Source: Lysobacter sp. yr284 (GTDB lineage Bacteria; Pseudomonadota; Gammaproteobacteria; Xanthomonadales; Xanthomonadaceae). From it: a stretch of 64,000 nt of DNA. Positions 1-64,000 of this stretch are shown piece after piece. Location: positions 1 through 64,000 of the forward strand of contig NZ_FNPT01000004.1 in NCBI RefSeq assembly GCF_900107375.1. The letters run 5' to 3'. Position numbers and translations under genes: made by a program. The first letter of the stretch is position 1; each line of letters starts with the position of its first letter. A model generated the notes under the pieces. The model ran no database searches. It had not been told where the DNA came from and worked only from the letters and a program-made list of their open reading frames with translations.

Positions 1-82
1 GCGACCGCGAAAACGCAACTACGACGAAACTGTCGCAGTCGCCGTTGTGGCGCGGTCGCGGCTTGCGCCGCTCCTACAGGGG
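1..82. repeat. Palindromic repeat family B, copy at left edge
   Basis: The core GTCGCGGCTTGCGCCGCTCC lies at about 55-74 and continues with TACAGG. Bases 1-20 match the outer flank seen after the inverted partner copy in other pairs, for example at 40292-40310, so the first half of this pair is probably cut by the window edge. The same element recurs at 28595, 38336, 40223, 43521, 57127 and 60911. Confidence 0.8.
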
Positions 83-164
83 GCGTGCCGCGGTGGGTTC
101 GGCCTTTGGGTGTTCTTACGTGCGATCACAAGCGAACATCAAGGGCTTCCGTCCGCAAGCGGCC

Positions 165-360
165 GGGTCACTTTCTTTGTCCAAAGCCACAAAGAAAGTA
201 ACCAAAGAAAAGGCATTGCTGTTTCGAATCAAGAGCCACTAGGTCCAGCACCGGGCGCGGGGCCGCGCCATAAGGGGCATCCTGCCCCATGGCGCGCGTG
301 CGCATCCATGCGCACGCCCTGCGGGGCTGCGAAACTTTGGCCTCGGGTGGAGATGCGTCA
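165..360. repeat. Composite intergenic element with a CTTTCTTTG palindrome
   Basis: CTTTCTTTG (171-179) and CAAAGAAAG (190-198) form an inverted repeat, followed by a second CAAAGAAAA copy near 203-211. Further on, GGGGCATCCTGCCCC and GCGTGCGCATCCATGCGCACGC are self-complementary. The block is AT-richer at its left end than the genes around it. I recall similar CTTTCTTTG blocks in Xanthomonadaceae intergenic DNA, but its role is unknown. No gene is supported anywhere in 1-480. Confidence 0.5.
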
Positions 361-480
361 AAGCGAACAGCCACAGCCACAGCCACAACAGCAACAGCAG
401 CAAGATCTATGGTTGCGCCAACATCTACGGCTACGGGCGCCGCGCCCGCACCCGCTGAAGCGGCTTCCGATCGCGCGGTA

Positions 481-1326
481 TCACCACCGACGCGACGGCG
501 GGTCGGCGACGAAGCCTTCGGGGAAGGCGCGCGGGGTGTCGGGGCGGTAGCTGCGGTCGGGATAGCGCGGCACCACGCCGCGCGCGACCAGGGCGGCGTA
601 GTCGTCGTAGCGCAGTTCCAGCACCTGGGCCGGCGAACGCGTGGCGCGGACGAATTCGGTCTGCGACACCGGCGACCATTCGCGCGCGCCATGGCCGGTG
701 CCGATGGTCTGCGCCTGCGCCGCGGTGTCGGCGACGGATTCGCGCGAGCGCTCGGCCGCGGGGGCGGCAGGGGCCGCGTTGCCGGCGGCGCGGCCTTCGG
801 CCTTGGCCGCGCCGTTCTGGGTGCGGGCGTAGGGCGGGTACGGATAGGGCGACGGGGTCGGGTAGACCGGACGGTAGCGCTGGCGCTCCTGGAACACCGC
901 CGCGCCGATCACGCCGACGTTGTCGGGCCGGCCGGTGCGCGCGGCGTAGCTGTCGCCCAGGTCGGTGAAGACGAACTGGGCGACGTCGTCGAGCGACTTG
1001 CGCCAGCCGTTGATCTCGGTCGACTGCCACGCATCGAGCACGTAGCCCGATTGCGACGGGCTGGCGGTCTGGCCGCTGACCGCGTTGACCCCGTCCACCG
1101 ACAGCACCACCAGCACGCGGTCGCCGGTGTTGTTGGTGAGGCGGACCGAATAGCGGTGGCCGGGCGTGCCGGCGATCCACTGCTGGCCGCGCCAGGACCA
1201 GTTCGGCAGCCAGTCGCCGTTGTCGCGGTCGATCACCGCCACGTCGACCAAGGGCCGGGCCTGGACCGGGGTGCAGGCGCCGGCGGTCAGCGCGGCGGCG
1301 GCGAGCAGGGCGAATGAGCGGAACAT
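481..1326 (-). CDS. Secreted hypothetical protein
   Basis: A 281-residue protein not assigned to a family. The N-terminus (MFRSFALLAAAALTAGAC) is a signal peptide; Cys18 could be a lipoprotein cysteine, but residue -3 is not the usual Leu, so ordinary cleavage after VQA (about residue 23) is also possible. Residues about 25-150 look globular. Residues about 155-200 are a low-complexity linker rich in Pro, Tyr and Ala. A second conserved-looking block occupies about 215-281. It is transcribed alone, toward the repeat-rich left edge. An antisense frame (289-1317, plus) is judged a high-GC shadow. An envelope or periplasmic location is inferred; function is unknown. Confidence 0.7.
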   Translation of the reverse strand: MFRSFALLAAAALTAGACTPVQARPLVDVAVIDRDNGDWLPNWSWRGQQWIAGTPGHRYSVRLTNNTGDRVLVVLSVDGVNAVSGQTASPSQSGYVLDAWQSTEINGWRKSLDDVAQFVFTDLGDSYAARTGRPDNVGVIGAAVFQERQRYRPVYPTPSPYPYPPYARTQNGAAKAEGRAAGNAAPAAPAAERSRESVADTAAQAQTIGTGHGAREWSPVSQTEFVRATRSPAQVLELRYDDYAALVARGVVPRYPDRSYRPDTPRAFPEGFVADPPSRRW

Positions 1327-1549
1327 GGCGGATCTCCTGTGGGGCCGCGCGCGGCGCGGCGGGGCCGGGGTCGCAGGCTGCTAACGCGGGGCCGGCGCGG
1401 GCGGGGTTAGGCCGCGTCGCCGCGGAGCCGCGTCCGCAGTCGCCGTTGCCGGCGGTTTAGCCAGACGCGCCGCCGCGCCGGCCACGCTCGCCCGTCGCCC
1501 GCCCGCGCCGATCCGCGCCGGCGTACGCACCGCGCGCGACGCGAGCCGC

Positions 1550-1555
1550 TACACT
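1550..1555 (+). promoter_or_regulatory. Probable -10 box of trpS
   Basis: TACACT lies 30 bases before the trpS ATG, inside otherwise very GC-rich DNA. No convincing -35 box is visible 16-18 bases upstream. TACACT or TACAGT boxes recur in this window before the trp leaders and the fumarylacetoacetase-family gene. Confidence 0.4.
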
Positions 1556-1585
1556 GGCCTGTCAGGCTCCATCGCAGATTTCCCC

Positions 1586-2938
1586 ATGACCCAGACCCGC
1601 GTCCTCACCGGCATCACCACCTCCGGCACTCCCCACCTGGGCAACTACGTCGGCGCGATCCGCCCGGCCGTGGCCGCCAGCCTCGAACCGGGGGTGGAGA
1701 GCTTCTACTTCCTGGCCGACCTGCATGCGCTGATCAAGGTGCAAAAGCCCGAGCGCGTGCAGCGTTCGACCCTGGAGATCGCCGCGACCTGGCTGGCCTG
1801 CGGGCTGGAGCCGGACAAGGTGTGGTTCTACCGGCAGAGCGAAATCGTCGAGATTCCCGAGCTGGCCTGGTTCCTGACCTGCGTCGCCGGCAAGGGCATC
1901 CTCAACCGCGCCCACGCCTACAAGGCCGCGGTCGACAAGAACCGGCTGGAAGGCGAGGACGACGATGCGGCGATCACCGCCGGATTGTTCATGTACCCGG
2001 TGCTGATGGCCGCCGACATCCTGGTGTTCAACGCGCACAAGGTGCCGGTGGGGCGCGACCAGATCCAGCACATCGAGATGGCGCGCGACTTCGGCCAGCG
2101 CTTCAACCATCTGTACGGCGAGCATTTCGTCCTGCCCGAGGCGTTGATCGAGGAAAGCGTGGCGACGCTGCCCGGCCTGGACGGGCGCAAGATGAGCAAG
2201 AGCTACGACAACACCATCCCGCTGTTCGCGCCGCGCGAGGAGTTGAAGAAGCTGATCTACTCGATCGTCACCGATTCGCGCGCGCCGGGCGAGCCCAAGC
2301 AGACCGAGGGCTCGGCACTGTTCCAGATCTACCAGGCCTTCGCCAGCGAGGAAGAAACCGAGGCGATGCGCCGCGCCTTCGCCGAGGGCATCGCCTGGGG
2401 CGAGGCCAAGCAGGCGCTGTTCGAGCGCATCGATGCGGAGATCGCGCCGCTGCGCGAGAAGTACGAGGCGCTGATGGCGCGGCCGCAGGACATCGAGGCC
2501 TTGCTGATCGACGGCGCGCAGCGGGTGCGCGAGCGCTACGGCAAGGCCAACATGAAGCGGCTGCGCGAAGCGGTCGGGCTGCGCGACCTGTCCAACGCCG
2601 GCGGGCTGTCGCTGGCGGAGGAAACCAAGGCCGCGGCGGTCGCGGCGTTCAAGCAGTACCGCGAGGCCGACGGCCAGTTCTACTTCAAGCTCGCCGCCGG
2701 CGACGAGGTATTGCTGCAGAGCCGCGGTTTCGCCGCGCCCAAGGACATCGGCCAGTTGATCGGCCGGGCCAAGAGCGAGGGCTCGGACGCGCTGTTGGAC
2801 GTGTTGCTGGCGGCGAGCGAGCCGGTCGACGCCGCCGCGCGCGCGCGCGTGGCGCAGGCGCTGCAGGCGATCCGCGACGCCGAGGACGCCGCGCGCCAGG
2901 CCAAGGCCGCCGCCGCGCAGGAGCGCGCCGCTTCGTGA
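1586..2938 (+). CDS. trpS: Tryptophanyl-tRNA synthetase
   Basis: Cytoplasmic class I synthetase that activates tryptophan with ATP and charges tRNA-Trp. The HIGH-type signature is TSGTPHLGN (residues 12-20) and the second class I motif is KMSKS (202-206), both intact. At 450 residues it is about 100 longer than the E. coli enzyme (334). The extra material follows residue about 340 and ends in an Ala/Arg-rich helix (about 410-450); I believe xanthomonads commonly have such an extended form. The ATG at 1586 follows a -10-like TACACT at 1550. The stop overlaps the GTG of the next gene by 4 bases, so the two are probably translationally coupled. Confidence 0.96.
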   Translation: MTQTRVLTGITTSGTPHLGNYVGAIRPAVAASLEPGVESFYFLADLHALIKVQKPERVQRSTLEIAATWLACGLEPDKVWFYRQSEIVEIPELAWFLTCVAGKGILNRAHAYKAAVDKNRLEGEDDDAAITAGLFMYPVLMAADILVFNAHKVPVGRDQIQHIEMARDFGQRFNHLYGEHFVLPEALIEESVATLPGLDGRKMSKSYDNTIPLFAPREELKKLIYSIVTDSRAPGEPKQTEGSALFQIYQAFASEEETEAMRRAFAEGIAWGEAKQALFERIDAEIAPLREKYEALMARPQDIEALLIDGAQRVRERYGKANMKRLREAVGLRDLSNAGGLSLAEETKAAAVAAFKQYREADGQFYFKLAAGDEVLLQSRGFAAPKDIGQLIGRAKSEGSDALLDVLLAASEPVDAAARARVAQALQAIRDAEDAARQAKAAAAQERAAS

Positions 2939-3258
2939 GCCGCTTCGTCGAGCTCAACCTGGCGTTGATCCTGTTCCTGCCGTGGTTCGCGATCCTCGGC
3001 GCGCTGTTCTGGCTGTACCCGCGGCGGCCGCGCAATCCCGCGCGCCAGTTGTTCGACGCGGTGTCGCTGGCGGTGTCGGTGTGCGCGTTCGTGCTGACGG
3101 TGCATTGGGCGCACCTGCACGCCGGGCGCGAATACGGGGCGATGTGGCCGCAGATCCTGGCCACCTCGCTGGGCTACGGCGTGTTCCTGGCGGTGCTGAC
3201 GGTGGCGTTCGCGCTGCGCTGGCGCTGGTTGCGCGGGGTCAAGGACTATCGCGAGTGA
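2935..3258 (+). CDS. Small integral membrane protein
   Basis: A 107-residue protein starting at the GTG that overlaps the trpS stop in the GTGA arrangement. It has three hydrophobic segments (about residues 7-26, 42-60 and 76-95) joined by short Arg/His-rich loops, and ends in a charged tail (VKDYRE). No catalytic motif or family is recognised. The overlap indicates co-transcription with trpS, but nothing else ties it to tRNA charging. It ends just before a palindromic repeat. Confidence 0.75.
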   Translation: MSRFVELNLALILFLPWFAILGALFWLYPRRPRNPARQLFDAVSLAVSVCAFVLTVHWAHLHAGREYGAMWPQILATSLGYGVFLAVLTVAFALRWRWLRGVKDYRE

Positions 3259-3283
3259 GCGATCGGGTTGGGCGGCGAGATCC

Positions 3284-3411
3284 TCTGTGGGAGGCCTTCT
3301 GTGGCAGGGCATCTGTGAGAGGGCCTTCAGGCCCGATGCTTTTCGATCCGACGCGGTGAAGCCGCAGGCAATCTGAGCCGAAATCGTCGGGACTGAAGTC
3401 CCTCCCACACC
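3284..3411. repeat. Palindromic repeat family A, degenerate pair
   Basis: A left arm with stuttered copies of TGTGGGAGGGCCTTCAGGCC and the following GATGCTTTT faces an inverted right arm ending CTGAAGTCCCTCCCACA. Together they would fold into a long hairpin after the trpS unit. The same family recurs at 8693, 26482, 32556, 33421, 36837, 50158, 54658, 58388 and 63733. Confidence 0.8.
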
Positions 3412-3509
3412 AACAACCGTTGCCGGCCCGCATATTCCGACCAAAGCCGCATCGCCGCGCGGGTGCGCGCCGGCCTAGACTGGGGGCCGGTCACCGCCCC
3501 GCCATCGCC

Positions 3510-4457
3510 ATGAGCGCAGCCACCGCTTCCGTCACCGAACACGGCGTCGTCACCGTCGATACCGGCTTCCAGCGGCCGCTGTTCGATGCGGCCTATTTGG
3601 TGGTCGAGAACGGCCGCGCGGCCTTCATCGACTGCGGCACCCAGCATTCGATCCCGGCCCTGCTCGCCGCGCTCGACGCGCAAGGGCTGGGGCCGGACGA
3701 CGTCGATTGGCTGATCCTCACCCACGTCCATCTCGATCACGCCGGCGGCGCCGGCGCGTTGATGCGGCGCTTGCCGAACGCGCGTCTGGCGGTGCATCCG
3801 CGCGGCGCTGCGCACATGATCGATCCGGCGCGCTTGGTCGCCGGCGCCACCGCGGTGTACGGCGAACAGGAGATGGCGCGCAGCTACGGCGAGATCGTGC
3901 CGGTGCCGGCGCAGCGGGTGGTGGTGGCCGGCGACGGCCACGTCGTCGACCTGGCCGGCCGCGCGCTACTGTGCGTGGACACGCCCGGGCATGCCCGCCA
4001 CCACCTGTGCGTGTGGGACGCGCGCAGCCGCGGCTGGTTCACCGGCGACACCTTCGGCTTGTCGTACCGCGAATTCGATTCGCCGCGCGGGCCTTTCATC
4101 CTGCCGACCAGCTCGCCGGTGCAGTTCGAGCCCGAGGCGCTGAAGCAGTCGATCCGCACGCTGCTGGCGCGCGATCCGGCGTCGATGTACCTCACCCACT
4201 ACGGCCGGGTCGGCGATGCGCAGCGGCTCGGCGCCCAGCTGATCGAGCAGCTCGACGACATGGTGCGGATGGCGCGCGCCGCGCAGGCCGGCGGCGAGGG
4301 CGTGCACGCGCGCTTGACCGCGGCGCTGGCCGATTACTACGCGGCGCGGGCCCAGGCGCACGGCAGCGCGTTGAGCGATGCGCAGGTGCGCTCCGCGCTG
4401 GCGATCGACGTAGAACTCAATGCGCAGGGGCTGGAAGTGTGGATGGCGCGCGGGTAG
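3510..4457 (+). CDS. MBL-fold metallohydrolase
   Basis: A 315-residue metallo-beta-lactamase-fold protein. The zinc motif HVHLDHAG is at about residues 72-79, a further ligand region (DTPGHARHH) near 155-163, an Asp in FTGDTFG near 179 and a late His in LTHYGR near 230. Together these give the full set of metal ligands for a binuclear hydrolase. The C-terminal 80 residues are helical and Ala-rich. The ATG at 3510 is chosen because it begins the conserved fold and follows a possible -10 box (TAGACT, 3476-3481). The substrate cannot be told from sequence; glyoxalase II-like or lactonase-like activities are possible. It stands alone. Confidence 0.85.
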   Translation: MSAATASVTEHGVVTVDTGFQRPLFDAAYLVVENGRAAFIDCGTQHSIPALLAALDAQGLGPDDVDWLILTHVHLDHAGGAGALMRRLPNARLAVHPRGAAHMIDPARLVAGATAVYGEQEMARSYGEIVPVPAQRVVVAGDGHVVDLAGRALLCVDTPGHARHHLCVWDARSRGWFTGDTFGLSYREFDSPRGPFILPTSSPVQFEPEALKQSIRTLLARDPASMYLTHYGRVGDAQRLGAQLIEQLDDMVRMARAAQAGGEGVHARLTAALADYYAARAQAHGSALSDAQVRSALAIDVELNAQGLEVWMARG

Positions 4458-4718
4458 GGCGAGGATGGCGATAGCGGGAAAGATCGCGGCGGTGGCCGGA
4501 ACGACGGATGGGCGTATGCCGCAGGGAGAGGCCAGGCGGCCGCCGAAGCGGGGCCGCTGGAACCAGCGCATGCCCGGCAGGGTAGGGGCCGCGACGGGGC
4601 TGCCCGGCTGGCGGCTGAACTGGGGAGGCCCGCGTCGCCGCAGCCCGGTTGCCGTCACGATCGCTGAATCGCCGCGGCAGTAGCCTGAACCGGCCCGAGC
4701 CGAGACGCCCCCGCGACC

Positions 4719-5837
4719 GTGTCCCGTCCCCGCCCGCTGCATGTGGTGCCCGAACCGCCGCCGCCCACGCCGGCCGACGAGAGCGCGCGTCTGCTCGCGC
4801 TGGACGCCTACGGCTTGCTCGACAGCGTCGCCGAGAGCGCCTACGACGACATCGTCCGCCTCGCCGCGACCCTGTGCGACACGCCGGGCGCGGCATTGGC
4901 GCTGCTCGACCGCGAGCGGGTCTGGTTCAAGGCGCGCATCGGCGTGGCGCCGAGCGAGCTGCCGCGCTCGCATTCGATCTGCTCGGAACTGATCTGGCAA
5001 TCGCAGCCCGGACGGCTGCTGACGATCGACGACGTCGCCGGCGATCCGCGCTTCGCCCCGCTCGGGCTGGGCCTGGAGGACGGCCGCGCGTTGCGCTTCT
5101 ATGCCGGCGCGCCGTTGTGGACGCCCGACGGCCATCCGCTGGGGACGGTGTGCGTGCTCGACGCGGTGCCGCGACGCCTGCGCCCGGCCCAAGCCGAGGG
5201 CCTGGCGGCGCTGGGGCGGCAGACCCAGCATTTGTTCGAACTGCGCCGCTACGCGCTGGAACAGCGCCGCCTGCTGTCCGAGCGCGAGGCCTTCGCCCAG
5301 CAGATGGAAAGCGCCCAGGCCGACCTGCAACGGCGCAACGAACAACTGCAGCACAGCGCCAGCCACGACGCGCTGACCGGCCTGCTCAACCGCAGCGCGC
5401 TGGCGCAGCTGCAGGGCAGCCCGGACACCGTGCACCGGCTCGGCCGCGCGGCCTACACGCTGATGCTGATCGACGTGGATCACTTCAAGCAGGTCAACGA
5501 CCGCCACGGTCACCTGCTCGGCGACCGCGCGCTGCGCGCCGTGGCCGACGCGGTGGCCGCCTCGATCCGCGACGACGACGTCGCCATCCGCTATGGCGGC
5601 GAGGAATTCCTGGTGGTGCTGCCGGGCACGCGGCTGGCCGATGCGGCCGAGGTCGGCGAGCGCATCCGCCGGCGGGTGGCGCGCTCGTCGCTGCCGTTCG
5701 CGCTGACCGTGTCGATCGGCATGGCCGCCGGCGAGCCGGGCCGCGACGCGCCCGACCAGGTGTTCGACCGCGCCGACCAGGCGCTGTACCGGGCCAAGGC
5801 CGGCGGCCGCGACCGCCTGGTCGCCGACGAGGGCTGA
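4719..5837 (+). CDS. GAF-domain diguanylate cyclase
   Basis: A 372-residue cytoplasmic protein predicted to make cyclic di-GMP from two GTP. Residues about 25-170 are a GAF sensor domain, followed by a short helical linker (about 175-210) and a GGDEF domain. The active-site signature reads GGEEF (293-297), an accepted variant. The RxxD inhibitory site is present as RDDD (284-287), five residues upstream, so product inhibition is expected. There is no membrane segment. The start is GTG at 4719. The 261 bases upstream contain no supported gene. Confidence 0.9.
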   Translation: MSRPRPLHVVPEPPPPTPADESARLLALDAYGLLDSVAESAYDDIVRLAATLCDTPGAALALLDRERVWFKARIGVAPSELPRSHSICSELIWQSQPGRLLTIDDVAGDPRFAPLGLGLEDGRALRFYAGAPLWTPDGHPLGTVCVLDAVPRRLRPAQAEGLAALGRQTQHLFELRRYALEQRRLLSEREAFAQQMESAQADLQRRNEQLQHSASHDALTGLLNRSALAQLQGSPDTVHRLGRAAYTLMLIDVDHFKQVNDRHGHLLGDRALRAVADAVAASIRDDDVAIRYGGEEFLVVLPGTRLADAAEVGERIRRRVARSSLPFALTVSIGMAAGEPGRDAPDQVFDRADQALYRAKAGGRDRLVADEG

Positions 5838-5919
5838 GCGGCCGGTCGCGGCGACGCAATGTTGACGCAATGCCGATGCGGACAATCGAGGCCAAGACTT
5901 GGATCGGAGCGTTGCCCGC

Positions 5920-6552
5920 ATGAGCCAGCCGCTGTCTCCCGCCGCCCGCGCCGCCGCCGTTCCGGCGCGCGGCGACTACTGGTCGTTCCTGCGCTCGTGG
6001 TCGCGCGCGCCCGGCCGGGTCGGCGCGATCGCCCCGTCCGGCGCCGCGCTGGCGCGGCTGATCACCGCGCAGATCGACGCCGATACCGGCCCGGTGCTGG
6101 AACTGGGCCCCGGCACCGGCGTGTTCACCCGCGCCCTGCTCGAACGCGGGGTGGCCGAGCGCGACCTGACCCTGGTCGAGTACGGCCCCGAGTTCGCCCA
6201 GATGCTGAGCGAACGCTTCCCGCAGGCGCGGGTGCTGTGCGCCGACGCGCGCCGGCTGCGCCGCACGCCGCTGTTCGGCGCGGCCGGCGCCGGCGCGGTG
6301 GTCAGCGGCCTGCCGCTGCGCAACCTGCCGCCGCGCCAGCGCCTGGCGGTGTTGCTGGGCGCGTTCGCGCAACTCGGCGAGGACGGCGCCTACTACCAGT
6401 TCACCTACGGCTTGAGCTTCCCGCTGCCGCGCGCGTGGCTGGAGCGCTACGGCTTCAAGGTGCAGCGGCTCGGCGCGGCGCGGCTGAACCTGCCGCCGGC
6501 CTCGGTGTACCGGGTCACCCGCCGCCGCGACTGGCGCCTGATGGGCGTGTGA
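5920..6552 (+). CDS. SAM-dependent methyltransferase, phospholipid N-methyltransferase-like
   Basis: A 210-residue Rossmann-fold methyltransferase. Motif I, the SAM-binding loop, is LELGPGTGVFTRALL at about residues 50-64, followed by an acidic motif II (LVEYG). The early FLRSWSRAPGRVGAIAPSG stretch resembles PmtA and rRNA adenine dimethylase-like enzymes acting on phosphatidylethanolamine. Substrate assignment is tentative. The ATG at 5920 is preferred over the in-frame TTG at 5899 because the conserved part begins there. It lies 62 bases before the response regulator, in the same direction. Confidence 0.8.
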   Translation: MSQPLSPAARAAAVPARGDYWSFLRSWSRAPGRVGAIAPSGAALARLITAQIDADTGPVLELGPGTGVFTRALLERGVAERDLTLVEYGPEFAQMLSERFPQARVLCADARRLRRTPLFGAAGAGAVVSGLPLRNLPPRQRLAVLLGAFAQLGEDGAYYQFTYGLSFPLPRAWLERYGFKVQRLGAARLNLPPASVYRVTRRRDWRLMGV

Positions 6553-6613
6553 GCGCGGGCGAAGACACCGATGGCACGGTACGCGGCAGGCATCGGCGGG
6601 CGATGATCGGCGC

Positions 6614-7303
6614 ATGCGCATCCTGCTGATCGAAGACGAACCCGAACTGGCCGCGGCCCTGGTCGCCGCGCTCAAGCGCTACGGCATGGTTGCCGACCAC
6701 GCCGGCAGCCTGGCCGAAGGCGAGGCGGCGGCGGCGAGCCAGGCGCACGATGTGATCGTGCTCGACCGCGGCCTGCCCGACGGCGACGGGCTGGCGCTGA
6801 TCCCGCGCCTGCACGCGCGCGGGCTGGACACGCCGGTGATCGTGCTGACCGCGCGCGGCGATCTCGGCGACCGCGTGGTCGGGCTCGACGCCGGCGCCGA
6901 CGATTACCTGGTCAAGCCGTTCGCGGTGGAGGAACTGCTGGCGCGGCTGCGCGCGCTGCGCCGGCGGCCGCCGCGCGCGGAGACCGACAGCGTGCGCATC
7001 GGCAAGCTCGCCTTCGACCTGGACGCGCGCACCGGCGAGGTCGACGGCCGCGCGTTGGAACTGCCGCGGCGCGAACTGCTGCTGTTGGAGGCCTTGCTGC
7101 GCCGGCGCGGCCGCACCGTGCTGCGCGAGGTGATCGAGCAGGCGGTGTACGGCTACGACGACGAAATCCAGTCCAACACCCTCGACGCCCACGTCTCGCG
7201 CCTGCGCCGGCGCCTGGTCGAGGCCGGCGCCGGGGTCGAGATCCACGGCATCCGCGGGGTCGGCTATCTGCTGCGCGAAAGCGCGCTGCAGGAGGACGCG
7301 TGA
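6614..7303 (+). CDS. OmpR-family response regulator
   Basis: A 229-residue two-domain regulator. The receiver domain (1-115) has the acidic pocket Glu7-Asp8, the phospho-acceptor Asp51, Thr79 and Lys101. Residues about 130-225 form an OmpR/PhoB winged helix, with the VSRLRRRL recognition-helix region near 197-204. It overlaps the histidine kinase start by 4 bases (GTGA), so the pair is co-translated. QseB/PmrA-type regulators are the nearest in style. The regulon cannot be read from the sequence. Confidence 0.93.
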   Translation: MRILLIEDEPELAAALVAALKRYGMVADHAGSLAEGEAAAASQAHDVIVLDRGLPDGDGLALIPRLHARGLDTPVIVLTARGDLGDRVVGLDAGADDYLVKPFAVEELLARLRALRRRPPRAETDSVRIGKLAFDLDARTGEVDGRALELPRRELLLLEALLRRRGRTVLREVIEQAVYGYDDEIQSNTLDAHVSRLRRRLVEAGAGVEIHGIRGVGYLLRESALQEDA

Positions 7304-8676
7304 ACGCCGCCAGCTCGCTGCGCGGGCGCCTGCTGTGGCGCATGCTCGGCCTGCAATGCCTGCTGCTGACCGCGTTCGGCGTGCTGGTGGCGCTGAGCCT
7401 GCACGCGGCCAACCTCGCGGTGGACGAGGACAACGCGGTGGAAGTGCTGCAGAACGCGCTGCAGCGCGACGCCCACGGCCGCCTGAGCCTGCGCGACACC
7501 GCCGACCTGCGCGAACTGCGCGAGGAAATACCGCGGCTGTGGTACGTGATCCGCGACGAGGACGGGCGCGAGCTGCGCCATGGCCCGGTGCCGACCGAAT
7601 TCGCCGGCATCGGCGGCGCGCTCGACCGGGTCAGCCAGGCGCGGCTGGGCTATCTGTTCGGCGACGACCGCATCGCCGGCGCGCGGCTCAAGCGGGTCGA
7701 CGCCGGCTTCGGCCAGGTGCGGATCCTGACCACCGAGAAGGGCCGGGTGATGTCGTCCTCGCGGTTGATGTGGATGGCGCTGTCGCTGTTCGCGACCTTG
7801 ATCCTGCCGCTGCTGGCGGTGATGGCGCTGGTGACCGCGATCGCCACGCCGATAGTGGTGCGCTGGTCGCTGCGCAGCCTGGAACCGGTGATCGCGCAAG
7901 CGCGTGCGCTGGACGTGGAGCGGCGCGGCGCACGCCTGCCCGAGGCCGGCGTGCCCGACGAAGTGCGGCCGCTGGTCAGCGCGGTCAACGGCGCGCTGGC
8001 GCGCTACGACGACGGGTTCGAACGGCGCCGGCGCTTCCTCGCCGACGCCGCGCACGAGCTGCGCACGCCGATCGCGATCCTCAGCGCGCGCCTGGAATCG
8101 ATGCCGGCCTTGCCCGAACGCGAGCGCCTGCTGCAGGACGTGGCGCGCATGTCGGTGCTGGCCGAGCACCTGCTCGACCTGCAGCGCCTGGACCGGCCCG
8201 AGCCGCAACTGGAAGCGCTGGACCTGGGCGAGATCGGCCAGCGCGTCGCCGCCGACCTGGCGCCGTTGGCGATCGCCGCCGGCTACGAGCTGGCGTTCGA
8301 CGCCCTGGCCAGGCCGGTGCCGGTCAACGGCGACGCGCTGGCGCTGGAGCGGGTGCTGGTGAACCTGGTGCAGAACGCGATCGAATACGGCGGCAACCGC
8401 GGCACGGTGACGATCCGGGTGGCGATCGAAGGCAGCGACGGCGTGGTCGAGGTCTGCGACGAAGGCCCGGGCATTCCGCCGGCGCACCGCGAGCACGTGT
8501 TCGAGCGCTTCTTCCGCCTGCAGCCGCACGAGCGCGGCGCTGGGGTCGGCCTGAACCTGGTGCGCGACATCGTGCGCCTGCATCGCGGCGCGGTGGAGGC
8601 GACCGACGCGCAGGGCGGCGGCGCGTGCTTCCGGGTGGCGCTGCCGTTGGCGGCGAAGGCGCGCGGCGAATCCTGA
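7300..8676 (+). CDS. Sensor histidine kinase
   Basis: A 458-residue inner-membrane kinase partnered with the preceding regulator. Two transmembrane segments (about 12-35 and 157-182) flank a periplasmic sensor region of about 120 residues. A HAMP-like linker leads to the dimerisation helix with the phospho-accepting His252 in AAHELRTP. The ATP-binding domain follows, with N-box (NLVQNAIEYG), G1 (DEGPGIP) and G2 (GAGVGL). The GTG start at 7300 overlaps the regulator stop. The signal sensed is unknown. Confidence 0.93.
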   Translation: MNAASSLRGRLLWRMLGLQCLLLTAFGVLVALSLHAANLAVDEDNAVEVLQNALQRDAHGRLSLRDTADLRELREEIPRLWYVIRDEDGRELRHGPVPTEFAGIGGALDRVSQARLGYLFGDDRIAGARLKRVDAGFGQVRILTTEKGRVMSSSRLMWMALSLFATLILPLLAVMALVTAIATPIVVRWSLRSLEPVIAQARALDVERRGARLPEAGVPDEVRPLVSAVNGALARYDDGFERRRRFLADAAHELRTPIAILSARLESMPALPERERLLQDVARMSVLAEHLLDLQRLDRPEPQLEALDLGEIGQRVAADLAPLAIAAGYELAFDALARPVPVNGDALALERVLVNLVQNAIEYGGNRGTVTIRVAIEGSDGVVEVCDEGPGIPPAHREHVFERFFRLQPHERGAGVGLNLVRDIVRLHRGAVEATDAQGGGACFRVALPLAAKARGES

Positions 8677-8692
8677 GTTCGCAGCGTTGTGT

Positions 8693-8780
8693 TTGTGGGA
8701 GGGCGTTCAGGCCCGATGCTTTCTTTTTAGGTCGTCGCGCACTGCAACGAAGGCGTCGGGCCTGAAGGCCCTCCCACAAC
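8693..8780. repeat. Palindromic repeat family A, inverted pair
   Basis: GTGGGAGGGCGTTCAGGCCC at the left faces GGGCCTGAAGGCCCTCCCAC at the right, separated by about 45 bases. It fills the gap between convergent genes (kinase, plus; VOC protein, minus) and could form one long stem there. Confidence 0.85.
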
Positions 8781-8792
8781 GCAGGTCGCGGC

Positions 8793-9176
8793 TCAGTCCC
8801 AGACGTTCGGCGCCGGCCCCACCTCGGGATGGTGCATCTTCACCACGCAGAAGCGATGCCCGGTCGGCGCCTGCATCACCCACCAGCGCTTGACGAACTT
8901 GAGCTTGGTCGCGCCGAGTTTCTCCAGCCGCGCGGCCTCGGCTTCGATGTCGTCGGCCTCGATATCCAGGTGCACGCGCGAGGGGTGGTCGACCTGCTGC
9001 ACCGCGACGTACAGATGCGAAGGATGCTTCTCCAGGCTGACGTAGAGCGCGCCCTCGTCGTCTTCGGCCTCGCCCGGCGGCAGCCCGAGCGCGCCGCCCC
9101 AGAAGCGCGCGGCCTGGTCGATCTCGCCGGTCTCGCAGTCGATGATGAATCCGGCCAAGCGGCTGCGGTGCGCCAT
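8793..9176 (-). CDS. VOC (glyoxalase/dioxygenase-fold) family protein
   Basis: A 127-residue single-module VOC protein of the short type that dimerises to build one metal site. The beta-alpha-beta-beta-beta pattern is visible (start MAHRSRLAGFIIDCE; then RVHLDIEADDIEAEAARLE; end TGHRFCVVK). Candidate metal ligands are in the HLDIE strand and in the late CVVKMHH segment. The start MAHRSR is chosen over upstream in-frame Met codons because those lie in repetitive sequence unlike the family. Specific activity is unknown; many relatives are annotated as glyoxalase or bleomycin-resistance-like. Confidence 0.8.
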   Translation of the reverse strand: MAHRSRLAGFIIDCETGEIDQAARFWGGALGLPPGEAEDDEGALYVSLEKHPSHLYVAVQQVDHPSRVHLDIEADDIEAEAARLEKLGATKLKFVKRWWVMQAPTGHRFCVVKMHHPEVGPAPNVWD

Positions 9177-9346
9177 GGGCTGTCTCCTGTGCGGGTGGAC
9201 GGCCAGCCTGCCTCGTTCGCGGCCGCGGCGGTAGTGTCGGTGCGCGGGTTCAGCGGCGCGGATGCTCGCGTTCGCGACTGTCGCCGTCGCCGTCGCAGAT
9301 AGTCCGGATCGGGTGCGTGGCGACAACTCGCCAGCACGAGCGCCGG

Positions 9347-10114
9347 CTACGACGCGAACCCGGCGATGCGTTTTTGGAGGGCTTTCTTGAGCGTCTGCGT
9401 CCTGGCGTGCTTGAGCAGGGTTTCCAGCACCGGCAGGGTGCTGTGCGGGCTTTCGAGCACGAACGCGTGGAAATGCGCGTCGCCGGCGCGGATCAGCGCC
9501 TCCACGCCGGCCAGATCGCGCGGCGCCGCCAGGAAGCCGGCGATCTGCTGCTCGAGCCGGTAATGGTCTTCCGCGGTCTGCTCGCTCATGTCCTGCTCGA
9601 ACAGGGCCAGTTCCAGCGCATCGCCGGCCTGGCGGGTGGCGAACAGGAACAGCGAGAAGCCGACCTGGAAATGCGCGCGGATGTCGGCGCGGTTGGGCAC
9701 GTAGAACTGCTTGAGGAACACATACAGGCCGCCGTCGGCGCGCACCGGGATCGCGCCGGCATCGCGTTTCCAGCGCGGCTTCGCGCTCAGGCAGGCGATG
9801 GCCGAGGGCGCGACCATGTCCGCCATCGCGTCCTCGTTGGTCGCCTCGGCGGCGATCCACATCGTGCTGCGGTGGCGCTCGCGCTGGGCCAGGCGATGTT
9901 GCAGTCTCTCGCCGTCGGCGCGGTGTTCGTGCACCGCGTATTCGCTGCGCCAGGCCTCGGGGCCGTACAAAGGAACGGGGACCTTGACGCCGTAGATGGA
10001 AAATTCGCGCGCGGACCTCACGCCCAGCGTCGCGGCGTCGTCCGCCGACAACGACCACTGCGCCAGCAGCGGCGAGGGCCGGCCTTCGATCGTCGGCGGC
10101 GTTCGAGAAGACAA
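9347..10114 (-). CDS. Hypothetical protein, 255 aa
   Basis: No family recognised. The protein has no signal peptide or membrane segment and appears cytoplasmic. The N-terminal half is mixed beta/alpha, with one Phe-rich strand (FQVGFSLFLFATRQ) near residues 150-163. The C-terminal third is helical and ends in a basic segment (about 232-255, rich in Lys and Arg). It lies between the VOC gene and the E2 gene on the same strand, 111 bases after the E2 stop, so read-through from the dehydrogenase operon is possible but not shown. Confidence 0.65.
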   Translation of the reverse strand: MSSRTPPTIEGRPSPLLAQWSLSADDAATLGVRSAREFSIYGVKVPVPLYGPEAWRSEYAVHEHRADGERLQHRLAQRERHRSTMWIAAEATNEDAMADMVAPSAIACLSAKPRWKRDAGAIPVRADGGLYVFLKQFYVPNRADIRAHFQVGFSLFLFATRQAGDALELALFEQDMSEQTAEDHYRLEQQIAGFLAAPRDLAGVEALIRAGDAHFHAFVLESPHSTLPVLETLLKHARTQTLKKALQKRIAGFAS

Positions 10115-10225
10115 GGGCGGCAGGCTCGTTCGATCAGGCTGCGGCGCCGGGCCTTGCGTACACGCAAGGCCGGATCGTCGCGGATGCGTCCGGCCCGCAC
10201 GTCGGGTGCGGGCCGGACGCGACGA

Positions 10226-11593
10226 TCAATTGGCGCGCGCCAGATCGTCGATCATCGCCTTTAGGAACCGCGCCGCCTCGCCGCCGGTGCAGGCGCGGTG
10301 GTCGAAGGTCAGCGACAGCGGGATCACCTTGTGCGATTCGAACCCGCCCATCACCGGCGTCATCTGGTGGCGGCCCTTGCCGGCGGCGACGATCGCCACC
10401 GTCGGCGGCACCACCACCGGGGTGGCGTAGCGGCCGGCGAACATGCCGAAGTTCGACAGCGAGATGGTGTAGCCGCTCAGCTCCGAGGCCGGAATGCTGC
10501 GGTCCTCGACCTGCACGCGCAGGCGGTTGATCGCTTCGCGCACGCCGCGCGGATCGAGCACGTCGGCATTGCGCAGCGCCGGCACGAACAGGCCGTCGTC
10601 GGTGTCCACGGCGATGCCGATGTCGACGTGCGGATGCAGGGTGCGGGTGAGCTTGTCGCCGTCGAACCAGGCGTTGAGCGCGGGCACGGCCTTGCACGCG
10701 ACCACGATCGCGCGCACCAGCCGGCCGGTGATGTCGTTGCCCGGCGCCCAGGCGTGGATGTCGGCGTCGTCGGCGAGCGTGGTCGGCACGACCTTGCTGT
10801 GCGCGTCGGCCATCACCCGCGCCATGTTGCGGCGCACGCCCTTGAGCTGCTCGGGCTGGCCGGTGACGGCGGCGCCCGGCGGCTGGGTGCGCATCGGCCG
10901 GCCCGATTGCGACAGGGTGCTGCGCGCGGGCGCGGCGGCGGGCGCGGGCGCTTCGGCGACGGCGGCCGCGCGCGGCGCGACCGCGGCGGCCGGCGCGGCG
11001 CCGATCTTGGCCGAACCGTCGGCGGCGGCGCGCTTGACGTCGTCGCTGCTGACCGTGCCGTCGGCGCCGGTGGCGCGCACGCGGCCCAGGTCGACGCCGA
11101 GCTTGCGCGCCAGCGCGCGCACCGCCGGCATCGCCTTGACCCCGCCGACCGCGACCGCCTGCTCGCTGCGCACGGCATCGGAGGACTGCATCGCGCCGAC
11201 CACGGTGCCGCTGTCGGCGCGTTCGCCGGCTTCGGCCTTGGCCGGCGCTTCTTCGGTCTTGGCGGGCGCGGGCGCGGCGGCCGGCGCGGCATGGCCGCCG
11301 CCGTGGTGATGGCCGGTGTCCTGGCCGTCGGCGCGCTGCGGCATGTTCGGATCGATCTCGAACTCGGCCAGCATGGTGCCGGTGACGATCACGTCGCCCG
11401 CACCGCCGGCCAGCTTGAGCACCTTACCCGACACGGGCGAGGGCACTTCGACCACCGCCTTGGCGGTCTCCATCGACACCAGGGTGTCGTCGAGGCGGAT
11501 GGTGTCGCCGACCTTGACCGCCCATTCGACGATGGTCGCGTCGGGCAGGCCTTCGCCGAGGTCGGGAAGCAGGAAGGTCTTGGTATCGCTCAT
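10226..11593 (-). CDS. Dihydrolipoyl acyltransferase (E2) of a 2-oxoacid dehydrogenase complex
   Basis: A 455-residue E2 core subunit. It has one lipoyl domain (1-80) with the lipoylated Lys45 in METAKAVVEV, an Ala/Pro linker, a peripheral subunit-binding domain (about 155-190, beginning AMPAVRALARKLGVDL), a second flexible Ala-rich linker and the catalytic domain (about 230-455). The usual HxxxDG active-site motif reads HRACTG: the His is kept but Thr stands where Asp is usual. It follows E1beta by 152 bases in the same direction. No E3 gene is adjacent. Substrate is not certain; see E1alpha. Confidence 0.88.
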   Translation of the reverse strand: MSDTKTFLLPDLGEGLPDATIVEWAVKVGDTIRLDDTLVSMETAKAVVEVPSPVSGKVLKLAGGAGDVIVTGTMLAEFEIDPNMPQRADGQDTGHHHGGGHAAPAAAPAPAKTEEAPAKAEAGERADSGTVVGAMQSSDAVRSEQAVAVGGVKAMPAVRALARKLGVDLGRVRATGADGTVSSDDVKRAAADGSAKIGAAPAAAVAPRAAAVAEAPAPAAAPARSTLSQSGRPMRTQPPGAAVTGQPEQLKGVRRNMARVMADAHSKVVPTTLADDADIHAWAPGNDITGRLVRAIVVACKAVPALNAWFDGDKLTRTLHPHVDIGIAVDTDDGLFVPALRNADVLDPRGVREAINRLRVQVEDRSIPASELSGYTISLSNFGMFAGRYATPVVVPPTVAIVAAGKGRHQMTPVMGGFESHKVIPLSLTFDHRACTGGEAARFLKAMIDDLARAN

Positions 11594-11745
11594 TGCCGGT
11601 CGTCCCTAATTGAATGCTTTCGAATGTCGTTGTGTTCGTCGCGGCCCGGCGCCGGGTTCGGGCGCGATATCGCTGCGCGCGCCGACGCGCGCCGGACGGT
11701 GCAGCGATCCGGCGCGCGGCGGGGAACCCGGGGCGAACGCATCGC

Positions 11746-12777
11746 TCAGCCGTGGCCGAGCGTGCGCTTGGCCGCGGCGACGATCTTGTCGACGCTGGGC
11801 AGGTACTTCATTTCCAGGCGGAACAGCGGGATGTGCGTATCGAAGCCGGTGACGCGTTCGACCGGCGCGAGCAGGTCGTACATCGACTCCTCGGCCAGGC
11901 GTGCGGCGATCTCGGCGCCGAAACCGGCGGTCTTGGGCGCCTCGTGCACGATCACGCAGCGGCCGGTCTTGGCCACCGATTCGGCGATGGTGGCGAAGTC
12001 CAGCGGCTTGAGCGTGGCGACGTCGATGACTTCGGCGCTGATGCCCTCGCCGGCGAGCTTGTCGGCCGCTTCCAGGGTTTCCTTGACCTGCGCGCCCCAG
12101 CTGACCAAGGTGATGTCGCTGCCGTCGCGCAGCACGTAGCACACGTCCAGCGGCAGCGCTTCGCCGTCGTCGGCGACGAGTTCCTTGTACTGGCGGTAGA
12201 TGCGCTTGGGCTCGTAGAAGATCACCGGGTCCGGATCGCGGATCGCGGCGAGCAACAAGCCGTACGCGCGCGCCGGCGAGGACGGCAGCACCACGCGCAG
12301 GCCCGGCACGTTGGTGAACAAGGCTTCGTTGGCTTCGCTGTGGTGTTCCGGCGCGCGGATGCCGCCGCCCCACGGCACGCGCAGCACCAGCGGGCAGGTC
12401 AGGCGGCCGCGGGTGCGGTGGCGCAGGCGCGCGGCGTGGCAGATCAGGTGGTCGAGCATCGGATAGACGAAGCCGTCGAACTGCGCTTCGGCCACCGGCT
12501 TCATGCCCTGCGCGGCCAGGCCGACGCTGAGGCCGGCGATGGTGGTTTCGTCCAGCGGCGTGTCGAGCACGCGTTCGCTGCCGAAGATCTGCTGCAGGCC
12601 GGCGGTGGCGCGGAACACGCCGCCGTTGACGCCGACGTCCTCGCCCAGCACCAGCACGCTGGGGTCGTTGCGCATCTCGTAGGCGAGCGCCTGGGTGATC
12701 GCTTCGATCAGGGTGATCGCGGCCGGCGTGGCGGCCGTCTGCGCAGTGTCGATCTTGCTTTGGGTGGCGGCGTTCAT
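11746..12777 (-). CDS. 2-oxoacid dehydrogenase E1 beta subunit
   Basis: A 343-residue transketolase-like E1beta. Residues about 18-190 form the pyrimidine-binding domain, with Glu in LGEDVGVNGG and the conserved FDGFVYPMLDHLICHAARLR stretch. The C-terminal transketolase domain follows, starting near LVSWGAQVKETLEAA. With E1alpha it would form an alpha2beta2 decarboxylase. The start ATG overlaps the E1alpha stop by 4 bases (ATGA), indicating coupled 1:1 synthesis. Confidence 0.93.
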   Translation of the reverse strand: MNAATQSKIDTAQTAATPAAITLIEAITQALAYEMRNDPSVLVLGEDVGVNGGVFRATAGLQQIFGSERVLDTPLDETTIAGLSVGLAAQGMKPVAEAQFDGFVYPMLDHLICHAARLRHRTRGRLTCPLVLRVPWGGGIRAPEHHSEANEALFTNVPGLRVVLPSSPARAYGLLLAAIRDPDPVIFYEPKRIYRQYKELVADDGEALPLDVCYVLRDGSDITLVSWGAQVKETLEAADKLAGEGISAEVIDVATLKPLDFATIAESVAKTGRCVIVHEAPKTAGFGAEIAARLAEESMYDLLAPVERVTGFDTHIPLFRLEMKYLPSVDKIVAAAKRTLGHG

Positions 12778-13844
12778 CGACGGTTCTCCTGCAGCGCCTG
12801 CTCGCGTTGCGTGGCGAGGTCCGCCGGCATGTCGCCGTAAAGGAAATCGAACATCGCCTCGACCGGCTGCACCGGCGTTTCCAGGTAGGCGTTGATCTCG
12901 ATGTCGACCTTCTTGCCGCATTCCTCCAGCCAGGCTTTTTCCAGTTCCTCGTTCCACACGCCCTGATCGGTCAGATAGGTGCGCAGGCGCGGCATCGGGT
13001 CGCGCGTCCACGCGTCCTTGACCTCGGCGTCGTCGCGGTAGCGGCGCGCGTCGTCGGCGGTGGTGTGGTCGTGCAGGCGGTAGGTCATGAACTCGATCAC
13101 GCTGCCGCCGTCGCCGTTGCGCGCCAGTTCGGCGGCGCGGCGCATGCCTTCGAGCACCGCGATCAGGTCGTTGCCGTCCACTTGCAGGCAGTACAGGCCG
13201 CCGGCCAGGCCCTTCTGCGCGAGCGTCTTGGCGCCGGTCTGCGCCTTGCGCGGCACCGAGATCGCCCAGCCGTTGTTGATCACGCACAGGATCAGCGGCA
13301 GTTGGTAGGCGCCGGCGGAATTGAGCGCGGCGTAGAAGTCGGTCTTGGACGAACCGCCGTCGCCGCAGCAGGCCACGGCGAGGTTTTGTTCCTTGCGCAG
13401 CTTGAACGCGAGCGCGGCGCCGGCGGCGTGCAGGCACTGGGTGGAGATCGGCACCGACCAGGCGAAGTCCTTGCGCGGAACCGCGAAGTCGTTGCCGCGC
13501 TCGTCGCCGCCCCAGTACATCAGCACTTCGCGCGGCTGCACGCCGCGCATGAACTGGGCGCCGTATTCGCGGTAGCTCGGCGCGAACACGTCGTCGGGTT
13601 TCATCGACGCGCCGATGCCGACATGGGTGGCTTCGTGGCCCAGGCAGGCGGCGTAGGTGCCGAGCTTGCCGGTGCGCTGCAGGGCGATGGCCTTGCTGTC
13701 GAAGGTGCGCACGAACAGCATCTGCTTGAACAGCGGCAGCAGGGTGTTGGCGTCCTTGAACGCGGCCGGAATCTCGGCGACGGGTTTGCCGTCGGCGCCG
13801 AGGTATTGGAGGTATTCGATTTCGAACGTCGCGGCGACGGTCAT
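12774..13844 (-). CDS. 2-oxoacid dehydrogenase E1 alpha subunit
   Basis: A 356-residue thiamine-diphosphate-dependent subunit. The ThDP motif runs from GDGGSSKTDF to VINNGWAIS (about residues 162-199). The phosphorylation-loop region reads YRLHDHTTADD. It carries out the decarboxylation feeding the E2 lipoyl arm. Heterotetrameric E1 with single-lipoyl E2 is typical of branched-chain 2-oxoacid dehydrogenase and of Gram-positive-type pyruvate dehydrogenase. Because the Xanthomonadaceae make iso-branched fatty acids, a branched-chain role is attractive but inferred. It is the first gene of the operon. Confidence 0.92.
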   Translation of the reverse strand: MTVAATFEIEYLQYLGADGKPVAEIPAAFKDANTLLPLFKQMLFVRTFDSKAIALQRTGKLGTYAACLGHEATHVGIGASMKPDDVFAPSYREYGAQFMRGVQPREVLMYWGGDERGNDFAVPRKDFAWSVPISTQCLHAAGAALAFKLRKEQNLAVACCGDGGSSKTDFYAALNSAGAYQLPLILCVINNGWAISVPRKAQTGAKTLAQKGLAGGLYCLQVDGNDLIAVLEGMRRAAELARNGDGGSVIEFMTYRLHDHTTADDARRYRDDAEVKDAWTRDPMPRLRTYLTDQGVWNEELEKAWLEECGKKVDIEINAYLETPVQPVEAMFDFLYGDMPADLATQREQALQENRR

Positions 13845-14596
13845 CGGGAGAAGGTCCTCACGGGTGGGGATGAGGTCCGAATCGTTCCGGTCCCGGATCC
13901 AGTGCCGGGCGCGCTGGTCAGCTTCAGACGGCTGGGTCCGGAGACCGTCGCAAAGCGACGGAGGTTCCGGGCCGGGCTAAAGCCGCGGCGCCCCGCGCTC
14001 GATGATGGCGGGGCGCTGCGTCATGGCGCGGATGATACCGAAAGCGGCGTTAAGCGCCGTTGCGCGCTGCGGCATGCAATGCGCAAGGAAAAACGCTAGG
14101 CGTCGCAATTCGCGCGCTCGGGACCGGCGCGGGCGGCGCCGACGAATCTCCGCGAGGATCGGGGTTTTCTCAGGCGCGTCCGGCAGTTAGGCGCGGCGCG
14201 CGTGCGCGCTGCGGATGCGTTCGCGGGCCACCGTACCGTATCGGACTGACGACCGGCGGTGGCGCGCGCAGGCCAGCCGATGGTGCGGGCGCTGCACCGC
14301 GGGCGGGCATCGGTATCGATGACAAGCGTGACGCCTGCGACGAATCGCGCGGCCCGACGGCATGGGCGGCAATGCGACTTTGCATCCGAAGGTCGATCGT
14401 CGCGTTGCGGGGGATGCCTGGCGAACCGCCCGCATAGGCAAATGCATCGGACCTGCGAGCGCGGACTCCGGCGGGCGGCCGGAGTCCGCGGATGCCGCAG
14501 GCGAGGGCGGGGCGGCGATCGGGTCGCGCCTGGGCGCGCGGCGCGGGCCGGGTTTCGGCCGACGCGCCGCGCGTCAGTGCGCGGGACCGGGCGCGA
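13845..14596. other. 752-base region without a supported gene
   Basis: It lies between the E1alpha start and the stop of nuclease A, both on the minus strand. Visible structure includes CCGTCGCAAAGCGACGG (about 13945-13961), the inverted repeat GCGCCCCGC/GCGGGGCGC (about 13987-14013) and CGGCGTTAAGCGCCG (about 14045-14059), all in what should be the E1alpha 5' leader. 14160-14590 has several open frames on both strands, but none has a plausible start, composition or family. Confidence 0.6.
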
Positions 14597-17500
14597 TCAC
14601 CTGTCGGAAACGACGCAGCACGGGTCCGGCGGGCCGGGGGTGTACACCGCCTTGATCGTGGCGCCGGCGCTGTTGTTGTCCTGGCGCGTGTCGATCGAGG
14701 TGGCGTCGGCGGAAACCGCCAGGGTCACGCCGTAGTTGATGAAGTTCGGCACCAGCGCGGCCGGCCCGGTGATGGTGAACACCGTGCTGGCGCCGACGTC
14801 CAATGTCGCTGCGGTGCAGGCGAAGGTGTTCTGCTCGCCGCTCGCCAGCGGGTCTTCGCAGGTCCAGCCGGCGGGCACCGGGAAGATCGCGTTGGCGAAG
14901 GTGGGCGTGCCGTCGCCGGACGGCGCGTCGAGAGCGCTGAGGCGGCTGGCGGCGCGGCTGGAGGCGCTCAGCGAGGCGATCGCGAAGCCGACGCCGACGT
15001 TGCGCGCGCGGCTGGGGCCGCGGTTGGTCACGGTAACGTTGAAGACGTAGTTCTGGTTCGGCGATGCGTAGGGCGAATTCGAGATGCTCACCGCCACGTC
15101 CGCGCGCGGCGGCGGGATCAGGTAGGCCACCGACGGATCGCGCAGCGACTCGCGCGCCGGCGAATCGGCCAGTTCGCGCAGGGACTCCGGCTTGCCCGAG
15201 TCGATCCGGGCGCGCTGGATCTCGATCGACGAAGTCGCGCCGACCATGGCTTCGTTGACCAGGATGTGGTCGAGATTGTGGCCGATGCCGTCGAGGAAGG
15301 ACGAGTAGCGCTGGTTCTGCGGGATCAGGCTGGTCAGGTTGACCAGGTTCGGCTCGACCAAATCGGCGCCGTCGCCCGGCACGCCGGTGGTCTCGTCCGG
15401 GCTCGGCGCGCCCGCGACCACGCCGAGCACGTCGGCGTAGCCGTCGTTGAACTCGGGCGCGTTGAAGTCGCCCAGCACCACCAGCCGGGTGTTGGGTTCG
15501 GCGGTCTGGCGCTGATTGACGTAGCCGGCCAGGAACTCGGCCTGGCGCTGGCGCTTGAGCCGCACCTGCTGGCCGGCGAGGTCGTTGGCGACGATGCCGT
15601 CGGCCGGATGCTGGCTCACCAGCACCGCGCTGAACGGGAAGGACAGGCCGTCGGCATAGTGCGCGACCGCGTCGAGCACCAGCGGCGGGCGATCGTTGAG
15701 CCGCGAGGTGTTGCCGTCGGCGCCGACCCAGTACGTGTCCTTGCCGATCTGGGCGACCTGCAGCACCTGCACGCGCGGCTTGCCCGGAAGCACTTCGGCG
15801 CTCTTGACCAGATAACCCACGTCGAGCCCGAGCGCGTCGTTGCCTTCCAGCAACTGCGCGGCGTACTGCGGGCTGGGCTGGCCGGCGGCGACGGCGTCGG
15901 CGTTGATGCGCGTCGCCAGGGCTTGCAAGGTGGCGAGGTTTTCCACGTCGCTGAAGCCGATCACGTCGGGCTGCTTGAGGTAGTCGCGCACCGCCAGCGA
16001 CAGCTTGGCGAGGCGGCGGGCGAACGCGGCCTGGCTCAACACCGGCTCGGCGAGTCCGGGGGCGTTGGTCGCATCGAACAGGCGCAGGGCCGAGTACGTG
16101 GCGATGGACACGCCGGGACCGTCGGTGAGGTCGACCTGCGCGGCGGGGGTCAAGCCGATGGCGCCGTCGGCAAGCTCGTAGCCGCCGTAGTCGGGTGTGT
16201 CTTCCGAATCCAGCAGCAGGACATAGCGCCCGTCGACGAAGTCGACGACGCCGTTCGCGTCGATGACGGTCGTGCCCTGCGACAGGTTCATGCCCTTGTG
16301 GCCCTGGGTCGAGGTCGCGTCGAGCACGTACACCGCGTTGTGCGAATCGCCGGATTCGACGTCGCCGCCCGGCGGGAACGGATCGCCGTAGCGGATGCCG
16401 GGCGTGCGCAGGGGCGTGTCGCCGCCGGCGGAGCTGACATACATCAGGCCGCGGCTGCTCGCGCTCGCCTGGGCTTCGTCGAGGATGCCGTCGGCGGCGG
16501 CGATGACGCGCATGGAGCGCACCACCATGCGCATGCCCTCATAGCGTTCCAGCGCGCCGGTGGCGACGGTGGCGATGTCGCGGACCTGGTCGGGCAGGGG
16601 CTGGTCGGCCTGCACCAGGGTGATCAGCGGCGAGCCGGCGATCTGGGTGCGGGTGCCGCGGCCGGCCTCGCCGAGCGGCGCGTATTCGACCACGGTGCCG
16701 CTGACCCGCACCCGGTTGCCGATGCGGGCGCTGGCCGGCGGGTTGAAGCCGACTGCGACGTAGATCGCGGACGAGGCCGGACCGGGCTGGGAGCCGCTGC
16801 CGGACTGCAGGAAGAAGCCGTCGGCGCGGCGCGCGGTGACCACGCCTTCCACCGTCACCGGCAGGCCGTTGAGCGGGGAGGTGTCGCCGGTGCCCTGGAC
16901 GGCTTCGATCGGGGTGATCGGCATGTCGTCGTTGGTGATCGCGACCTGCGCGCTGAGATCGGCGCCGGTGGCGCCGACCACGCCGGAGACGTCGACGAAG
17001 AAGGTTTCGTTCGGTTCCGGCTCGGTGTCGCCGACGATCGGGACGTTCAGCGTGGTCTCGCTCTGGCCGGCGGCGATGCTGGCGTTGCCGCTGGTCTGCA
17101 CGTAGTCCTCGCCGGCGCGGGCGCTGCCGTCGCGGGTGGCGAAGGCGAAGCTCACCCCGCCGGCACCGGCCGGGCGGTCGAGCAACACCCGCACCGCCGC
17201 CAGCGTCTGGCCGGCGTTGCCTTCGTCGAGCGCGACGTCCTGCATCCGCAATTGCGCCGACCCGCCGCTGCACAGGCGCGCCGGCGAGGCCGAATTGCGC
17301 GCGACCGGCGCCGCGGTCTCGAAGTCGGCGCTGTTGTCGCCGGTGTCGTTGCAGCCGCCGTCCTTGCGCACGGCCGCGGTGGTCACCGTCAGGGTCGCCG
17401 GCAGCGGCCGGGTTTCCGAGCAGGTGGCCGAGTTGCTGATGCCGACCGCGTCGATGCGCGGCGACGGACAGGCGCCGCTGAGCGCGCCGTTGTGGTCGAC

Positions 17501-17872
17501 CAGCAGCAGCTTGCCGCCGCTGGCCTGCATCTGGATCGTGCCGACGGCGTCGGCCGCGGGCAGCGGCGGGAGGCCGGCGACGCCGCTGCTGGCTTGCTGG
17601 ATCAGGTAGTAGCCGCCCGGCGCGATGCTGCCGGACAGGGCGGTGCGTTGCCACGGGGCCGGGCTCGGCGCCAGGTTGTACTGGATCGACCAGCCGCTGA
17701 GGCTGACCGCGGTGTCGCCGTTGTTGTGCAGCTCGATGAAATCGTGCGAGTAGCTGGCGCCGGCGCTGCCGCCGCCGCCGTAGACCTGGCTGATGACGAC
17801 CCCCGCCTGGGCCGAGCCGGCCGCGGCGAAGGCCAGCGCTGCCGCCAGCAGGCGGCCCCCTGACTTGTTCAT
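14597..17872 (-). CDS. ExeM/NucH-type extracellular nuclease paralogue A, active site altered
   Basis: A 1091-residue secreted protein. Order: signal peptide (1-23, ending AQA), lamin-tail domain (about 24-150), Calx-beta domain (about 205-315), OB-fold region (about 320-460), endonuclease/exonuclease/phosphatase (EEP) domain (about 588-918) and a C-terminal CARDB/DUF11-like domain. The GDFN (801-804) and LDH (867-869) motifs are intact. The first EEP motif is TYS (592-594) instead of GYN, and the last reads SLRDP (909-913) where the middle paralogue has SDHDP, removing the catalytic His. Activity is therefore doubtful. The ATG at 17872 is preceded by AGGGA and starts the signal peptide. No PPC domain is present, and the tail is Cys-containing (PPDPCCVVSDR). 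Confidence 0.88.
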   Translation of the reverse strand: MNKSGGRLLAAALAFAAAGSAQAGVVISQVYGGGGSAGASYSHDFIELHNNGDTAVSLSGWSIQYNLAPSPAPWQRTALSGSIAPGGYYLIQQASSGVAGLPPLPAADAVGTIQMQASGGKLLLVDHNGALSGACPSPRIDAVGISNSATCSETRPLPATLTVTTAAVRKDGGCNDTGDNSADFETAAPVARNSASPARLCSGGSAQLRMQDVALDEGNAGQTLAAVRVLLDRPAGAGGVSFAFATRDGSARAGEDYVQTSGNASIAAGQSETTLNVPIVGDTEPEPNETFFVDVSGVVGATGADLSAQVAITNDDMPITPIEAVQGTGDTSPLNGLPVTVEGVVTARRADGFFLQSGSGSQPGPASSAIYVAVGFNPPASARIGNRVRVSGTVVEYAPLGEAGRGTRTQIAGSPLITLVQADQPLPDQVRDIATVATGALERYEGMRMVVRSMRVIAAADGILDEAQASASSRGLMYVSSAGGDTPLRTPGIRYGDPFPPGGDVESGDSHNAVYVLDATSTQGHKGMNLSQGTTVIDANGVVDFVDGRYVLLLDSEDTPDYGGYELADGAIGLTPAAQVDLTDGPGVSIATYSALRLFDATNAPGLAEPVLSQAAFARRLAKLSLAVRDYLKQPDVIGFSDVENLATLQALATRINADAVAAGQPSPQYAAQLLEGNDALGLDVGYLVKSAEVLPGKPRVQVLQVAQIGKDTYWVGADGNTSRLNDRPPLVLDAVAHYADGLSFPFSAVLVSQHPADGIVANDLAGQQVRLKRQRQAEFLAGYVNQRQTAEPNTRLVVLGDFNAPEFNDGYADVLGVVAGAPSPDETTGVPGDGADLVEPNLVNLTSLIPQNQRYSSFLDGIGHNLDHILVNEAMVGATSSIEIQRARIDSGKPESLRELADSPARESLRDPSVAYLIPPPRADVAVSISNSPYASPNQNYVFNVTVTNRGPSRARNVGVGFAIASLSASSRAASRLSALDAPSGDGTPTFANAIFPVPAGWTCEDPLASGEQNTFACTAATLDVGASTVFTITGPAALVPNFINYGVTLAVSADATSIDTRQDNNSAGATIKAVYTPGPPDPCCVVSDR

Positions 17873-17967
17873 GGCAATCCCTGTTGACTGGACCGACGCT
17901 CCTGCGGCGGTGCGCAGAGTTTGCCTGACCGGCGTCGCAGATTCGGCGATGCGGCGACGCGGCGGCG

Positions 17968-18022
17968 AAAAAAAACCGGCGCGAACGCCGGGCAAAAAAA
18001 GACCCCGGCCGAAGCCGGGGTC
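17968..18022 (-). terminator. Two tandem intrinsic terminators after nuclease B
   Basis: On the minus strand GACCCCGGCTTCGGCCGGGG plus TC (18022-18001) is followed by seven T. Then CCGGCGTTCGCGCCGG (17991-17976) is followed by eight T. Both hairpins have TTCG-type loops. They lie 26 bases past the nuclease B stop and would isolate it from nuclease A. Confidence 0.9.
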
Positions 18023-18047
18023 TGGGTCGTCGCTATGGGCGCGAGGC

Positions 18048-21000
18048 TCAGGGCGAGAAGTTGGCCAGCAACAGGACTCGCGCAAAGGCGGTGGCGCCGC
18101 CCTGCACGGTCACATACCAGGTACCGGCTTGCGGCACGGTGGAGAACACCGCTTCGTTGTTGCCGCTGCGGATCGAGCGCAGGTCGTAGTCGGTCGCGCT
18201 CGGACGCGCGCCGCGCTTGGCGTACAGCGAGACGTCGCCGGTGCCGCCCTGGGTGATGATGCGCAGCCCGCGCGCGCCGGCCGGGATTTCCAGGCGGAAG
18301 GTCTTGGCTTCGCCGGCGGCGCCGTCGAGGTCCACGGCCTTGCCGTTGAGCAGCACCGCGGTGCCGTCGTCCTGGGCGATCACCGCGACGCTGGCCTCGG
18401 CCGCGTTGTTGCCCGCGACCGTGTCCTGCGAAGTGGTCTCGCCGCTGACCGCCAGCTTGACCGTCTTGCCGGCGAGGTCGGCGGTGGCGTTGGCCGACAG
18501 CGCGAAGTTGGCGCTGGCGGCGTTGGCCAGGGCGCCGGTGCGGCAGGCGACCGAGGTCTTGCCCGAGGCGATCTGCGGTGCGTCGCAGGTCCACTCGGCC
18601 GGCTTGGTCACGCTCAGCGACGGCAGTTCGGCGTCGAGGGCGAAGCCCACGCCGACCGCATCCGCGCGGCCCGGACCGTGGTTGGTCGCCACCGCGGTGT
18701 AGCCGATGCTCTGGCCGACCTGCACCGAGGCGGCGGTGGCGGCCGCGGTCACGCCCAGATCGGCGATTTCGCGCGGCACCAGGTAGGTCACCATCGGGTC
18801 GTGGTCGGACATGCGCGTCGGCGAGTTGGCGTCGGCGCGGTTGGCTTCCAGGTAGTCGGCGTTGATGCGGGCGTGGGTGAACTTGATCGAGCTGGTGGCG
18901 ACGACCATCTCCTCGTTGACCAGGGTGTGGTCCAGGCTCTGGGCGTGGCCGTCGAAGGAGTACGAGTAGCGCTCCATCGGGTCGATCGTGCTGGCCAGGT
19001 TGATCAGGTTCGGCTCGACCAGGTCGGCGCCGTCGCCGGGCACGGCGGTGGCGTCGTCCGGGCTGGGCGCGCCGATCACGGTGCCCATCACGTCGGTCAG
19101 GCCGTCGTTGAACTCGAACGCGTTGAAGTCGCCGAGCACGATCAGGCGGGTGGCCGGGTTCTGGGTCTGGCGCTGGTTGAGGTAAGTGGCCAGGAACTCG
19201 GCCTGGCGCTGGCGCTTCATGCGCACGCGCAGGCCTTCGCCATCGGTCTTGTCGGCGCTGCCGAGCGAGCGGTTGTGCACCACCACCGCGGTGAGCGGGA
19301 AGGCGCGGCCGTCGGCGTAGTGGACGACGGCCTCGAGCACCAGCGGCGGGCGGTCGTTGAGCTCGTCGCTGTTGCCGTCGGGCTGGACCCAGGTGGTGTC
19401 CTTGCCGATCTGGGTCACCGCCAGCACTTCCACGCGCGGCTTGCCCGGCAGCACTTCGGCGGTCTTGATCAGGTAACCCACGTCGATGCCGCCCGGATCG
19501 TTGCCTTCCTCGAGGTAAGCGACGTAGTTCGGGTTCGGCTGGCCGTTGGCGACCGCGTCGGCGTTGATCTTGGCGGCCAGGTCCTGCAGCGTGCTCAGGT
19601 TCTCGATCTCGACCGCGCCGAGGATGTCCGGCGTCTTGAGGTAGTCGCGGATGCCGATCGAGGCCTTCTGCTTGCGCCGCGCGTAGGCCTCGGCGGTCGG
19701 CAGCGGTTCCTTGATGTTCGGATCGTCGACGGTGTCGAACAGGCGCTGCATGTTGTAGCCGGCGACCGACACCGCGTTCGGATCGACCGTTTCCACCGAC
19801 GGACGCGGCTGCGGCGCCGGGGTCACGTTGAGCGCGGCGCCCGGCTCGATCAGCAGGGTGTAGCGGCGGAAGCTGTAGTCCAGCGGACCGACCAGGCCGG
19901 TGATGACCGTGCCGGCGGCGAACTCGAGCTTGCTGCCGCCGATGGCGTCGCTGTTGACGACCATCAGTTCCGGGTTGCCGTCCCAGCGCGGGATCGGCGG
20001 GATGGTGCCGGCCGGCGGGTTGGTGCCCGGCTGGATGCCGGCTTCGCGGAACGGCCGCGGCACGTCGCCGATGACGCCGTAGAAGAAGCTGCGGTTGGTG
20101 CTGGTGAAGTTGGTCTCGTTGACCGAGTTGGCCTGGTTCGGCGCGGTGACCTTGAAGCTCTGGATCGCCACGCGCATGCCCTCGTACGGCTCCAGCGCGT
20201 CCAGCGGCGAGGTCGGTTGCACCACCGGTAGCACCACCGGCACCGGCAGCGGCGCGGTGCCGATCTGGCTGTAGCTGGCGAAGGTCAGTTCGGTCAGCGG
20301 CAGCTGGCCCGGGTCGGCCGCCGGAATGTACTCGGCGACCGTGCCGGTCACGCGCACGCGGTTGCCGATGGCGGCGGCCGCGGTCGGCGCGGAGCTGGTG
20401 AAGACGTACAGACCCTCGGAGGTCATCGGGTCCGCATCGGCTTCGGCGTCGGTGGTCTGGATGTAGAAGCCGTTGCTCTTGCGCGCGGTGACCACGCCTT
20501 CGGTGGTGACGATCTGGTTCTCCAGCGGCGACTTGGCGCCGTTGCCCTGGATGTCGTGGATCGCGACCACGGTGACGTCGTCGTTGACGATGGTCGCGGT
20601 GGCTTCGACGACGCCCGGCGCGGCCGGAGTCGCGCCGCTGATGTCCTGCACCCGCAGCTTGAAAGTTTCGTTCGGCTCCGAGACGGTGTCGCCGTTGACG
20701 CTCACCGAGATCGTGGCGCTGCTCTGCCCGGCCGCGATGGTGCCGGCGAGATCGGACACGGCCACGTAGTCGCTGCCCGCAGTGGCGGTGCCGTCGACGG
20801 TCGAGGCCTTCCAGCTGACGCCGCCGGCGCCGGCCGGCTGGCTCAGGCTGACGGTGAAGGTGAACACGGTGGTGCCGCTGTTGCCTTCGTCGGCCGAGAT
20901 GTCGGCGACGGTGAGCGCCGGCAGCACCGGGCCGACGCCGCCGCACACGTACGCCGGCGCGGCGCTGTTGCGCGGCGAGGTGGCGGTGATGGTGGCGATG

Positions 21001-21551
21001 GAGAAATCGGCGGCGTTGTTGTTGGTGTCGACGCAACCCTTGTCGTTGCGCATCGCCGAGGTGGCGTTGCTCACCACCGCGGTCGGCGCGTTGGCTTCGG
21101 CGCAATTGGCGGTGGGGCCGACGCCGAGCAGGTCGATGGTGCCGGCCGGGCAGGCGCCGCTCAGCGCGACGATGTTGTTGACCAGCGCGACCTTGAAGTT
21201 GCTGCCGGACATGTTGATCGCGCCGACCGAGTCGGGCGTCGGCAGCGCAGGCTGGGTGCCGGCGCCGTCGCCTTGCTTGACCAGGTGATAGCCGCCGGGC
21301 GCGATCGAGCCGTTGAGCGTGGTGACTTGCCAGCTGGTGCCGGTGACCGACGCGTACTGCACGCTCCAGCCGGTCAGATCGACCGCGGTGGCGCCGTTGT
21401 TGTGCAGCTCGATGTAGTCGCTCTTGACCGGTGCGCCGGAGTTGCCGCCGCCGCCGTACGCCTGACTGATTACGACCTGCGCCTGGGCCGTGCCGGCCGA
21501 GGCGAAGGCCAATACCACCGCCGCCCAGAGGCGGCTCGTGTTCTTGTCCAT
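18048..21551 (-). CDS. ExeM/NucH-type extracellular nuclease paralogue B, catalytic motifs intact
   Basis: A 1167-residue secreted nuclease. Signal peptide 1-24; lamin-tail domain about 25-150; Calx-beta about 212-325; OB-fold region about 330-475; EEP nuclease domain about 594-926; CARDB-like domain about 930-1060; bacterial pre-peptidase C-terminal (PPC) domain about 1085-1167. All EEP motifs are present: GYN (598-600), EIEN (648-651), GDFN (807-810), LDH (873-875) and SDHDP (915-919), matching DNase I Asn7, Glu39, Asp168/Asn170, Asp212 and Asp251/His252. Degradation of extracellular DNA is the expected role. Start MDKNT (21551) follows GGGGA; an in-frame ATG four codons earlier (21563) is less well supported by the paralogues. 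Confidence 0.92.
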   Translation of the reverse strand: MDKNTSRLWAAVVLAFASAGTAQAQVVISQAYGGGGNSGAPVKSDYIELHNNGATAVDLTGWSVQYASVTGTSWQVTTLNGSIAPGGYHLVKQGDGAGTQPALPTPDSVGAINMSGSNFKVALVNNIVALSGACPAGTIDLLGVGPTANCAEANAPTAVVSNATSAMRNDKGCVDTNNNAADFSIATITATSPRNSAAPAYVCGGVGPVLPALTVADISADEGNSGTTVFTFTVSLSQPAGAGGVSWKASTVDGTATAGSDYVAVSDLAGTIAAGQSSATISVSVNGDTVSEPNETFKLRVQDISGATPAAPGVVEATATIVNDDVTVVAIHDIQGNGAKSPLENQIVTTEGVVTARKSNGFYIQTTDAEADADPMTSEGLYVFTSSAPTAAAAIGNRVRVTGTVAEYIPAADPGQLPLTELTFASYSQIGTAPLPVPVVLPVVQPTSPLDALEPYEGMRVAIQSFKVTAPNQANSVNETNFTSTNRSFFYGVIGDVPRPFREAGIQPGTNPPAGTIPPIPRWDGNPELMVVNSDAIGGSKLEFAAGTVITGLVGPLDYSFRRYTLLIEPGAALNVTPAPQPRPSVETVDPNAVSVAGYNMQRLFDTVDDPNIKEPLPTAEAYARRKQKASIGIRDYLKTPDILGAVEIENLSTLQDLAAKINADAVANGQPNPNYVAYLEEGNDPGGIDVGYLIKTAEVLPGKPRVEVLAVTQIGKDTTWVQPDGNSDELNDRPPLVLEAVVHYADGRAFPLTAVVVHNRSLGSADKTDGEGLRVRMKRQRQAEFLATYLNQRQTQNPATRLIVLGDFNAFEFNDGLTDVMGTVIGAPSPDDATAVPGDGADLVEPNLINLASTIDPMERYSYSFDGHAQSLDHTLVNEEMVVATSSIKFTHARINADYLEANRADANSPTRMSDHDPMVTYLVPREIADLGVTAAATAASVQVGQSIGYTAVATNHGPGRADAVGVGFALDAELPSLSVTKPAEWTCDAPQIASGKTSVACRTGALANAASANFALSANATADLAGKTVKLAVSGETTSQDTVAGNNAAEASVAVIAQDDGTAVLLNGKAVDLDGAAGEAKTFRLEIPAGARGLRIITQGGTGDVSLYAKRGARPSATDYDLRSIRSGNNEAVFSTVPQAGTWYVTVQGGATAFARVLLLANFSP

Positions 21552-21750
21552 GTAGTTCCCCATGTGAGCGTCTGCCGGCCTCCCCGGCCGCAGACAGCTG
21601 GATTGTGCACGAATACTCACTTTCTGGCGTTGCAATGCGATGACGCAGTGCAGCTTCTGCCATCGGTAATGTGCACGTAACCGATTTATGTTGGACGGCG
21701 CGGTGCGCTGCAGCATGCGCGGACGCTCCCGGCGCGCGGCCGGGAGCGGG

Positions 21751-21774
21751 CCGCCGCACCGGACGGTGCGGCGG
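21751..21774. other. Ten-bp GC hairpin after nuclease C
   Basis: CCGCCGCACC and GGTGCGGCGG form a perfect ten-base stem around GGAC, 19 bases past the nuclease C stop. No T-run follows on either strand, so it is a stabilising hairpin or an atypical terminator. The AT-richer stretch at 21600-21700 probably holds the nuclease B promoter; no clear -35/-10 pair was identified. Confidence 0.5.
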
Positions 21775-21792
21775 CGTGGCGCCTGTTCAGGG

Positions 21793-24700
21793 TTACGGCG
21801 CGGGCGGTGCGGCCAGCCGCGCGGTGGCCTGGACGGCGTTGTTGCCGGGTTGCGGATCGGCCGATTGCGCGGTCGCCGACGCGGCCAGGCTCAGGTCGAT
21901 GCCGGCTTCCTCGCTCCAGGTCGGCACGAACAGGCTCAGCGTGGCGACGCCGTCGCGTTCCAGCTGCGGCAGCGAGCAGGCCACGCTGGTGCGGCCGGCG
22001 TCGAGCTGCGGCGCGCCGCAGTTCCAGTCCGGCGGCGCCTGCACATAGGCGCGGTCGGACGTCCGCGAGAACGCCATGCCGACGCCGACGCGGTGCGCGC
22101 GGTCGGGGCCTTCGTTCTTCAACGACACCCGATATTCCAGCCATTGCCCGGCCACCGGCTGCGGCGGCGCGGACACGGCCAGCGCAAGGTCGGCCTGGGT
22201 CCGCGGCAGCAGGCGCAGGTGCAGCGGATCGGCCGCCGCCGCGCGCAGTTCGCTGCCGGCCTGGTTGCGCGCCGTCGCCGGTTGGCCGGCGTTGATGCGC
22301 GCGTGCCGCAGTTCGATCGCGTCGGTGGCCGCCACCAGCCGTTCGTCGGCGAGCGCGTGCTGCAACTGCTGGCGCGAGCCTTCGACGATGGACGAGTAGC
22401 GTTCGCCGTCGGCGCCGGTGGCGGTCAGCGCGATCAGGTCCGGATCGACGCGATCGATGCCGTCGCCCGGCACCAGCGTCCACAGCGGGTCGCTGGGCTT
22501 GCCGGCGAGGGTGCCGACCGGATCGGTGTAGCCGTCGCCGAAGCCGTAGCCTTGCAGATCGCCGAGCACCAACAGCGGCAACGCGTTCGCCGATTGCTGG
22601 TGTTGCTGCACCCAGCGCGCGAGGAAGTCGGCCTGGGCGTGGCGGCGCAGCCGCAGCGTGCGGCCTTGCGCGCTGTCGGCGTCGCTGCCGTCCAGCGGCG
22701 CCAGCTTGGCCAGCAGCACGCGCAGGCGGAACTCGACGCCGCCGTCGCGCACCGTCGCATCGACGAACTGCGGCGCTTGCTCGAACAGCGGCATCCAGTC
22801 GCCCGACGGCAGCGCCAGGGTTTCCTCGCGGCCGATCTGGGCGTGGCCGTCGAGCAACACCCGCGGCGCCGGCCCGACCTGGTCGCTGCGCAGCAAGAAG
22901 CCGAGTTGCAGCGGCGAAGCGCTTTCCAGCGACACCGCGCGATAGTTCGGATTGGCCTGGCCGACCGACGCGGCGCGCTGGTCGACCCGCTGCGCGAGGC
23001 GTTCCAGCAAGCCGCGATTCTCCGCGCCGCCGATCGCGACGATGTGCGGCGAGCGCAGCGCGCCGACGATGCCTTCGGCCAGCTTGCCCAGGCGTTGCTC
23101 GACCGCGAACGGCTGGCTCGCCGGCTGGCCCGAGTTGGGCGGGCTGACTTCGTCGTGGAACGCGCCCAGGTCGTAATACGCCACGTCCACCGGCGGGCGG
23201 TACGGATCGGCCGCGTCGATGCCGACGGGCGCCGGCGCCGGCGCGAGCGCGATGAGCGCCTGGTCGGCCTGCTGGACCACGGTGTAGCGGCCGCTGCGCT
23301 GGTCGAGCGGGCCGACCACGTTGCCCACGCGCGCGCCGACGGCGACATCGAACGGCGCGCGGCCGGTCGCGGCGCTGTCCACGCCGATGGACTCGGGATT
23401 GCCGTCCCAGCGCTGGATCCAGCCGACCGGCGCGCCGTTGTCGCGCACGCCGTAGCGCGCGCCGGGTTCGCGCATCGGCGCCGCCGCGTCCGCCGCGCCG
23501 TCGAGCACGTGGAACACGCCGTCGCTGACGGTAGTTTCCAGGCTCGCGTCGGTGCGGCCGCCGGTCGCGCCGATCACCCGGCGATCTTCGAGCTGCACGC
23601 GCATGCCTTCGAACGGCTCGTAGCCGGACGCGCCGAGATCGCGCTCGGGCTGCAGCCGGATCAGCGCCGGCGGCAGCGGCTGGCGCACGTTGCCGACGTT
23701 CTGCGCCGGATTGGTGGCGACGATCGCGGTCATCGACGCGCGGTCGGGTTGCTCGCCCGGCGCGTACAGCTCGGTCACGATGCCGACTGCGCGCACCCGC
23801 AGCGACTGCAGGTTGGGATTGGGCGCGGCGCCGGTCTGCACGAACAGCGCCTCGGAGGTCAACGGATCGGCATCGGCCTCGGCGGCCGGCGCTTGCAGGA
23901 AGAAACCGTCCTTGACGATCGCGGTGACGATGCCTTCCACCTCGACTTGCTGGCCGAGCATCGGCGAGCGTTCGCCGCGGCCCTGGATCGCGTGGATCGG
24001 GGTGATCAGCGGATCGTCGTCGAGGATCACCGCTTCGGCGGCGAGGCTGGCGCTGCCGTCGGCGGCGCGCGCGCCGGCGCCCAGGTCGATGCGCAGCTTC
24101 ACGGTTTCGTTGGCTTCCGGCACGGTGTCGCCGCGCACCGGCAGGGCGAACCGGGCCGCGCTCTGACCTTCGGCGATGGTGCCGGCCAGGTCGATCGGCA
24201 GGTAGTCGGCGCCGGCCGTGGCGCTGCCGCCGTCGATGCTGAGCGCGCGCCACTGCGCGCCGCCCGCGCCGGCGGGGCGGTCCAGGGTCAGCTCGAACTC
24301 GAACGGCGTATAGCCGTCGTGGCCTTCGTTGCGCACGACCTTCGCCACGCTCAGCGTCGGCGGCTGCGCGATGTCGTCGTTGAGGATGGTCGCCGTCGTG
24401 TCGAGGTAGTCGCCGTTGGCGGTGGTCGCGCCGCCGTGGACCTTGACCTGCAGCGCGACGGTTTCGTCGGCTTCGACGTTGCGGTCGCCGAGCACCGGCA
24501 GGACGAAGCGCGCCGAACTCTGGCCGGGCTCGATCCGGCCGCTCAGGTTGATCGGCGTGTAGTCCGCCTGCGGCGTCGCCGTGCCCGAAGCGCCGCCGTG
24601 CACGGACCAGTCCACGCCGGCCGGCCCGGCGGGGCCGTCGAGCTTGAGTTCGAATTCGAACGGGGTGACGCCGCTGTGGCCTTCGGCCTTGGCGACCGCT

Positions 24701-25320
24701 TGCACGCTCAGCGTCGGCAGCGTCGGCGCGCACACCAGGCGCGGCGACGCGGCGTTGCGCGGGGCGGCGGAGGCGACGGAGAAGTCGGCGGCGTTGGATT
24801 GGGTGTCCTGGCAGCCCTCGCCCTTGCGCAGGTAGGCGTTGATCGGCGAGGCGACCATTGCGCGCGCGCTGCCTTCGTAGCAGTCGGTGGCGCCGTAGCC
24901 GAACACATCGACCAATCCGGCTTGTGCGCTCGGGCAGGCGTCGGCGAGCGTGCCGCCGGCGGACAGCAATGCGAGCTTGCCCAGCTGCGGGACCATGCCG
25001 AACGGGCTGGTGAAGTTGGACGCCGGCAGGACGCGGCCGCTGGTGGTGGTGCCCATGCGGATCAGGTAGTAGCCGCCGGGCGCCAGGATGCCGCTGATCT
25101 GGGTGCGTTGCCAGGCGCTGCCCTTCTGCGCGTACTGGATGCTCCAGCCGCCGAGGTTGACGGTGGCGTTGCCGGTGTTGTGCAGCTCGACGTAATCGGC
25201 GTGGTAGCCGTTGGCGCCGGCGTTGGGATAGACCTGGGAGATGACGACCTGGGCGCCGGCGGTGCCGGACAAGGCCACAGCGATACCGGCCGCGAGTGCG
25301 CGGCTAGCGAGTTTTTGCAT
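21793..25320 (-). CDS. ExeM/NucH-type nuclease paralogue C, predicted catalytically dead
   Basis: A 1175-residue secreted protein of the same build as its neighbours: signal peptide 1-23, lamin-tail domain, two Calx-beta domains (about 200-316 and 320-435), OB-fold region, EEP-like domain (about 705-1038) and a CARDB-like C-terminus. Nearly every EEP catalytic position is replaced: YYD (715-717) for GYN, GDLQ (920-923) for GDFN, LQH (986-988) for LDH and AAADP (1028-1032) for SDHDP. The reading frame is long and undisturbed, so the fold seems maintained while catalysis is lost. The ATG at 25320 follows AAGGGGA. It is the first gene of the array on this strand. A binding or structural role is possible. 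Confidence 0.88.
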   Translation of the reverse strand: MQKLASRALAAGIAVALSGTAGAQVVISQVYPNAGANGYHADYVELHNTGNATVNLGGWSIQYAQKGSAWQRTQISGILAPGGYYLIRMGTTTSGRVLPASNFTSPFGMVPQLGKLALLSAGGTLADACPSAQAGLVDVFGYGATDCYEGSARAMVASPINAYLRKGEGCQDTQSNAADFSVASAAPRNAASPRLVCAPTLPTLSVQAVAKAEGHSGVTPFEFELKLDGPAGPAGVDWSVHGGASGTATPQADYTPINLSGRIEPGQSSARFVLPVLGDRNVEADETVALQVKVHGGATTANGDYLDTTATILNDDIAQPPTLSVAKVVRNEGHDGYTPFEFELTLDRPAGAGGAQWRALSIDGGSATAGADYLPIDLAGTIAEGQSAARFALPVRGDTVPEANETVKLRIDLGAGARAADGSASLAAEAVILDDDPLITPIHAIQGRGERSPMLGQQVEVEGIVTAIVKDGFFLQAPAAEADADPLTSEALFVQTGAAPNPNLQSLRVRAVGIVTELYAPGEQPDRASMTAIVATNPAQNVGNVRQPLPPALIRLQPERDLGASGYEPFEGMRVQLEDRRVIGATGGRTDASLETTVSDGVFHVLDGAADAAAPMREPGARYGVRDNGAPVGWIQRWDGNPESIGVDSAATGRAPFDVAVGARVGNVVGPLDQRSGRYTVVQQADQALIALAPAPAPVGIDAADPYRPPVDVAYYDLGAFHDEVSPPNSGQPASQPFAVEQRLGKLAEGIVGALRSPHIVAIGGAENRGLLERLAQRVDQRAASVGQANPNYRAVSLESASPLQLGFLLRSDQVGPAPRVLLDGHAQIGREETLALPSGDWMPLFEQAPQFVDATVRDGGVEFRLRVLLAKLAPLDGSDADSAQGRTLRLRRHAQADFLARWVQQHQQSANALPLLVLGDLQGYGFGDGYTDPVGTLAGKPSDPLWTLVPGDGIDRVDPDLIALTATGADGERYSSIVEGSRQQLQHALADERLVAATDAIELRHARINAGQPATARNQAGSELRAAAADPLHLRLLPRTQADLALAVSAPPQPVAGQWLEYRVSLKNEGPDRAHRVGVGMAFSRTSDRAYVQAPPDWNCGAPQLDAGRTSVACSLPQLERDGVATLSLFVPTWSEEAGIDLSLAASATAQSADPQPGNNAVQATARLAAPPAP

Positions 25321-25590
25321 GGAATCCCCTTGAAAGTGCGCCTGCAGACTGGACCGTAGCGACGGTGGGCAGGCGCAGTCATTTTAGTTTTCGCGCGTCG
25401 CACCGGTCGCGACCGCGTGACCTGCGTCGCGGCTCCGGCGCACGAAGCGTTGCGCGTCGATCGGCGCGCTCGCGGCGCGAGGCGGCCGGCGCGGCGCGCT
25501 GGCTCGCGCCGCGGCGTCTGCCGGCGCAAGCCGGATGCGCTACGCTTTGCGCCCCTGCCGCACGCAGCGCCCCCGCCAAGAGCCCCGCCG

Positions 25591-26463
25591 ATGTCCGTAG
25601 AGAAGAACCAGCGCGAACTGGAAGACGGTATCCATACCGACCTGCAGGGACGCATCACCTACGGCGGCTACCTGCAACTGGACAAGCTGCTCTCGGCGCA
25701 GCGCCCGCTGTCGCAGCCGGGCCACCACGACGAGATGCTCTTCATCGTCCAGCACCAGGTCTCGGAGCTGTGGATGAAGCTGATCATCCACGAGCTCAGC
25801 GCCGCGCTGGCGCACCTGCGCCGCGACCAGGTCTGGCAGTGCCAGAAGATCCTGGCGCGCTGCAAGCAGGTGCTGCGCCTGCTGACCGAGCAATGGTCGG
25901 TGCTGGAGACGCTGACGCCGTCGGAGTACATGGGCTTCCGCGAGACGCTGGGCCCGTCCTCGGGCTTCCAGTCGCTGCAGTACCGCACCATCGAGTTCAT
26001 GCTCGGCAACAAGAACGAGGACATGCTCAAGGTGTTCGCCTACGACCCGCGCGGCCAGGCCGCGCTGGAGCAGGCGCTGGCCGCGCCGAGCCTGTACGAC
26101 GAGTTCCTGATGTACCTGGCGCGCTTCGGCCACGCCGTGCCGGCCGCGCACCTGCAACGCGACTGGCGCCAGCCGCACGTCGCCGATGCCGAGCTGCAGC
26201 CGGTGTTCGAGCGCATCTACGAGAACACCGACGTGTACTGGCGCGAATACGCGCTGTGCGAGGACCTGGTCGACCTGGAAAACCAGTTCCAGCTGTGGCG
26301 CTTCCGCCACATGCGCACGGTGATGCGCATCATCGGCTTCAAGCGCGGCACCGGCGGCTCCAGCGGCGTGGGTTTCCTCAGGCAGGCGCTGGAGCTGACC
26401 TTCTTCCCCGAGCTGTTCTCGGTGCGCACGACCCTGGCGCCGGCCGGGGGCTATGGGGCCTGA
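25591..26463 (+). CDS. kynA: Tryptophan 2,3-dioxygenase
   Basis: A 290-residue haem enzyme that opens the indole ring of L-tryptophan to N-formylkynurenine, the first step of the kynurenine pathway. His55, Arg117 and the proximal haem ligand His240 fall at exactly the positions described for the Xanthomonas enzyme. The substrate-binding GTGGSSG stretch (253-259) is present. Start [10 protein letters not shown] at 25591. It stands alone; other kynurenine genes are not in the window. An inverted repeat follows its stop. Confidence 0.96.
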
Positions 26464-26481
26464 GGCGGCGCGGCGGAGCGG

Positions 26482-26569
26482 AAAGCGTCGGGGCGGAAGC
26501 CCCTCCCACAACAGCCGGCTTCGGCCCGTGCCGCTCTTGTGGGAGGGGCTTCAGCCCCGACGCTTTTGC
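26482..26569. repeat. Palindromic repeat family A, inverted pair
   Basis: AAAGCGTCGGGGCGGAAGCC (from 26482) faces GGGGCTTCAGCCCCGACGCT near 26547-26566, with CCCTCCCACA and TGTGGGAGGG arms between them. The remaining DNA to the transporter start (26570-26833) is AT-richer and presumably carries its promoter; no exact boxes are called. Confidence 0.85.
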
Positions 26570-26833
26570 CCCAGGCCAGTGGCCCTGGCGGCCCAAACCA
26601 TGACAGTTGTCACCCGATAGCGGCAAGAAGCCCGCCAGAAGCGCGACTTTCCCAAGCCGGCCGGCGCAAAATCCTCGCCCGTTCAGGCATTTGCGGGCAC
26701 GAATGTTGCGCCGCAGCACGCGTCCCGCACCTTCACGAATGTTTGACGCCGCCCGTCTGTGCCGGTAAATCTCCCCGGCCCGTGCCGTCGGCGTGGGATT
26801 TTCATTCAGTTTCCACACGACAGGGGACACCGC

Positions 26834-28372
26834 ATGAGCGGAGCCGCGACACCGACCCAGGGCCAGGCGCCCATTCCCGAATTCTCCACGCGGCTGGGCC
26901 ATCCCAAGCCGCTGTGGATGCTGTTCATGACCGAATTCTGGGAGCGCTTCGCCTTCTACGGCATTCGCTGGGCGCTCGTGCTGTACATCGTCCACCAGTT
27001 CCACGGCGGCGACGCCGCCGGCGAGGCGCCGGCCAACCGCGTCTACGGCGCGTACCTGGCCCTGGTCTACGCCGCGGCGATCTTCGGCGGCTACGTCGCC
27101 GACCGCATCCTCGGCTACCAGCGCTCGATCCTGCTCGGCGCGGTGATCATGTCGGCCGGCTTGTTCATGATCGCGTTGCCCAACGAGCAGATCTTCAAGC
27201 TCGGCCTGGCCACGATCATCTGCGGCAACGGCCTGTTCAAGCCGAACATCTCGACCATGGTCGGCAAGCTCTACGCGGTCGGCGACGAGCGCCGCGACTC
27301 GGGCTTCACCATCTTCTACATGGGCATCAACCTCGGCGCGATGCTGGCGCCGCTGCTGACCCAGTACCTGGCGCAGAAGATCTTCGGCAGCGAATCGCTG
27401 CCGGACTACAAGATCGTGTTCATCTCCGCCGGCATCGGCATGCTGATCAGCCTGGTGTGGTTCTGGTTCGGCCGCGCCGGCCTGCAGGGCATCGGCGTTC
27501 CGCCGGAAGGCCAGCAGGACCCGCGCAAGGTGCTGTACGTGTTCCTCGGCGCCGTGGTCGCGATCCCGATCGTGTACTTCCTGCTCGCCATGGGCGCCGG
27601 CGCGCTGCAGGGCGTGCTGACCGCGATGTTCCTGGGCCTGTGCGGCCTGCTGCTGGCCGAAGGCTTCCGCGAAGGTTCGCAGCAGCGCGACAAGGTGGTC
27701 GCGATGCTGATCATCTTCACCTTCAACATCCTGTTCTGGATGTTCTTCGAGCAGGCCGGCAGCTCGTTCACCTTCCTCGCCGACAAGATCGTCGACCGCG
27801 ACATCTTCAACGGCGCGATGGCCGACTTCGTCTACAGCCTCAGCGGCGAGCGGGTGTTCCCGACCGCGTGGTTCCAGTCGGTCAACTCGGTCGCGATCAT
27901 CACCCTGGCGCCGCTGATCGCCTGGATCTGGGTGGCGATGGGCCGGGCCAATCCCTCGATCCCGCGCAAGTTCGGCCTGGGCCTGATCTTCAACGGCCTG
28001 GCCTTCCTGCTGCTGATGTTCGCCCTGGGCAACCTGCTGGACAACGGCAAGATCCCGTTCTGGACCCTGTTCGCGGTGTACTGGATCCAGTCCATCGGCG
28101 AGCTGTGCCTGTCGCCGATCGGCCTGTCGATGGTGACCAAGCTGGCGCCGGTGCGCCTGGTCGGCTTCGGCATGGGCGGCTGGTTCCTGTCGACCGGCAT
28201 CGGCAACAACCTGTCGGGCATCTTCGCCGGCCACGTCAGCGGCGAAGGCGGCATGACCACGACCTCGGCGCTGGGCGGCTACACCTTCGGCTTCTGGGCA
28301 CTGGTCGGCGCCGGCGTGCTGCTGTTCCTGATCGCGCCGCTGGTGCAGAAGCTGATGCACGGCGTGAAGTGA
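26834..28372 (+). CDS. Proton-dependent oligopeptide (POT) transporter
   Basis: A 512-residue inner-membrane protein of the POT/PTR branch of the major facilitator superfamily, importing di- and tripeptides with protons. The family motif ExxERFxxYG is present as EFWERFAFYG (about 34-43) in the first helix. The second PTR signature surrounds FYMGINLGAMLAPLL (about 163-177). About 13-14 transmembrane helices are visible. The ATG at 26834 follows GGGGA. An intrinsic terminator follows. Substrate range cannot be told from sequence. Confidence 0.93.
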   Translation: MSGAATPTQGQAPIPEFSTRLGHPKPLWMLFMTEFWERFAFYGIRWALVLYIVHQFHGGDAAGEAPANRVYGAYLALVYAAAIFGGYVADRILGYQRSILLGAVIMSAGLFMIALPNEQIFKLGLATIICGNGLFKPNISTMVGKLYAVGDERRDSGFTIFYMGINLGAMLAPLLTQYLAQKIFGSESLPDYKIVFISAGIGMLISLVWFWFGRAGLQGIGVPPEGQQDPRKVLYVFLGAVVAIPIVYFLLAMGAGALQGVLTAMFLGLCGLLLAEGFREGSQQRDKVVAMLIIFTFNILFWMFFEQAGSSFTFLADKIVDRDIFNGAMADFVYSLSGERVFPTAWFQSVNSVAIITLAPLIAWIWVAMGRANPSIPRKFGLGLIFNGLAFLLLMFALGNLLDNGKIPFWTLFAVYWIQSIGELCLSPIGLSMVTKLAPVRLVGFGMGGWFLSTGIGNNLSGIFAGHVSGEGGMTTTSALGGYTFGFWALVGAGVLLFLIAPLVQKLMHGVK

Positions 28373-28394
28373 TCGCGTTGCGCGGTTGAATGCG

Positions 28395-28427
28395 GAAACG
28401 GCGGCCGGTTGGCCGCCGTTTTCGTTT
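28395..28427 (+). terminator. Intrinsic terminator of the POT transporter
   Basis: AACGGCGGCC / GGCCGCCGTT forms a ten-base stem with a GGTT loop (28397-28420), followed by TTCGTTT. It lies 24 bases after the stop. Confidence 0.85.
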
Positions 28428-28470
28428 GTGCGATGGTGCGGGCAGCGTCGAAGGCACAGGAGCGTCCGCG

Positions 28471-28575
28471 ATGGGCAGCGTCGGCATCTTCCACTGGTTG
28501 ATCCTGTTCGCGCTGATCGGCGCCGCGGCGGGCGCGGTGTGGCTGATCTCTTACCTCGCCAACCGCCGGAAATAG
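28471..28575 (+). CDS. 34-residue single-pass membrane miniprotein
   Basis: ATG at 28471 is preceded by a good ribosome site (CAGGAG, 9 bases upstream). The product begins MGSVGIFHWL, has one hydrophobic segment (about residues 5-26) and ends ANRRK, consistent with a positive-inside, N-out or signal-anchor topology. It is downstream of the transporter terminator, so it probably has its own promoter. Function unknown; small membrane regulators are one possibility. Coding status rests on the start signal and clean hydrophobic profile only. Confidence 0.55.
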   Translation: MGSVGIFHWLILFALIGAAAGAVWLISYLANRRK

Positions 28576-28594
28576 ACCCACAGCCGCAGCGCCT

Positions 28595-28731
28595 CCTGTA
28601 GGAGCGGCGCAAGCCGCGACCGCGACAACGCAGCTATTGCGAAACCGTCGTCGCTGCGCCGCATGCCCGAGTTGTCGGGTGCGTGCGTTTGCGCTGCGTT
28701 TTCGCGGTCGCGGCTCGCGCCGCTCCTACAG
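28595..28731. repeat. Palindromic repeat family B, inverted pair
   Basis: CTGTAGGAGCGGCGCAAGCC (28595) faces GGCTCGCGCCGCTCCTACAG ending at 28731, around an 80-base centre. It sits between the miniprotein (plus) and the MarR gene (minus), that is, at convergent gene ends. Confidence 0.85.
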
Positions 28732-28745
28732 GGCGACGCGGAACT

Positions 28746-29315
28746 TCAGCGCGACTCGGCCGCCATCTCGGCCTCGGCCTGCATCTCCAACTCGTCGAGC
28801 CGGTCCAGCAGCCGGAACAACGCGTCGCGCTCGACGGTCTCGATCCCGGCCAGCAGCCGTTGCTCGAACGCCAGCGCCATCGGCGCGACTTCGTCGTAGA
28901 TCTTGTAGCCGTCCGGCGACAGCCGCAGCACCGAGCGGCGGCGGTCGTCGTCGTGGGTGTCGCGCTCCAGCCGGCCGGCTTCGGTCAGGCGCGCGACCGC
29001 GCGGCTCACCGCCACCTTGTCCATCGCGGTGCGCTGAGCGACCTCGTTGGCCGACAGCCCGGGGAAGCGCCCCAGCACAGCCATTACCCGCCATTCGGTC
29101 ACGCTCAGGGCGTAGCGTTCGGAATAGACCCGGGCGATCGCGCCGCTGACCCGGTTCGACAGCACCGACAGGCGGTACGGCAGGAAGTGGTCCAGGTCCA
29201 ACTCGGCGTGGCGGCCGCCGGCGCGCGCGGCCGCGCGCGAGGGCGGGGTGGCCCGTTCAGGCGCGGCGGGGTCGGACGGAGCCGCGGCCCCGGATTGGGA
29301 AGTCGGTCGATTCAT
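28746..29315 (-). CDS. MarR-family transcriptional regulator, divergent from hppD
   Basis: A 189-residue winged-helix regulator. About 35 disordered Pro/Ala-rich residues precede the fold. Helices up to LSVTEWRVMAVLGRFPG lead to the helix-turn-helix (LSANEVAQRTAMDKVAVSRA) and the wing (RDTHDDDRRRSVLRLS). The C-terminal dimerisation helices complete it. It is read away from hppD with 98 bases between the starts, where a perfect GTTTCA-TT-TGAAAC palindrome lies inside the hppD promoter. Control of tyrosine catabolism, relieved by an aromatic intermediate, is inferred from position and site. Autoregulation is likely for the same reason. Confidence 0.9.
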   Translation of the reverse strand: MNRPTSQSGAAAPSDPAAPERATPPSRAAARAGGRHAELDLDHFLPYRLSVLSNRVSGAIARVYSERYALSVTEWRVMAVLGRFPGLSANEVAQRTAMDKVAVSRAVARLTEAGRLERDTHDDDRRRSVLRLSPDGYKIYDEVAPMALAFEQRLLAGIETVERDALFRLLDRLDELEMQAEAEMAAESR

Positions 29316-29328
29316 GTTGCGCTATGCC

Positions 29329-29357
29329 TTGCTTATGGTTTCATTTGAAACTATAAC
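29329..29357 (+). promoter_or_regulatory. hppD promoter with an operator palindrome in its spacer
   Basis: -35 TTGCTT (29329-29334), a 17-base spacer and -10 TATAAC (29352-29357). The spacer contains GTTTCATTTGAAAC (29338-29351), a perfect six-base inverted repeat with a two-base centre, flanked by TAT and ATA. A protein bound there would block RNA polymerase. The neighbouring MarR gene is the obvious candidate. Confidence 0.8.
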
Positions 29358-29413
29358 GGCTACTTTCCTGAGGCCGCCCGCAGCGGACCCGCCCGCCACA
29401 CGAGAACAATGCC

Positions 29414-30505
29414 ATGAATGCACAGCCCAACCTCGGCATGCAGGTCACCACCTTCGAAAATCCGCTCGGCATCGACGGCTTCGAGTTCGTCGAGTTCGCC
29501 GCGCCGAAAGGCCAGGGCGCCCTGCTGCACGATTATTTCCGCAAGCTCGGCTTTACCGCCGTGCTCAAGCACAAGTCGCGCCCGGTCACCGTCTACCGCC
29601 AGGGCGGGGTGAACTTCCTGGTCAACGAGACCCCGGACAGCTTCGCCTCCGCGTTCGCCGAGGCCCACGGCCCCTGCGCCAGCGGCTTCGCGATCCGCTT
29701 CAAGCAGCCGGCCGGCGACGTGCTCAAGGCCGTGCTCGCCAACGGCGGCGAAGCGGTGAGCGACCGCGCCGACACCCGCGTCATCGACGCGCCGGTGGTC
29801 AAGGGCATCGGCGACTGCATGCTGTACCTGGTCGACCAGTACGGCGACAAGGGCGACGCCTACGCCGACTACGAGCCGATCGCCGGCGCCGAGAACAACC
29901 CGACCGGGTTCGGCCTGACCTTCATCGACCACCTGACCCACAACCTGTACTTCGGCAACATGCGCAAGTGGTCGGACTACTACGAGCGCCTGTTCAACTT
30001 CCGCGAGATCAAGTACTTCGACATCAAGGGCGCCAAGACCGGCCTGGTGTCCAAGGCGATGACCGCGCCGGACGGCATCGTGCGCATCCCGCTCAACGAG
30101 TCCAACGACCCCAAGAGCCAGATCAACGAATACCTCGACGCCTACAAGGGCGAGGGCATCCAGCACATCGCCTGCTTCACCGACAACATCTACGACACCG
30201 TCGAGGCGATGCGCGCGCAGGGCGTGGAGTTCCTGGACACGCCGGACACCTACTTCGACGTGATCGACATGCGCGTGCCCAACCACGGCGAAGACGTGCC
30301 GCGCCTGGCCCGCAACAAGATCCTGATCGACGCCGATCCGGAAACCCACCAGCGCAAGCTGCTGCAGATCTTCACCCAGAACGCGATCGGCCCGATCTTC
30401 TTCGAGATCATCCAGCGCAAGGGCAACGAAGGCTTCGGCGAGGGCAACTTCCAGGCCCTGTTCGAGAGCATCGAACGCGACCAGATGAAGCGCGGCGTAC
30501 TATAA
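29414..30505 (+). CDS. hppD: 4-hydroxyphenylpyruvate dioxygenase
   Basis: A 363-residue Fe(II) dioxygenase that turns 4-hydroxyphenylpyruvate into homogentisate. The three iron ligands are His173 (FIDHLTHNL), His251 (GIQHIACFTDN) and Glu331 (FFEIIQRKGNEGFG), each in its family motif. Length is normal for the bacterial enzyme. The ATG at 29414 begins MNAQPNLGMQ. It heads an operon with a hypothetical gene and hmgA and is controlled by the promoter/operator at 29329-29357. Confidence 0.97.
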   Translation: MNAQPNLGMQVTTFENPLGIDGFEFVEFAAPKGQGALLHDYFRKLGFTAVLKHKSRPVTVYRQGGVNFLVNETPDSFASAFAEAHGPCASGFAIRFKQPAGDVLKAVLANGGEAVSDRADTRVIDAPVVKGIGDCMLYLVDQYGDKGDAYADYEPIAGAENNPTGFGLTFIDHLTHNLYFGNMRKWSDYYERLFNFREIKYFDIKGAKTGLVSKAMTAPDGIVRIPLNESNDPKSQINEYLDAYKGEGIQHIACFTDNIYDTVEAMRAQGVEFLDTPDTYFDVIDMRVPNHGEDVPRLARNKILIDADPETHQRKLLQIFTQNAIGPIFFEIIQRKGNEGFGEGNFQALFESIERDQMKRGVL

Positions 30506-30531
30506 GCGCTCCTCATCGCAAGGCCGTGGAC

Positions 30532-31032
30532 ATGCTCAAGGAACTGATGGATCTGTTGACCTGCCGGGAGCTCGATCCGGAGGAACTGGCCTCGCTGGTG
30601 GCGTCGATCGAAAACGCGGGCGACGATCCGGACCTGGACTGGATGGACGATCCCTCGCCGGAGGAGCTGATCCAGAACGCGATCGTGTTCAAGCTGGTCA
30701 ACCACCTCGCCGTCGGCGACAAGATCGACGAGGTGCACGAGCAGGTCAGCGATTTCTTCGCCGAGCCGCTGGCGGATTTCCCGCGCCATGCCGATGGGCG
30801 CGGGTACCTGCCGGACGACTACTTCGCCTGGCTGGACCCGCTGCTGGCCGAGCGCGGAAAGGACGGCGGCGGTTACCGGCTGATGCTGCTCGACGACAGC
30901 TTCAGCGACCAGCTCAACGCCTTGCTGGTCTGGCGCAAGGACACCGCGCGGGTGCTGGAACTGGCCCGCGCGCTGGCGCTGTCGATCGAGTCGTCGACCG
31001 AGCGTTCCCTGGGCCACCGCCCGATCATGTGA
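30532..31032 (+). CDS. Hypothetical protein between hppD and hmgA
   Basis: A 166-residue soluble acidic protein; no family recognised. It starts at ATG 30532 (GTG 30526 is an in-frame alternative), 26 bases after the hppD stop and 121 bases before hmgA. The N-terminal 35 residues are Asp/Glu-rich, the middle has LIQNAIVFKLVNHLAVGDKI, and there is a Tyr/Asp-rich loop (GYLPDDYFAWLDP). No signal peptide, membrane segment or cofactor motif is seen. Position inside the operon suggests a link to homogentisate metabolism, but this is inference. Confidence 0.75.
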   Translation: MLKELMDLLTCRELDPEELASLVASIENAGDDPDLDWMDDPSPEELIQNAIVFKLVNHLAVGDKIDEVHEQVSDFFAEPLADFPRHADGRGYLPDDYFAWLDPLLAERGKDGGGYRLMLLDDSFSDQLNALLVWRKDTARVLELARALALSIESSTERSLGHRPIM

Positions 31033-31153
31033 CGACGGCGGCCGCGCCGGCGCCTGGGCGCCGGTGCGCGGCCGCGAAGATCCGAAACGGCGCCGTCGCA
31101 GGACGGCGCCACGCCGCCGATACGCGCGGCGACCCACCGCATAGCGAGTCCGT

Positions 31154-32518
31154 ATGAGCACCGCAGCCAACGACATCGACAACGTGATCCCGATGCCCAG
31201 CACCGACTCCGTGCGCCAGCTCCCGCGCGGCTACATGAGCGGTTTCGGCAACGAATTCGCCACCGAAGCCGTCGCCGGCGCGCTGCCGGAAGGGCAGAAC
31301 TCGCCGCAGCGCGCGTCGTTCGGGCTCTACGCCGAGCAGCTCAGCGGCACCGCCTTCACCGCGCCGCGCAAGGAAAACCGGCGCAGCTGGCTGTACCGGA
31401 TCCGTCCGGCGGCGATGCACGGCGCGTTCTCGGCGTACGCGCAGCCGCGGTTCCACAACGACTTCGGCGACGGCCCGGTCTCGCCCGACCAGCTGCGCTG
31501 GGACCCGCTGCCGCTGCCCGAGGGCGGCGTCGATTTCGTCGAAGGCCTCTACACCATGGCCGGCAACGGCTCGGCCGCCGGCCAGCACGGCTGCGGCATC
31601 CATCTGTACGCGGCCAACCGTTCGATGCAGGGCCGGTTCTTCTACAACGCCGACGGCGAGACCCTGATCGTGCCGCAGCAAGGGCGCCTGCTGATCGGCA
31701 CCGAGCTGGGCGCGCTGGAAGTCGATCCGATGGAAGTCGCGGTGATTCCGCGCGGCATCCGTTTCCGCGTCGAGCTGCTCGACGGCGCCTCGCGCGGCTA
31801 TGTGTGCGAGAACTTCGGCGCGCTGCTGCGGTTGCCCGACCTCGGCCCGATCGGTTCGAACGGCCTGGCCAATCCGCGCGATTTCTCCACCCCGCACGCG
31901 GCCTACGAGGACCTGGAAGGCGCGTTCGAGCTGGTCGCCAAGTTCCAGGGCCACCTGTGGCGGGCCGACATCGGCCACTCGCCGCTGGACGTGGTCGCCT
32001 GGCACGGCAACTTCGCGCCGTACAAGTACGACCTGCGCCGCTTCAACACCATCGGCTCGATCAGCTTCGACCATCCCGACCCGTCGATCTTCACCGTGCT
32101 GACCTCGCCCAGCGACACGCCCGGCACGGCCAACATCGACTTCGTGATCTTCCCGCCGCGCTGGCTGGTGGCGCAGCACACCTTCCGTCCGCCGTGGTTC
32201 CACCGCAACGTCGCCAGCGAGTTCATGGGCCTGGTGCACGGCGTGTACGACGCCAAGGCCGGCGGCTTCGCCCCGGGCGGCGCCTCGCTGCACAACTGCA
32301 TGACCGGCCACGGCCCGGACGCGGAGACCTTCGAGAAGGCCTCGCACGCCGACCTGAGCAAGCCGCACGTCATCACCGACACCATGGCCTTCATGTTCGA
32401 GACCCGCGCGGTGATCCGCCCGGCGGCGCAGGCCTTCGACGCGGCGCACCGCCAGCGCGACTACCAGGCGTGCTGGGCCGGGCTGCAGAAGCATTTCGAT
32501 CCGTCCAGGCGCGATTGA
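31154..32518 (+). CDS. hmgA: Homogentisate 1,2-dioxygenase
   Basis: A 454-residue cytoplasmic iron enzyme opening the ring of homogentisate to maleylacetoacetate. The metal ligands His350, Glu356 ([14 protein letters not shown]) and His386 (NCMTGHGPD) are present, each offset by 15 from human HGD 335/341/371. It begins [10 protein letters not shown] at 31154. The 121 bases before it contain two GC hairpins (around CCGGCGCCTGGGCGCCGG and GGCGCCGTCGCAGGACGGCG) that may modulate read-through from the upstream genes. Confidence 0.97.
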
Positions 32519-32555
32519 TCGCCGCTGCGCGTCGAAATTGCGAGGCAATGGATCT

Positions 32556-32583
32556 TGTGGGAGGGGCTTTGGCCCCTCCCACA
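32556..32583. repeat. Palindromic repeat family A, compact hairpin
   Basis: TGTGGGAGGGGC and GCCCCTCCCACA form a twelve-base stem around TTTG, 37 bases after the hmgA stop. It is the two arms of family A fused without a spacer. There is no T-run, so it is not a classic terminator. Confidence 0.85.
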
Positions 32584-32661
32584 TCGTTTCTCGCCGCGTT
32601 CACGCAAAACCGCTAGGCTGCACCGGCCATTCGCAACGCGCTCTTGCGCCGGAGTCCGCCC

Positions 32662-33318
32662 ATGATCCTCGCGCCGAACTCGCTGCCCGCACGCCTGGGC
32701 CTGCTCGCCGCCGCGCTGCTCGCGCTCGCCGCCTGCCAGCACGAATCCGCGCCGGCGCCGCAGGAGTCCGCGTCCGCCGCGCCGCCGCTCAATCCCGCGC
32801 CGGTCGACGACCAACCCACCGAAAACGTGCCGCCGGCGACCGCGCCGGTGTCCTCGCCGCCGCCTGCGGCCGCCGCTGGCCAGGCCCGCTTCGACGGCTA
32901 CGGCGAGATGCGCTTCGGCATGACCGCCGCGCAGGCCAAGCAGGCCTGGGGCGGCGAGCTCAAGGGCAAGCCCGAGGAAGCCGGCGGCTGCTATTACCTG
33001 CAACCGATCTGGGGCAGCAACCCGCGCGAGTTCGGCTTCATGGTCGAGGACGACAAGTTCGTGCGCGTGGACGTGGGCAACGACAAGGAGATCGCGCCCG
33101 GCGGCGGCAAGAAGGGAATGAGCGCCGACGAGATCGGCAAGCTCTACGCCGGCCGCGTCGAGGTCCAGCCGCACAAGTACGAGCAGGGCGCCAAGGTGCT
33201 GCGGGTCAGCGACGCCAGCGGCGGCGTGCTGGTGTTCGAGACCGCCGGCGACGGCAAGGTGGCGCGCTGGCGCATCGGCATCCCGCCGCAGGTCGATTAC
33301 GTCGAAGGCTGCTCCTGA
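32662..33318 (+). CDS. Putative lipoprotein of unknown function
   Basis: A 218-residue protein with a lipoprotein signal (LLALAAC, lipid-attachment Cys near residue 25). A Pro/Ala linker (about 30-75) leads to a globular domain (about 77-218) starting FDGYGEMRFGMTAAQAKQAW, a pattern seen in small periplasmic lipoproteins. There is one internal Cys pair candidate (GGCYY and the terminal EGCS). The ATG at 32662 is chosen; the in-frame TTG at 32644 would add six residues. An envelope location is expected. No operon partner. Confidence 0.8.
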   Translation: MILAPNSLPARLGLLAAALLALAACQHESAPAPQESASAAPPLNPAPVDDQPTENVPPATAPVSSPPPAAAAGQARFDGYGEMRFGMTAAQAKQAWGGELKGKPEEAGGCYYLQPIWGSNPREFGFMVEDDKFVRVDVGNDKEIAPGGGKKGMSADEIGKLYAGRVEVQPHKYEQGAKVLRVSDASGGVLVFETAGDGKVARWRIGIPPQVDYVEGCS

Positions 33319-33420
33319 GGCGGCCGGGCTGGGCATAATCGGCCGATGGGAGCCGGCGCCGGGTGGCGTCCGCTGGCGGCAGGCGAGAGCGGGGCGGTGG
33401 CTCGTCGCGACCGGAGCGGA

Positions 33421-33452
33421 AGGCATCGGGCCTGAAGGCCCTCCCACGGCAC
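33421..33452. repeat. Palindromic repeat family A, single arm
   Basis: GCATCGGGCCTGAAGGCCCT followed by CCCAC, in one orientation only. It is one of few unpaired copies in the window. The rest of 33319-33594 shows no gene; it includes Gly/Arg-coding-like GC-rich DNA and the ribosome site of the next gene. Confidence 0.75.
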
Positions 33453-33594
33453 GCCTTGAAGGGCCGCCTGCAGCACGATGCGCCGCCTGAGGGCGGTTCC
33501 AGCGCAGGGCCGCGGCCTTGCGGCCCGTTCCACCGCAACCACCGGGGCCGGCCCCGGCCGCCGCACCATCCAGAGCCACTAGGGGAAGAGCGCC

Positions 33595-34608
33595 ATGTTG
33601 GAAGCCGTCGGCTTGTTCGTGCTGGGCCTGTTGCTGTTGGCCCTGGGCGGCGACTCGGTCGTCAAGGGCGCCTCCGGCCTGGCCCAGCGCTTGGGCATCT
33701 CGCCGTTCGCGGCGGGGCTGGTGCTGGTGGCCTTCGCCACTTCGCTGCCGGAACTGGCGGTCAACCTGCAGGCGGTGGTGCGCGGCCAGCAGGCGCTGGC
33801 GCTGGGCAACGCGGTCGGCAGCAATATCGTCAACTTCGGCCTGACCCTGGGCGTGGCCGCATTGGCCGCGCCGCTGACGGTGCGCTGGCGCGCGCTCGCA
33901 CCGCTGCTGCTGGTGCTGCTGCTGGGCACCGTGGGCACGATCGGCCTGGGCCTGGACGGCGCGCTGAGCCGCGGCGAGGGCCTGGCGATGCTGGCGGTGT
34001 TCGTCGCCGTGGTGGTGTTCGCCACCGTGCGCACCCGCCACGAGAAGCCCGAGGTGCAGGACGCCATCGCCGCCTTCTCGCAGACCCAGACCCATCTCGG
34101 CCTCAACCTGGTCCGGCTGCTGATCGCCGCGGCGCTGCTGCACCTGGGCGCGTACCTGATCGTCGGCGGCCACGGCCTGTGGAGCCTGCACGCGCCGTTG
34201 CCGGCCGCGGCCGGCGGCTTCGGCTCGCCGAACGCGGCGATCATCGGCGCGGCGATGGGCCTGTCGCCGCTGCTGGCCGGCCTGCTGCCGGTGGCGATCG
34301 GCACCGCGCTGCCGGAGGCCGCCGCGGCGGTCGCCGCGGCGCGGCGCGGGCAGGGCGAGATCGTGGTCGGCCACGTGATCGGCTCGAGCCTGTTCAACCT
34401 GCTGTTCGTGCTCGGCGGCATGGCCGCGTGGCGCACGCTGCCGCTGCCGGCCTCGTTCGTGCGCTTCGAATTGCCGGCCGCGGCGGTGTTCGCGCTGATG
34501 CTCTACCCGATGCTGCGCGGCGACCTGCGCATCAGCCGGCGCGAGGGCGCGGTGCTGGTGCTGGCGCTGCTGGCGTGGATCGGCCTGGAACTGGCGATGC
34601 TGGGCTGA
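33595..34608 (+). CDS. Ca2+/Na+ exchanger of the CaCA family (YrbG-like)
   Basis: A 337-residue inner-membrane antiporter with about ten transmembrane helices in two inverted halves. The two alpha-repeats that build the ion path are clear: the first near residues 47-80 (ATSLPELAVN and GNAVGSNIVNFG), the second near 236-275 (GTALPEAAAAV and GHVIGSSLFNL). The key acidic residues are the Glu in each LPE. Na+- or K+-dependent Ca2+ export is known for the family. Starts at ATG 33595 after a GGGGAAGAG ribosome site. Confidence 0.9.
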   Translation: MLEAVGLFVLGLLLLALGGDSVVKGASGLAQRLGISPFAAGLVLVAFATSLPELAVNLQAVVRGQQALALGNAVGSNIVNFGLTLGVAALAAPLTVRWRALAPLLLVLLLGTVGTIGLGLDGALSRGEGLAMLAVFVAVVVFATVRTRHEKPEVQDAIAAFSQTQTHLGLNLVRLLIAAALLHLGAYLIVGGHGLWSLHAPLPAAAGGFGSPNAAIIGAAMGLSPLLAGLLPVAIGTALPEAAAAVAAARRGQGEIVVGHVIGSSLFNLLFVLGGMAAWRTLPLPASFVRFELPAAAVFALMLYPMLRGDLRISRREGAVLVLALLAWIGLELAMLG

Positions 34609-34690
34609 GCGCGTTTCGACGCCGCGCGCCGGCCTGCGCCGGTGCGGGTGTCCACAATTTCCATGCAAGCGCCCCGCCTATAATCGGCGG

Positions 34691-35935
34691 ATGAGCAAAA
34701 TCACCACCACGCCGCGGTTGCCGCGACGCGCGTTGCGCGCGCTCAGCGAATTCTTCCGCCTCGAAGCCGCCGGCGGCATCGTCCTGATCGCCGCCGCGGT
34801 GCTGGCCCTGGTCGCCGCCAATTCGCCGCTGCAGGCCGCCTACGAAGCCTTTCGCGAGATCCCGGTGCAGGTGCGCGTCGGCGCGCTCGACATCGGCAAG
34901 CCGCTGCTGCTGTGGATCAACGACGGGCTGATGGCGATCTTCTTCCTGGTCGTGGCCCTGGAGATCAAGCGCGAAGCGCTCAGCGGCCAGTTGGCCGAGC
35001 GTTCGCAGCTGGTGCTGCCGCTGGTGTGCGCGATCGCCGGCGTGGTCGCGCCGGCGCTGCTGTTCTTCGCCCTCAACCGCGGCGACGCCGCGGCGATGCG
35101 CGGCTGGGCCGTGCCGACCGCGACCGACATCGCCTTCGCCCTGGGCGTGCTGGCGCTGCTGGGTTCGCGCGTGCCGGTGGCGATGAAGCTGCTGTTGTCG
35201 ACCATCGCCGTGGTCGACGACCTGATCGCGATCCTGATCATCGCCTTCTTCTATTCGCACGGCCTGTCGGTGACCGCGCTGGTGTGGGCGGCGGTGGCGC
35301 TGGCGATGATGGCGCTGCTCAACCGGCGCGGGGTCAAGTCGCTGGGGCCGTACCTGGCGCTGGGCGTGGTGCTGTGGGTGTGCGTGCTCAAGTCCGGCGT
35401 GCACGCGACCCTGGCCGGCGTCGCCACCGGCCTGCTGATCCCGCACGTGGACAAGACCAACAACATCGACGACGACACCGAACACTCGCCGCTGGAGACC
35501 CTGGAGCACGCGCTGCATCCGTGGGTGGCCTACGCGATCCTGCCGTTGTTCGCCTTCGTCAACGCCGGCCTGTCGCTGGGCGGGGTCGAGATGAAGGACA
35601 TGATGGCGGCGCTGCCGATGGGCGTGGTGCTGGGCCTGGTGGTCGGCAAGCCGGTCGGCATCGTCGGCGCGGCGCTGCTGATGCGCGCGCTGGGCTGGGC
35701 GCGGTTCCCGGCCGGCATGGACGTGCGCGCGATGATCGGCCTGGGCCTGATGTGCGGCATCGGCTTCACCATGAGCCTGTTCATCGCCTCGCTGGCCTAC
35801 CAAGACCCGCTCTTGTACGAAGAGGCCGTCCTCGGCATCCTCGGCGCCTCGCTGCTGTCGGCAGTGATCGGTTATGCATGGCTGCGCGCGGTGTTGCCCT
35901 CGCGCGGCGGCGCCCAGGGTCCGAACAAAGGCTGA
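34691..35935 (+). CDS. nhaA: Na+/H+ antiporter
   Basis: A 414-residue inner-membrane antiporter that expels Na+ for H+. The unwound-helix signature VPTATDIAFALGVL carries Asp146 (E. coli Asp133). The ion-binding pair Asp176-Asp177 lies in STIAVVDDLIAI (E. coli Asp163-Asp164). A late VGKPVGI motif carries the conserved Lys. The cytoplasmic loop DKTNNIDDDTEHSPLE is typical of the longer NhaA forms. It ends 9 bases before the following reductase gene. Confidence 0.96.
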   Translation: MSKITTTPRLPRRALRALSEFFRLEAAGGIVLIAAAVLALVAANSPLQAAYEAFREIPVQVRVGALDIGKPLLLWINDGLMAIFFLVVALEIKREALSGQLAERSQLVLPLVCAIAGVVAPALLFFALNRGDAAAMRGWAVPTATDIAFALGVLALLGSRVPVAMKLLLSTIAVVDDLIAILIIAFFYSHGLSVTALVWAAVALAMMALLNRRGVKSLGPYLALGVVLWVCVLKSGVHATLAGVATGLLIPHVDKTNNIDDDTEHSPLETLEHALHPWVAYAILPLFAFVNAGLSLGGVEMKDMMAALPMGVVLGLVVGKPVGIVGAALLMRALGWARFPAGMDVRAMIGLGLMCGIGFTMSLFIASLAYQDPLLYEEAVLGILGASLLSAVIGYAWLRAVLPSRGGAQGPNKG

Positions 35936-35944
35936 TCAGAGCGG

Positions 35945-36811
35945 ATGAAGCACGCATTGGTGTTCGGCGGCAGCGGCCAGATCGGCCTGCCGCTGTTGCA
36001 GCGGTTGTACCAGGACGGCTGGCGGGTCACCGCGATTTCGCGCGGCGAACAGACCGACCGGCCCGGCCTGCATTGGCTGCGCGGCGACCTGACGCGCATG
36101 CCCGACCTGCCCGCGCGGGTGGACGCGATCTTCAGCTGCGGGCCGCTGCTGAAGTTCGCCCAGTGGTACGAAGCCTCGGGCATCGAGGCCAGCCGGGTGA
36201 TCGCGTTCGGCTCCACCAGCGCGCAGACCAAGCGCGGTTCGGCCGATGCCGAGGAGCGCCGGGTCGCGGCCGAGCTGCGCGAGGGCGAGGCGACCTTGTT
36301 CGCCGCCGCGCAACCGCGCAACGACGCGGCCACGGTGTTGCGGCCGACCCTGATCTACGGCGCCGGCCGCGACGCCACCCTGACCCGGATCGCGCAACTG
36401 GCCCGGCGCCTGCGCTATTTCCCGCTGCCGCGCGGCGCCAACGGCCTGCGCCAGCCGGTGCACGTGGACGATCTGGCCGCCGCCGCGTTCGCCGCGCTGG
36501 CGGCGCCGGCGAGCTTCGGCAACACCTACGCGGTGCCCGGCGGCGAGACCCTGAGCTACCGCGACATGGTCGCGCGCACCCTGGCCTGCCTGCGCCCGCC
36601 GGTGAAGCTGGTCGAACTGCCGTCGCCCTTGTTCAATCTCGCCCTGCTCGCCGCCCAGGCCAGCGGCCGCGCCACCGGCCTGGGCGAGGCCGCGGTGCGG
36701 CGCATGCGCAGCGACATGGCCTTCGACGCCGGTCCGGCGCAGCGCGATTTCGGCTATGCGCCGCGGCCGTTTAGGCCGAGCGCGGAGATGTTCGAGCCGC
36801 CGCGCGGCTGA
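35945..36811 (+). CDS. NAD(P)-dependent epimerase/reductase family protein
   Basis: A 288-residue extended short-chain dehydrogenase-like protein. The dinucleotide-binding loop is GGSGQIG (residues 8-14). A YGAGRD segment near 136-141 and the HVDDLAAAAFAAL stretch near 177-189 are typical of the SDR-extended/NAD-dependent epimerase group. The usual catalytic YxxxK is not evident, so it may be an atypical, NmrA-like or redox-sensing member. It follows nhaA by 9 bases, so co-transcription is likely. Substrate unknown. Confidence 0.8.
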   Translation: MKHALVFGGSGQIGLPLLQRLYQDGWRVTAISRGEQTDRPGLHWLRGDLTRMPDLPARVDAIFSCGPLLKFAQWYEASGIEASRVIAFGSTSAQTKRGSADAEERRVAAELREGEATLFAAAQPRNDAATVLRPTLIYGAGRDATLTRIAQLARRLRYFPLPRGANGLRQPVHVDDLAAAAFAALAAPASFGNTYAVPGGETLSYRDMVARTLACLRPPVKLVELPSPLFNLALLAAQASGRATGLGEAAVRRMRSDMAFDAGPAQRDFGYAPRPFRPSAEMFEPPRG

Positions 36812-36836
36812 GCGCGCGGCCGCGAGGACAGGGCTG

Positions 36837-36924
36837 TTGTGGGAGGGCCTTCAGGCCCGATGCTTTTGGCTCGGATTGCGGCGATCTGGAACAAAAGCAT
36901 CGGGCCTGAAGGCCCTCCCACAAC
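36837..36924. repeat. Palindromic repeat family A, near-perfect inverted pair
   Basis: TTGTGGGAGGGCCTTCAGGC... and its complement ending CCTGAAGGCCCTCCCACAA are separated by about 27 bases; the arms extend through CCCGATGCTTTT / AAAAGCATCGGG. This is the best-preserved pair in the window. It fills the gap between two convergent genes. Confidence 0.9.
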
Positions 36925-36938
36925 AGCCCGGGGCCGCC

Positions 36939-37808
36939 TCAGCGCGTGCGCGACTTGGCCAGGTTGCGCAGCGCGATCAGCAACACCCCGCCCAGCACCA
37001 TCGCGCCGCCCAGCCACAGGCTCGGACCGGGCCGGTCGCCCCAGAACGCGATGCCCAGGCCGATCGCGATCACCGGCGCCAGCAGCAGCCACGGCGTCAC
37101 CTGCGCGACCGGATGGCGCTGCACCAGCACGTAGTACAGGCCGTGGCCGAGCAGCGAGGACACGAACGCGGCGTACAGCGCGCCGAGCCACGCCACCCAG
37201 CTCACGCCCGGCAGCGCGGCCACGCCGCCGGGCTCCAGGATCAGGCTGATCGCCAGCAGCGGGGTCACTGCGATCAACGCGGTCCAGCCCTGCTGGCTGA
37301 GCATGTCCAGCCCGCGCAGGCCCTTCATCAGCACCGTGCCCAGGGCCAGGAACGCGGCCGAGACCAGCATCAGCACCACCGCCAGCGGGTGGTCGAGCAC
37401 CATCGGGTCGAAGCCCAGCACCAGCACGCCGCAGAAGCTGATCGCGATCGCCACGCCGGTGCGCCAGGCGAAGCGCTCGCCGAGCAGCCACCACGCCAGC
37501 AACGCGGTCATCGGCACATAGCTCTGCATCACGATCGCCGGCGAGGACAGGTCGCCGGCGGCCTTGAGCGCGCTGAAGCTCAGGCCGAAATGCAGCACGC
37601 CGATGCACAGGCACACCGCGATCAGGCGCGGCCACTGGCCGGGCGCGGGGCGCTTGAGGAAGAACGCCAGCGGCAGCGCCAGCAGGGCGAAGCGCAGCGC
37701 GGTGAACAGGAACGGCGGGATTTCGCGCAGGGCCAGCGCCGAGGTCAGGAAGTTGATCGCCCACGACAGGACGACGAGCAGCAGCAGGAGCAGATCGCGG
37801 GCGGGCAT
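36939..37808 (-). CDS. EamA-family (DMT) exporter
   Basis: A 289-residue inner-membrane protein of the drug/metabolite transporter group, with ten hydrophobic segments arranged as two EamA repeats (about 5-135 and 145-280). The first repeat contains the typical LREIPPFLFTALRF segment, and the second ends in a GGVLLIALRNL tail. Metabolite export is the usual role; substrate unknown. Its start lies 80 bases from the divergent membrane gene at 37889. Confidence 0.88.
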   Translation of the reverse strand: MPARDLLLLLLVVLSWAINFLTSALALREIPPFLFTALRFALLALPLAFFLKRPAPGQWPRLIAVCLCIGVLHFGLSFSALKAAGDLSSPAIVMQSYVPMTALLAWWLLGERFAWRTGVAIAISFCGVLVLGFDPMVLDHPLAVVLMLVSAAFLALGTVLMKGLRGLDMLSQQGWTALIAVTPLLAISLILEPGGVAALPGVSWVAWLGALYAAFVSSLLGHGLYYVLVQRHPVAQVTPWLLLAPVIAIGLGIAFWGDRPGPSLWLGGAMVLGGVLLIALRNLAKSRTR

Positions 37809-37888
37809 GGCGGGGGCCGGTGGGCTATCGTGGCCGCCTTGCGGACGGACGCGAATGGCGTGGTGGGGCGGCTATTGTGAAGGAAGCG

Positions 37889-38308
37889 ATGCAGGCTGCG
37901 GGACCGATGGGCTGGGCACTGCTGTTGCTGGCGATCGCCGCGTTCGGGCTGGCGCCGGCGGCGTGGCTGTTGCAGGCGCGGGTGGCGCGCGCGGTCGGCG
38001 CGCGGCCGGCGTTCGGCGCGGCGCTGTGGACGGTGCTGTTCGCCGCGGTGCTGTGGGCGATGCTGGCGGTGGCGGCGCTGATCGTCGCGCACGCCTCCAG
38101 GTTCGGCTCGGGCGCGCCGTTCGCGGCGCTCGCGGCGGCGTTGTCGTGGCTGGCGCTGGGCGTCGGCGTGCGGCTGTACCTGCCCGATCCGGCCGGGGCC
38201 AAGCTGGCCTGGCGGCGCGCGCTGTGGGCGGCGCTGCCGGCGGTGGCGCTGCTGTGGGCGGAGGCGGCGCTGGTGCCGCGGGCGTTGCAGTGGGGCGGTA
38301 TCGGCTGA
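37889..38308 (+). CDS. Small four-helix membrane protein, paralogue of the next gene
   Basis: A 139-residue protein with four hydrophobic segments. The ATG at 37889 is chosen because AGGAAG precedes it; an in-frame GTG at 37877 is possible. The segment ALSWLALGVGVRLYL...WRRALWAALPAVALLW aligns with ALPWLGLALGLRL...WPRACLLAVPAALAWW in the protein at 38566, so the two are diverged duplicates. No motif points to a function. Confidence 0.75.
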   Translation: MQAAGPMGWALLLLAIAAFGLAPAAWLLQARVARAVGARPAFGAALWTVLFAAVLWAMLAVAALIVAHASRFGSGAPFAALAAALSWLALGVGVRLYLPDPAGAKLAWRRALWAALPAVALLWAEAALVPRALQWGGIG

Positions 38309-38335
38309 CGGAGACGCGGCGCTGCCGGGGTTGCG

Positions 38336-38440
38336 CGGTCGTTGCGTTGGCGCGGTCGCGGCTCGCGCCGCTCCTACCGTCGGATACGAACCCGCCGAAG
38401 CCCCTGTAGGAGCGGCGCAAGCCGCGACCGCGCCAACGCA
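38336..38440. repeat. Palindromic repeat family B, inverted pair with stuttered tail
   Basis: GGTCGCGGCTCGCGCCGCTC and CTACC face CTGTAGGAGCGGCGCAAGCC. After the pair, a degenerate short-period run (GCGACCGCGCCACCC..., to about 38525) carries GACCGCG-like words every 12-18 bases. It separates the two paralogous membrane genes. Confidence 0.8.
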
Positions 38441-38565
38441 ACGACCGCGCTAACCAAGCGACCGCGCCACCCGAGCGACCGCGTTACCCATCAACCGCGC
38501 CACCGGCCAGACGCGCCACCGCCCGGCAACACCGCAACCACAACCGCAACGGAGAACGCGCGCGC

Positions 38566-39021
38566 ATGGACATCGCTATGGTCGGCAAGGTGGTCCTGGC
38601 CGCGCTGTGCTTCGCGCTGGTGGTCGTGGCCTTGTTCCTGTTCTGGCTGCAGCCGGTGGCCTGGGTGCTGCGGCGGCTGGCGCCGCGCGCGCTCGGCGCG
38701 CCGTTGCGCGACGGCGCGGCGATGAGCGCGGTGCAGTTCGCGCTGATGTCGATGATTCCGGCCGCGCTGACCTGGGGGCTGTTCAGCACGCAGGCGCCGC
38801 AGTGGGCGCAGTTGGCCGTCGTCGCCGCGTTGCCGTGGCTGGGCCTGGCCCTGGGCCTGCGCCTGGCGGTGCGCGACGGCGAGCGCCGGCCGCTGTCGTG
38901 GCCGCGCGCCTGCCTGCTCGCGGTGCCGGCGGCGCTGGCGTGGTGGCTGGCCACCGCGCTGGTGTTGAGCGTGCCGTTGCTGCTGGGTTGGCTGACGCCG
39001 CCGATGCTGCTGGGCGGCTGA
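38566..39021 (+). CDS. Small four-helix membrane protein, paralogue of the preceding gene
   Basis: A 151-residue protein with four hydrophobic segments (about 6-28, 50-70, 84-100 and 117-140) and the same layout as the product of 37889-38308. The alignment is clearest over residues 84-135. ATG at 38566 (an in-frame ATG at 38578 is an alternative). Function unknown; the duplication suggests a conserved small membrane family of the lineage. Confidence 0.75.
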   Translation: MDIAMVGKVVLAALCFALVVVALFLFWLQPVAWVLRRLAPRALGAPLRDGAAMSAVQFALMSMIPAALTWGLFSTQAPQWAQLAVVAALPWLGLALGLRLAVRDGERRPLSWPRACLLAVPAALAWWLATALVLSVPLLLGWLTPPMLLGG

Positions 39022-39057
39022 GCGCGCGCCGCGCCCGCCGCGCCCGCCGCGCGCGGC

Positions 39058-39552
39058 TCAGTACGACCAGCCGAGCTTGCGGTAGAGCTTGGCCAGCACC
39101 CAGGCCGGGCCGATCAGCAGGTAGGTCAGGTCGGTCAGGAAGCTCGGCTTCTTGCCTTCGATCTTGTGGCCGACGAACTGCGCGACCCAGGCGACCACGA
39201 ACACCGTCACCGCGGTCCACAGCAGCGCGCGGATGCCGAAGCGCTGCGCGATCCAGTGGCTCAGCAGCGAGAACAGCGCGAACTGGACCAGCATGCCCAG
39301 GCCGAGCGTGCGCGAGGAGCGGTAGTAGAACAACATCGCCGCGAACATCGGCAGCGCGGCCCAGACGCCGGGGCGGAACATCGCGTCGGGCGAGGGGATG
39401 CACCACAGCAGCGCGATCACGCTCCACAGGATCGCCGGCACGGCGAACACGTGGATGCGCTGGTTGGTGGCGTTGACGTGGTCGCCGGAGTAGCTGGCGA
39501 ACCAGCGGTCGATCGGGCGGTCGGCGACGGCGGGATGGGCGAGGGTGCTCAT
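39058..39552 (-). CDS. Mpo1-like (DUF962) family protein
   Basis: A 164-residue membrane protein matching the YGL010w/Mpo1 family. Diagnostic segments are YSGDHVNATNQRIHVFAVP (about 21-39) and WVAQFVGHKIEGKKPSFL (about 121-138), each carrying conserved His residues that bind Fe(II) in the yeast 2-hydroxy-fatty-acid dioxygenase. Four hydrophobic helices are visible. Alpha-oxidation of 2-hydroxy fatty acids is known for yeast Mpo1; for bacterial members it is inferred. Confidence 0.85.
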   Translation of the reverse strand: MSTLAHPAVADRPIDRWFASYSGDHVNATNQRIHVFAVPAILWSVIALLWCIPSPDAMFRPGVWAALPMFAAMLFYYRSSRTLGLGMLVQFALFSLLSHWIAQRFGIRALLWTAVTVFVVAWVAQFVGHKIEGKKPSFLTDLTYLLIGPAWVLAKLYRKLGWSY

Positions 39553-39673
39553 GGACGGCTCCCGTGGACGAAAGGCGGGCGTGCGGCCCGCGCGGTGGCG
39601 GAGGCGCCGGCGGACGGCGCGCGGCTGGAGCGGCGTCGGCGCGGCGCGACGGGCGCGCGGCCCGGCGCAGCGC

Positions 39674-40009
39674 TCAATGCGCCGCCGATTTCGAGAATAG
39701 CTGGATCACCAGCACCCCGGCCACGATCAGGCCGATGCCGGCGATCGCCCCGGCGTCGAGGTGCTGTTTCATGAACAGCCAGCCGATCGTCGCGATCAGG
39801 ACGATGCCGACGCCCGACCAGATCGCATACGCGACGCCGACCGGGACGGTCTTGAGCACCAGCGAGAGGAAGTAGAACGCGATTCCGTAGCCGGCGGCGA
39901 CGACGATCGACGGGCCGGTCTTGGTGAAGCCGTCCGAGGCCTTGAGCGCGCTGGTCGCGATCACCTCGGCGGCGATGGCGACGGCCAGGTACAGGTAGCC
40001 GGTATTCAT
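39674..40009 (-). CDS. emrE: Small multidrug resistance (SMR) efflux protein
   Basis: A 111-residue four-helix proton/cation antiporter working as a dimer. The essential membrane Glu is Glu15 in [13 protein letters not shown], and helix 3 carries the signature [19 protein letters not shown] with the conserved Trp. Similarity to E. coli EmrE runs end to end (C-terminus LFSKSAAH against LLSRSTPH), so the quaternary-ammonium-exporting EmrE branch is favoured over SugE/Gdx. The ATG at 40009 gives the family-length N-terminus. Confidence 0.92.
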
Positions 40010-40222
40010 GCGAAGGCGGGTCTGCGGCGAGGGGGATCGGCAGGGTAGCGCGCATGGCCGGGGCTGGCACGGACTCGACGGGACTGGCCGCAGTGTCGCG
40101 CACGCCGGCGGCGGGGTCTGTAAACCAGGCGACAGTCGGCGGGCGGGGTGGGCCGGCGCCAGGGCGGCGGAGGGGCGCGTGGCGGAGCGTCGTCCGCGGG
40201 GATTCCTCGGCGGACGATTTAC

Positions 40223-40306
40223 CGCGTCGCGGCTTGCGCCGCTCCTACAGTCGGACATGTACCGGCCGAAGCCCCTGTAGGAGCGGCGCAAGCCGCGACC
40301 GCGCCA
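40223..40306. repeat. Palindromic repeat family B, close inverted pair
   Basis: CGCGTCGCGGCTTGCGCCGC...CTACAG and CTGTAGGAGCGGCGCAAGCC...GCG are separated by only about 25 bases. A hairpin with a stem near 28 bp is possible. It lies between emrE and purC. Confidence 0.85.
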
Positions 40307-40406
40307 ACACGAACCACCGCGCGACCTAAGCGCAGCTGCGCGCGCGCAACGACACCCCCGCAACGACACAGGGCCGCTCGCGCGGCCCTGTGCGTTTCGA
40401 CCCGGA

Positions 40407-41336
40407 TCAGTCGACCGAAATCCCGGCCAGCTTCTGCAGGGCCTCGGCGTACTTCGCCCGGGTCCGCTCGATCACCTGCGCCGGCAGGCTCGGACCCGGC
40501 GGGGTCTTGTCCCAGTCCAGCGTCTCCAGGTAGTCGCGCACGAACTGCTTGTCGTAGCTCGGCGGGCTGGTGCCGACCTGGTACAGGTCGGCCGGCCAGT
40601 AGCGCGAGGAGTCCGGCGTCAGCATCTCGTCCATGACGTACAGGCGGCCGTCGGCGTCGGTGCCGAACTCGAACTTGGTGTCGGCCAGCAGGATGCCGCG
40701 CTGCGCCGCGTAATCGGCGGCGTAGCGGTACAGGCGCAGGGTCGCGTCGCGCACCGCCTCGGCCAGCCCGGCGCCGACGGTGCGCACCGCGGTGTCGAAG
40801 TCGATGTTCTCGTCGTGGTCGCCGACCGCGGCCTTGGTCGAGGGGGTGAAGATCGGCTCGGCCAGCTTCTCGGCCTGGCGCAGGCCGCCGGGCAGGGCGA
40901 TGCCGCTGATCCGGCCGGTGCGCTGGTAGTCCTTCCAGCCGCTGCCGATCACGTAGCCGCGGGCGATGCACTCGATCGCCACCGGCTTGAGCCGCTTGGT
41001 CACCACCGCGCGTTTGGCGTACAGGCCCGCGTCCACGCCCTCGGGCAGGACCGCGGCGACGTCGATGCCGGTGAGGTGGTTGGGAATGATGTGCGCGGTC
41101 TTGCCGAACCAGAAATTGCTGATCTGGCAGAGCATCTCGCCCTTGCCCGGGATCGGGTCGGGCAGCACGACGTCGAACGCGCTGAGGCGGTCGGTGGCGA
41201 CCATCAGCAGGCAGTCGCCGCCGGGCGTCGCGCCGGCGGGCAGCCGGTCGGCGGGAAGATCGAAGACATCGCGGACCTTGCCGCGATGGCGAAGAGGCAG
41301 GCCGGGCAGTTCGGATTGCAGCAGCGTGGTCGTCAA
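40407..41336 (-). CDS. purC: Phosphoribosylaminoimidazole-succinocarboxamide synthase
   Basis: A 309-residue SAICAR synthase, joining aspartate to CAIR with ATP in purine synthesis. Family motifs are [47 protein letters not shown], a late LADTKFEFG and [12 protein letters not shown]. No ATG or GTG lies near the conserved N-terminus. The best start is TTG at 41336, with AGGGG eight bases upstream, giving [12 protein letters not shown]. It stands alone. No riboswitch is visible upstream. Confidence 0.94.
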
Positions 41337-41664
41337 CGTGGGGACCCCTGATGGCGTAAGGCAACGACTCCCCGCGCGCCGTGCGCGCCTGAGCGGTCGT
41401 TGGCCGGGGCCGTCCGGGCCGCCCGGGTTGCGCGCGTGCGCGCGACGGGGCCGGGCAGTGTACGCCGCTTGCGGCCGCCGTGCAGGTCCGCGGTTGGAGA
41501 TCCGCGCGCCCGGCGGCCGGGGGCGTCCCGCCGTGGCCCGGCCCCGGTCGCGGGCCACGGGGCCGATCCGGACCGGCCGTCCGGCGGCCCGCGCCGGCGG
41601 CGGCCCCGCTAAGATGCCCGGCGAAGGGCCGCGGCGGCCCGCAGACAGGACCGGACGCGGCCCG
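41337..41664. other. 328-base intergenic region, purC / J-domain gene
   Basis: Divergent promoter region between purC (minus) and the J-domain gene (plus). It is very GC-rich (many GGCC and CCGG words) and no reading frame looks genuine. Promoter boxes are not clear on either side. Confidence 0.5.
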
Positions 41665-42003
41665 ATGAAGCGGAACTGGTACGGCAAATTGCTGGGATTC
41701 TGCGTCGGCCTGGCGCTGTCGCGCGGCAATCCCTGGGTCGCCCTGGTCGGCCTGCTGATCGGCCATGCGGTCGACACCGACTGGTTCCGGCTGCGCGGCG
41801 ACGACCCCTACGCCGCGCTCGGCCTGGACCGCGAGGCCAGCGACGCCGAGATCGACAAGGCCTACCGCCGCCTGATCTCGCAATACCACCCCGACCGCTA
41901 CGCCAACGACCCGGACGAGGACCGCCAGCGCGCCGAGACCAAGGCGCGCGAGATCAACCGGGCGTACGACCGGATCCGGGCGCTGCGCAAGCGCGGACGT
42001 TAG
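41665..42003 (+). CDS. Membrane-anchored J-domain protein
   Basis: A 112-residue protein. One hydrophobic segment (about residues 8-33) precedes a J domain (about 47-107) with the HPD motif in [11 protein letters not shown], needed to stimulate Hsp70 ATPase activity. It resembles the C-terminal part of DjlA placed behind a short membrane anchor. It would recruit DnaK to the cytoplasmic face of the membrane. The ATG at 41665 starts [11 protein letters not shown]. No operon partner. Confidence 0.88.
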
Positions 42004-42145
42004 CGGACAAGCGGCGGGAGATGGCGACGCGCGACGGTGCGGGGCTTGCCGCCGCCGCCCGCCGCCCGCGCGCCGCCTCGCCCGCGCTTTTTGCCTGGCC
42101 GACCCACCGGGGCGACAATAGCCGCCTCCCCGCCAGGCTCCGTCC

Positions 42146-42826
42146 ATGACCACGCAATCCACCGTCATCGCCCCGTCCATCCTCTCGGCCGACTTCGCCC
42201 GGCTCGGCGAGGAGGTCGACAACGTGCTCAAGGCCGGCGCCGACTGGGTCCATTTCGACGTCATGGACAACCACTACGTGCCCAACCTGACCATCGGCCC
42301 GATGGTCTGCGAGGCGCTGCGCAAGCACGGGGTGACCGCGCCGATCGACGTGCACCTGATGGTCGAGCCGGTCGACCGCATCGTCCCGGACTTCGCCAAG
42401 GCCGGCGCGACCACGATCAGCTTCCACCCCGAGGCCAGCGCGCACGTGCACCGCACGATCCAGTTGATCAAGTCGCTCGGCTGCAAGGCCGGGCTGGTGC
42501 TCAATCCCGGCACGCCGCTGGAAGTGCTGGACTGGGTGCTCGACGACCTGGACATGGTGCTGCTGATGTCGGTGAACCCCGGCTTCGGCGGGCAGAGCTT
42601 CATTCCCTCGGCGCTGGACAAGCTGCGCCGCGTGCGCGAGCGCATCGACAACAGCGGCCGCGCGATCCGGCTGGAGATCGACGGCGGGGTCAAGGCCGAC
42701 AACATCGGCGAGATCGCCGCCGCCGGCGCCGACACCTTCGTCGCCGGCTCGGCGATCTTCAACGCGCCCGACTACGCCGACGTGATCGGCCGGATGAAGG
42801 CGGCGGTGGACGCGGCGCGCAAGTAA
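42146..42826 (+). CDS. rpe: Ribulose-phosphate 3-epimerase
   Basis: A 226-residue TIM-barrel epimerase interconverting ribulose 5-phosphate and xylulose 5-phosphate. Signatures: [15 protein letters not shown] (10-24), [17 protein letters not shown] with the metal-binding His/Asp, [22 protein letters not shown] and [11 protein letters not shown] with the second Asp. ATG at 42146. Monocistronic here; trpE, sometimes near rpe in other bacteria, lies 2.2 kb downstream. Confidence 0.96.
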
Positions 42827-43027
42827 GCGCCGCCGCGGCAGCGCGGCCGATGCCATTCGCATCGGCTGCGCGCGGACGCGGCCGCCGGTAGCGGCCGCCT
42901 CGCATTCGTTTTCGACCCGACGGCGCCGCGCGCCGCGGCACCACCCGCCGCGACCGGGCGCGCCGGCTTTTTCCCGCGCGCCGCGCATGGCATCGTGCCG
43001 GCATCCCCGCCGACCGGATGCGCCGCC

Positions 43028-43501
43028 ATGAACACCTGCGACCTGTGCGACCGCCACGACGCGCGCGTGCGCGTGCTCGACCTGCCGCTGCGCGACTTCG
43101 GCGGCCGCATCGGTTTCGCCGGCATCGTCAGCACGATCAAGGCCTACGAAGACAACTCGCTGGTGCGCCAGGCGGTCGCCGAAGCCGGCGCGGGCCGGGT
43201 GCTGGTGATCGACGGCGGCGGCTCGCCGCGGCGGGCCATGCTCGGCGACCAGCTCGCCGCGCAGGCGGCGGCGAACGGCTGGGCCGGGGTGATCGTGTTC
43301 GGCGCGATCCGCGACAGCGCGGCGATCGGCGCGATGGCGCTGGGGGTGAAAGCGCTGGGCACCTGTCCGCGCAAGACCGACAAGCACGGGCAGGGCCTGC
43401 GCGATGTCGCGCTCGCGTTCGGCGCGGTGTCGATCCGTCCGGGCGACTGGGTGTGCGCGGACGAGGACGGCGTGGTGTTCGCCGACGAAGCGTTGGCGTG
43501 A
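43028..43501 (+). CDS. rraA: RraA family protein
   Basis: A 157-residue protein matching RraA along its length: TCDLCDRHDA, FGGRIGFAGIVSTIKAYEDN, VLVIDGGGSPRRAMLGD, GVIVFGAIRD and the late GDWVCADEDG. In E. coli RraA binds and inhibits RNase E. Other members of the fold are 4-hydroxy-4-methyl-2-oxoglutarate/oxaloacetate aldolases, and the metal-binding Asp/Arg context is compatible with that too. The ATG at 43028 is preferred over an upstream start at 42995. Confidence 0.88.
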   Translation: MNTCDLCDRHDARVRVLDLPLRDFGGRIGFAGIVSTIKAYEDNSLVRQAVAEAGAGRVLVIDGGGSPRRAMLGDQLAAQAAANGWAGVIVFGAIRDSAAIGAMALGVKALGTCPRKTDKHGQGLRDVALAFGAVSIRPGDWVCADEDGVVFADEALA

Positions 43502-43520
43502 GGCAGGGTTTCGTCGTGGC

Positions 43521-43610
43521 CGCGGTGTCGCGGTCGCGGCTTGCGCCGCTCCTACAGAGCGGCTGCGGCCGGTCCGTATAGCGGCGCAAGCCGCGACCGC
43601 GCTAACGCAA
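43521..43610. repeat. Palindromic repeat family B, inverted pair with truncated right arm
   Basis: GCGGTCGCGGCTTGCGCCGC...CTACAG faces a right arm starting GTATAGCGGCGCAAGCCGCG that has lost the CTGTAGGA end. It follows the rraA stop. Confidence 0.8.
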
Positions 43611-43687
43611 CTACGCCGAACCCGACCCGCAGGCCGGCCCGCGCCGCCTCTCGCCCGCGCACGAGCGTTCGCCAATGCAGCGCGCGC

Positions 43688-43793
43688 AAAATAAAAGACG
43701 CGGACCTTGCGGCCCGCGTCCCGGAAGATTTGGAGGCAATCCAGCCTCCGCCCGTCGTCCCTGATATGGCCTCCTATATTCCGGATCGGCCAT
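43688..43793 (-). ncRNA. Candidate structured small RNA with its own terminator
   Basis: Three hairpins can form in this stretch: ATGGCC/GGCCAT (43766-43771 with 43788-43793), GGAGGC/GCCTCC (43732-43737 with 43744-43749) and GACGCGG/CCGCGTC (43697-43703 with 43714-43720). On the minus strand the last is followed at once by TTTTATTTT (43696-43688), the form of an intrinsic terminator. No minus-strand protein gene lies upstream to use it. An ACACGTGT palindrome sits just upstream (near 43796-43803). No good -35/-10 pair was found, so this is a candidate only. The yegS 5' region is the alternative explanation. Confidence 0.4.
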
Positions 43794-43890
43794 GACACGT
43801 GTGTGACAGACTTGGCGCATCCGTACATTCATCCCGTCCTCGCGCGCGGCTGCTAGCCTCGCCGCGCCTTTCCACCGGAGAACCGCGCGC

Positions 43891-44844
43891 ATGACTTCGC
43901 CCCGCTGGCGCCTGATCCTCAACGGCAAGTCCGCCGGCAACGACGAGGTACGCAAGGCCGTCGCCGCACTGCGCGACCGCGGCGTCGCCCTGGACGTACG
44001 CGTGACCTGGGAAGGCGGCGACGGCGAGCGCTACGTCGCCGAAGCCGTCGCCGACGGCGTCGACACGGTGATCGCCGGCGGCGGCGACGGCACCCTCAGC
44101 GAAGTCGCCACCGCGCTCGCCCATCGCGACGAGGACGCCGGCGCGCTGCCGAGCCTGGGCCTGCTGCCGCTGGGCACCGCCAACGACTTCGCCACCGCCG
44201 CGACCATCCCGACCGATCCGGCGCACGCGCTGGACCTGATCCACCGCCAGCCGCCGCACCCGTTCGACCTGCTGCGGCTGCAGGCGCCCGACGGCCTGCA
44301 CTGGGCGGCGAACCTGGCCAGCGGCGGCTTCGGCACCCAGGTCACCCTGGAGACCGACGCCGGGCTCAAGAAGATGCTCGGCGGCCTGGCCTACCTGGTC
44401 ACCGGCATCGCCAAGCTGGGCAAGCTCGAGCCGCTGCAGGCGCGGGTCCACGGCGAGGGCTTCGAGTGGCAGGGCGACTTCCTCGCCCTGGCCGTCGGCA
44501 ACGGGCGCCAGGCCGGCGGCGGGCAGGTGCTGTGTCCCGACGCGTACATCGACGACGGCCTGCTCGACGTGACCGTGCTGCCGAATTTCTCCGGCGAGGT
44601 CGGCGCGGCCATGCGCACCATGCTGACCGAAAGCGAGCGCGCCGCGTTCGAGCGCATGACCGTGCGCGCGCAACTGCGCTGGGTCGAGATCGAGGCGCCG
44701 CGCAGCCTCAATCTCAACCTGGACGGCGAGCCGGTGCAGTCGCAACGCTTCCGCATCGACTGCGTGCCGGCACGGCTGCGCATGCACCTGCCGGCCGGCT
44801 GCCCGCTGCTGCGCGCCAACGCCGAGACGGCCGCGCAGGGCTGA
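43891..44844 (+). CDS. yegS: YegS-like lipid kinase
   Basis: A 317-residue diacylglycerol-kinase-fold enzyme. It aligns with E. coli YegS throughout: [23 protein letters not shown], the nucleotide-binding [15 protein letters not shown] (about 65-79), [38 protein letters not shown] and the lipid-site NLDGEP. YegS phosphorylates phosphatidylglycerol in vitro; the physiological substrate is unsettled. Its 18 C-terminal residues extend past PLLRAN. A possible -10 box (TAGCCT, 43854-43859) precedes the ATG by 31 bases. Confidence 0.93.
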
Positions 44845-44911
44845 CCGGCCGGGCCTGCGACGGCCCGCGCGTTCCGGCGCCGGACCGTCGCGCAAGGCGC
44901 GCGAAGTCGGG

Positions 44912-44917
44912 TACAGT
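44912..44917 (+). promoter_or_regulatory. -10 box of the trpE leader transcript
   Basis: TACAGT ends seven bases before the leader ATG (44925), so transcription should start at or beside that ATG, making a leaderless message. The -35 region is GC-rich and not recognisable. The trpG leader has the same box at the same distance. Confidence 0.55.
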
Positions 44918-44924
44918 GGCGGCC

Positions 44925-45068
44925 ATGCAAGCCTGGGCGAACCCGCATTCCTTCTGCGCCGACGTGGGTTGGCGATGGTGGCCGTCGGTCATCACCGCTC
45001 CTGCCCACTCGTCCATGAAGGAATTCCCGCGTGATTTCGCACGAACTCTTCCAGCAGCAGGCCGCTGA
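44925..45068 (+). CDS. trp leader peptide 1 (upstream of and overlapping trpE)
   Basis: A 47-codon frame. Trp codons sit at residue 4 and in a cluster GWRWWPS (15-21; TGG at 44970, 44976 and 44979), followed by FPRD (34-37). The frame runs through the trpE GTG and stops 38 bases inside trpE. GTGGG (44964-44968) can pair with CCCAC (45004-45008), with GGTG/CACC nested inside, so a ribosome stalled on the Trp codons would open a hairpin lying just before the trpE ribosome site. No T-run terminator is visible. Attenuation through Trp-codon stalling is inferred. It is a homologue of the 47-codon frame at 50474. Confidence 0.75.
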   Translation: MQAWANPHSFCADVGWRWWPSVITAPAHSSMKEFPRDFARTLPAAGR

Positions 45069-46506
45069 CGGCTACACCCGCATCCCGGTCGTGCGCGAGG
45101 TCCTGTCCGACCTCGACACCCCGCTCTCGGTCTACCTCAAGCTCGCCGACGGCCCGCACACCTATCTGTTCGAATCGGTCGAGGGCGGCGAACGCTTCGC
45201 CCGCTATTCCATCATCGGCCTGCCGGCGCAGCGCGTGTACGCCTTCGCCGGGCACAGCCTGTTCGTCACCGAGAACGGCGAGCTGGTCGACAGCCGCACG
45301 GTGGACGACCCCTTCGCCGAAGTCGAGCGCCTGCGCGTGGAGCACAAGGTGCCCAAGATCGACGGGTTGCCCGGCTTCGCCGGCGGCCTGGTCGGCTGGT
45401 TCGGCTTCGAGTGCATCCAGTACATCGAACAGCGCCTGGCCGGCGGCGGCAAGCCCGACGAACTGGGCACGCCCGACATCCTGCTCATGCAGAGCGAGGA
45501 AGTCGCGGTGTTCGACAACCTCAAGGGCCGGCTGTACCTGATCGTCCACGCCGACCCGAGCCAGCCGCAGGCCTACGCGCGCGCCAACCGCCGCCTCGAC
45601 CAGCTCGTGCACCGCCTTCGCATCGGCGGCCCGGGCTATCCGGAAACGCTGGATTCGGTCGGCCTGGACGAAGGCGACTTCGTCTCCGGCTTCACCCGCG
45701 AAGGCTTCATCGACGCGGTCGAGCGCTCCAAGGAACTGATCCGCGCCGGCGACATCTTCCAGGTGGTGCTGTCGCAGCGGCTCAGCGTGCCGTTCAAGGC
45801 GCGCCCGGTCGACGTCTACCGCGCGCTGCGCGCGTTGAACCCGTCGCCGTACATGTATTTCCTCGACGTCGGCGGCACCCAGGTGGTTGGCTCCTCGCCG
45901 GAAATCCTGGTGCGCCTGCAGGGCGGCGAAGTCACCGTGCGCCCGATCGCCGGCACCCGTCCGCGCGGCAAGAACGCGGACGAAGACAACGCGCTGGAAG
46001 CCGAGCTGCTGGCCGATCCGAAGGAGCGCGCCGAGCACCTGATGCTGATCGACCTGGGCCGCAACGATGTCGGCCGGGTGTCGTTGCCGGGCACGGTCGA
46101 AGTCGGCGAACAGTTCGGCATCGAACGCTACAGCCACGTCATGCACATCGTCAGCGAAGTCACCGGCAAGCTGAAGCCGGAGATGAGCTACGCCGACGTC
46201 CTGCGCGCGACCTTCCCGGCCGGCACCGTCAGCGGCGCGCCGAAGATCCGCGCGCTGGAAGTGATCCGCGAGTTCGAGCCGGTCAAGCGCAACGTCTACT
46301 CCGGCGCGGTCGGCTACATCGGCTGGCACGGCGACGCCGACACCGCCATCGCGATCCGCACCGCGGTGATCCAGGACGGCCGCCTGCACGTGCAGGCCGG
46401 CGCCGGCATCGTCTACGACTCCGACCCGCAGAAGGAGTGGGAGGAGACGATGAACAAGGGCCGCGCGCTGTTCCGCGCCGTGGCCGAGGCGGCGCGCGGG
46501 CTTTAA
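45031..46506 (+). CDS. trpE: Anthranilate synthase component I
   Basis: A 491-residue chorismate-using subunit that makes anthranilate with the TrpG glutaminase. The N-terminal domain carries the Trp feedback site, including LFESVEGGERFARYSIIG (LxES motif, about residues 50-67). The catalytic domain holds PSPYMYFLD, RPIAGTRPRG, ERAEHLMLIDLGRNDVGRV and TFPAGTVSGAPKIRA. The GTG at 45031 follows AAGGAA by seven bases and lies within the leader-peptide frame. The stop is immediately followed by the ATG of an unrelated low-GC gene. Confidence 0.97.
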   Translation: MISHELFQQQAADGYTRIPVVREVLSDLDTPLSVYLKLADGPHTYLFESVEGGERFARYSIIGLPAQRVYAFAGHSLFVTENGELVDSRTVDDPFAEVERLRVEHKVPKIDGLPGFAGGLVGWFGFECIQYIEQRLAGGGKPDELGTPDILLMQSEEVAVFDNLKGRLYLIVHADPSQPQAYARANRRLDQLVHRLRIGGPGYPETLDSVGLDEGDFVSGFTREGFIDAVERSKELIRAGDIFQVVLSQRLSVPFKARPVDVYRALRALNPSPYMYFLDVGGTQVVGSSPEILVRLQGGEVTVRPIAGTRPRGKNADEDNALEAELLADPKERAEHLMLIDLGRNDVGRVSLPGTVEVGEQFGIERYSHVMHIVSEVTGKLKPEMSYADVLRATFPAGTVSGAPKIRALEVIREFEPVKRNVYSGAVGYIGWHGDADTAIAIRTAVIQDGRLHVQAGAGIVYDSDPQKEWEETMNKGRALFRAVAEAARGL

Positions 46507-47316
46507 ATGCCTAATTTCAGCGAGCGCATGGGGCTAAAGCCCGTAAGGACCATCGCCCAAGTTGGTTCGATGGATGATGCGCTACGCAATACTCTATGGA
46601 ACGCTTTGTCTTCGTTCTTTGAGTCATCAAGTTGCGACGATGGGGATTTCACAAGGGCGCTGTGGTGGCATTTTTTTAAGAAGCCAGTTGATACGAGACC
46701 TGTCTATAACAGTGGTTTTGGCACATCTTATGTCGATGTTTGGGCCGAGGTGCGTGCCTTCTACTTCACCAATGACTGGAGCGTTGTCTACGATTTCGTT
46801 GAGTTTGTCCTGAAGTGTTATCCGCACGCAGACAAGCTGCATGCGAACATTGGTAGGGCCCTCCGAGCAGAGAGCGCTGGTTATCGACTGCTAAATGGGC
46901 GAGTTGTGCCGATTACGGATGAGCATGAGGTGCGTGAGGTTGCTGCTGCGGCCTCTGATGCCTATGGACCTGTGGCTGCGCATGTGCGATCGGCAATCGA
47001 TTTACTCACCGATCGCGAGAAGCCGAATTATCGAAATTCGATCAAAGAATCTATCTCTGCCGTAGAGGCCATGGCGAAGATCGTTGCAAACGAGCCTAAG
47101 GCCACACTAGGCGATGCTCTAAAAGCTCTTGAGAGGAATGGCAAGCTGCACCCCGCACTCAAGGAAGCTTTTCTGAAGCTTTACGGCTATACCAGCGATG
47201 CACAGGGCATACGCCATGCGCTTGTTGACGAGGCCAATCTTTCTCAGGCCGATGCGCGCTATTTCCTTGTGGTCTGCAGCGCTTTCATCAACCTGTTGAA
47301 AGCTCAGGCGGTCTGA
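46507..47316 (+). CDS. AbiJ-like (AbiJ_NTD4) abortive-infection protein, horizontally acquired
   Basis: A 269-residue protein. The start NFSERMGLKPVR and SMDDALRNTLWNALSSFFE match the AbiJ N-terminal domain 4 family. The C-terminal half (IKESISAVEAMAKIV, LHPALKEAFLKLYGYTSD, GIRHALVDE) is helical and HEPN-like, as in predicted RNA-targeting defence proteins. Base composition breaks sharply from its surroundings: 46561-46620 is 27/60 G+C, against 46/60 in the last full line of trpE (46441-46500). Its ATG abuts the trpE stop with no gap and no good ribosome site, so it would be read with trpE. Family call is from memory; anti-phage function is inferred. Confidence 0.78.
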   Translation: MPNFSERMGLKPVRTIAQVGSMDDALRNTLWNALSSFFESSSCDDGDFTRALWWHFFKKPVDTRPVYNSGFGTSYVDVWAEVRAFYFTNDWSVVYDFVEFVLKCYPHADKLHANIGRALRAESAGYRLLNGRVVPITDEHEVREVAAAASDAYGPVAAHVRSAIDLLTDREKPNYRNSIKESISAVEAMAKIVANEPKATLGDALKALERNGKLHPALKEAFLKLYGYTSDAQGIRHALVDEANLSQADARYFLVVCSAFINLLKAQAV

Positions 47317-47661
47317 GTCAGGGTTTTCGCTGGGCTCTTGAGCGATGAAGGCCTAGATACCGCTTTTGTCTCTACTAGCGTGGAACTGAACTCTTGTGGC
47401 GGGCGCCCATAGGAGTTGTCTGGCTTGCGCTCTCAAAAAAGGGCGTTGGCCATTAGCTGTAGCGGATTGCGGTGCATCAGTCCTAGAGTCTCGCCCATGG
47501 TGGGTGTCTGCGTAGCCGGTAGCAAAAGTACATGTGGTGCGGATTACAAAAAGTTCATGGTCCGGAAAGGCCCGGGGCAGGGCCGCGGGCGCAATCTGGC
47601 TTCGCGATGGGGCCCACCCCACCGGTCCAGACCTCCCGCCCCATTCCCCAGGAGCCACACC
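47317..47661. other. 345-base AT-richer flank of the acquired gene
   Basis: No gene is supported. The composition stays low in G+C to about 47570 and then returns to the genome norm, marking the probable right edge of the insertion. No inverted terminal repeats, tRNA fragment or recombination site was recognised. The last part holds the ribosome site CAGGAG (47650-47655) of the next gene. Confidence 0.5.
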
Positions 47662-47865
47662 ATGAACGTCCGCACCGTCCTGCTCGCCGCCGCCCTGACC
47701 GCGTTCGCCGGTTCCGCCTTCGCCGCCGCCCCGGCGGCCGCCGGTTCGACCGCGGCGCCGGCCGCCAAGACCGCGTCGCACAAGCACAAGAAGCATCACA
47801 AGGCCTCGAAGGCCAAGGCCGCCAAGGCCGCAGCGGCTCCGGAAGCGGCGCCGGCCTCGAATTGA
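47662..47865 (+). CDS. Secreted His/Lys/Ala-rich small protein, acid-shock (Asr)-like
   Basis: A 67-residue precursor. It has a clear signal peptide (MNVRTVLLAAALTAFAGSAFA, cleavage after residue 21 or 22), then a low-complexity mature part with SHKHKKHHKASKAKAAK and an Ala/Pro tail. The pattern is like the Asr acid-shock protein of enterobacteria, an intrinsically disordered periplasmic basic protein. Similarity is compositional, so function is tentative. A very strong terminator follows. Confidence 0.75.
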   Translation: MNVRTVLLAAALTAFAGSAFAAAPAAAGSTAAPAAKTASHKHKKHHKASKAKAAKAAAAPEAAPASN

Positions 47866-47915
47866 TCCTTCGCGAGCCTGCTCCCCCGAGCCCCACGCAT
47901 CGTCGGCGTGGGTGT

Positions 47916-47953
47916 GATACCCCGCCGGCGTGAGCCGGCGGGGTATCTTTTTT
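47916..47953 (+). terminator. Strong intrinsic terminator
   Basis: GATACCCCGCCGGC (47916-47929) pairs fully with GCCGGCGGGGTATC (47934-47947) around GTGA, followed by six T. It ends the small basic protein transcript. Confidence 0.93.
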
Positions 47954-48055
47954 CCGGGCGGAGCGCGCGACGGCCGGGCCCATCCGCGCCTCGCCCGCCG
48001 GCCCGCGCGTTATCCTGTCGGCGCTTTCCTGCACCGTCGCGCTCTCGGAGGCGGT

Positions 48056-48730
48056 ATGCGCGTCCTGCTCGTCGAAGACGATCCCCACACCGCCGGCTTC
48101 ATCGCCAAGGGCCTGCGCGAAGACGGCCACAGCGTCGATCACGCCGGCAACGGCAAGGACGGCCTGTTCCTGGCCACCACCGAAACCTACGACGCCATCG
48201 TCCTGGACCGGATGCTGCCGGGCCTGGACGGGCTGACCCTGCTGCAGACCCTGCGCGGCGCCGGCAACCGCACCCCGGTGCTGCTGCTGACCGCGCTGGG
48301 CGAAGTCGACCACCGCGTCGAAGGCCTGCGCGCCGGCGCCGACGACTATCTGGTCAAGCCGTTCGCCTACGCCGAGCTGTCCGCGCGCCTGGACAGCATC
48401 CTGCGCCGCGGCAGCGCCGGCGGCAGCGAGCCGACCCGGCTGCGGGTGGCCGACCTGGAACTGGACCTGCTCAGCCGCGAAGCGCGCCGCGGCGACAAGC
48501 GCATCGAACTGCAGCCGCGCGAGTTCCGCTTGCTCGAATACCTGATGCGCCAGGCCGAACGCGTGGTCACCCGGACCATGCTGCTGGAAGCGGTGTGGGA
48601 CTACCACTTCGACCCGCAGACCAACGTCATCGACGTGCACATCAGCCGGCTGCGGCAGAAGATCGACCAGGGCTACCCGCGGCCGTTGCTGCACACCGTG
48701 CGCGGCGCCGGCTACCGGTTGGGCGCGTGA
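48056..48730 (+). CDS. OmpR-family response regulator
   Basis: A 224-residue regulator. The receiver domain has Glu7-Asp8-Asp9, the phospho-acceptor Asp51 (VLDRMLPG), a conserved Thr in LLLTALG and Lys in LVKPF. The C-terminal winged helix ends VHISRLRQKI...GAGYRLGA. The ATG at 48056 begins MRVLLVEDD. It is 31 bases before its kinase. The style is close to CopR/QseB-type regulators; target genes are not visible. Confidence 0.93.
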   Translation: MRVLLVEDDPHTAGFIAKGLREDGHSVDHAGNGKDGLFLATTETYDAIVLDRMLPGLDGLTLLQTLRGAGNRTPVLLLTALGEVDHRVEGLRAGADDYLVKPFAYAELSARLDSILRRGSAGGSEPTRLRVADLELDLLSREARRGDKRIELQPREFRLLEYLMRQAERVVTRTMLLEAVWDYHFDPQTNVIDVHISRLRQKIDQGYPRPLLHTVRGAGYRLGA

Positions 48731-48761
48731 GCGCCGGCGACGCCGATCCGCGGGCCCGCGC

Positions 48762-50120
48762 ATGCGCGTGATGCCGCGCTCGACCAGCGCGCGCCTGGCG
48801 CTGGCGGTCACCGCCTCGTTCCTGCTCGCCTTCGTGCTGCTCGGCATCGGCGTGCACTACGCGGTCTCGGCGATGCTGATCCAGGACGCGCGCGATCTGG
48901 TCCGGGTCGACGCCGCCGGCCTGGTCGAGATGTACCAGGACGACGGCCGCGCCGCCCTGCTCGGCGAACTGCGCGACCGCATCGACGCCGACGAAGATCC
49001 CGACGCGGTATACGCGCTGACCGCGCCCGACGGCCGCGTCGTCGCCGGCAACGTCGCCCTGCCGCGCCACCATCGCGGCGCGCGCTGGATCGAGTTCACC
49101 GAACACCGCGCCGACGGCGACCTGCGCGTGGTCGCGCAGCTGCAGCGGCTGCCCGACGGCACCACCCTGTTGACCGGCACCCGCACCCGCAGCCAGGACC
49201 GCTTCCTCGGCCTGATGCTGCGCACCGCGCTGGCGGCGTTGTTGGTCGCGGCGACCCTGGGCGCGCTGATCGGCTGGCTGACCTCGCGCTGGGTCTCGCA
49301 CCGGCTCAGCCACCTGGACCACACCGCCGAGCGCGTCGGCAGCGGCGAGATGGCGCTGCGCGCGCGCCTGGACGGCAGCGACGACGCCTTCGACCGGCTG
49401 GCGCGGCGCTTCAACGCCATGCTCGACCGCATCCAGGACCTGCTCGACGGCGTGCGCCACGCCACCGACCACATCGCCCACGACCTGCGCACGCCGCTGA
49501 CCCGCCTGCGCAACCGCCTGGAAGAACTGCGCCGGCGCGAACCCGGGGTCGAGGCCGGCACCCAGCTCGACGCCGCCATCGGCGAGACCGACCAGCTGCT
49601 GCATTCCTTCGGCGCGCTGCTGCGGCTGGCGCGGATCGAGGCGCAGCCGCCGGTGCACGACGAACCGATGCTGGACCTCAGCGACCTGGTCCGCGACGCC
49701 GCCGAGCTGTACACCCCGATCGCCGCCGAACGCGGCATCGGCCTGACGATGAACCTGCCCGAGCCCGGCGTCGCCGGCCTGCGCGGCGACGCCGACCAAC
49801 TGTTCCAGATGTTGGTGAACCTGCTCGACAACGCGGTCAAGTACGCCCCGGCCGACACCGAGGTCGGCCTGGGCGTGCAGCGCGAGCGCCACGCCCTGGT
49901 GCTGCAGATCGACGACCGCGGCCCCGGCATTCCCGCGGCCGAGCGCGAGCGCGTGTTCGACCGTTTCCACCGCCTGGAAGCGCACCGCGGCTCGCCCGGC
50001 ACCGGCCTGGGCATGAGCCTGGTGCGGGCGATCGCGCACCGCCACGGCGGGCACATCGCCCTGCTCGACAACGCGCCGGGGCTGCGGGTGCGGGTGACCC
50101 TGGGCGAGGCGGGCGGGTAG
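48762..50120 (+). CDS. Sensor histidine kinase
   Basis: A 452-residue inner-membrane kinase. Transmembrane helices at about 11-33 and 150-172 bracket a periplasmic domain. A HAMP domain (about 173-225) leads to the dimerisation helix with His240 in HIAHDLRTPL. The ATPase domain has the N-box (LLDNAVKYAP), G1 (DDRGPGIP) and G2 (GTGLGMSLV). It starts MRVMPRST at 48762, in tandem with the preceding regulator. The signal is unknown. Confidence 0.93.
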   Translation: MRVMPRSTSARLALAVTASFLLAFVLLGIGVHYAVSAMLIQDARDLVRVDAAGLVEMYQDDGRAALLGELRDRIDADEDPDAVYALTAPDGRVVAGNVALPRHHRGARWIEFTEHRADGDLRVVAQLQRLPDGTTLLTGTRTRSQDRFLGLMLRTALAALLVAATLGALIGWLTSRWVSHRLSHLDHTAERVGSGEMALRARLDGSDDAFDRLARRFNAMLDRIQDLLDGVRHATDHIAHDLRTPLTRLRNRLEELRRREPGVEAGTQLDAAIGETDQLLHSFGALLRLARIEAQPPVHDEPMLDLSDLVRDAAELYTPIAAERGIGLTMNLPEPGVAGLRGDADQLFQMLVNLLDNAVKYAPADTEVGLGVQRERHALVLQIDDRGPGIPAAERERVFDRFHRLEAHRGSPGTGLGMSLVRAIAHRHGGHIALLDNAPGLRVRVTLGEAGG

Positions 50121-50157
50121 GGCGGGGCGGTTGGGGCAAGCGCTTCGCGCCTGACAC

Positions 50158-50415
50158 AACAGCGTCGGGCCTGAAGGCCCTCCCACAACAGCCGCGATGC
50201 CTGTACCTGTGTGGTCGGGCGTCCAGGCCCGACGCTCAATGCTTTTGTGGGAGGGCCTTCCGGCCCGACGCTCATGCTTTTGTGCGAGGGCCTTCAGGCC
50301 CGACGCTCTTGCCGCTGCGGGAGGGCCTTCGGGCCCGGCGCTCTTGCCTCTCCAGGAGGTTCTTCAGCCGATGCTCTTGCCTTTGTGGGAGGGCCTTCAG
50401 GCCCGACGCTCGTGT
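50158..50415. repeat. Family A repeats: one inverted arm, then six direct copies at about 35-bp period
   Basis: One arm in the complement orientation (50158-50190) is followed by six head-to-tail copies of the GTGGGAGGGCCTTCAGGCCC-GACGCT unit, starting near 50211, 50247, 50282, 50317, 50352 and 50385. The steps are 36, 35, 35, 35 and 33 bases. The fifth is the most degenerate. Elsewhere family A occurs as single inverted pairs, so this expansion is unusual. It lies between the kinase and the second trp leader. Confidence 0.85.
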
Positions 50416-50461
50416 CCCAGCCGAGGCCGCCCCCGCGCTCGCACCCCCGCGCCCCAGCGGT

Positions 50462-50467
50462 TACAGT
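50462..50467 (+). promoter_or_regulatory. -10 box of the trpG leader transcript
   Basis: TACAGT ends six bases before the second leader ATG (50474), mirroring the trpE leader arrangement; a leaderless transcript is expected. No -35 box stands out. Confidence 0.55.
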
Positions 50468-50473
50468 AGCCGC

Positions 50474-50617
50474 ATGATCCTCCGCGCGATCCCGACGAAA
50501 TCCCCGCAGACCGGCCTGGGCTGGCGATGGTGGCGTAGCGCCTCCGTCCGCCCGCTGCCGTCTTCCGAGGATTTCCCGCGTGACCCCGCCATCGCCTTCC
50601 TGCCCCGCGACCGCTGA
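50474..50617 (+). CDS. trp leader peptide 2 (upstream of trpG)
   Basis: A 47-codon frame, exactly the length of the leader before trpE. It shares GWRWW (16-20), SS near 30-31 and FPRD (34-37), in the same order and nearly the same spacing; both end in Arg. The three Trp codons (TGG from 50522, 50528 and 50531) form the same cluster. After FPRD the DNA repeats the TTCCCGCGTGA context that starts trpE, but here it leads into no recognisable protein. Sensing of charged tRNA-Trp for the trpG operon is inferred. Confidence 0.75.
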   Translation: MILRAIPTKSPQTGLGWRWWRSASVRPLPSSEDFPRDPAIAFLPRDR

Positions 50618-50636
50618 CCGCGGTCGGCGCGACCGC
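50608..50636 (+). promoter_or_regulatory. Three mutually exclusive pairing segments at the end of leader 2
   Basis: CGACCGC (50608-50614), GCGGTCG (50620-50626) and CGACCGC (50630-50636) allow either a 1:2 or a 2:3 seven-base hairpin, never both. Segment 1 lies in the last codons of the leader frame, so translation to the stop would free segment 2. No T-run follows. The rest of 50637-50911 holds no supported gene. Confidence 0.45.
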
Positions 50637-50911
50637 CGCGCCGCGACCGTTCTCCCGCTGCGCGACGCCGCGGCGCCATCCTCCCGTCAGCACCCGGACC
50701 CGGGTCCCGAATCGGTCGCAAGGACCGCTTCGCGGATCGCACCGGGCGTCGCCTGCGCACGCGATAATGCCGGCCCCATGGGCGGCCGGGGACGCCGCCG
50801 GGGACGGGCGCCGCCGCGGTCCCGATCCGCCATGCCCCTGTCCTCGCGCCGGCCCGCCGGCCGGCGCGCCCGCTCGCTCCACCCCAGCACCACCCGCACC
50901 CGAGGCGCGTC

Positions 50912-51493
50912 ATGTCCGTCCTGATGATCGACAACTACGACAGCTTTACCTACAACCTCGTGCAGTACCTGCAAGCGCTCGGCAGCGAGGTCCGGGTGAT
51001 CCGCAACGACGAGCTGTCGGTGGACGAGATCGAGCGCCTGGCGCCGCAGCGCATCGTGGTCTCGCCCGGCCCGTGCACGCCGGACCAGGCCGGCGTGTGC
51101 CTCGACGTGATCCGCCGCCTCGGCGCGCATACGCCGATCCTGGGCGTGTGCCTGGGCCACCAGAGCCTGGGCCAGGCCTACGGCGGCCAAGTGATCCGGG
51201 CCAAGCGGATCATGCACGGCAAGACCTCGCCGATCCGCCACCAGGGCGCGGGCGTGTTCGCCGGCCTGCCCGACGGTTACGAGGCCACCCGCTACCACTC
51301 GCTGGTGGTCGAGCGCGACAGCCTGCCGCAGGAGCTGGAAATCACCGCCTGGACCGAGTACGAAGACGGCGGCTTCGAGGAGATCATGGGCCTGCGCCAC
51401 CGCGAACATCCGGTGGAGGGCGTGCAGTTCCACCCCGAGTCGATCAAGACCGAGCACGGTCATGCGCTGTTGCGAAACTTCCTGCAGCGCTGA
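50912..51493 (+). CDS. trpG: Anthranilate synthase component II (glutaminase)
   Basis: A 193-residue class I glutamine amidotransferase that supplies ammonia to TrpE. The catalytic triad is Cys in [11 protein letters not shown] plus His and Glu in [13 protein letters not shown]. The oxyanion motif [11 protein letters not shown] is present. First gene of trpG-trpD-orf-trpC-HAD, separated from trpE by 4.4 kb. It may also serve p-aminobenzoate synthesis, as in other bacteria with a single small subunit; that is inference. Confidence 0.97.
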
Positions 51494-51619
51494 GGCGACG
51501 GCGCCGGCAATGATCGCCGTCCACCGCGGCAACGGCGAACGCGGGCAGCGATGGCGAGGATCGCCCGCCGCCGCACCGCCCGCGCAACCCGCCCCGTTCC
51601 CCCATTCGATTCCGACACC

Positions 51620-52648
51620 ATGACCCCGCAAGAAGCCCTCCAGCGCACCATCGAACACCGCGAGATCTTCCACGACGAAATGGTCGCGCTGATGCGCACC
51701 ATCATGCGCGGCGAAGTCTCGCCGACCATGACCGCGGCCATCCTCACCGGCCTGCGGGTGAAGAAGGAAACCGTCGGCGAGATCGCCGGCGCGGCCACCG
51801 TGCTGCGCGAGTTCGCGCGGCCGGTGCAGGTCGCCGACCGCAGCCACCTGGTCGACATCGTCGGCACCGGCGGCGACGGCGCGCACACCTTCAACATCTC
51901 CACCGCGAGCATGTTCGTGGTCGCCGCGGCCGGGGCCAAGGTGGCCAAGCACGGCAACCGCAGCGTCTCGTCCAAATCCGGCAGCGCCGACGTGCTCGAA
52001 GCGCTCGGCGCGGCGATCGAGCTGCAGCCCGAGCAGGTCGCGCAGTGCATCGAGCGCGCCGGCATCGGCTTCATGTTCGCCCCGGTGCACCACCCGGCGA
52101 TGAAGGTAGTCGCGCCGGTGCGGCGCGAGATGGGCGTGCGCACGCTGTTCAACATCCTCGGGCCGCTGACCAACCCGGCCAACGCGCCGAGCATCCTGAT
52201 GGGCGTGTTCCATCCCGACCTGGTCGGCATCCAGGTGCGCGTGCTGGAGGAGCTCGGCGCCAAGCGCGCGCTGGTGGTGTGGGGCCGCGACGGCATGGAC
52301 GAGCTCTCGCTCGGCGCCGGCACCCTGGTCGGCGAGCTGCGCGACGGCCAGGTGCGCGAGTACGAGGTGCATCCGGAGGATTTCGGCATCGCCATGGCCG
52401 CCAGCCGCAACCTGCGGGTGGAGGACGCGGTCGAGTCCAAGGCGATGGTGTTGCAGGCGCTGGAGAACCGCGACGGCCTGCCGCGCGAGATCGTCGCGCT
52501 GAACGCCGGCGCCGCGCTGTACGCCGCGGGCAAGGTCGAGAGCATCGCCGAAGGCATCGAGCTGGCGCGGCGCACCCTGGCCTCCGGCGCGGCGCGGGCC
52601 AAGCTCGACGAGTTCGTCGCGCTGACCACGGAACTGGCGGGAAAATAA
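51620..52648 (+). CDS. trpD: Anthranilate phosphoribosyltransferase
   Basis: A 342-residue enzyme adding the phosphoribosyl group of PRPP to anthranilate. The PRPP loop is [14 protein letters not shown] (about 82-95), followed by [21 protein letters not shown] and [11 protein letters not shown]. The ATG at 51620 is chosen as the start of the conserved helical domain; an upstream in-frame start at 51551 would add 23 Arg/Ala-rich residues. 126 bases after trpG. Confidence 0.96.
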
Positions 52649-52702
52649 CCGCCGGCCGCCGCCGCGTTGAAACCGCGAACCCTCCCGCCCCAAGGAGCCA
52701 GC

Positions 52703-53044
52703 ATGTCCGCCAGCTTCGCCGCACTGCCGCCGCCGCCGTACTACGCGGTGGTCTTCAGCTCCCAGCGCAGCCCCGGCGACGACGCCGGCTACGCCGAAGC
52801 CGCCCAGCGCATGGTCGAGCTGGCCGCGCAGCAGCCCGGCTTCCTCGGCGTGGAATCCGCGCGCGGCAGCGACGGCTTCGGCATCACCGTAAGCTATTGG
52901 CGCGACGAGGCGGCCATCACCGCCTGGAAGCGCCAGGCCGACCACGCCGCCACCCGCGCCTACGGGCGCGAGCACTGGTACGACCATTTCGAATTGCGCG
53001 TGGCCAAGGTCGAACGCGCGTATGGGAGCAAGAGCAAGGCATGA
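52703..53044 (+). CDS. Antibiotic biosynthesis monooxygenase (ABM)-fold protein in the trp operon
   Basis: A 113-residue dimeric ferredoxin-like ABM-fold protein: [12 protein letters not shown], an [14 protein letters not shown] strand-turn, then [17 protein letters not shown] and the [15 protein letters not shown] tail. The SYWxxxxAxxxWK pattern is diagnostic of the family. It follows a CAAGGAG ribosome site and overlaps trpC by 4 bases (ATGA). Its place inside trpGDC suggests a role connected with indole or anthranilate chemistry or haem/quinone stress, but none is shown. Confidence 0.85.
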
Positions 53045-53832
53045 GCGACATCCTCAACAAGATCATCGCGCGCAAGCACGAAGAGATTCAGCAGCGCACC
53101 CGCGTGCGCCCGCTCGAGGACCTGCGCGCCCGCGCGCGCGCGCAGGCGCCGGCGCGCGGCTTCGTCCAGGCGATCCGCGACAAGCACGCCGCCGGCCAGG
53201 CGGCGGTGATCGCCGAGGTCAAGAAGGCCAGCCCGTCCAAGGGCGTGATCCGCGCCGACTTCCGCCCTGCCGAGATCGCGCGCAGCTACCAGGCCGGCGG
53301 CGCCGCCTGCCTGTCGGTGCTGACCGACGTCGACTTCTTCCAGGGCAGCAACGCCTACCTGGCCGAAGCGCGCGAAGCCTGCACGCTGCCGGTGTTGCGC
53401 AAGGACTTCACCGTCGATCCCTACCAGGTCTACGAAGCGCGCGCGATCGGCGCCGACGCGATCCTGCTGATCGTCGCCGCGCTCGAGGACGGCCCGATGA
53501 TCGAGATGGCCGGGCTGGCGATGGACCTGGGCATGGACGTGCTGGTGGAAGTGCACGACATCGACGAACTCGAGCGCGCGCTGCAGACCGATTGCGAACT
53601 GATCGGGGTCAACAACCGCAACCTGCGCACCTTCGAGGTCTCGCTCGACACCACCCTGGCGCTGCGCGGCGCGGTGCCGCGCGACCGCACCCTGGTGACC
53701 GAAAGCGGCATCGCCACCGCCGGCGACGTCGCGCGCATGCGCGAGGCCGGGGTGGAAACCTTCCTGGTCGGCGAGAGCTTCATGCGCGAGCGCGATCCCG
53801 GCACGGCGCTGCAGCGCCTGTTCGCCGCATGA
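53041..53832 (+). CDS. trpC: Indole-3-glycerol phosphate synthase
   Basis: A 263-residue TIM-barrel enzyme closing the indole ring. Motifs: [15 protein letters not shown] with the catalytic Lys (about 57-71), [51 protein letters not shown] and [10 protein letters not shown]. Monofunctional (no TrpF domain). The ATG overlaps the ABM gene stop, and its own stop overlaps the next ATG, so three consecutive genes are coupled by ATGA overlaps. Confidence 0.97.
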
Positions 53833-54581
53833 GCCTGCGTCCGGCCGCCGCCGGGCGCTTCCCGGCGGTGCGCGAAGGCGCGCCGCTGGTGGTGTTCGAC
53901 TTCGACCACACGCTGTACGACGGCGACTCGGGCAGCCACCTGTTCGCGTGGCTGATCAAGCGCTCGTGGTGGCGGATGGCGCTGGCGCTGCTGATCACGC
54001 CGCTGGCCGGGCCGATGGTGGCGTGGCTGCGCACGCGCCGGATCGGCATCTCGGCCTTTGTCTGGGTCGGCACGGTCGGGATGAGCGGCGCGCGTTCGCT
54101 CGACGCCGCGATCGACCGCTACGTCGCCGGCCACACCGAACAGATCCGCGCCCGCCTGCTGCCGGTCGCCCTGGACGTGCTGCACCGCCACCGCGAGCAG
54201 GGCGACCAGGTCGTGGTCGCCACCGGCGCGCCGCCGGAACTGGCGCGCGCGATCCTGGCCTTCGTCGCCCACGAGGACGTGCCGGTGGTCGGCACCCTGG
54301 TCGGCCCGCGCCTGGGCGCGCTCGGCGCGCGCCGCCACTGCCATTCGCACATGAAGATGACCATGCTGCGCGAGGCCGGCTTCACCGCCCCGGTGGAGAC
54401 CGCCTACTCCGACAGCAGCGCCGACCTGCCGCTGCTGCAGGCCGCGCGCAAGCCGGTGGTGGTGAATCCGAAGGCGCGCCGGGTCGAGATGTTCCGCCAC
54501 GTCCTGCCGCCCGGCACGCCGATCCTGAATTGGGGCTGCCCCGGCCGCGGCGGCGATCCGGTCGGTACGGACGCCGGCTGA
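53829..54581 (+). CDS. HAD-IB family phosphatase
   Basis: A 250-residue HAD hydrolase. Motif I is FDFDHTLYD (about 23-31) with the nucleophile Asp. Motif II Ser/Thr lies in [11 protein letters not shown], a Lys in HMKMTML and motif IV in [12 protein letters not shown] possible amphipathic or membrane-associated stretch (about 47-70) follows motif I, as in SerB-like/PlsC-associated lipid phosphatases. It overlaps trpC by 4 bases. Substrate unknown; a phosphoserine or phospholipid-type substrate is suggested by the subfamily only. Confidence 0.88.
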
Positions 54582-54657
54582 TCCGGTCGATTCGCCCGGC
54601 CGGCTGAGCCGGTTGGCGGCTTCGGCCCCGGGGCTTCGATCCGGGGCCTGGCGATCT

Positions 54658-54752
54658 GCTTTTGTGGGAGGGGCTTCAGCCCCGATGCTTTCCGCTCGGA
54701 TCGCGGCGATCTGGGACAAGAGCATTGGGGCTGAAGCCCCTCCCACAAAAGC
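54658..54752. repeat. Palindromic repeat family A, long inverted pair
   Basis: GCTTTTGTGGGAGGGGCTTC at the left and GAAGCCCCTCCCACAAAAGC at the right are exact complements, with further pairing inward through CAGCCCC. It fills the gap between the convergent HAD gene and GNAT gene and can form a stem of about 30 bp. Confidence 0.9.
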
Positions 54753-54802
54753 AAATCGCCGCGACAGGCGCGGCGACGGGCGGGCAGGGAGCAGGGCCGG
54801 GC

Positions 54803-55264
54803 CTAGTCGCCCAGCGTCTTGACGAACTTCAACGACCCGTCGGCATAGCCGCAGCGCCGGTAGAACTCGTGCGCGTCGGTCCGCGACACGTTGCTGGTGA
54901 CCTCGACCCGGCTGACCCCGTCGCGGCGGGCGCGGCGCTCGACCTCGCGCAGCAGCTGCCGTCCGATGCCCTGGCCGTGGCAGGAGCGGGCCACCACCAG
55001 TGCGGTGATCCGCGCCAGTTCGGCGCCGTGGGTCAGCGAATAGCGGGTGTGGCTGGAGATCAGCCCGCAGGCGTGGCCGTCGATCTCGGCCAGCAGCAGA
55101 TAGTGGCGCGGTTCTTCGCGCAGGTGCGCGATGCGCTCGACGGCTTCGTCGCGGGTGCACGGATAGCCGAGCTGCCCGAGCAGCTCGGCCACGTCGCTGG
55201 CGTCTCCCGCTTCGGCCAGCCGCACCGTGGGTGCGGTCTGGTCGGACGGGGCAGCGCGTCCCAT
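54803..55264 (-). CDS. GNAT N-acetyltransferase
   Basis: A 153-residue acetyl-CoA-dependent acetyltransferase. Motif A, the CoA pyrophosphate loop, is SCHGQGIGRQLL (about 93-104), preceded by the ALVVA strand. Motif B ends SRTDAHEFYRRCGYADGSLKF. The substrate is unknown. It follows clp by 6 bases on the same strand and is probably co-transcribed with it. Confidence 0.88.
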   Translation of the reverse strand: MGRAAPSDQTAPTVRLAEAGDASDVAELLGQLGYPCTRDEAVERIAHLREEPRHYLLLAEIDGHACGLISSHTRYSLTHGAELARITALVVARSCHGQGIGRQLLREVERRARRDGVSRVEVTSNVSRTDAHEFYRRCGYADGSLKFVKTLGD

Positions 55265-55270
55265 CGGGGC

Positions 55271-55960
55271 TCAGCGGGTCCCGTAGAGGACGACGGTCTT
55301 GCCGCGGGCGTGCAGCTTGCCGTCGGCCTGCAGCTTCTTGAGCACGCGGCCGGCCATTTCGCGCGAGCAGCCGACCAGGCGCGAAAGCTCCTGGCGCGAC
55401 ACCCGCAGCTGGGTGCCCTGCGGATGGCTCATGGCCTCGGGTTCCTTGGCCAGGTCGTGCAGGGCGCGCACGATCCGGTCGGTCACGTCGAGGAAGGCCA
55501 GGCGGCCGGCCTTGCGGCTGGTATCGAGCAGGCGCCGGGAAATCTGCGCGCCGATCGCATACAGCAGCTTGGGCGCGTCCAGCGACAGCCGCGTCAGCAG
55601 CAGGTCGTAGAGGCGCTCGTGACCGATCTCGGCCAGTTCGCAGGTGCTGCGCGTGCGCAGGATCACCTCGCGATGGTCGCTCTCGATGAACAGGCCGAGC
55701 TCGCCGACGAACTCGCCGGGGCCGAAGTAGCCCAGGACCAGTTCGCGGCCGTCCTCTTCCTCGGTAATGATGCTGACCGAGCCGGAGACGACGTAGTAGA
55801 GGGTGCTGGCCGGGTCGCCGGGGCGGAACACGTCCGTGCGGGACGGGTAACGCCGACGGTGGCAGTGGGCCAGGAAACGTTCGATCGTTGCGCCGTCGGG
55901 CAACAACGGGCTGTTGGTTCGGCGCAGTGCGGTCAAGGGAGCTACCGGGTTGGCGGACAT
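55271..55960 (-). CDS. clp: CRP-like global regulator Clp
   Basis: A 229-residue CRP/FNR-family regulator. The cyclic-nucleotide-binding domain (about 20-140) has FGPGEFVGELGLF and a phosphate-cassette region. The C-terminal winged helix contains LRVSRQELSRLVGCSREMAG (recognition helix) followed by RVLKKLQADGKL. In Xanthomonas Clp binds cyclic di-GMP, which blocks DNA binding; in Lysobacter it governs antibiotics, lytic enzymes and motility. It is divergent from speD. Confidence 0.95.
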   Translation of the reverse strand: MSANPVAPLTALRRTNSPLLPDGATIERFLAHCHRRRYPSRTDVFRPGDPASTLYYVVSGSVSIITEEEDGRELVLGYFGPGEFVGELGLFIESDHREVILRTRSTCELAEIGHERLYDLLLTRLSLDAPKLLYAIGAQISRRLLDTSRKAGRLAFLDVTDRIVRALHDLAKEPEAMSHPQGTQLRVSRQELSRLVGCSREMAGRVLKKLQADGKLHARGKTVVLYGTR

Positions 55961-56180
55961 TGGGGAATTTTGGCTTTTTGTTTTCGGCCGAGCTTAGGGC
56001 GATACGGCCGCTGGGGCAAATCCTGCCGCCGAAAATCCCGCTCCGATAGGGACCTGTGATGGAAGTTCAGCGACGGTCACGCTTTTGTCACCGACTTGGC
56101 CCAAAAACGGCGTGCGTTTCCCCCCGGGGCTAATTGCCTCATAATCGCGGCCCTCGCCGTCCCTCCGGAATCTTCCTACA

Positions 56181-56975
56181 GTGGTCAAGCCGTTGCCGCG
56201 CCTGCGGTTGCAGGGTTTCAACAACCTCACCAAGGCCCTCTCGTTCAATATCTACGATGTCTGCTTCGCGGCCTCCGAAGACGAGCGCCGACGGTATATC
56301 GAGTACATCGACGAGGCGTATAACGCCGACCGCCTCACCCAGATCCTCACGGATGTGGCGGAAATCATCGGCGCGAATATCCTGAACATCGCCCGCCAGG
56401 ACTACGACCCGCAGGGCGCGTCGGTCACGATCCTGATCTCGGAAGAGCCGGTGATCGACAAGAAGGACGCCGGCAAGGAGATCATCTCCGACGCCGTGGT
56501 CGCGCACATGGACAAGTCGCACATCACCGTGCACACCTATCCGGAAACCCATCCGGACAACGGCATCGCGACCTTCCGCGCCGACATCGACGTCGCCACC
56601 TGCGGCGTCATTTCGCCGCTGAAAGCCCTGAATTACCTGATCGAGAGCTTCGAGTCGGACATCGTGGTGATGGACTACCGGGTGCGCGGCTTCACCCGCG
56701 ACATCAAGGGCCGCAAGCACTACATCGACCACAAGATCCACTCGATCCAGGACTACCTGGCCAAGAACATCAAGTCGCGCTACGAGATGATCGACGTCAA
56801 CGTCTACCAGGAAAACATCTTCCATTCGAAGATGCACCTGAAGGAATTCGACCTCGACACCTACCTGTTCGAGGAGAAGGCCAAGAACCTCTCGTTCAAG
56901 GAGCGCATGAAGATCGAGGCGCGGCTCAAGCGCGAGATCGAAGAGCTCTACCACGGGCGCAACCTGGCCGATTGA
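56181..56975 (+). CDS. speD: S-adenosylmethionine decarboxylase proenzyme
   Basis: A 264-residue proenzyme of the E. coli type, supplying decarboxylated SAM for spermidine synthesis. Self-cleavage before Ser113 in [12 protein letters not shown] generates the pyruvoyl group. The catalytic Cys is Cys141 (VATCGVISP). The GTG at 56181 starts [21 protein letters not shown] possible -10 box CATAAT (56140-56145) lies upstream in the 220-base gap to clp. A terminator follows. Confidence 0.95.
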
Positions 56976-57022
56976 GGCCGGGCGGGCGTACGGGGAGCCT
57001 GTGGGCGACCCGGGTCATCGCG

Positions 57023-57049
57023 AAAAGGCCGGCGCAAGCCGGCCTTTTT
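57023..57049 (+). terminator. Intrinsic terminator of speD
   Basis: AAGGCCGGC (57025-57033) pairs with GCCGGCCTT (57038-57046) around GCAA, then TTT. It lies 48 bases after the stop, with A-runs on the other side, so it may act in both directions. Confidence 0.88.
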
Positions 57050-57126
57050 CGTAGGCGCGTTCGGGTGGGGCGTCTCCGGCCGTGCCCGTTCAGGCGCGCA
57101 CGGTCCCGCGCTTCGCTTCGGCCCGA

Positions 57127-57350
57127 AGCCCCTGTGGGAGCGGCGCAAGCCGCGGCCGCGCCGTTCATCGGCCAGCGCAGGCGCCGGGGCGGGGCAGTCC
57201 TTCCGGCATGGCGAGGCAGCGGTCGGGGCTGCCGGATGGGGGTGCTCGCCCGGCCGGGAGTCCTCGGCGCTTGCAGGGCCGCGTCGCGGCTTGCGCCGCT
57301 CCTACAGGGGGCGGCCGCCGGTTTGGTGGCGACTGGGTGCGGCGCAAGCC
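57127..57350. repeat. Palindromic repeat family B, widely spaced arms
   Basis: CTGTGGGAGCGGCGCAAGCC at 57131 and the complement CGTCGCGGCTTGCGCCGCTC...CTACAG at 57281-57307 are separated by about 120 bases, with a third partial arm (GCGGCGCAAGCC) near 57338-57349. The 436-base gap 56976-57411 between speD and coq7 otherwise holds only the terminator; no gene is supported. Confidence 0.75.
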
Positions 57351-57411
57351 ACGACCATGCCGCCCGACATCCGGCGCCGGCCGCGAAGCCGGGTGGGCAC
57401 GCGCCCGCGCC

Positions 57412-58053
57412 TCAAAGCCGGTAGGCGACCGTCTTCATCAGCTTCGATGCCGCCGCCATGATCGTCGGCACCGGCATCGGCAGGATCCGCGCCCCGGCCG
57501 CTTCGGCGTTGGCGGCGTGGCGGGCCTCGTCGGCTTTCATCGTGCGCAGGATCGCGCGGCTGCGCTGGTCGCCCTCGGGCAGCGACTCCAGGTGTTCGTC
57601 GATGTGCGCCTCGACCTGGCGCTCGGTCTCGACCACGAAGCCCAGGTTCCAGCCGTCGCCGCGCAGGCCGGCCAGCGCGCCGATGGCGAAGCTGCCGGCG
57701 TACCAGACCGGGTTGAGCAGGCTCGGGCGGCTGTCGAGTTCGCGCAGGCGGTCGGCGCACCAGGCCAGGTGGTCGGTTTCTTCCTGGGCGGCGTGCAGCA
57801 GGTGCTCGCGGGTGGACTCGTCGCGGGCCACCGCGGCCTGGCCGCAGTACAGCGCCTGGGCGCAGACCTCGCCGACGTGGTTGATCCGCATCAACCCGGC
57901 CGAATGGCGTTTTTCCTGCGGTTCCAGCACCAGCTCGGCGGTGCTGCCGGCCGGATTCGGGCGTTCGGCCAGCGGCGCGCCGAACACGGTGTCGAGGGCG
58001 CGCTGCGCTTCGCTGAGCACGCGATCCAGGGGGCTGAGGGCACGGGCGTTCAT
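57412..58053 (-). CDS. coq7: Demethoxyubiquinone hydroxylase
   Basis: A 213-residue di-iron hydroxylase of the Coq7 type, acting late in ubiquinone synthesis at the membrane. Iron-binding motifs are present: [34 protein letters not shown] and [11 protein letters not shown]. The arrangement Glu...ExxH...Glu...ExxH is complete. Length is normal. It stands alone on the minus strand. Confidence 0.94.
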
Positions 58054-58146
58054 GCGCCGATTCTACGGCGGGCGCGGGGTAGAAGTCGGTTAAGCGGGGT
58101 GGACAAATCGTCCTGGGCTTCGGGTGGTTGGTCGTGCGCGTTCCAG

Positions 58147-58238
58147 GACGTCATCCCCCGCGCAGGCGAGGATCCAGAGACTCCAGCGCCCTGCTGCGAT
58201 GAAGCCCTGGATCCCCGCCTTCGCGGGGGATGACGTTC
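58147..58238. repeat. Third repeat family: CGTCATCCCC inverted pair
   Basis: GACGTCATCCCCCGCGCAGG and CCTTCGCGGGGGATGACGTT face each other, with GGATCCAGAGA and CTGGATCC as inner arms. I recognise this as a widespread proteobacterial intergenic palindrome. It is the only copy in the window. Confidence 0.75.
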
Positions 58239-58387
58239 TGGGCGGTTGCGCGGGCGACGTCCTGGAATGCTGCGCAGGGGGCTTTCTGAAGGGAGCGCGA
58301 GACGTGTTGGAGCGTCGCGGTTCGCAGCGGCGCGTCGACGACGTATCGGGAGGAGCGCTGCGATGGTGCGCCTGAAAGCGGCCGCGG

Positions 58388-58421
58388 CTTTTGTGGGAGG
58401 GGCGTCAGCCCCCGACGCCCT
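58388..58421. repeat. Palindromic repeat family A, single arm next to glcF
   Basis: CTTTTGTGGGAGGGGCGTCA followed by GCCCCCGACGCC, single orientation, ending only five bases before the glcF stop on the minus strand. The rest of 58054-58425 contains the third-family repeat and no supported gene. Confidence 0.75.
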
Positions 58422-58425
58422 GCGC

Positions 58426-59646
58426 TTAGCCTGCCGCGGAACCTTCATCCAGGCATTCGGCCAGGAACTCCAGCGGATGCTGCACCGGCGCCGTGGTCGC
58501 ATTGGCCAAGTGCAGCCGGCATCCGATGTTCGCGCTCAACAGTCGGCTCGCGCCGCTGCGTTCGAACTGCGCCAACAGCGGCGCGCGGTACTCCGCCGCG
58601 CGCGCCGGCTCGGTCAGCATCTGCGTTCCCGACGCGCCGCAGCAGCCGAAGCCGGCATCGAGTTCGACCACTTCCAGCCCCGGCACCGCCGCCAACAACC
58701 GGCGCAGCGCCGGCACCGACTTGACCACGTTGCGCTGCGTGCACGGCAGGTGCAGCGCGACCCGCTGCGGCGTGCGCCGCCAGCGCAGCGCGCCGGCGCG
58801 TTCGGCCAGGAACGCCAGCGCGTCGGTGGCGCGGGCGCCGTCGCCCAACGCCCGGCGCAGGCTGTCGTGGCAGCCGCTGGCCACGCTCAGCACGGTGCCG
58901 CGGCCGGCGAACGCGGCGCGGTTGCGCGCCGCCAGCGCGGCCGCGGCGGCGGTGTCGCCGGCATGCTCGTGCAGGGCGCCGCAACAGCCCTGGCCCGCGA
59001 CGATGTCCAGTTCGATGCCGAGCGCGCCGCACAGCCGCGCCAGCGCCGCGCGCAACGGCGCTTCGTAGGCGCCGGCGACGCAGCCGACGAACAGCGAAAC
59101 CCGCGTTGTCGATACGGCGGCCCGGCGCGACAGGGGGCGGACCCGGCCAGGCGGGCGCGGCAGCGGTCGCGCGACGGCCGGCAGCAGCGGGTAGGCGATG
59201 CGGTACGCGGCCAAGCCGGCCGCGAGCGCGCGCGGCCGCGCCGCCAGTCGTTCGACCAGCCGCTGGCGCCAGCCGGCCGGCCGCCGTTCGCGCTGGCGGC
59301 TGCGCACGGCGACCAGCAGGCGGCCGTACTCGACCCCGGCCGGGCACACCGCCTCGCAACTGCGGCAGCCCAGGCAGTGGTCCAGGTGGGTATCGGACGC
59401 GGCGGTGGCCGGGATCGTGTCCAGCGCCCAGGCCCGGGCCAGGGCGATGCGGCCGCGCGGGGATTCGGCTTCCAGGCGGTCGTGGCCGTAGGTCGGGCAG
59501 GCCGGCAGGCACAGGCCGCATTGGACGCAGCGGTCGGCCAGCGCCGCCAGCGGATCGCCCATCGTGGCCCCGGCAGGGGCCGCGGGCGGGGCGGGCGGCC
59601 AGGCCCCGGGGCCGGTCGAAGCGGGCGGCGGCGGGGCGGCGGACAT
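58426..59646 (-). CDS. glcF: Glycolate oxidase iron-sulfur subunit
   Basis: A 406-residue electron-transfer subunit. Two [4Fe-4S] motifs are at the N-terminus ([12 protein letters not shown], and [12 protein letters not shown]). Two CCG domains follow ([14 protein letters not shown] and [13 protein letters not shown]). It would pass electrons from glycolate (or D-lactate) oxidation to the respiratory chain. The flavoprotein partners GlcD/GlcE are not in the window. Start MSAAPPPP at 59646; [12 protein letters not shown] at 59562 is equally possible, since the stretch between is only a Pro/Ala linker. Confidence 0.88.
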
Positions 59647-59691
59647 GCGCGCGATGCTAGCATGGGCGGTCCGGCGGCCCGTTCCGCCGAC

Positions 59692-59720
59692 TTGCACGCA
59701 GCGCGGGCGGCCGCTATCAT
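59692..59720 (+). promoter_or_regulatory. rplM-rpsI promoter
   Basis: -35 TTGCAC (59692-59697), 17-base spacer, -10 TATCAT (59715-59720). A strong sigma-70 type promoter, about 110 bases before rplM, leaving a leader of about 100 bases that could carry autogenous control. Confidence 0.8.
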
Positions 59721-59830
59721 TCCGCCTCTTGCGTTTCGTATTCCACAACGCGAGGCGAAGTTCCGCCGCAGGTTGCCCGCCTGGGCCGCGACCGGAACCA
59801 GCCCGACCAGGCACCCATAGCAGACTCTCA

Positions 59831-60259
59831 ATGAAGACCTTTACCGCTAAGAACGAGACCGTCCAGCGCGACTGGTACATCGTCGACGCGACCGGCAAGA
59901 CCCTCGGTCGTCTCAGCACCGAGCTCGCCCGCCGCCTGCGCGGCAAGCACAAGCCCGTGTACACCCCGCACGTCGATACCGGCGATTACCTGGTGGTGAT
60001 CAACGCCGAGAAGATCGCGGTCACCGGCAACAAGCTGCAGGACAAGATGTACTACCGGTTCACCGGCTACATCGGCAACCTCAAGAGCGAGACCCTCGCC
60101 CAGGCCCTGGAGCGCCACCCGGAACGCGTCATCGAGATCGCGGTCAAGGGCATGCTGCCGAAGAACCCGCTGGGCCGCGCCATGTACCGCAAGCTCAAGG
60201 TGTACAAGGGCTCCGAGCATCCGCATGCCGCCCAGCAGCCGCAGCCGCTGGACATCTAA
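59831..60259 (+). CDS. rplM: 50S ribosomal protein L13
   Basis: A 142-residue large-subunit protein. It begins [20 protein letters not shown] and contains the family stretches [38 protein letters not shown] and [20 protein letters not shown]. Normal length. Start at 59831, chosen over longer in-frame extensions that have no family support. It precedes rpsI by 15 bases in the classical rplM-rpsI operon. Confidence 0.98.
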
Positions 60260-60274
60260 GGTAAAGGCACGAAT

Positions 60275-60667
60275 ATGGCTATCCAGCAGAATTACGGCAC
60301 CGGCCGCCGCAAGTCCTCCACCGCCCGCGTGTTCCTGCGCAAGGGCGACGGCAAGATCACCATCAACCAGCGCTCGCTCGAAGAATTCTTCGGCCGCGAG
60401 ACCGCGCGCATGATCGTGCGCCAGCCGCTGGAACTGACCCAGTCGACCGACAAGTTCGACCTGACCATCACCGTCGCCGGCGGCGGCATCACCGGCCAGG
60501 CCGGTGCGATCCGCCTCGGCATCGCCCGCGCGCTGGTCGAGTACGACGAAACGCTCAAGGGCGAGCTGCGCAAGGCGGGCTTCATGACCCGCGACGCGCG
60601 CGAAGTCGAGCGTAAGAAGGTCGGTCTGCACAAGGCGCGTCGCGCCACCCAGTTCTCGAAGCGCTAA
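60275..60667 (+). CDS. rpsI: 30S ribosomal protein S9
   Basis: A 130-residue small-subunit protein with the usual [16 protein letters not shown]-terminus, [19 protein letters not shown] middle and basic RRATQFSKR tail that reaches the P-site tRNA. Normal length. Second gene of the operon; no T-run terminator is visible before the tRNA promoter. Confidence 0.98.
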
Positions 60668-60705
60668 GCTTCGCCGGCTGGTCGTTCCGCGGCTTCAAAT
60701 TATTT

Positions 60706-60733
60706 TTGCAGTCGCGGAATTTTGCGCTAGAAT
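60706..60733 (+). promoter_or_regulatory. Promoter of tRNA-Gln
   Basis: -35 TTGCAG (60706-60711), 16-base spacer, -10 TAGAAT (60728-60733), ending nine bases before the tRNA. The preceding AT-rich stretch (AAATTATTTTTG) could act as an UP element. Confidence 0.75.
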
Positions 60734-60742
60734 CCGTTTTAT

Positions 60743-60817
60743 AGCCCCGTCGCCAAGCGGTAAGGCATCTGACTCTGACTCAGACATTCGGTGGTTCGAA
60801 TCCATCCGGGGCTGCCA
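60743..60817 (+). tRNA. tRNA-Gln (anticodon CUG)
   Basis: A complete cloverleaf: acceptor AGCCCCG (60743-60749) with CGGGGCT (60807-60813), D-arm containing CCAAGCGGTAAGGC, anticodon stem TCTGA/TCAGA with loop CTCTGAC (anticodon CTG at 60775-60777) and T-loop GGTTCGAATCC. The CCA end (60815-60817) is encoded. It reads CAG codons. Confidence 0.97.
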
Positions 60818-60857
60818 AATACGATCGCTGAGGGCCGCAAGGTTCCAGGCGCAACAG

Positions 60858-60888
60858 GAAACCCGCCGCAAGGCGGGTTTTTTGTTTT
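60858..60888 (+). terminator. Intrinsic terminator after tRNA-Gln
   Basis: AACCCGCC (60860-60867) pairs with GGCGGGTT (60872-60879) around GCAA, then TTTTGTTTT. Clear rho-independent form 42 bases past the tRNA. Confidence 0.92.
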
Positions 60889-60910
60889 CCGCGCTCGCGA
60901 AACCCGCCGA

Positions 60911-61067
60911 AGCCCCTGTAGGAGCGGCGCAAGCCGCGACCTCGCCACTTCGCTTCCCGCGCAACTCCCGCAAGCCTTGCGCCCGCAACAAGCGGGAATC
61001 GCGCGCGGGGCGTTTTTCCTCGGCCTTCGTTGCGGCCGCGTCGCGGCTTGCGCCGCTCCTACAGGGG
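60911..61067. repeat. Palindromic repeat family B, spaced inverted pair
   Basis: CCCCTGTAGGAGCGGCGCAA (about 60912) and its complement TTGCGCCGCTCCTACAGGGG (about 61048-61067) lie about 115 bases apart, between the tRNA terminator and a convergent GNAT gene. Confidence 0.8.
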
Positions 61068-61080
61068 GTTCCGGGCCGCC

Positions 61081-61590
61081 TCAGTCGAGTTCGCGGACCA
61101 GGCTGATTTCGTCGCGCAGCGGGATGCCGTGGCGGCCGATCAGCGCGATCGTCGGGTCGGCCTCGCGTTCCAGGTCGATCGCGCCCGGCACCAGCCGGTG
61201 CAGGCGGAAACCGCGGCGCTGGTAGAAACGCAGCGCGTCGAGATTGTCGTTGGTGGTGCGGGCGAGCAGTCGGCGCAGGCCGAGCGCGCGGGCGCGCTGC
61301 GCGGCGCGCTCGACCAGGGCGCTGCCCAGGCCGGCGCGCGGACGCACGGCGTCGAGGGTGACGATCTCGCAGTGCTCGCTTTCGTCGAGCAAGGTCGCCA
61401 GCGCGGCGATGCCGCCGGCGTCGCGGGCGAGGAAGCCGGGCAGGGCGGCGGCGTCGATGGCGCGGCCGTCGAGCTGGATCGTGGCGCTGTTCCAGCGTTG
61501 CCGCAGGAAGGCGCGCACGGCGTCGCGGTCGTCCGGTTCGAGCGCGCGCAGCGCGGCGGGATCGACGGCGGCAGCGGTGTGGGAATCCAT
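61081..61590 (-). CDS. GNAT N-acetyltransferase
   Basis: A 169-residue GNAT protein. The acetyl-CoA loop is RPRAGLGSALVERAAQRA (about 91-108), preceded by the EIVTLDAV strand. Motif B ends TNDNLDALRFYQRRGFRLHR. The N-terminal 18 residues are variable. Substrate unknown. It is divergent from the fumarylacetoacetase-family gene; its start lies 225 bases from that ATG. Confidence 0.88.
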   Translation of the reverse strand: MDSHTAAAVDPAALRALEPDDRDAVRAFLRQRWNSATIQLDGRAIDAAALPGFLARDAGGIAALATLLDESEHCEIVTLDAVRPRAGLGSALVERAAQRARALGLRRLLARTTNDNLDALRFYQRRGFRLHRLVPGAIDLEREADPTIALIGRHGIPLRDEISLVRELD

Positions 61591-61724
61591 GCCCGAACTC
61601 TACCCAGCGCGGCGGCAGGCGGTGAGCGCGGGTCTGGCGGCTGCGGCCCGCTGCGCCGCCGGCCCTCGGCAACCGGCCGGCGCTGGCCCACAATCGCGTG
61701 TGTCGCGGGCGTTGGCTGAGCCGC

Positions 61725-61758
61725 GCGACACCGCCGGCAAATCCGTTACACTTGAAAC
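61725..61758 (+). promoter_or_regulatory. Promoter of the fumarylacetoacetase-family gene with MarR-type operator
   Basis: -35 GCGACA (61725-61730), 16-base spacer, -10 TACACT (61747-61752). The -10 lies within GTTACACTTGAAAC (61745-61758), which matches the hppD operator GTTTCATTTGAAAC at 12 of 14 positions, with one half-site (TTGAAAC) fully kept. Confidence 0.65.
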
Positions 61759-61814
61759 CAATTGCGCTCCCGAGCGGGGAGCGCCTGTACCGACTGCACC
61801 GAATCGAGGCCTGG

Positions 61815-62795
61815 ATGAAACTCGGAACCCTGAAGGAAGGCGGCCGCGACGGCACGCTGATCGTCGTCGCGCGCGACCTGAGCTGCGCCGTGCGCGCCAC
61901 CGGCATCGCCGACACCCTGCAGCGCGCGCTGGAGGACTGGTCGAACGTGGCGCCGCGCCTGAACGCGCTGTCCGACGCGCTCCACGAGTTCCGCGCCGAC
62001 GGCGTCTTCGCGCTCGACTTCGCCGCCCTGGCCTCGCCGCTGCCGCGCGCCTACGAGTTCGTCGACGGCAGCGCCTACCTGCCGCACGTCGAGCGCGTGC
62101 GCCGCGCCCGCGGCGCCGAGGTGCCGGAGAGCTTCTATGTCGATCCGCTGATGTACCAGGCGGTCAGCGCCGGTTTCTACGGCCCGCGCGACCCGGTGCG
62201 CGTGCCCGACGAGGCCTACGGCATCGACCTGGAGGCCGAAGTGGTGATCGTCACCGACGACGTGCCGATGGCGGCGACGCCGGAGCAGGCCGCCGGCCAT
62301 ATCCAGTTGGTCGGCCTGGTCAACGACGTTTCGCTGCGCAACCTGATCCCGAACGAGCTGGCCAAGGGCTTCGGCTTCCTGCAGTCCAAGCCGCGCTCGG
62401 CGCTGAGCCCGGTGTTCGTGACGCCGGACGAGCTCGGCCCGGCCTGGATCGACAGCAAGGTGCACCGGCCGCTGACCACCCACATCAACGGCGAGTGGTT
62501 CGGCGCGCCGGAAGCCGGCGTCGATATGCAGTTCAGCTTCGCCCAACTGGTGGCGCACGCGGCCAAGACCCGGCCGCTGTCGGCCGGCACCATCGTCGGC
62601 TCCGGCACCGTCGCCAACGAGGACACCTCGCTGGGCGCGTCGTGCTTCGCCGAGAAGCGCACGGTGGAAACGCTGGAGCACGGCAAGCCGCTGACTCCGT
62701 TCATGAAGTACGGCGACACCGTGCGCATCGAGATGCTCGACGCCGCCGGCGCGAGCATCTTCGGCGCGATCGAGCAGCGCATCGAGAAGGCGTAA
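61815..62795 (+). CDS. Fumarylacetoacetate hydrolase family protein, probable last enzyme of tyrosine breakdown
   Basis: A 326-residue FAH-fold hydrolase. The metal and substrate region includes DLEAEVVIVTDDVP (about 141-154), LVGLVNDVSLRN, GFGFLQSKPRSALSPVFVTPDELG and a late GTIVGSGTVANED. The FAH-type substrate-pocket residues look present. Cleavage of fumarylacetoacetate to fumarate and acetoacetate is the likely reaction because maiA follows. ATG at 61815. It is separated from maiA by a terminator and probably regulated with hppD through the shared operator. Confidence 0.88.
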   Translation: MKLGTLKEGGRDGTLIVVARDLSCAVRATGIADTLQRALEDWSNVAPRLNALSDALHEFRADGVFALDFAALASPLPRAYEFVDGSAYLPHVERVRRARGAEVPESFYVDPLMYQAVSAGFYGPRDPVRVPDEAYGIDLEAEVVIVTDDVPMAATPEQAAGHIQLVGLVNDVSLRNLIPNELAKGFGFLQSKPRSALSPVFVTPDELGPAWIDSKVHRPLTTHINGEWFGAPEAGVDMQFSFAQLVAHAAKTRPLSAGTIVGSGTVANEDTSLGASCFAEKRTVETLEHGKPLTPFMKYGDTVRIEMLDAAGASIFGAIEQRIEKA

Positions 62796-62803
62796 GCTTC
62801 GCC

Positions 62804-62829
62804 TGCGCGCGTACCCGGGTACGCGCGCA
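62804..62829. other. Perfect 26-base palindrome after the FAH-family gene
   Basis: The sequence reads the same on both strands from TGCGCGCGTACCC to GGGTACGCGCGCA, centred on CCCGGG between 62816 and 62817. It lies between the stop and the terminator. Without a loop it is unlikely to be an efficient RNA hairpin, so a dimeric protein site is possible. Confidence 0.7.
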
Positions 62830-62836
62830 AGAACAC

Positions 62837-62878
62837 AGGGGAACGGGCGCGGCCCAGCCGCGTCCGTTCCCCTTTTTT
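62837..62878 (+). terminator. Intrinsic terminator of the FAH-family gene
   Basis: AGGGGAACGG...CGCGGC pairs with GCCGCG...CCGTTCCCCT around CCA, followed by six T. The stem is about 17 bp with one mismatch. Confidence 0.93.
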
Positions 62879-63065
62879 GTTGCAGTGCGCTCCCGCCTGA
62901 CGGTGGCGCGCGCGGGACGAACGGCGATGCGCGCGCGACCGGGGCCGGCTAAGGTGCCCGACGCGCGCATGCGAACGCGGCGCCGGCCGCGGCCGCGCCG
63001 GCTCCGCCGTCGCCCCGCGCCGTCCGCCGCCTTCCGTCCCAACGAGTTCCCAGCCAGGCCTACCG

Positions 63066-63728
63066 GTGAACGATCAACTGCGTCTTTATTCGTACTGGCG
63101 CTCCAGCGCCTCCTATCGCGTGCGCATCGGCCTCAACCTCAAGGGCCTGGAGTACGAGACGGTTCCCGTGCACCTGGTCCGCAACGGCGGCGAGCAGCAC
63201 GATCCGGGCTATCGCGAGCTCAACCCGCAGGGCCTGGTGCCGGTGCTGCAGCACGGCTCGCGCACGTTGACCCAGTCGATCGCGATCCTGGAATACCTCG
63301 ACGAAGTCTGGCCGCGGCCGAACCTGTTGCCGACCACCGCGCGCGACCGCCACCGCGTGCGCGCGATCGCCCAGACCATCGCCTGCGAGATCCACCCGCT
63401 CAACAACCTGCGCGTGCTGCAGTACCTGGACGGGACCTGGAACGTGCCGCAGCCCGAGCGGGAAGGTTGGATCAAGCATTGGATCGCCGAGGGCTTCGCC
63501 GCGGTCGAGGCGATGCTGCACGAGCACCCGGCCACCGGGGTGTTCTGCGAGGGCGACACGCCCGGGCTGGCCGATTGCTGCCTGGTCCCGCAGCTCTACA
63601 ACGCCCGCCGCTTCGGCGCGCCGCTGGAGGCGTTCCCGACCCTGCTGCGGATCGAGCAAGCCTGCCTGGAGCTGCCGGAGTTCGAGCGGGCCCGGCCGGA
63701 GAACCAGCCGGATTGCCCGCCGGCCTGA
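63066..63728 (+). CDS. maiA: Maleylacetoacetate isomerase (zeta-class glutathione transferase)
   Basis: A 220-residue GST-fold enzyme isomerising maleylacetoacetate to fumarylacetoacetate with glutathione. The zeta-class signature SYWRSSASYRVRIGLNLKGL (about 9-28) contains the catalytic Ser and Cys-equivalent region. NPQGLVPVLQHG and the GSH-binding LTQSIAILEYLDE follow. The C-terminal helical domain includes the HPLNNLRVLQYL segment. GTG start at 63066. It completes the pathway with hppD, hmgA and the FAH-family gene. Confidence 0.94.
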   Translation: MNDQLRLYSYWRSSASYRVRIGLNLKGLEYETVPVHLVRNGGEQHDPGYRELNPQGLVPVLQHGSRTLTQSIAILEYLDEVWPRPNLLPTTARDRHRVRAIAQTIACEIHPLNNLRVLQYLDGTWNVPQPEREGWIKHWIAEGFAAVEAMLHEHPATGVFCEGDTPGLADCCLVPQLYNARRFGAPLEAFPTLLRIEQACLELPEFERARPENQPDCPPA

Positions 63729-63732
63729 GGCA

Positions 63733-63853
63733 AGAGCGTCGGGGCTGAAGCTCCTCCCGCAACAGCGGGTACCGCCAGGGCGCCTGTGGGGAAATTTGAG
63801 CCGCTGCGAAAGAGGCTTCAGCCGTTGCGGGAGGGGCTTCAGCCCAGACGCTG
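63733..63853. repeat. Palindromic repeat family A, degenerate inverted pair
   Basis: AGAGCGTCGGGGCTGAAGCT...CCTCCCGCA faces TTGCGGGAGGGGCTTCAGCC...GACGCTGT, with an extra degenerate arm (AAAGAGGCTTCAGCC) between them. It separates convergent genes. Confidence 0.8.
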
Positions 63854-63882
63854 TCCGCCCAGCCGCCGCGCAATCCGCAACG

Positions 63883-63910
63883 AAAACGGCCGCCCGAAGG
63901 CGGCCGTTGC
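63883..63910 (-). terminator. Intrinsic terminator of the gene at the right edge
   Basis: On the minus strand AACGGCCGCC pairs with GGCGGCCGTT around TTCG, followed by TTCG; it lies 22 bases past the stop of the truncated gene. The plus strand also offers GCGTTT, so bidirectional use is possible. Confidence 0.75.
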
Positions 63911-63930
63911 GTTTCCCGCTCAGCGAACGC

Positions 63931-64000
63931 TCAGTGCGCCGCCGACGCGTCGTACATGTCCGCATACGGATCGTGCTCGCCGGTGCCGCCCTCGGACAGG
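63931..64000 (-). CDS. Partial CDS, C-terminal 22 residues only
   Basis: The minus strand entering from the right edge is open to TGA at 63933-63931. The visible end reads LSEGGTGEHDPYADMYD followed by ASAAH. It is too short to assign a family. The terminator just beyond supports a real gene end. Confidence 0.6.
   Translation of the reverse strand, partial: LSEGGTGEHDPYADMYDASAAH

Follow-up and report, generated by a model that had tools for sequence, protein, structure and literature searches.

A tryptophan-rich leader across the trpE start probably switches trpE translation in Lysobacter and relatives including Xanthomonas, and a second copy in Lysobacter appears to control trpG by way of a disposable reading frame

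In the genome of Lysobacter sp. yr284 a Trp-rich frame of 47 codons stands before trpE (L1) and another before trpG (L2), which raises the question of how such leaders could control the two halves of a split trp unit. The window analysed was the 64,000-nucleotide stretch at positions 1 to 64,000 of the forward strand of contig NZ_FNPT01000004.1 (assembly GCF_900107375.1). An earlier note on this DNA had described homologous Trp-codon leaders, one ahead of each half of the unit and each 6-7 nt downstream of a TACAGT box; this description and its coordinates were confirmed, as was the shared peptide string FPRD at residues 34-37 of both leaders; the other shared string, GWRWW, lies at residues 15-19 of L1 and 16-20 of L2. 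The features of the trpE locus are the following.

44910..44917, forward strand: extended -10-like promoter box of L1, GNTACAGT, with TACAGT at 44912-44917.
44925..45068, forward strand: L1 leader (ORF-A), 47 codons; its last 38 nt, stop included, lie within trpE.
44970..44981, forward strand: L1 Trp cluster TGG CGA TGG TGG (W16, R17, W18, W19), 5' arm of the predicted apical helix.
45018..45022, forward strand: Shine-Dalgarno (SD) sequence AAGGA of trpE, inside the leader as K32-E33.
45031..46506, forward strand: trpE, anthranilate synthase component I (PF00425, 2.6e-95; PF04715, 9.1e-29).
45064..45068, forward strand: Ala codon 12 of trpE (GCT) plus GA, at which the leader frame terminates within trpE.

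The earlier note had also called for a search for such leaders in related genomes. Among 119 genomes of the family Xanthomonadaceae, 7 were dropped because they had no full trpE match, and a strict search of the remaining 112 trpE loci found L1 in 70; it was also present in 58 of 80 named loci. The 42 genomes scored as lacking L1 include a few real leaders missed by the strict search (for example in G013 and G083), so contrasts drawn between the two groups are conservative. For trpG, 6 of the 119 genomes were dropped for want of a good match, 17 further genomes with trpE directly before trpG were left out, and 96 upstream regions were scanned, two of them with almost no upstream DNA. L2 was found in 13 of the 96 and in 15 of the 80 named loci; 7 of these 15 are apparently duplicate records from the first set, giving 21 distinct L2 genomes. 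The search was extended to 53 genomes of the order outside this family; 22 trpE upstream regions were read there and none held such a leader, a count that excludes one further locus that was wrongly anchored. The yr284 genome holds 19 exact copies of TGGCGATGGTGG, and only those in L1 and L2 follow a box and a start codon. No paper on these leaders in the family was found in full-text literature, mostly exclusive of subscription papers.

At L1 the TACAGT box is followed after 7 nt by the ATG at 44925 and, 47 codons later, by the TGA at 45066-45068. The same layout recurs across the 70 L1 genomes, where TANA(G/T)T or TAGCAT lies 6-9 nt before the leader start, a G two bases 5' of the box is 99% conserved and no clear -35 element was seen. 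The spacing is 6-7 nt in all but 4 of the 70 and in 13 of 13 L2 genomes, which is consistent with the leaderless layout first proposed. Within 500 nt upstream of trpE in the 112 genomes, TANA(G/T)T ends 6-7 nt before 64 of 1750 ATG or GTG triplets, and the reverse strand of the same regions yields none among 2032; the arrangement of box and start is thus more than chance. From this spacing we infer that both messages begin at the ATG. RNA polymerase would start at or beside the leader start codon, and the leader would consequently be read as a leaderless message.

In 65 of the 70 genomes L1 continues past the trpE start; in the other 5 it ends short of it. The frame of the leader relative to trpE is constant in 68 of 70 genomes across 19 distinct distances. 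The Trp cluster is nearly invariant in the family, five of the 70 leaders having a single Trp codon, and the cluster is predicted to pair with the segment just 3' of it. The AAGGA aligns family-wide, and in yr284 CCGCGTGAT directly after it encodes P-R-D in the leader frame. Since L1 runs past the trpE start, the FPRD string is what the SD sequence and start codon of the downstream gene spell when translated in the frame of the leader. FPRD had been read as part of a peptide with an additional function, and this reading was rejected: the string occurs in 3 of 70 L1 leaders, close relatives carrying CPRD, PPRD or SLRD in its place, and 3' of the Trp codons the three codon positions are equally variable (mean entropies of 0.99, 1.08 and 1.16 bits in 18 representatives). 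A leader peptide or short RNA that acts in trans, with FPRD as part of its function, is highly improbable on the same grounds, and the SD sequence, start codon and pairing account for much of the leader sequence. The wide conservation of the leader would suit such an activity, for which peTrpL of Sinorhizobium meliloti is a precedent according to the available part of PMC7298713.

Two overlaps go beyond the earlier description, one between L1 and trpE and the other between L2 and an additional frame, ORF-C, which itself overlaps trpG.

The overlap seems to have left a mark within trpE. Within its first 45 nt, trpE has a leader-frame stop in 60 of the 70 genomes that carry L1, compared with 5 of the 42 that lack it; the corresponding counts for the other frame are 10/70 and 3/42. 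The leader-frame stop is mostly formed by the rare Ala codon GCT, which makes up 3 of 264 Ala codons across 7 genes of the window. The site reads GCC-GCT-GA(A/C) in genomes with L1 and mostly GCC-GCC or GCC-GA(C/T) in those that lack it.

The next feature is predicted from folding of the leader RNA.

44937..45040, forward strand: predicted long hairpin in which leader codons pair with the SD sequence and start of trpE and enclose the Trp-codon helix (z -2.2).

Folding of L1 from 51 genomes gave a mean z of -1.9, with z below -1 in 43. Consensus folding with RNAalifold on MAFFT alignments recovered the SD helix for neither the L1 nor the L2 set, and for L1 it returned the apical helix only (7 pairs, none compensatory). 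Because the 5' part of the leader aligns badly, consensus folding was weak, and an alignment-free swap test was used in its place. The 5' part of each L1 leader was paired with its own SD region or with those of other genomes, giving -21.7 kcal/mol for own and -18.1 kcal/mol for swapped partners in 38 genomes (z -6.6; 0 of 2000 permutations), figures that include related, non-independent genomes; the own partner was best in only 8 of 38 and within the best quarter in only 19. The corresponding values for L2 in 10 genomes were -22.8 and -18.6 kcal/mol (z -3.9; 1 of 5000 permutations), again with related genomes not independent. In the folding model a ribosome stalled at the Trp codons raised the openness of the SD sequence of L1 from 0.20 to 0.45, with a gain above 0.1 in 38 of 51 genomes and a drop in 2. 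The modelled effect for L2 was weaker (0.18 to 0.34), nearly flat in several genomes and reversed in G105 (0.40 to 0.15). Thus, the SD sequence of the controlled frame is predicted to be paired in a leader hairpin and, in the model, to be freed by stalling at the regulatory codons, as in a translational attenuator.

The leaders had originally been taken for duplicated classical attenuators, and this part of the proposal did not hold. A leader frame with Trp codons is present at both loci; a simple scan of 44840-45120 and 50400-50960, blind to Rho-dependent stops, detected nothing resembling a terminator, and neither leader region matched an Rfam family even at E 1. The passage of L1 beyond the trpE start in nearly all genomes leaves little room for a terminator, and the conserved pairing captures the SD sequence and forms no terminator. 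Translational attenuation therefore fits the data better than transcriptional attenuation, classical or Rho-dependent, in which stalling at Trp codons would govern termination by RNA polymerase ahead of trpE and trpG or shortly inside them. The latter is nonetheless the usual mode of Trp-codon trp leaders in other proteobacteria, and Rho-dependent stops are invisible to the methods used. The trpL of S. meliloti is both leaderless and transcriptional in the available part of PMC7298713. We regard transcriptional attenuation as unlikely here.

Another small frame, ORF-B, opens at the ATG inside CGATGG and ends with a TGA on the trpE start (GTGA or TTGA), from which ribosomes could restart at trpE after entering by initiation or by a -1 shift at hungry Trp codons. 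Its TGA falls on the trpE start in 56 of the 70 L1 genomes, with 18-20 codons in 51 of the 56, and its frame contains stops in 5 of 70 genomes versus 14 of 70 for the trpE frame; however, the leader frame is equally poor in stops (5/70), the fixed leader-to-trpE frame accounts for much of the pattern, and trpE begins with NTGA in many genomes that lack L1 as well. ORF-B would also account for the invariant CGA, an argument that was dropped since the strict search demands CGATGG by construction. A looser count of the codon directly before TGG in box-led frames gave CGA 73, CGC 10 and CGT 2; in the CGC and CGT cases inspected, the codon encodes the first Arg of an RWWRWW leader, the second Arg of which is CGA. 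Only 5 of 13 L2 loci retain ORF-B, and in L2 of yr284 it has 3 codons. As the main mechanism it is attractive in L1 and was rejected because it is not retained in L2; a role for it is considered quite unlikely.

The preferred translational reading extends to the second locus, which has the following features.

50460..50467, forward strand: extended -10-like promoter box of L2, GTTACAGT, with TACAGT at 50462-50467.
50474..50617, forward strand: L2 leader (ORF-A), 47 codons; its last 38 nt, stop included, lie within ORF-C.
50522..50533, forward strand: L2 Trp cluster TGG CGA TGG TGG (W17, R18, W19, W20).
50567..50582, forward strand: SD-like GAGGA and GTG start of ORF-C, coinciding with the FPRD region of L2 and predicted to pair with leader codons 8-10.
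50580..50924, forward strand: ORF-C, 114 codons, proposed relay frame, with its TGA (50922-50924) inside trpG.
50763..50768, forward strand: GATAAT inside ORF-C, a possible second promoter of trpG.
50912..51493, forward strand: trpG, anthranilate synthase component II (PF00117, 2.1e-60).
51551-52648, forward strand: trpD, next after trpG (PF00591, 1.7e-93).

The L2 box is followed after 6 nt by the ATG at 50474 and, 47 codons later, by the TGA at 50615-50617. The leader stop lies 20-53 nt beyond the start of ORF-C in 10 of 13 loci and before ORF-C in 3 (G019, G065 and G093). In all 21 L2 genomes ORF-C is open as far as the trpG ATG: none has a stop in this frame, whereas the two remaining frames are interrupted in 6 and 18 of the 21. 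The frame is correct in 19 of 21, with the TGA 7 or 10 nt beyond the trpG ATG, and is broken in two (G096 and G105). An end within a few nucleotides of the next start and in a conserved frame is the overlap expected of translational coupling, as if ORF-C relayed ribosomes to trpG. GATAAT is present within the interval in 12 of 21 genomes. That ORF-C instead encodes a real small protein would agree with the open frame seen at all 21 loci and the SD-like start present at most of them; yet its length varies from 47 to 132 codons among the 19 in-frame cases, with 14 distinct lengths, the translations share little beyond their short ends as judged by eye, and no Pfam match was found. A protein-coding role is thus very unlikely.

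Overall, we consider it reasonably probable that the leader is a translational attenuator, operated by the ribosome and sensitive to charged tRNA-Trp, and that it is present twice. In Lysobacter and its relatives, Xanthomonas included, the Trp-rich leader across the trpE start probably switches trpE translation, and the second copy in Lysobacter seems to act on trpG by way of ORF-C. Leader codons 5-15 would pair with the SD sequence and start of the next frame around the helix formed by the Trp codons and the following segment. With ample Trp, the ribosome would cross the leader, the next SD sequence and the start, and stop about 35 nt inside the next gene, leaving that SD sequence overrun or folded away; trpE would keep its special stop for this ribosome. 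When Trp is scarce, the ribosome would stall at TGG-CGA-TGG-TGG and cover the 5' arms of both helices, by which the SD sequence is proposed to be left free so that translation of the next frame starts. L1 would act on trpE directly and L2 on ORF-C, and since ORF-C ends inside the trpG start, translation of trpG is proposed to be coupled to it. ORF-C would occupy the place of trpE in the ancestral trpE-trpG order. A history that we judge evenly balanced between acceptance and doubt is that genes came between trpE and trpG and that the trpE control region and start were copied before trpG, with ORF-C as a content-free stand-in for trpE (47-132 codons) selected only for its start, open frame and end on trpG; the two sensors would keep the halves of anthranilate synthase in step, trpE having the leader stop built in.

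If the mechanism is correct, the clade of Xanthomonas, Stenotrophomonas, Luteimonas and Lysobacter uses a leaderless, overlapping translational sensor of Trp in place of the textbook terminator, the codon choice of a structural gene is dictated by another frame, and a coding frame is retained apparently only for carrying ribosomes to the next gene. The ideas of the stop in trpE and of the relay make clear, cheap predictions, and the relay bears on the purpose of unconserved small frames in high-GC genomes.

The leader of the E. coli trp operon, the Rfam trp leader, likewise places Trp codons before trpE and differs in that the regions described here gave no Rfam match. In Pseudomonas, trpE and trpGDC each have their own attenuator, resembling Lysobacter in the split unit with a leader before each half; the Pseudomonas attenuators are transcriptional, and no relay like ORF-C is known there. 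In Bacillus subtilis, the rtpLP leader of rtpA (anti-TRAP) was reportedly described by Chen and Yanofsky (2003/2004) as a short Trp-codon frame that governs initiation of the next gene, stalling exposing the SD sequence. That leader is said to have an SD sequence of its own, to follow a T-box and to end before the next start, with ribosomes that complete it sitting on the SD sequence, whereas the Lysobacter leader is apparently leaderless, extends over the start of the gene to a stop inside it and is predicted to pair with the SD sequence of that gene. The erm and cat resistance genes have translational attenuators in which a ribosome stalled on the leader unfolds a hairpin that masks the SD sequence, as predicted here; the signal there is an antibiotic and the leader is a standard one located upstream with no overlap, in contrast to Trp starvation and an overlapping leader. 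The erm mechanism is outlined in the available part of PMC5118997. The trpL of S. meliloti, as presented in the accessible text of PMC7298713, is a leaderless transcription attenuator with a peptide of 14 residues and an sRNA as by-product; the Trp codons and the location upstream of trpE(G) are shared with Lysobacter, as the ATG at the transcript start probably is too; in Lysobacter the leader has 47 codons, overlaps trpE and has no terminator-like site. The LEU element of actinobacterial leuA, so far as the available text of PMC1262725 covers it, also combines a leader frame, carrying successive codons for the amino acid produced, with a stem that includes the SD sequence of the gene. A leader mechanism is doubted in that work, and the codons that pair with the SD sequence are the regulatory ones themselves, whereas in Lysobacter this pairing is predicted for codons other than the regulatory ones.

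The two leader frames before trpE and trpG were found as the earlier note had described them, with agreeing coordinates, in a host genome of 6.25 Mb from the Xanthomonadaceae (Lysobacteraceae). The TrpE of the window is nearest, within the named set, to that of Lysobacter enzymogenes (96%). The features of the locus are as follows.

44925-45068, trpE leader (L1), 47 Trp-rich codons and TGA
45031-46506, trpE
46507-47316, gene with AbiJ N-terminal domain (PF18863), directly after the trpE stop
50474-50617, trpG leader (L2), 47 Trp-rich codons and TGA
50580-50924 (+), ORF-C, overlapping the trpG start
50912-51493, trpG
51551-52648, trpD

The interval between trpE and trpG holds the AbiJ-like gene, then a response regulator and a histidine kinase, a block that parts the two trp genes. 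Genes with an AbiJ N-terminal domain have links to phage defence. At 50200-50420, after the histidine kinase and before the L2 promoter, a palindromic unit resembling GGGAGGGCCTTCAGGCCCGACGCTC is repeated several times head to tail.

The earlier note had proposed looking for the leaders in other Xanthomonadaceae. From 119 family genomes, trpE upstream regions were obtained from 112 and trpG upstream regions from 113. A strict search for a TACAGT-like -10 box, 5-9 nt, a start codon and an in-frame CGATGG recovered the trpE leader in 70/112. The boxes were TAAAGT (27), TACAGT (26), TAGAGT (9) and others (8), spaced 6 or 7 nt from the start in 66/70, and the start codon was ATG in 49 and GTG in 21. 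As a background check, a box preceded 64 of 1750 ATG or GTG codons upstream of trpE by 6-7 nt versus 0 of 2032 on the reverse strand. The leader was present in 58 of 80 named loci, among them Lysobacter, Luteimonas, Thermomonas, Stenotrophomonas and Xanthomonas, and the same kind of scan found it in 0 of 22 trpE upstream regions from other families of the order. Many trpE upstream regions without a leader have a similarly spaced GCTGGCATACT box, which looks like an ordinary promoter in the place of the leader.

The Arg codon of the Trp cluster (TGG CGA TGG TGG) was CGA in the L1 and L2 leaders read (44973-44975 and 50525-50527 in the window), although only 1 of the 209 Arg codons counted in seven genes of the window is CGA. 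It may have a role in pairing, in pausing or in ORF-B, a small frame opened by the ATG inside CGATGG. Leaders with a single Trp codon and an intact CGATGG core precede trpE in four comparison genomes (G052, G078, G080 and G105); they may reflect decay, or may indicate that CGA-TGG is what matters most.

The best evidence for translation of the leader into trpE lies in its frame and stop. L1 extends beyond the trpE start in 65/70 genomes, most commonly ending 35 nt past it (38/56 in the class tabulated), and the leader-to-trpE frame is identical in 68/70 across 19 different distances. A leader-frame stop lies within 45 nt downstream of the trpE anchor in 60/70 genomes with a leader versus 5/42 without, the corresponding values for the other frame being 10/70 and 3/42. 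This stop arises mostly from GCT-GA(A/C), where genomes without a leader have GCC or a GA(C/T) codon; GCT accounts for 3 of 264 Ala codons in the seven window genes. The FPRD codons of L1 (TTC-CCG-CGT-GAT) include the trpE start GTG, 8 nt downstream of the Shine-Dalgarno (SD) sequence AAGGA, and those of L2 include an SD-like GAGGA and GTG. The proposal that FPRD is a conserved peptide motif with an extra function was not borne out. Since FPRD occurs in only 3/70 L1 leaders and the three codon positions are similarly variable from the Trp cluster to the trpE start, selection on this part of the leader seems to concern RNA, frame and stops rather than the peptide. ORF-B, which in 56/70 L1 genomes ends on the trpE start (GTGA, TTGA or ATGA), could instead be the frame that matters; however, a similar frame is kept in only 5/13 L2 leaders and has 3 codons in L2 of the window genome, and ORF-B is probably a by-product.

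Single-sequence folds predict one long hairpin in which leader codons 5-15 pair with the SD and start, and inside which the Trp codons form a helix with the segment that follows. The fold z was -2.2 for L1 and -2.0 for L2 in the window, and averaged -1.9 over 51 L1 leaders with near-duplicates removed (below -1 in 43). In an alignment-free swap test the 5' part of each leader was matched in turn with its own SD region and with those of other genomes. For L1 (38 genomes) the energies were -21.7 versus -18.1 kcal/mol (z -6.6; 0/2000 permutations), the own partner being best for 8/38 and in the best quarter for 19/38; for L2 (10 of 13 genomes) they were -22.8 versus -18.6 (z -3.9; 1/5000). RNAalifold on MAFFT alignments recovered the SD helix for neither leader, giving only the apical helix without compensatory pairs for L1 and, for L2, 15 pairs close to the Trp codons, of which 2 showed compensatory changes. 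When the stretch that would be covered by a ribosome stalling on the Trp codons was masked and SD openness recomputed, the modelled mean rose from 0.20 to 0.45 for L1 (changes above 0.1: 38 up, 2 down) and from 0.18 to 0.34 for L2, with one clear fall (G105).

ORF-C runs from the SD-like GTG of L2 to the trpG start. It was in the coupling frame, with TGA 7 or 10 nt past the trpG ATG, in 11/13 of a first genome set and in 15/15 named loci; the sets appear to share 7 genomes, giving 19/21 distinct genomes. In the exceptions it is frame-shifted (G105) or in frame with trpG (G096). Stops before trpG occur in 0/21 in the ORF-C frame versus 6/21 and 18/21 in the other two. Since frames from these starts stay open in dinucleotide shuffles with a probability of 0.36-0.80 each, openness alone is a weak sign; a stronger one is that the frame is kept over many length changes, the distance to trpG ranging between 134 and 386 nt and taking 14 values among the genomes in the right frame. 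The translations, judged by eye, have little in common beyond short ends, and no Pfam family matches the window copy. ORF-C also contains a GATAAT box (50763-50768), found in 12/21 L2 genomes, that may be a second, Trp-independent trpG promoter.

In a TrpE tree built from the 80 genomes for which a full sequence was available, one outer group is without the leader and scattered losses occur elsewhere. L2 occurs in three groups (Lysobacter proper; G045, G052, G078 and G105 with G096 nearby; G019, G065 and G093) separated by weakly supported nodes. The details that these groups share suggest a single origin followed by losses rather than three gains. In 17 genomes trpE and trpG are at most 30 nt apart, an adjacency taken as the ancestral order.

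The data are best explained by translational attenuation through a leaderless, overlapping leader, present twice. The sequences show the layout, its conservation, the constraints on frame and stops and the pairing statistics, and from these we infer the transcript starts, translation, stalling, coupling and sign of the response. The leader ribosome of L1 would act on trpE directly, and L2 would act on trpG through ORF-C by coupling. The duplicated attenuators of the earlier note are supported as a Trp-codon leader before each of trpE and trpG, but not as the classical type, a simple scan having found no terminator-like site around either leader; by the features tested, the leaders are not members of the classical trp attenuator family. 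No description of them was seen in full-text searches of open-licence papers, PMC4833913, PMC1262725, PMC7298713, PMC2965389 and PMC11255114 among them. The proposed mechanism resembles that of the rtpLP switch of B. subtilis and of erm-type translational attenuators, but the leaders described here are without an SD of their own, overlap the controlled gene and have a relay ORF.
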